Translations under genes and position numbers: made by a program
The notes under the pieces: model-generated
What the model was told of the DNA's origin: nothing
The model's input: the letters and a program-made list of their open reading frames with translations, nothing else
Databases searched by the model: none
NCBI GenBank assembly: GCA_030446945.1
Contig: JAUJMI010000056.1
Coordinates: 1 to 12,532, forward strand
DNA: 12,532 nt
Direction of reading: 5' to 3'
Source: Longimicrobium sp.
Lineage (GTDB): Bacteria; Gemmatimonadota; Gemmatimonadetes; Longimicrobiales; Longimicrobiaceae
Part shown: one piece after another, positions 1 through 12,532 of the stretch
Numbering within the stretch: position 1 is the first letter of the stretch
How the letters are laid out: each line of letters opens with the position of its first letter

Positions 1-73
1 TGCCGTGGTCCACGTGCCCGATCGTGCCGACGTTCACGTGCGGCTTGTTGCGCTCAAACTTGGCCTTGGCCAT
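1..73 (-). CDS. tuf: Elongation factor Tu, N-terminal fragment (runs off the window)
   Basis: EF-Tu is the cytoplasmic GTPase that delivers aminoacyl-tRNA to the ribosome. Only the first 24 codons are present. They read [20 protein letters not shown] followed by VDHG, which is the characteristic EF-Tu start leading into the GHVDHGKT P-loop (G1). The ATG at 73..71 gives the standard N-terminus, and an AGGA about ten bases upstream is a plausible weak ribosome binding site. The gene follows fusA as in a normal str operon. However, a terminator (428..460) and a separate promoter (320..348) lie between the two genes, so tuf is probably expressed as its own unit. The rest of the gene lies beyond base 1. 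Confidence 0.95.
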
Positions 74-313
74 TGGTTTGAATCCTGGTACCTGATGAGT
101 TTTGATGGCTGATTGGATTCCGCCCCGGCGCCATGCGGCGCGCGTGGGGCTGTCGAACCGCCTCAGCCGCGAACCGGGCGGCGAGCCGCCCGCGAGCACG
201 GGTCCCAAGAACAGCAAACCTCGCCGCGTCACTTGCTGCGGCAAGGTGTCCGGGTGCCGGCTTCCTCATTCCGCCATTCCCGGCGCGCAAAGCGCGTCCC
301 GGAGCGGGACAAG
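74..313 (-). other. Predicted long 5' leader of tuf
   Basis: From the start site predicted at about 313 to the tuf ATG there are about 240 nt without a convincing ORF. The region contains short self-complementary stretches such as GCGC-TTT-GCGC. It also has a GGTTCGA segment that looks like a T-loop, but the flanks do not pair as a tRNA T-arm. No known riboswitch or tRNA is recognised. A leader of this length could carry growth-rate or EF-Tu-level control, but nothing in the sequence proves it. Confidence 0.4.
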
Positions 314-319
314 ACGAGA

Positions 320-348
320 AGAATAGCCCCGAAGCCCCAAACCGTCAA
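320..348 (-). promoter_or_regulatory. Sigma-70-type promoter for tuf
   Basis: On the minus strand TTGACG (348..343) is followed by a 17-base spacer and TATTCT (325..320). The -35 matches the consensus TTGACA in 5 of 6 positions. The -10 matches in 4 of 6 and keeps the key TA...T bases. The spacing is ideal. It lies just downstream of the fusA terminator and upstream of tuf, so it offers tuf an independent transcript starting near 313. Confidence 0.72.
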
Positions 349-427
349 GTGCCACGGGGGTTGTGTACCTTATGTTTCCGGCGCGACACCGGCACCGATT
401 GCCTCACGCGGAGACGCCCTGCAGTTG

Positions 428-460
428 AAAAGGGCGGCCCCCGTGGAGGGCCGCCCTTTT
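428..460 (-). terminator. Intrinsic terminator after fusA
   Basis: There is a perfect 13-bp inverted repeat. The arms AAAAGGGCGGCCC (428..440) and GGGCCGCCCTTTT (448..460) flank a 7-base loop. In the minus-strand transcript the stem is G+C rich and ends in a U-run, beginning about 22 bases after the fusA stop. The flanking A and T runs make it symmetrical, so it could work in both directions. It separates rpsL-rpsG-fusA from tuf. Confidence 0.88.
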
Positions 461-481
461 CGCGAGACTGCAAGAGGATGC

Positions 482-2578
<2,097 letters not shown>

Positions 2579-2610
2579 GATTCGTCTTATCCAGTTACGC
2601 AGAAGCGCGG

Positions 2611-2643
2611 GGCGCGGGGACGGAGCGTTCCGCCCACCGCGCC
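2611..2643 (-). other. Stable stem-loop in the rpsG-fusA spacer
   Basis: The arms GGCGCGG (2611..2617) and CCGCGCC (2637..2643) are perfectly complementary. They enclose a second inner stem, CGGA/TCCG, with a 4-base loop. There is no U-run, so it is not an obvious terminator. It lies within the 105-base spacer upstream of fusA and could protect the message or modulate fusA translation. Its function is not known. Confidence 0.5.
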
Positions 2644-2683
2644 GCCGCGGGTCCTGACACCGTTTTGGTTGACCAGCGGTTGG

Positions 2684-3154
2684 CTACCAGCGGTAGTGCG
2701 CGAAGGCCTTGTTCGCTTCCGCCATGCGGTGCGTGTCGTCCTTCTTCTTGATGGTCGCGCCCTCGTTGCGGGACGCGGCCAGAAGCTCGGCGGCAAGGCG
2801 GTCGGCCATCGTCTTCTCGCCGCGGGCGCGGGCATAGCCCACCAGCCAGCGCATGGCGAGGGCGGTGCGCCGCTCCGGCCGCACCTCCACCGGCACCTGG
2901 TAGGTGGCGCCGCCCACGCGGCGGCTCTTCACCTCGAGGACCGGCTTGGCGTTGTTGAGCGCGGTCTTGAAGACCGTCTCCCCCGGCTGCCCGGAGCGCT
3001 CTTCCACAACCTTCATGGCGTCGTAGAAGATCCCCTCGGCGGTGGACTTCTTCCCGTCGCGCATCAGCGTGTTGACGAACTTCGTGACCGAGTCGCTCCC
3101 GAAGACCGGATCCGGGATGATCGGGCGCTTGACAGCGCGATTTCTGCGGCTCAT
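2684..3154 (-). CDS. rpsG: 30S ribosomal protein S7
   Basis: S7 is a primary 16S rRNA-binding protein that nucleates assembly of the 30S head and lies near the exit site. The 156-residue product has the standard short-form length. It starts [20 protein letters not shown] and has the conserved segments [29 protein letters not shown] and ALRWLV-like [14 protein letters not shown]. It ends [10 protein letters not shown]. The start is fixed by the overlap with rpsL: the upstream TAA and this ATG share one A (TAATG), which implies coupled translation. A GGGAGG ribosome binding site about nine bases upstream lies inside the rpsL coding sequence. The stop is TAG, which shows that amber is used as a normal terminator in this genome. 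Confidence 0.98.
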
Positions 3155-3579
3155 TAGCGCTTCCCTCCCTTGCCCTTGACCGGAGCGCCCTTCCCCGCGG
3201 CGGCGCCCGCCTTGGGCTTCTTGGCACCGTACTTGGAACGGCCCTGGCGGCGGTCGTTGACCCCGGAGGCGTCGAGCGTGCCGCGGATGATGTGGTAGCG
3301 GACGCCCGGCAGGTCCTTCACACGGCCGCCGCGGATGAGCACGATGCTGTGCTCCTGCAGGTTGTGCCCCTCGCCAGGGATGTACGCCGTCACCTCGAAG
3401 CCGTTCGTCAGCCGGACGCGCGCGACCTTCCGGAGGGCCGAGTTGGGCTTCTTCGGGGTCGTGGTGTACACGCGCGTGCAGACCCCGCGCTTCTGCGGGT
3501 TGTTCCGCATCGCGGGCGACTTGCTCTTGTTGACGAGCGTCTGGCGCCCCTTGCGGACCAGCTGATTGATCGTCGGCAT
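3154..3579 (-). CDS. rpsL: 30S ribosomal protein S12
   Basis: S12 sits at the decoding centre and controls translational accuracy. The product starting [20 protein letters not shown] has 141 residues. The 12 residues that could be added upstream are not part of the family, so the ATG at 3579 is chosen. The two streptomycin-relevant loops are wild type: TTPKKPNS with Lys43, and [10 protein letters not shown] with Lys88 and Asp89 (the usual methylthiolated Asp). These suggest no ribosomal streptomycin resistance. The family core ends near KKPKA at 124, and a lysine/glycine-rich tail of 17 residues follows. The 3' end of that tail encodes the ribosome binding site of rpsG, and its stop overlaps the rpsG start. 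No clear Shine-Dalgarno sequence is seen upstream of this first gene of the str operon. Confidence 0.97.
3155..3169 (-). promoter_or_regulatory. rpsG ribosome binding site inside the rpsL 3' end
   Basis: On the minus strand GGGAGG (3169..3164) lies nine bases before the rpsG ATG, within the last codons of rpsL. Together with the TAATG stop/start overlap it predicts tight translational coupling of S12 and S7. Confidence 0.7.
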
Positions 3580-3672
3580 ACTTGAAAGCGAAGGTAGACG
3601 AAAACGCAAAAACACTGGCGAAGGCCGCTGGCCCCGCCGCCGCGAACCAAAAAGTTGCGCGACAGACTGGAA

Positions 3673-3701
3673 AACTTAGGGCAGATGCCAGGGCCTGTCA
3701 A
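3673..3701 (-). promoter_or_regulatory. Sigma-70-type promoter of the str operon
   Basis: A perfect TTGACA (3701..3696) is followed by a 17-base spacer and TAAGTT (3678..3673). The -10 is poor overall (3 of 6) but retains the TA...T bases that matter most. The predicted start near 3666 leaves a leader of about 87 nt to rpsL. The leader contains a GGCC-AGC-GGCC mini-hairpin but no evident Shine-Dalgarno. Confidence 0.65.
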
Positions 3702-3730
3702 CCCGGCCCGAGTGACCAGATCTGTGGCAG

Positions 3731-3750
3731 GGGCGTGATTCATCACGCCC
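3731..3750. promoter_or_regulatory. Perfect 20-base palindrome upstream of the rpsL promoter
   Basis: The arms GGGCGTGAT and ATCACGCCC flank a central TC. The centre lies about 40 bases upstream of the -35 box. There is no T-run on either side, so a terminator is unlikely. An operator for a dimeric regulator is the simplest reading, but the regulator cannot be named. Confidence 0.4.
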
Positions 3751-4098
3751 ACCCTCCTCGCGGACACGACCTGTGCTTTACGCACGCATGCCTCGTCGGG
3801 GCGGCCCCGCGTGGCTGCCCTTGCCTTCAGCATGCATCGCAGCCCGCTGCGAACAGCACGGGCCGGCACGTTACCCGGCCTCGGGGAGACACGCCGATCT
3901 GCCCCGAACGAGGGTTCCGGTGAGGGGCGACGGGCGGCGGTGTGGCATCGGGCACGGGCGCGATGAATCGGGCACCAACCAATCCGTGCAGCAGCGGGAA
4001 TGCGCGGTGAGGAACGAGCGCGGAGAGGGCCCGCGCCCCCCCCAGGCGGTTACCGGGAGGGGGATGCGTCGCGGAGCGACGCTGGGAGAGAGGGCCCC
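3751..4098. other. Noncoding region with short repeats and no supported gene
   Basis: These roughly 350 bases separate the rpsL promoter region from the end of the interrupted DUF5916 gene. The open frames here have no family-like composition, signal peptide or start site worth calling. Two copies of ATCGGGCAC occur 20 bases apart (3947..3955 and 3967..3975). A hairpin GCGTCGC-GGA-GCGACGC (4066..4082) lies just after the DUF5916 stop but lacks a U-run, so it is at best a weak or factor-assisted terminator. A long run of C follows near 4036..4043. The stretch could be an intergenic repeat, which would show as copies elsewhere in the genome. Confidence 0.45.
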
Positions 4099-5976
4099 TT
4101 ACCGTCCCAGCCAGTAGGTCGCCTTGACGACGAAGACGTTGCGGGCCGGGGCGCGGAAGACCTCGCCGGCGTCGCGGCCGAAGTCGAGGGTGCCGACCGA
4201 GTCGAAGCCGTCGCGCTGCTGCTGCCACACGAAGAAGAGGGCCGAACCGGGACGGTACTCCCAGCGCAGTACCGCATTGCCGCGCAGCGAGCGGGCGTTG
4301 AAGTCGCGCTCGCCGAAGGCGAAGCAGCCGGCCGCGCCCGCGCCGTCGGGGTCCACCAGGTAGCTGGTGCCGGGGCCGGAGGGATTGGCGCAGCTCTCGC
4401 CGCGGGTGATGGTGCCGCCATCGCGGCCGTACACGCCGAAGTCGTACGTGCGGGGACGCAGCAGCTCCTTGAAGTCGCTGTAGTCGCCCACCGCCACGAA
4501 AGGCTGCGCGAAGAGCTGCAGCGAAAGGCGCGGCGTAAAGGTCCAGTCCAGCCGCGTCTCCATCGAAATCGTCGTCTGGTCGATGTCCGCGAAGACGTAG
4601 CGGCGCCCGAACGTCTCGGTGGCGAGCGCGTCCTCCACCGTGCGGACATACTGCGCGGTGCCGATCTCGTGCTCCAGGTTCGGGCTCAGGCGCAGGCGGA
4701 TCGCGCTGGACGGACGATAGCTCATCGACACGCCGCCCCAGCGGGAGCTGCCGCCCGCGTCGCGGTGCACGTAGCCGGTGTTGGCGCCGAAGGAGACCCG
4801 CTTGCGCTGGTCCGTCTCCACCCAGCCGGAGACCTCGCGGCGGCCCGGGTTGCGCGAGAGGGGACCGCCGCGCGTCAGGCGGTCGTCGGAGGTCCAGGGG
4901 CGGTAGCCCAGGTTGGCGCCCGCGCTCCAGAAGTTCCTGAAGGTGCCGTTGGCGCCCACCGCGCCGCCATTCAGGATCACGTCGCCGCCGAAGTTCCAGG
5001 CGTGGTACGTGTAGCCGAAGTACGAGTGGTTTCGAAAATTCCCCCGGGGCTCGTTCACGCGGCGGCCCAGAAAGGTGGTGAAGGAACGGTAGTCCGTGCG
5101 CCCCTGGAAACCCAGGTCGTTCACCTCGAATCCGGGGCTCATCTCCTTGAGGTCCAGCGACAGGTCCCAGTCGCCGCTCCGCTGGATGGCGGCCTCGGCG
5201 ATGTGCCCGCTGAGCGAGGTGCGCGTGGGGTCCAGCGTCAGGTAGTCGGCGTCCGGGCGGTCGTAGTAACGGGCGCTGGAGCGCTGCGCCGCGGCGATCA
5301 CGTCCTGGCTCCCCGCGACGCGGGTGGCGGCCAGGTAGCCGGACACCTTCCACTTCCGGTTGGACCAGCTGTGCTCGCCGTCCACGCCGCCAAAGAGTGC
5401 GCGCGAGCGGAGGAGCGGATGGAAGGCGTCGTCGCTCATGTCGCGGTGCGTGGCCGTGAGCATGCTCCCCACCACGGTGCGCCCGCCCCGCATCTCCCGG
5501 CGGACGCGGCTCACGAAGTAGTTGGTCAGCGGCTCCACGGCGGCGGTCTGCCGCTCCCCGTCGGCGGTGACGAAGCGCGCCTTCTCGGCGGAGGTGACGG
5601 CGTCCATGATCCCCAGCGTCCAGGGGCCCACTTTGCCGCTCACCTTGCCGGCGCCGAGGATGGTGGACTGGCTGGGGACGTCGGTGAAGCGGATGGCCGC
5701 GCCGGAGAGACGGCGCTGCGGCTCGCGGCCGATGCGGCGGGAGTAGAAGTACTGCTGGAAGCCGTAGTTGTTGAAGGTCCCCACCTGCCCGAAGCGGAAG
5801 ACGTCGCTCCCCTCCACGAAGAAGGGGCGCTTCTCCGGGAAGAAGGTCTCGAAGGCGCTCAGGTTCACCACCGCCGGGTCCACTTCCACCTGCCCGAAGT
5901 CGGGGTTGACGGTGCCGGTGAGGGTGAGGCCGGAGGTGATCCCCAGCTTGAAGTCGGCGCCGGCGGAGAGGCCCAC
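4099..5976 (-). CDS. C-terminal part of interrupted DUF5916 barrel protein (paralogue A)
   Basis: This frame carries the DUF5916 part of the protein whose N-terminus lies at 5986..6789. Translated from an in-frame GTG it gives 625 residues and ends in VVKATYWLGR with TAA. It begins in the family's conserved block, with TVNPDFGQVEVDP, LSAFETFFPEKRPFFVEG, FYSRRIG and STILGAGK. Many alternating polar and apolar strands follow, as expected for an outer-membrane barrel. All of these match the intact paralogue at 7001..9619. It has no signal peptide of its own and no ribosome binding site before the GTG, so independent expression as a functional surface protein is unlikely. The stretch is well preserved with no further frameshift or stop. 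It continues in the same reading frame as the upstream part and is divided from it by a single TAG. Confidence 0.8.
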   Translation of the reverse strand: MGLSAGADFKLGITSGLTLTGTVNPDFGQVEVDPAVVNLSAFETFFPEKRPFFVEGSDVFRFGQVGTFNNYGFQQYFYSRRIGREPQRRLSGAAIRFTDVPSQSTILGAGKVSGKVGPWTLGIMDAVTSAEKARFVTADGERQTAAVEPLTNYFVSRVRREMRGGRTVVGSMLTATHRDMSDDAFHPLLRSRALFGGVDGEHSWSNRKWKVSGYLAATRVAGSQDVIAAAQRSSARYYDRPDADYLTLDPTRTSLSGHIAEAAIQRSGDWDLSLDLKEMSPGFEVNDLGFQGRTDYRSFTTFLGRRVNEPRGNFRNHSYFGYTYHAWNFGGDVILNGGAVGANGTFRNFWSAGANLGYRPWTSDDRLTRGGPLSRNPGRREVSGWVETDQRKRVSFGANTGYVHRDAGGSSRWGGVSMSYRPSSAIRLRLSPNLEHEIGTAQYVRTVEDALATETFGRRYVFADIDQTTISMETRLDWTFTPRLSLQLFAQPFVAVGDYSDFKELLRPRTYDFGVYGRDGGTITRGESCANPSGPGTSYLVDPDGAGAAGCFAFGERDFNARSLRGNAVLRWEYRPGSALFFVWQQQRDGFDSVGTLDFGRDAGEVFRAPARNVFVVKATYWLGR

Positions 5977-5985
5977 GTCGTTGGA

Positions 5986-6789
5986 CTAGTAGAACGGGTT
6001 GTCCGCGTCGCCCGGCTCGCGGGTAAGGCGGTTGCTGACGTACGGCAGGAGCTCGGCGCGGCGCACGGGGCGGATGCCGGCCAGCCCCGTCACGCTGCCG
6101 AAGCGCGAAACGTAGCCCGCGTCGGCGCGCGACCAGGGGGACCACGAGGCGCGCTCGTCGCGGCGGGCGATGTCGCGCTGCACCTGCAGGCCCCACACGC
6201 GCCCGCCCGCCGGCTCCGGTCCGGTGAAGCGGATCTGCGAGAGCGGGATGCGGAACTCGGCCGTCCATCCCGCCGAGTCTACCCGAGTGGCGGACTGCCA
6301 CACCGCGTCCCAGTTCAGGTCCTCTCCCGTGTCGTTGGAGTGGTAGACGTCCTTTTGGACGTTGCGCGGGTTCACCGAGAAGCGGAAGCCGGTGCGGCGG
6401 TCGTGGTACGAGTCCAGCGCCACGTGCACCCAGTCCGAGTAGATCCCGCTGGCGTCGCGCCGGGCCAGTTGCGCCGCGATGGAGTCGGGGCGGGAGTCGA
6501 ACATCCGCACCCCCACGTAGATGGCGTCGTCCGAGTACAGCACCCGTGCCTCCGTGCGCTCGGTGGGCGGGGCGCCGGCGTTGGGATACGACTGGGTGAA
6601 GTTGGCGGCCGCTTCGGCGGCGACCCAGGCCGCCTCGTCCAGCCGGCCGTCGATCTCGATGCTGCCGGCGACGCGTGCGGCGCGCACGGAGCGGGTCGCC
6701 GTGGCGCGCGCGCTGTCCGCGGGGGTCTGCGCGGGGGCCGGTTGCGCCAGCAGGGCGGCGGCGCAGAGCAGGATCAGACGGCGGTGCAT
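5986..6789 (-). CDS. N-terminal part of interrupted DUF5916/CBM9-like secreted protein (paralogue A)
   Basis: The 267-residue product starts with a clear signal peptide: two Arg, the hydrophobic LILLCAAALLAQ, and a likely cleavage after APA near residue 20. A CBM9-like domain follows at about 40-230, recognisable from EIDGRLDEAAW, PPTERTEARVLY, DDAIYVGVRMFD, LDSYHDRRTGFRFSVNP and WTAEFRIPLSQIRF. The linker RRAELLPYVSN then leads towards the barrel, where the frame stops at TAG. An AAAGG about seven bases upstream of the ATG can serve as ribosome binding site. As it stands the product would be an exported domain without its outer-membrane part. Family members usually have both parts, about 800-900 residues, and their substrate is not known. 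It lies 211 bases after the intact paralogue B, with which it shares the mature start QTPADSARA. Confidence 0.82.
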   Translation of the reverse strand: MHRRLILLCAAALLAQPAPAQTPADSARATATRSVRAARVAGSIEIDGRLDEAAWVAAEAAANFTQSYPNAGAPPTERTEARVLYSDDAIYVGVRMFDSRPDSIAAQLARRDASGIYSDWVHVALDSYHDRRTGFRFSVNPRNVQKDVYHSNDTGEDLNWDAVWQSATRVDSAGWTAEFRIPLSQIRFTGPEPAGGRVWGLQVQRDIARRDERASWSPWSRADAGYVSRFGSVTGLAGIRPVRRAELLPYVSNRLTREPGDADNPFY

Positions 6790-6882
6790 GCTTCGGCCTT
6801 TGGGGAGGTGGTGAGTGGGGATATGCGTGGAGGTACAAAGCTCCTCGCTCCGGGTTGCATCCGCTAATTTTCTAGCAGGGGG

Positions 6883-6964
6883 TCACACGCAGAGACGCGG
6901 AGGAGAATAACCTGCGGTTCGTATCCTCCGTCCGCCTTCTCTGTTCCTCCGCGGGTTCGTGTGA
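6883..6964. repeat. Imperfect inverted-repeat element between the DUF5916 paralogues
   Basis: The left end TCACACGCAGAGACGCGGAG faces a right end whose reverse complement begins TCACACGAACCCGCGGAGGA. The ends are thus TCACACG...CGTGTGA with an inner CGCGGAGGA match. The wording (CGCAGAGACGCGGAGG) resembles intergenic repeats common in several GC-rich phyla; I say this from memory and could not search. It would fold as a long imperfect stem in RNA. It may act as a weak terminator for the upstream gene or may be a nonautonomous repeat. Confidence 0.5.
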
Positions 6965-6975
6965 GGCTACTGTTT

Positions 6976-6998
6976 CACGGTTTGTTAATCGGACCGTG
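6976..6998. other. Small dyad just after the paralogue B stop
   Basis: The arms CACGGT (6976..6981) and ACCGTG (6993..6998) flank an 11-base loop, starting three bases after the stop codon of the 7001..9619 gene. No U-run follows on the minus strand, so terminator activity is doubtful. Confidence 0.3.
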
Positions 6999-7000
6999 GA

Positions 7001-9619
7001 TCAACGGAGCGGCAGCCAGTAAGTGACTTTGAGGGCGAGAATGTTATCACCCGCCGTGTTGAGCGTTTCCAGCAGATCGCCGGGGCCCACGATGCTTCCC
7101 TCCCGCTCGCGCGCGAAGCGGTCCTGCTGCCAAACGGCGAAGAGGGTGCTTCCCGGCCGCCATTCCCAGCGCAGGACGGCGTTGCTGCGGAAGGAGCGGA
7201 CGTTGAAGTCGCGCGGCGCGATGGTGAACGCGGAGGTGCCCTCCGTCACCCGCAGCGTGCCGTCTTCCAGCGTGTCCACCGTGCCGTAGCGGCGCAATTC
7301 GCGGCTGCGCGCCGCCGGCAGCTCGCCGAAGTCGTGGTAGCGCCCGCTGGCCGCAAAGGGCTCCGCGTATCCCTCCAGCGACAGGTCGGGGGTGAACGAG
7401 TAGGTCAGCCGCAGCTGCGTGGTGAAGGTGCTCCGGTCGATGGTGGAGAAGACGTACCGCCTGCCGAAAGTGGCGTCGCCGCCGCCCGGACGCGTGGTGA
7501 CGTACTGGCGCGGGTTCGTGCTCCGCAGGTAGTTGGGCGTCATCGAGAAGCGCCAGCGCGGGCTGGGGCGCATCGAATAGCTGGAGAGGAGGCGGTAGGT
7601 GCGCTCTCCCAGCTCGCTCTCGCCGTAGTAGATGCGGCCTCGGAGCCGCGTACTCGACGCGGAGTTGTTGAACACGTCCACGATCGTGACCCACGCCTGC
7701 CCCGTCCCCATCAGCGGCCCGCCGCGCGTGAGATCGTCACTCTGCGAGCGCAGGTCCACCCACCCCGTGAGCAGCGTCTCCCAGTAATTCTTGAAGGTCA
7801 GCCGCGTGTCGGTGCGCAGCGCCGAGAAGTTCCTCACCGCGCCGAAGTTCCACAGGTTCTCGGTGGAGAGCGACATGGAGTAGCTGCGCAGGTACGGCCC
7901 CGGCTGCGTCTCGCGGTACCGGACGCGCGCGAAGCCGAAGACGTCGTCCGCGGTGCCCTGCGCGCCCGCGTCGTTGACCTCGAAGCCGGGGGAGGTGGCG
8001 CTGAGGGAGGCGTTGAAAAGCCAGTGGCGGCCACTGTTGCGCGCCACCCCCAGGGAGCCCGTCCAACCGGCGAGGGCGGTGCGCAGCGGGTCCAGGCGCA
8101 CGTGGTCCGCGTCCGGCCGGGCGAAGTAGCGCGCGCTGGAGAGTTGCGTGCCCAGGAGCGCAGCGGAGTCGCCGGCCACGTAGCTGAAGCCCAGGTAGCC
8201 GTTCAACGAGTACTCGCCCCCCTTGAAGCGCAGGTTCCAGTCGGCGCCGCCCGCGAACGCCTGCCGGTGGAGGAGCTCCGCCAGCGAGCTCTCCGAGTCC
8301 AGCGCCCGCCCCACGCCGGTGAAGCTGACGCCCGCGGTGGACTGCGCCTTCCCGAACTGCCGCTGCACGCGCGCCACGCCGAACGCCGTGGTGGGAGCGA
8401 TGGCCACCCGCTGGAACTCGCCGCTCCCGGTGGTGAAGGTGCGCGCGTGCTCCCTGCCCGTGACCGCCGCCAGCACACCCATGGAGGTGCCGCCGCGCAG
8501 CCGCCCCGTCAGCTTCCCCGCGCCGAGGATGGTGCTGGTGCCGGGGAAGTCCACGAAGTCGCCCGCCGCGTCGCCCGACGGCGCCGCGCCGATGCGGCGG
8601 GAGTAGAAGTACTCCGGCCCCCTGCCCGCCAGGAGCTGGCGCCCCTCGATGAAGAAGGGGCGCCGCTCCGCGAAAAACGTCTCGAAGGCGGACAGGTTCA
8701 CCTCCGCCGGGTCGGCTTCCACCTGGCCGAAATCCGGATTGACGGTCGCCTCCAGCGTCAGCGCGGGCCCCAACCCCATCTTGAGGTCGCCGCCGACGCG
8801 CGCTTCCAGGCTGCTTCCGTCATCGAAGGGATTCCCCGCGCCCGGGGCGGCGTGGAACGTGCCCCCGGCGGCCACGTACGGCATCAGCTCCACGCGACGC
8901 GAGGGGCGCACTCCCTCGATCCCCACCAGGTCGCCGAAGCGCGAGGCCCACGCCCGCTCCTGGCTGGGGATGGGGACCCAGAACACGTCCTCCTTGGTGG
9001 CCGGGTTCCAGCGGTCCAGGTTGAGCCCCCAGCGCTGCACGGAGCCCGCGGTGAAGCGGAGCTGCGAGAAGGGGATCCGCATCTCCGCCGTCCACCCCAG
9101 CGAGTCGCGGGCGACGCGCGCCGTCCACACGGGGTCGAACGATGCGTCCGTGTCGTTCTCGTCGTCGGTGGGATGGTACCAGTCGATGCGCGTGCCGGCC
9201 GCCGTGACGCCGAAGCTGTACGCCGTGCGCCGGTCCAGGTAGGTGTCCAGCGAGATCCACAGATGTTCCGCCTGGTTGCCGTCGTCGCGGCGGCTGACCG
9301 GGGCCTGGATGGAACGCGGGTCGTTCTTGTGCATCCGCGCGCCCACGTACAGCGCCTCCGCGTCGTACACGAACCGGACTTCGGTACGCTCGGTGGGCTC
9401 GGCGCCCTCCTTCGGCTGCTTCTGCACGAAGTCGCTGAGGACGGGCGCCAGCGCCCACGCCGCGTCGTCCAGCCGCCCGTCGAGCACGGGCGAGGCGCCG
9501 GTTACGCGCACCGCTCGCGCCTCCTTGCGACCGGCGCGTGCGCTGTCGGCCGGCGTCTGCGCGAGGGCGGGCGCCGCCAGCACCAGCGCGCAGGCCATAG
9601 TCGCAAGACGGAAGATCAT
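7001..9619 (-). CDS. DUF5916 outer-membrane-type protein with CBM9-like domain (paralogue B, intact)
   Basis: This 872-residue protein has a signal peptide (MIFRLATMACALVLAAPALA, cleavage before QTPADSARA). Next comes a CBM9-like domain at about 40-225 (VLDGRLDDAAW, EPTERTEVRFVYD, ALYVGARM, ISLDTYLDRRTAYSFGV, WTAEMRIPFSQLRF). A DUF5916 domain follows, with TVNPDFGQVEADP, LSAFETFFAERRPFFIEG, EYFYSRRIG and TSTILGAGKLTG. It ends with numerous beta-strand-like segments, finishing ALKVTYWLPLR. This architecture is known in Bacteroidota and Gemmatimonadota; no enzyme activity is established, and a surface barrel that binds or handles carbohydrate-like ligands is an inference. The ATG overlaps the TGA of the upstream gene as ATGA, which argues for translational coupling with the secreted repeat protein. 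No frame defects are seen. It is the likely origin or sibling of the broken copy downstream. Confidence 0.9.
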   Translation of the reverse strand: MIFRLATMACALVLAAPALAQTPADSARAGRKEARAVRVTGASPVLDGRLDDAAWALAPVLSDFVQKQPKEGAEPTERTEVRFVYDAEALYVGARMHKNDPRSIQAPVSRRDDGNQAEHLWISLDTYLDRRTAYSFGVTAAGTRIDWYHPTDDENDTDASFDPVWTARVARDSLGWTAEMRIPFSQLRFTAGSVQRWGLNLDRWNPATKEDVFWVPIPSQERAWASRFGDLVGIEGVRPSRRVELMPYVAAGGTFHAAPGAGNPFDDGSSLEARVGGDLKMGLGPALTLEATVNPDFGQVEADPAEVNLSAFETFFAERRPFFIEGRQLLAGRGPEYFYSRRIGAAPSGDAAGDFVDFPGTSTILGAGKLTGRLRGGTSMGVLAAVTGREHARTFTTGSGEFQRVAIAPTTAFGVARVQRQFGKAQSTAGVSFTGVGRALDSESSLAELLHRQAFAGGADWNLRFKGGEYSLNGYLGFSYVAGDSAALLGTQLSSARYFARPDADHVRLDPLRTALAGWTGSLGVARNSGRHWLFNASLSATSPGFEVNDAGAQGTADDVFGFARVRYRETQPGPYLRSYSMSLSTENLWNFGAVRNFSALRTDTRLTFKNYWETLLTGWVDLRSQSDDLTRGGPLMGTGQAWVTIVDVFNNSASSTRLRGRIYYGESELGERTYRLLSSYSMRPSPRWRFSMTPNYLRSTNPRQYVTTRPGGGDATFGRRYVFSTIDRSTFTTQLRLTYSFTPDLSLEGYAEPFAASGRYHDFGELPAARSRELRRYGTVDTLEDGTLRVTEGTSAFTIAPRDFNVRSFRSNAVLRWEWRPGSTLFAVWQQDRFAREREGSIVGPGDLLETLNTAGDNILALKVTYWLPLR

Positions 9620-10641
9620 CGGCCGCTTCGGGCCTGGTGGCGAAGGACAAGCGAGCGTTCCGCGTCGGATCCGATGCTGCGGGTGGCGTCCATGAAGGCG
9701 CGGGAGACGCCGTCATCCTCCAGCCGCGCGACGGGCACCCGCGTCAGCACCAGCCGCTTCTCCACGTCCGAGCCGATGCGTTGCGTGGAGCGCAGCGCGG
9801 CGAGGAGCACCGCGCGCGACGGCGTCTCGCGGCGTACGAGCGACGAGAGGACGAGCCGCCGCTCCACGTCGGAGTCCATCCCGTCGAGCGCGGCGAAGAA
9901 GGCCTGGCGCACGGCCGCGTCGTCCAGCGAGTGGCCGGCGACGACCCGGCTCAGCACCAGGCGCGTCTCGACGTCGGAACCGAGGGTCCCCGCCGCCTCC
10001 AGGAGCGAGGCCAGCCGCCCGCCGCGCGCCGAGCCCATGGCCCCGATCAGCACCAGCCGCTTCTCCACGTCCGAGCGGATGCGGGAGACGTCGCGGAGGG
10101 CGTGCGCGAACTCGTCGTCGCGGAGCGGGTCGCCGCGGAAGAGGGCGCCGAAGTACTGCCGCCTGCCGACGTCGCTGCGGATGCGCCCGATCTCCTCCAG
10201 CACCCCGCCCACACCGCGCCGCGCCCGGACGCGCGCCACCCGCCGGTCCGCGCCGAGCCCGCCCTCGCGCGCCGCGTGGCCCAGCGTGCGGCGGACCCAC
10301 GCCTGCCCTTCGGCGTCCATTGCGCGCTCCCGACCGTCGACGAAGTACAGTACGCGCACGCCGCTCCCGTCCGGCCGGAACTCCGCGCGCCGCTCGGGCC
10401 CGCGCCCCTCCTCCTCCACCACCAGGCGCCCGCCCGAGGGAAGCGACTCCACCCAGTCGCCCTCGTCGTTGAGCTCCACCTCGCCGGTCGCGCGGATCTC
10501 CAGCCGGTGCCCGTCGTCGATGGAAATGTGGGTCCACTGGCCATTGTGCACGTTCACGCTGCGCTGCTGCGAGGCGCCGGGCGTGGCGACAAGCGCCAGC
10601 AGCAGCGCGCCGCAGCTCAGGTGCAGGGTCGTTCGGGGCAT
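9616..10641 (-). CDS. Secreted repeat protein: beta domain plus six SDVEKRLVL-type 34-residue repeats
   Basis: I do not recognise a named family. The ATG at 10641 is chosen because it has GGAGGAAA five bases upstream and begins a signal peptide (MPRTTLHLSCGALLLALVAT, cleavage near GAS-QQ). Longer upstream starts add implausible sequence. The mature protein of the 341-residue product has a beta-rich module at about 28-124 (HRLEIRATGEVELN, GGRLVVEE, VRVLYFVDGRERAM, GQAWVRRTLG). Six helical repeats with cores at residues 156, 190, 222, 257, 291 and 325 follow, of the form SDVExRLVL and spaced 32-35 residues. The same two modules occur in opposite order in the tail of the M56 peptidase upstream. 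The TGA overlaps the start of the DUF5916 gene. A scaffold or ligand for the sensor at the cell surface is a guess from this sharing. Operator-like repeats lie in front of the gene. Confidence 0.85.
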   Translation of the reverse strand: MPRTTLHLSCGALLLALVATPGASQQRSVNVHNGQWTHISIDDGHRLEIRATGEVELNDEGDWVESLPSGGRLVVEEEGRGPERRAEFRPDGSGVRVLYFVDGRERAMDAEGQAWVRRTLGHAAREGGLGADRRVARVRARRGVGGVLEEIGRIRSDVGRRQYFGALFRGDPLRDDEFAHALRDVSRIRSDVEKRLVLIGAMGSARGGRLASLLEAAGTLGSDVETRLVLSRVVAGHSLDDAAVRQAFFAALDGMDSDVERRLVLSSLVRRETPSRAVLLAALRSTQRIGSDVEKRLVLTRVPVARLEDDGVSRAFMDATRSIGSDAERSLVLRHQARSGR

Positions 10642-10665
10642 CGTTTCCTCCGGTTTGGGCGGCTC

Positions 10666-10687
10666 AAGTGTTGAAATTTCAGCACTT
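10666..10687. promoter_or_regulatory. 22-base near-perfect palindrome before the secreted repeat-protein gene
   Basis: The arms AAGTGTTGAAA (10666..10676) and TTTCAGCACTT (10677..10687) are complementary except for one pair. It lies 24 bases upstream of the start codon, just before the ribosome binding site. This fits an operator overlapping the promoter or early leader. The binding protein is not identifiable. Confidence 0.5.
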
Positions 10688-10690
10688 CCC

Positions 10691-10715
10691 ATCGTACAAC
10701 TCGGCAATCGTACAA
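10691..10715. promoter_or_regulatory. Two direct copies of TTGTACGAT (candidate regulator boxes)
   Basis: ATCGTACAA occurs at 10691..10699 and again at 10707..10715 on the plus strand, with a 16-base period. The second copy runs into TACAATGT, which resembles the TACA/TGTA half-sites bound by BlaI/MecI repressors. Each copy could also act as a weak -35 (TTGTAC). Because an M56 BlaR1-type gene lies directly upstream, a BlaI-type operator is plausible, but no blaI-like gene is visible in the window. Confidence 0.42.
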
Positions 10716-10721
10716 TGTCTC

Positions 10722-10913
10722 TGTCATGCTGGCGTAAGCGCCGCTGCGCCCCCTGCCCTGCCCCGTCACCATGGCGCGGAGCGAGGAATCTACTACGCAT
10801 TCCTAGGGGCCGGCTCGTAGCGCTGCCCTCTCGCCTGGCCGGCTAGATCCTTCGGCCGCCGCCACGCTCCTGAGGAGGCGCCGTCATTCGCGGGGCGGCT
10901 CTCTGGGATGACA
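10722..10913. repeat. Candidate nonautonomous intergenic repeat with TGTCAT/ATGACA ends
   Basis: The 192-base stretch begins TGTCAT (10722..10727) and ends ATGACA (10908..10913), giving inverted ends. Read on the minus strand it contains TTGTCATCCCAGAG, CCGAAGGATCTAG and TAGTAGATTCCTCGCTCCGC. These are phrases I associate from memory with a dispersed intergenic repeat of Longimicrobium-like genomes. It fills most of the gap between the M56 gene and the secreted repeat-protein gene, contains no credible ORF and has no U-run terminator. Confidence 0.5.
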
Positions 10914-10921
10914 AATCCTCG

Positions 10922-12532
10922 TCAGCGGGCGCGGGCGAGGACGCCCGCGAGCCAGGCGCGGCCTTCGCCACCGAACGCGCGCTCGGCGCCGTTCACGCGG
11001 TAGGTGCGGACCAGCCCGCCATCGGGGCCGCGGCGCACGGCCAGGCTGCGGGTGACCGAGGCGCCGGACTTGCCGGTGAGCAGCGGGTCCGGATCCGGAG
11101 AGCCGCCGTGCAGGGTGTGGTCGATCTCGAGCATGCCGCCGGCGAGCACCTCGGCCACGTCGGTCCCTGCGCGGTTCAGGCGGACGTTGCGCGCGCGAAC
11201 TCGCAGTTCGAACGCGCGCCGGCCATTGTGATCGCCATTCAGCTCGATGCTGGTGTTCCACACTCCTCCGCCCGACGCCGCGGCGCGGGGCGCGGGCGGG
11301 GGAGAAGGCGCAGCGGGCGCGGCCGGCGGGTTCGGCGCGGAGCGGCCCAGCAGCGCGGAGAGCGCCAGTCGCCGCTCCGTCTCCGAGCCGATGCTGTTCA
11401 CCGCGGCCAGGTAGGCCTCGCGCGCGGGGCCCGCGATCGGCTGGAGCTCGGCGGCCGAGGCGAGCACGAACCGCTTCTCCGTGTCCGACCCCATTTTGGA
11501 AGCGGTGCGGAGGAGCGCCGCGAGCGAAGCGGCGTCGGGGCGGAGCTTCTCCATCACCGAGACGATGACAAAGCGCTCCTCGGTGGACGATGCGAAGCTC
11601 TCCAGCACGTCGTGCAACGTCCGTGGGATCGTCCCGCCGAGCGCGCGGTGCGCAACCGCATCGATCAGAACCAGGCGGCGGTCGGTTTCGGAGGAGATGG
11701 TGCGGGCGGCCTCGATGATCGCGAGGACGTGCTCGCGCCGCAGATCGCTTCGCTCCAGCAACTCCGTCAGCACCATCCGCCGCTCGGTGGATGACTTGGT
11801 GCCCGCGGCCATGCGAATGATGTCGTCGTACAGATCCGCGCCGCGCGGCTGCTGGATGGCTTCCATCATCTCGCTCACCGTGGCGGCCGCCGGAACCGCC
11901 GGCGGCGGCGGTTGCTGCGGCGGGACGGGCGGATTGAACACCGATGGCTCCGGCTGCGCTGCCGGGGCGCTAACCGGTGTGGCGGCGCGCATCGCGGCCA
12001 CCGGAGCGGGCACCTGGGCAGGCCCAAAGGTGCGCACGACCGGCGTCACGACACGCGCGGAAACCCTGGAGAGCGGCTCGCCGACGGCGTGCTGTGCGGG
12101 GCTCAGCGCCGCGAGCGGGACGATGCACGCCGCGCCCGCCGCCATCGTCCCCAGCAGGACGGCGCGGCCCACGCCAGTGCGCGGCACAGCGGCGTCCAGG
12201 ATGGCCAGGAGGCGCCCCTCGAACTGGGAGCGGCGCGCCATCGCCAGCGCCGCGGCGGGGCCGGACGCGTTGCCAAGTGAGCGCACGATGTCCAGCAGGT
12301 GGTCCGCGTACTCTGCCGGCCGCGCGCCGAGGGCGAGCACGGCATCGTCGCACGCCTGCTCGCGCTCCTGGCGCAGGCGGCCCGCGGCGGCCCACACCAG
12401 CGGGTTGTACCAGTGCACCGCCACCGCCAGGTGCGCGATCCACTGCGTAAGCGCGTCCCAGCGGCGGATGTGCGCCAACTCGTGCGCCAGCACGACGGTG
12501 CGCCGCTCCTCGCTCCATTCGTCGGCTTCGGC
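10922..12532 (-). CDS. M56 (BlaR1-like) membrane metallopeptidase with repeat-bearing extracytoplasmic tail (5' end missing)
   Basis: The frame is open to the window edge and 536 residues are visible, so the N-terminal membrane helices lie outside. Numbering below is by visible residue. The zinc motif HELAH is at 17-21 and EREQACDDAVL at 56-66 should supply the third ligand. RRSQFEGRLLAILD at 100-113 is typical of the M56 family. A membrane segment follows at about 123-143 and a Pro/Ala-rich linker to about 218. Five repeats with cores at 247, 281, 315, 349 and 383 come next, exactly 34 residues apart (for example GSDTEKRFVL). After a second Pro-rich linker the C-terminal beta domain at about 425-536 resembles the N-terminal domain of the 9616..10641 product. 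M56 proteins such as BlaR1 and MecR1 sense an external signal and cleave a cytoplasmic repressor. Here a non-penicillin-binding sensor tail is implied. The repressor partner should lie upstream, outside the window. Confidence 0.88.
   Translation of the reverse strand, partial: AEADEWSEERRTVVLAHELAHIRRWDALTQWIAHLAVAVHWYNPLVWAAAGRLRQEREQACDDAVLALGARPAEYADHLLDIVRSLGNASGPAAALAMARRSQFEGRLLAILDAAVPRTGVGRAVLLGTMAAGAACIVPLAALSPAQHAVGEPLSRVSARVVTPVVRTFGPAQVPAPVAAMRAATPVSAPAAQPEPSVFNPPVPPQQPPPPAVPAAATVSEMMEAIQQPRGADLYDDIIRMAAGTKSSTERRMVLTELLERSDLRREHVLAIIEAARTISSETDRRLVLIDAVAHRALGGTIPRTLHDVLESFASSTEERFVIVSVMEKLRPDAASLAALLRTASKMGSDTEKRFVLASAAELQPIAGPAREAYLAAVNSIGSETERRLALSALLGRSAPNPPAAPAAPSPPPAPRAAASGGGVWNTSIELNGDHNGRRAFELRVRARNVRLNRAGTDVAEVLAGGMLEIDHTLHGGSPDPDPLLTGKSGASVTRSLAVRRGPDGGLVRTYRVNGAERAFGGEGRAWLAGVLARAR

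Follow-up and report, generated by a model that had tools for sequence, protein, structure and literature searches.

A secreted protein built from the modules of a BlaR1-type sensor tail is encoded beside the sensor in Longimicrobium

The window analysed here is the whole of contig C67 of genome G000, 12,532 bases long, from a draft assembly of 3.7 Mb that is 86% complete. Read in the direction of transcription on the minus strand, it carries a fragment of an M56 metallopeptidase gene, a 280-base gap, a gene for a secreted protein and a gene for a DUF5916 protein. The M56 gene is truncated, its N-terminal part missing at the contig end (full-length homologues of the protein have about 700 to 765 amino acids). 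Named relatives of both the M56 and the secreted protein, as recovered by sequence searches, belong to Longimicrobium or Longimicrobiaceae. The features of the window are the following:

10925..12532, minus strand: M56 metallopeptidase, BlaR1-type, C-terminal 536 residues (PF05569, E 2.6e-22)
12470..12484, minus strand: HELAH, the HExxH zinc-protease motif of the M56 protein (sequence)
12098..12169, minus strand: final membrane-spanning stretch of the M56 protein (hydropathy, three full-length genus homologues)
11345..11794, minus strand: five 34-residue helical repeats of the M56 sensor tail (BLASTP, profiles; modelled as helix pairs, pLDDT mostly at least 90)
10928..11263, minus strand: beta', the C-terminal beta domain of the M56 sensor tail (hhalign, profiles, model, tree)
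10666..10687, minus strand: palindromic candidate operator AAGTGCTGAAATTTCAACACTT, 24 bases ahead of the ATG of the secreted gene
9616..10641, minus strand: secreted free-tail gene, 341 amino acids, with signal peptide, beta domain, helical cap and repeats (profiles; model pLDDT 92.9)
10273..10566, minus strand: beta domain and closing helix of the secreted protein (hhalign, profiles, model)
10105..10269, minus strand: conserved helical cap (K) of the secreted protein; none found in the window's M56 tail (profiles, model)
9631..10074, minus strand: helical repeats of the secreted protein (BLASTP, motif spacing, model)
7001..9619, minus strand: DUF5916 protein with a CBM9-like N-terminus (PF19313, E 2.5e-55; CBM9 match below its cut-off)

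For the secreted gene, 10641 is the most likely start, rather than the ATG further upstream given by the mechanically called ORF: GGAGG precedes 10641 and a signal peptide follows it. At the other end of the gene, the stop codon overlaps the ATG of the DUF5916 gene (ATGA). The M56 domain scores 79.8 bits with PF05569 against a cut-off of 31, and immediately ahead of the linker to the tail lies a membrane-spanning-like stretch, as judged by hydropathy in three full-length homologues from the genus. By analogy with the topology outlined for BlaR1 (PMC5957439), the tail is expected to lie outside the cytoplasm, beyond this last membrane-spanning stretch.

Annotation resources had little to say on either tail. 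No Pfam family rose above its cut-off in the M56 tail, and the NCBIfam model blaR1_generic reached 47.2 of the 400 bits needed, on the protease part only of the fragment. For the secreted protein there was no Pfam or NCBIfam match at E up to 1; likewise, a Pfam search of four wider relatives and two free genes from other families gave nothing above cut-off besides M56/M48, and PADLOC returned nothing for the four proteins submitted. Sequence searches of the PDB gave no match for the M56 fragment and, for the secreted protein, a match to CPAP (E 0.5 to 0.6) that we rejected as chance.

The original prediction held that the M56 tail and its secreted neighbour share two modules, and both are borne out. 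The repeats are apparent in a direct BLASTP comparison of the two proteins, which aligns 167 residues at 32% identity (65.1 bits, E 6e-16). In the M56 tail the repeat motif starts at residues 247, 281, 315, 349 and 383, that is, five times at a spacing of 34, and in the secreted protein at 192, 224, 259, 293 and 327, at a spacing of 32 to 35; an SDVGRR at 158 brings the latter to six, so that the predicted counts of five and six match the motif starts. In a 57-row alignment (A1), at least 95% conservation is reached by 15 residues of the 11 types considered, all polar, charged or aromatic. The repeat motif accounts for nine of these through its S, D, E or R residues (ten if D159 is counted), and H, C and K are absent from the set, a pattern more in line with a binding role for the secreted protein than with an enzymatic one.

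For the beta domains, BLASTP of the two proteins aligned one 34-residue piece only (E 8e-5). Aligning the profiles of the two beta families with hhalign gave a probability of 99.1, an E-value of 3.9e-19 and a score of 102 over 82 columns, compared to 18.5 for the best of 60 column-shuffled profiles. Segments that had been paired by eye, such as GGMLEIDH with GGRLVVEE and GEGRAWLAGVL with AEGQAWVRRTL, are in register in this alignment. In AlphaFold models computed from separate alignments, 71 of the 82 aligned positions share the same secondary-structure state, with zero clashes of strand and helix. The model of the secreted protein has a mean pLDDT of 92.9; for the M56 fragment the mean is 68.4 over the whole, and averages over ten residues run from 90 to 97 in most repeats and from 57 to 93 in the beta domain. 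The beta domain is thus homologous between the sensor tail and the family of the secreted protein, which has the canonical module order described below. Foldseek of both models against the PDB yielded no match at E of 0.001 or below, and its lists were filled by helical solenoids, so that the fold of the beta domain was barely probed.

With local profiles for the beta domain (B), the helical cap (K), the repeat (r) and M56, the window's M56 protein reads r-B without a cap, and the secreted protein reads B-K-r; the cap, residues 127 to 181 of the secreted protein, went undetected in the M56 tail by these profiles. The order counts from protein searches are biased, since every query preferentially recovers proteins with its own order: 100 of 102 matches to the secreted protein are B-K-r (one being the window's own), 30 new matches to the M56 tail comprise 19 M56-r-B, five r-B, four B-K-r, one M56-r and one M56-B-K-r, and 119 new proteins among the best 120 of 421 matches to an M56-B-K-r query comprise 112 M56-B-K-r, four B-K-r and three M56-r-B-K-r. 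Among the matches listed for the last query are Vicinamibacterales and an Acidobacteriota bacterium. Genome records add M56-B-K-r genes, all of them close to a BlaI-like gene, in two Acidobacteria MAGs, a member of the Bryobacterales, one of the Zixiibacteriota and an unclassified MAG, and 15 Gemmatimonadota genomes outside the genus likewise have M56-B-K-r. Where a source names such proteins, the name is either M56 family metallopeptidase or else beta-lactamase regulating signal transducer. B-K-r is the order that recurs from phylum to phylum; the secreted protein conforms to it, and the Longimicrobium sensor is the exception.

Phylogeny of the beta domains sets the sensor of the window's lineage further apart. 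In a tree of 79 rows and 94 columns (few for so many rows, and computed without bootstrap), the beta' domains fall on one side of a branch with an SH-aLRT of 95. This group consists of 17 M56 rows including that of G235, the cut tail of G007 and the C-terminal domain of a frame in G020. The secreted beta domains cluster with those of the canonical M56-beta-cap-repeat tails. The sensor of the window's lineage, then, is without the first beta domain and the cap, and ends in a beta' from a branch of its own. The predicted permutation was right in that the order of modules differs as described; it is not a simple swap, given the additional cap, the separate branch of beta' and the canonical beta domain of the twin (as we call the free secreted form). 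A simple circular permutation as the whole story is ruled out by the beta' branch. As for how the sensor tail came about, G020 encodes B-K-r5-B in one frame running off its contig, with DUF5916 directly after. This might represent an unsplit intermediate, from which loss of B-K would give the window's sensor tail; it stays a suggestion because there is no M56 match in G020, a genome that is 61% complete.

Quick trees with AU tests addressed the origin of the free forms. A single origin of all of them was rejected with 31 rows (p 0.011), and again with 29 rows (p 0.0121) after removal of the two rows of uncertain label, G020 and G264. Within Gemmatimonadota, with the same two rows removed, a single origin was not rejected (22 rows, p 0.131).

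Gene neighbourhoods were compared in a genus set of 10 genomes, the window's included. A tailed M56 gene is followed directly by a B-K-r gene in all 10, a count that takes in G007, where the M56 part lies on another contig, the window with its cut M56 gene, and G003, whose sensor repeats fall below the profile threshold yet are matched by sequence search. A BlaI gene precedes M56 in nine of the 10, that part being cut off in the tenth, which is the window's (the BlaI assignment includes a PF03965 match in two relatives). A DUF5916 homologue comes next in line in nine, including the window, and the tenth (G002) is cut by the contig end. The free B-K-r gene is present in two copies in G001. In G009 it is broken by stops after the cap, which indicates that the circuit can live without it; a protein from Longimicrobium terrae has the same beta' as the G009 M56, residue for residue. 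A second circuit of G005 (on C157) includes no secreted gene.

Outside the genus, we examined 11 further genomes of the family, seven of which gave no match to the tail. G013 has both the sensor and the free twin, and G014 has both by beta domain and cap only, with two free copies; in G018 one contig begins with a free gene and another ends in a cut M56 gene, which may or may not join up with it. G020 contributes the B-K-r5-B frame described above. In a sample of the phylum, at least 47 of 249 genomes matched the tail profile, with up to seven candidates scored per genome. A free B-K-r gene occurs in nine of the 47, with a tailed M56 gene directly upstream in eight; in the ninth (G194), an upstream B-B-repeat frame runs off the contig before any M56. 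Conversely, 15 genomes with 16 M56-B-K-r loci show no free twin in the fetched stretch, a count that leaves out G264 and G132 (unjudgeable), G062, G164 and the repeat-only G221 and G248. The co-occurrence on which the original prediction had staked itself thus runs one way only: the free form comes with a tailed sensor, and many a tailed sensor comes without the free form. In Acidobacteriota, 26 of 199 genomes matched, four of them with M56-B-K-r; three free forms lie without an M56 gene, by profile, in the 6 to 10 kb fetched, and the other 19 genomes matched only the first ~150 of 455 model positions, that is, the beta region.

The gene order is accompanied by a shared palindrome. The sequence GTGCTGAWWWTTCAGCAC is found both before blaI and 24 bases before the secreted gene (10666-10687 in the window), and all 10 genus genomes have it on both sides; before blaI it is mostly a tandem pair in the relatives, 18 bases apart. 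The window's own blaI-side copy sits at the end of contig C423, in a stretch that matches the G006 blaI promoter at 89% identity across 91 bases, and that of G007 lies on C279 together with blaI and the N-terminal half of M56. Across 13 loci, 40 sites score at least 15 of 20, and 39 of them stand before blaI, the free gene or DUF5916, with one within an M56 gene; no site reaches this threshold in three other loci (two in G018 and one in G020) or before the free gene of G014. Taken together, the 16 loci give 77 strand-hits, compared to 1.6 per set of first-order Markov copies. At whole-genome scale, the strict palindrome with up to two mismatches occurs three to nine times per genus genome (both strands counted), and its reversed pattern not once in the 10.

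Single genomes contain extra sites that are not conserved: before M28, S41 and S15 peptidase genes and before a TPR gene with a blaI remnant, one near the DNA polymerase I gene of G009, and further operator-like sites at G003 C33, G002 C901 and G007 C236. None of these was counted as evidence for the circuit.

Beyond the family, a looser form, TGCT(A/G)AWWWWT(T/C)AGCA, lies near the blaI start in 11 of the 14 loci that show blaI, in a scan of 15 loci run without a shuffle control. Each of the four loci from other families that include a free gene (G235, G194, G121 and G183) also has it ahead of that gene, the sites of G121 and G183 scoring 15 of 18 with the next best in the stretch at 10. At the start of DUF5916 it is present in G121 and G114 and absent in G183. 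From its position and its palindromy, we infer that BlaI binds this palindrome. Given the palindromes on both sides and the overlap with DUF5916, the secreted look-alike is very probably under the control of a BlaI-M56 circuit. The prediction of a BlaR1-type circuit with a self-resembling effector is hence upheld in its layout (BlaI upstream in nine of 10, adjacency and paired palindromes in 10 of 10), while the roles it suggested for the effector (interaction with the sensor, competition for a ligand, decoy or co-receptor) stay conjectural.

Building on the module sharing, the gene order and the positions of the candidate operators, we propose that a BlaI-M56 regulatory circuit has its distal part in the window. 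Its M56 membrane protease would expose an alpha-solenoid and a beta domain, together forming a binding tail, outside the cytoplasm. When a ligand meets this tail, the protease would inactivate the repressor BlaI, as in the known system, where BlaR1 senses outside and its protease domain acts on BlaI inside (outlined in PMC5957439 and PMC9834060). Two promoters with the same palindrome would thereby be freed, one for blaI-M56 and one for the secreted gene with DUF5916. The secreted protein, a presumed free-standing relative of the ancestral sensor tail, might then act in the periplasm as an induced soluble receptor, attenuating or shaping the signal by binding either the ligand of the sensor or the sensor itself. 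We favour this reading, with the twin as feedback sink or carrier, only tentatively, and put its chances somewhat below even. Both the shared ligand and the feedback role are what we infer from the layout, and one shared ligand is not a given, since beta' and the twin's beta domain stand on distant branches. That distance, the circuits without a twin, the broken copy of G009 and the covariation of repeat motifs between sensor and twin, which was not significant (p 0.06 and 0.08), all count against a tight partnership.

An alternative, which we hold to be possible but rather unlikely, makes the twin a co-receptor or adaptor: working with DUF5916, it would collect the ligand at the outer membrane and hand it over to the sensor, or dock with the sensor through like-with-like modules. 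The ATGA overlap of the two genes in the window and the DUF5916 homologue next in line in nine of 10 genus genomes are in keeping with such a joint task. Also in its favour, M56-B-K-r is followed by DUF5916 in G263, G217, G114 and G234; all four show no free twin, so that DUF5916 looks like the more constant output. Those circuits, and that of G005 on C157, do without the free protein, which argues that the twin is not a required adaptor.

Less probable still is the notion that sensor and twin merely share parts and have separate jobs, the module set being a generic periplasmic binding scaffold and the twin another BlaI-controlled product with a ligand of its own. The scaffold is indeed widespread, as the 112 M56-B-K-r proteins among the 119 new relatives illustrate, and the Acidobacteriota free forms without M56 in the fetched stretch, the rejected single origin of all free forms (AU p 0.011 and 0.012) and the separate branches of beta and beta' point the same way. 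Against it, the Gemmatimonadota free form sits directly beside a tailed M56 gene in eight of nine genomes, with the ninth cut, and operator-like palindromes precede it in most cases. That the free gene is a remnant, without a function today, of a tandem duplication or of a gene that split is very improbable: one degenerate copy among the 10 of the genus (G009) and the unsplit look of the G020 frame would fit, but 100 of 102 matches keep the full B-K-r layout with conserved core residues, and an operator-like site lies ahead of the gene in all 10 genus genomes.

The closest known counterparts of the circuit are BlaR1-BlaI-BlaZ and MecR1-MecI-MecA of Staphylococcus and Bacillus licheniformis. 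With these the circuit has in common an M56 protease sensor with an outer C-terminal domain, a BlaI-type repressor encoded with the sensor, and operator-like sites before the effector and blaI. BlaR1 has a sensor domain homologous to class D beta-lactamases, as described in PMC5957439. Here, in contrast, no penicillin-binding (class D-like, SxxK) domain was found, and the tail consists of a beta domain and an alpha-solenoid. The candidate effector, instead of a beta-lactamase or PBP2a, is a secreted protein without enzyme-like signature, built of the tail's own modules, and the next gene is DUF5916. The M56-[beta]-[cap]-[repeats] proteins of Acidobacteriota, Zixiibacteriota and Gemmatimonadota resemble the window's sensor in protease, beta domain, repeats and a nearby BlaI; they differ in having the canonical tail order and often no free twin, the window's sensor being without the first beta domain and the cap. 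HEAT/ARM-type alpha-solenoids are a further possible point of comparison for the repeats.

To our knowledge, most M56 proteins besides BlaR1 and MecR1 have no known ligand. BlaI-M56 regulation as a general kind is already known, and what seems new is the tail, the twin under the same candidate operator and the DUF5916 output; we found no published account of any of these. Literature searches joining M56, BlaR1 and Gemmatimonad, on DUF5916, and on Acidobacteri with M56 family metallopeptidase found none.

The fullest version of this scenario is a soluble-receptor loop, in which a BlaR1-class sensor would have, within its regulon, a secreted duplicate of the sensor's ligand-binding tail. The duplicate would sequester or carry the inducer, or pair with the sensor, and so set the signal, and DUF5916 would be an additional output. 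On this account the free form would have arisen more than once across phyla, and the sensor tail would have been rebuilt beside the twin in Longimicrobium and G235, losing the first beta domain and the cap and gaining beta' at its end. We regard it as speculative and, taken as a whole, rather doubtful. A conserved ectodomain, a candidate operator, a candidate regulon (the secreted twin and DUF5916) and a natural pair of sensor and free form come together here, which makes the ligand and the logic of this branch directly testable. If true, the reading would extend the BlaR1/beta-lactamase theme, in which sensor and effector have a common fold, to an effector that resembles a pure binder. The pairing of the sensor with a look-alike next door, seemingly under the same switch, is a hint that this sensor family includes a form of feedback or partnership not described before.

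The window carries a second DUF5916/CBM9 gene at 4099-6789, the frame of which is broken by a single in-frame stop, a TAG at 5986-5988. A relative in genome G005 (L034) has its frame intact; the TAG may reflect an error in the assembly or a genuine nonsense change. Immediately downstream of the DUF5916 genes lies the str operon (2-3615), with rpsL, rpsG and fusA complemented by the beginning of tuf; we named these genes by eye from the sequence.

The operator palindrome, our candidate BlaI site, also precedes peptidase genes, each in one genome: an M28 gene (G000:C13, near 10880-10915), an S41 gene (G006:C128, near 55884) and an S15 gene (G001:C59, near 45167). These sites may mark a broader peptidase regulon or may belong to other BlaI paralogues. 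At G006:C74 near 47450-47880 (L136), a 48-residue blaI remnant, fused in sequence to a weak beta-like stretch, is followed by the operator and then a TPR gene; this locus may be a copy of the circuit that has decayed.

In the M56 protein P0118, the beta' domain continues into an ABC-transporter ATPase, which looks like a gene fusion or a chimeric assembly. Tandem pairs of beta domains occur in the tails of L116 (G194), L184 (G018; one canonical-type and one beta'-type domain) and L170 (G360), and may represent stages in the origin of beta'.
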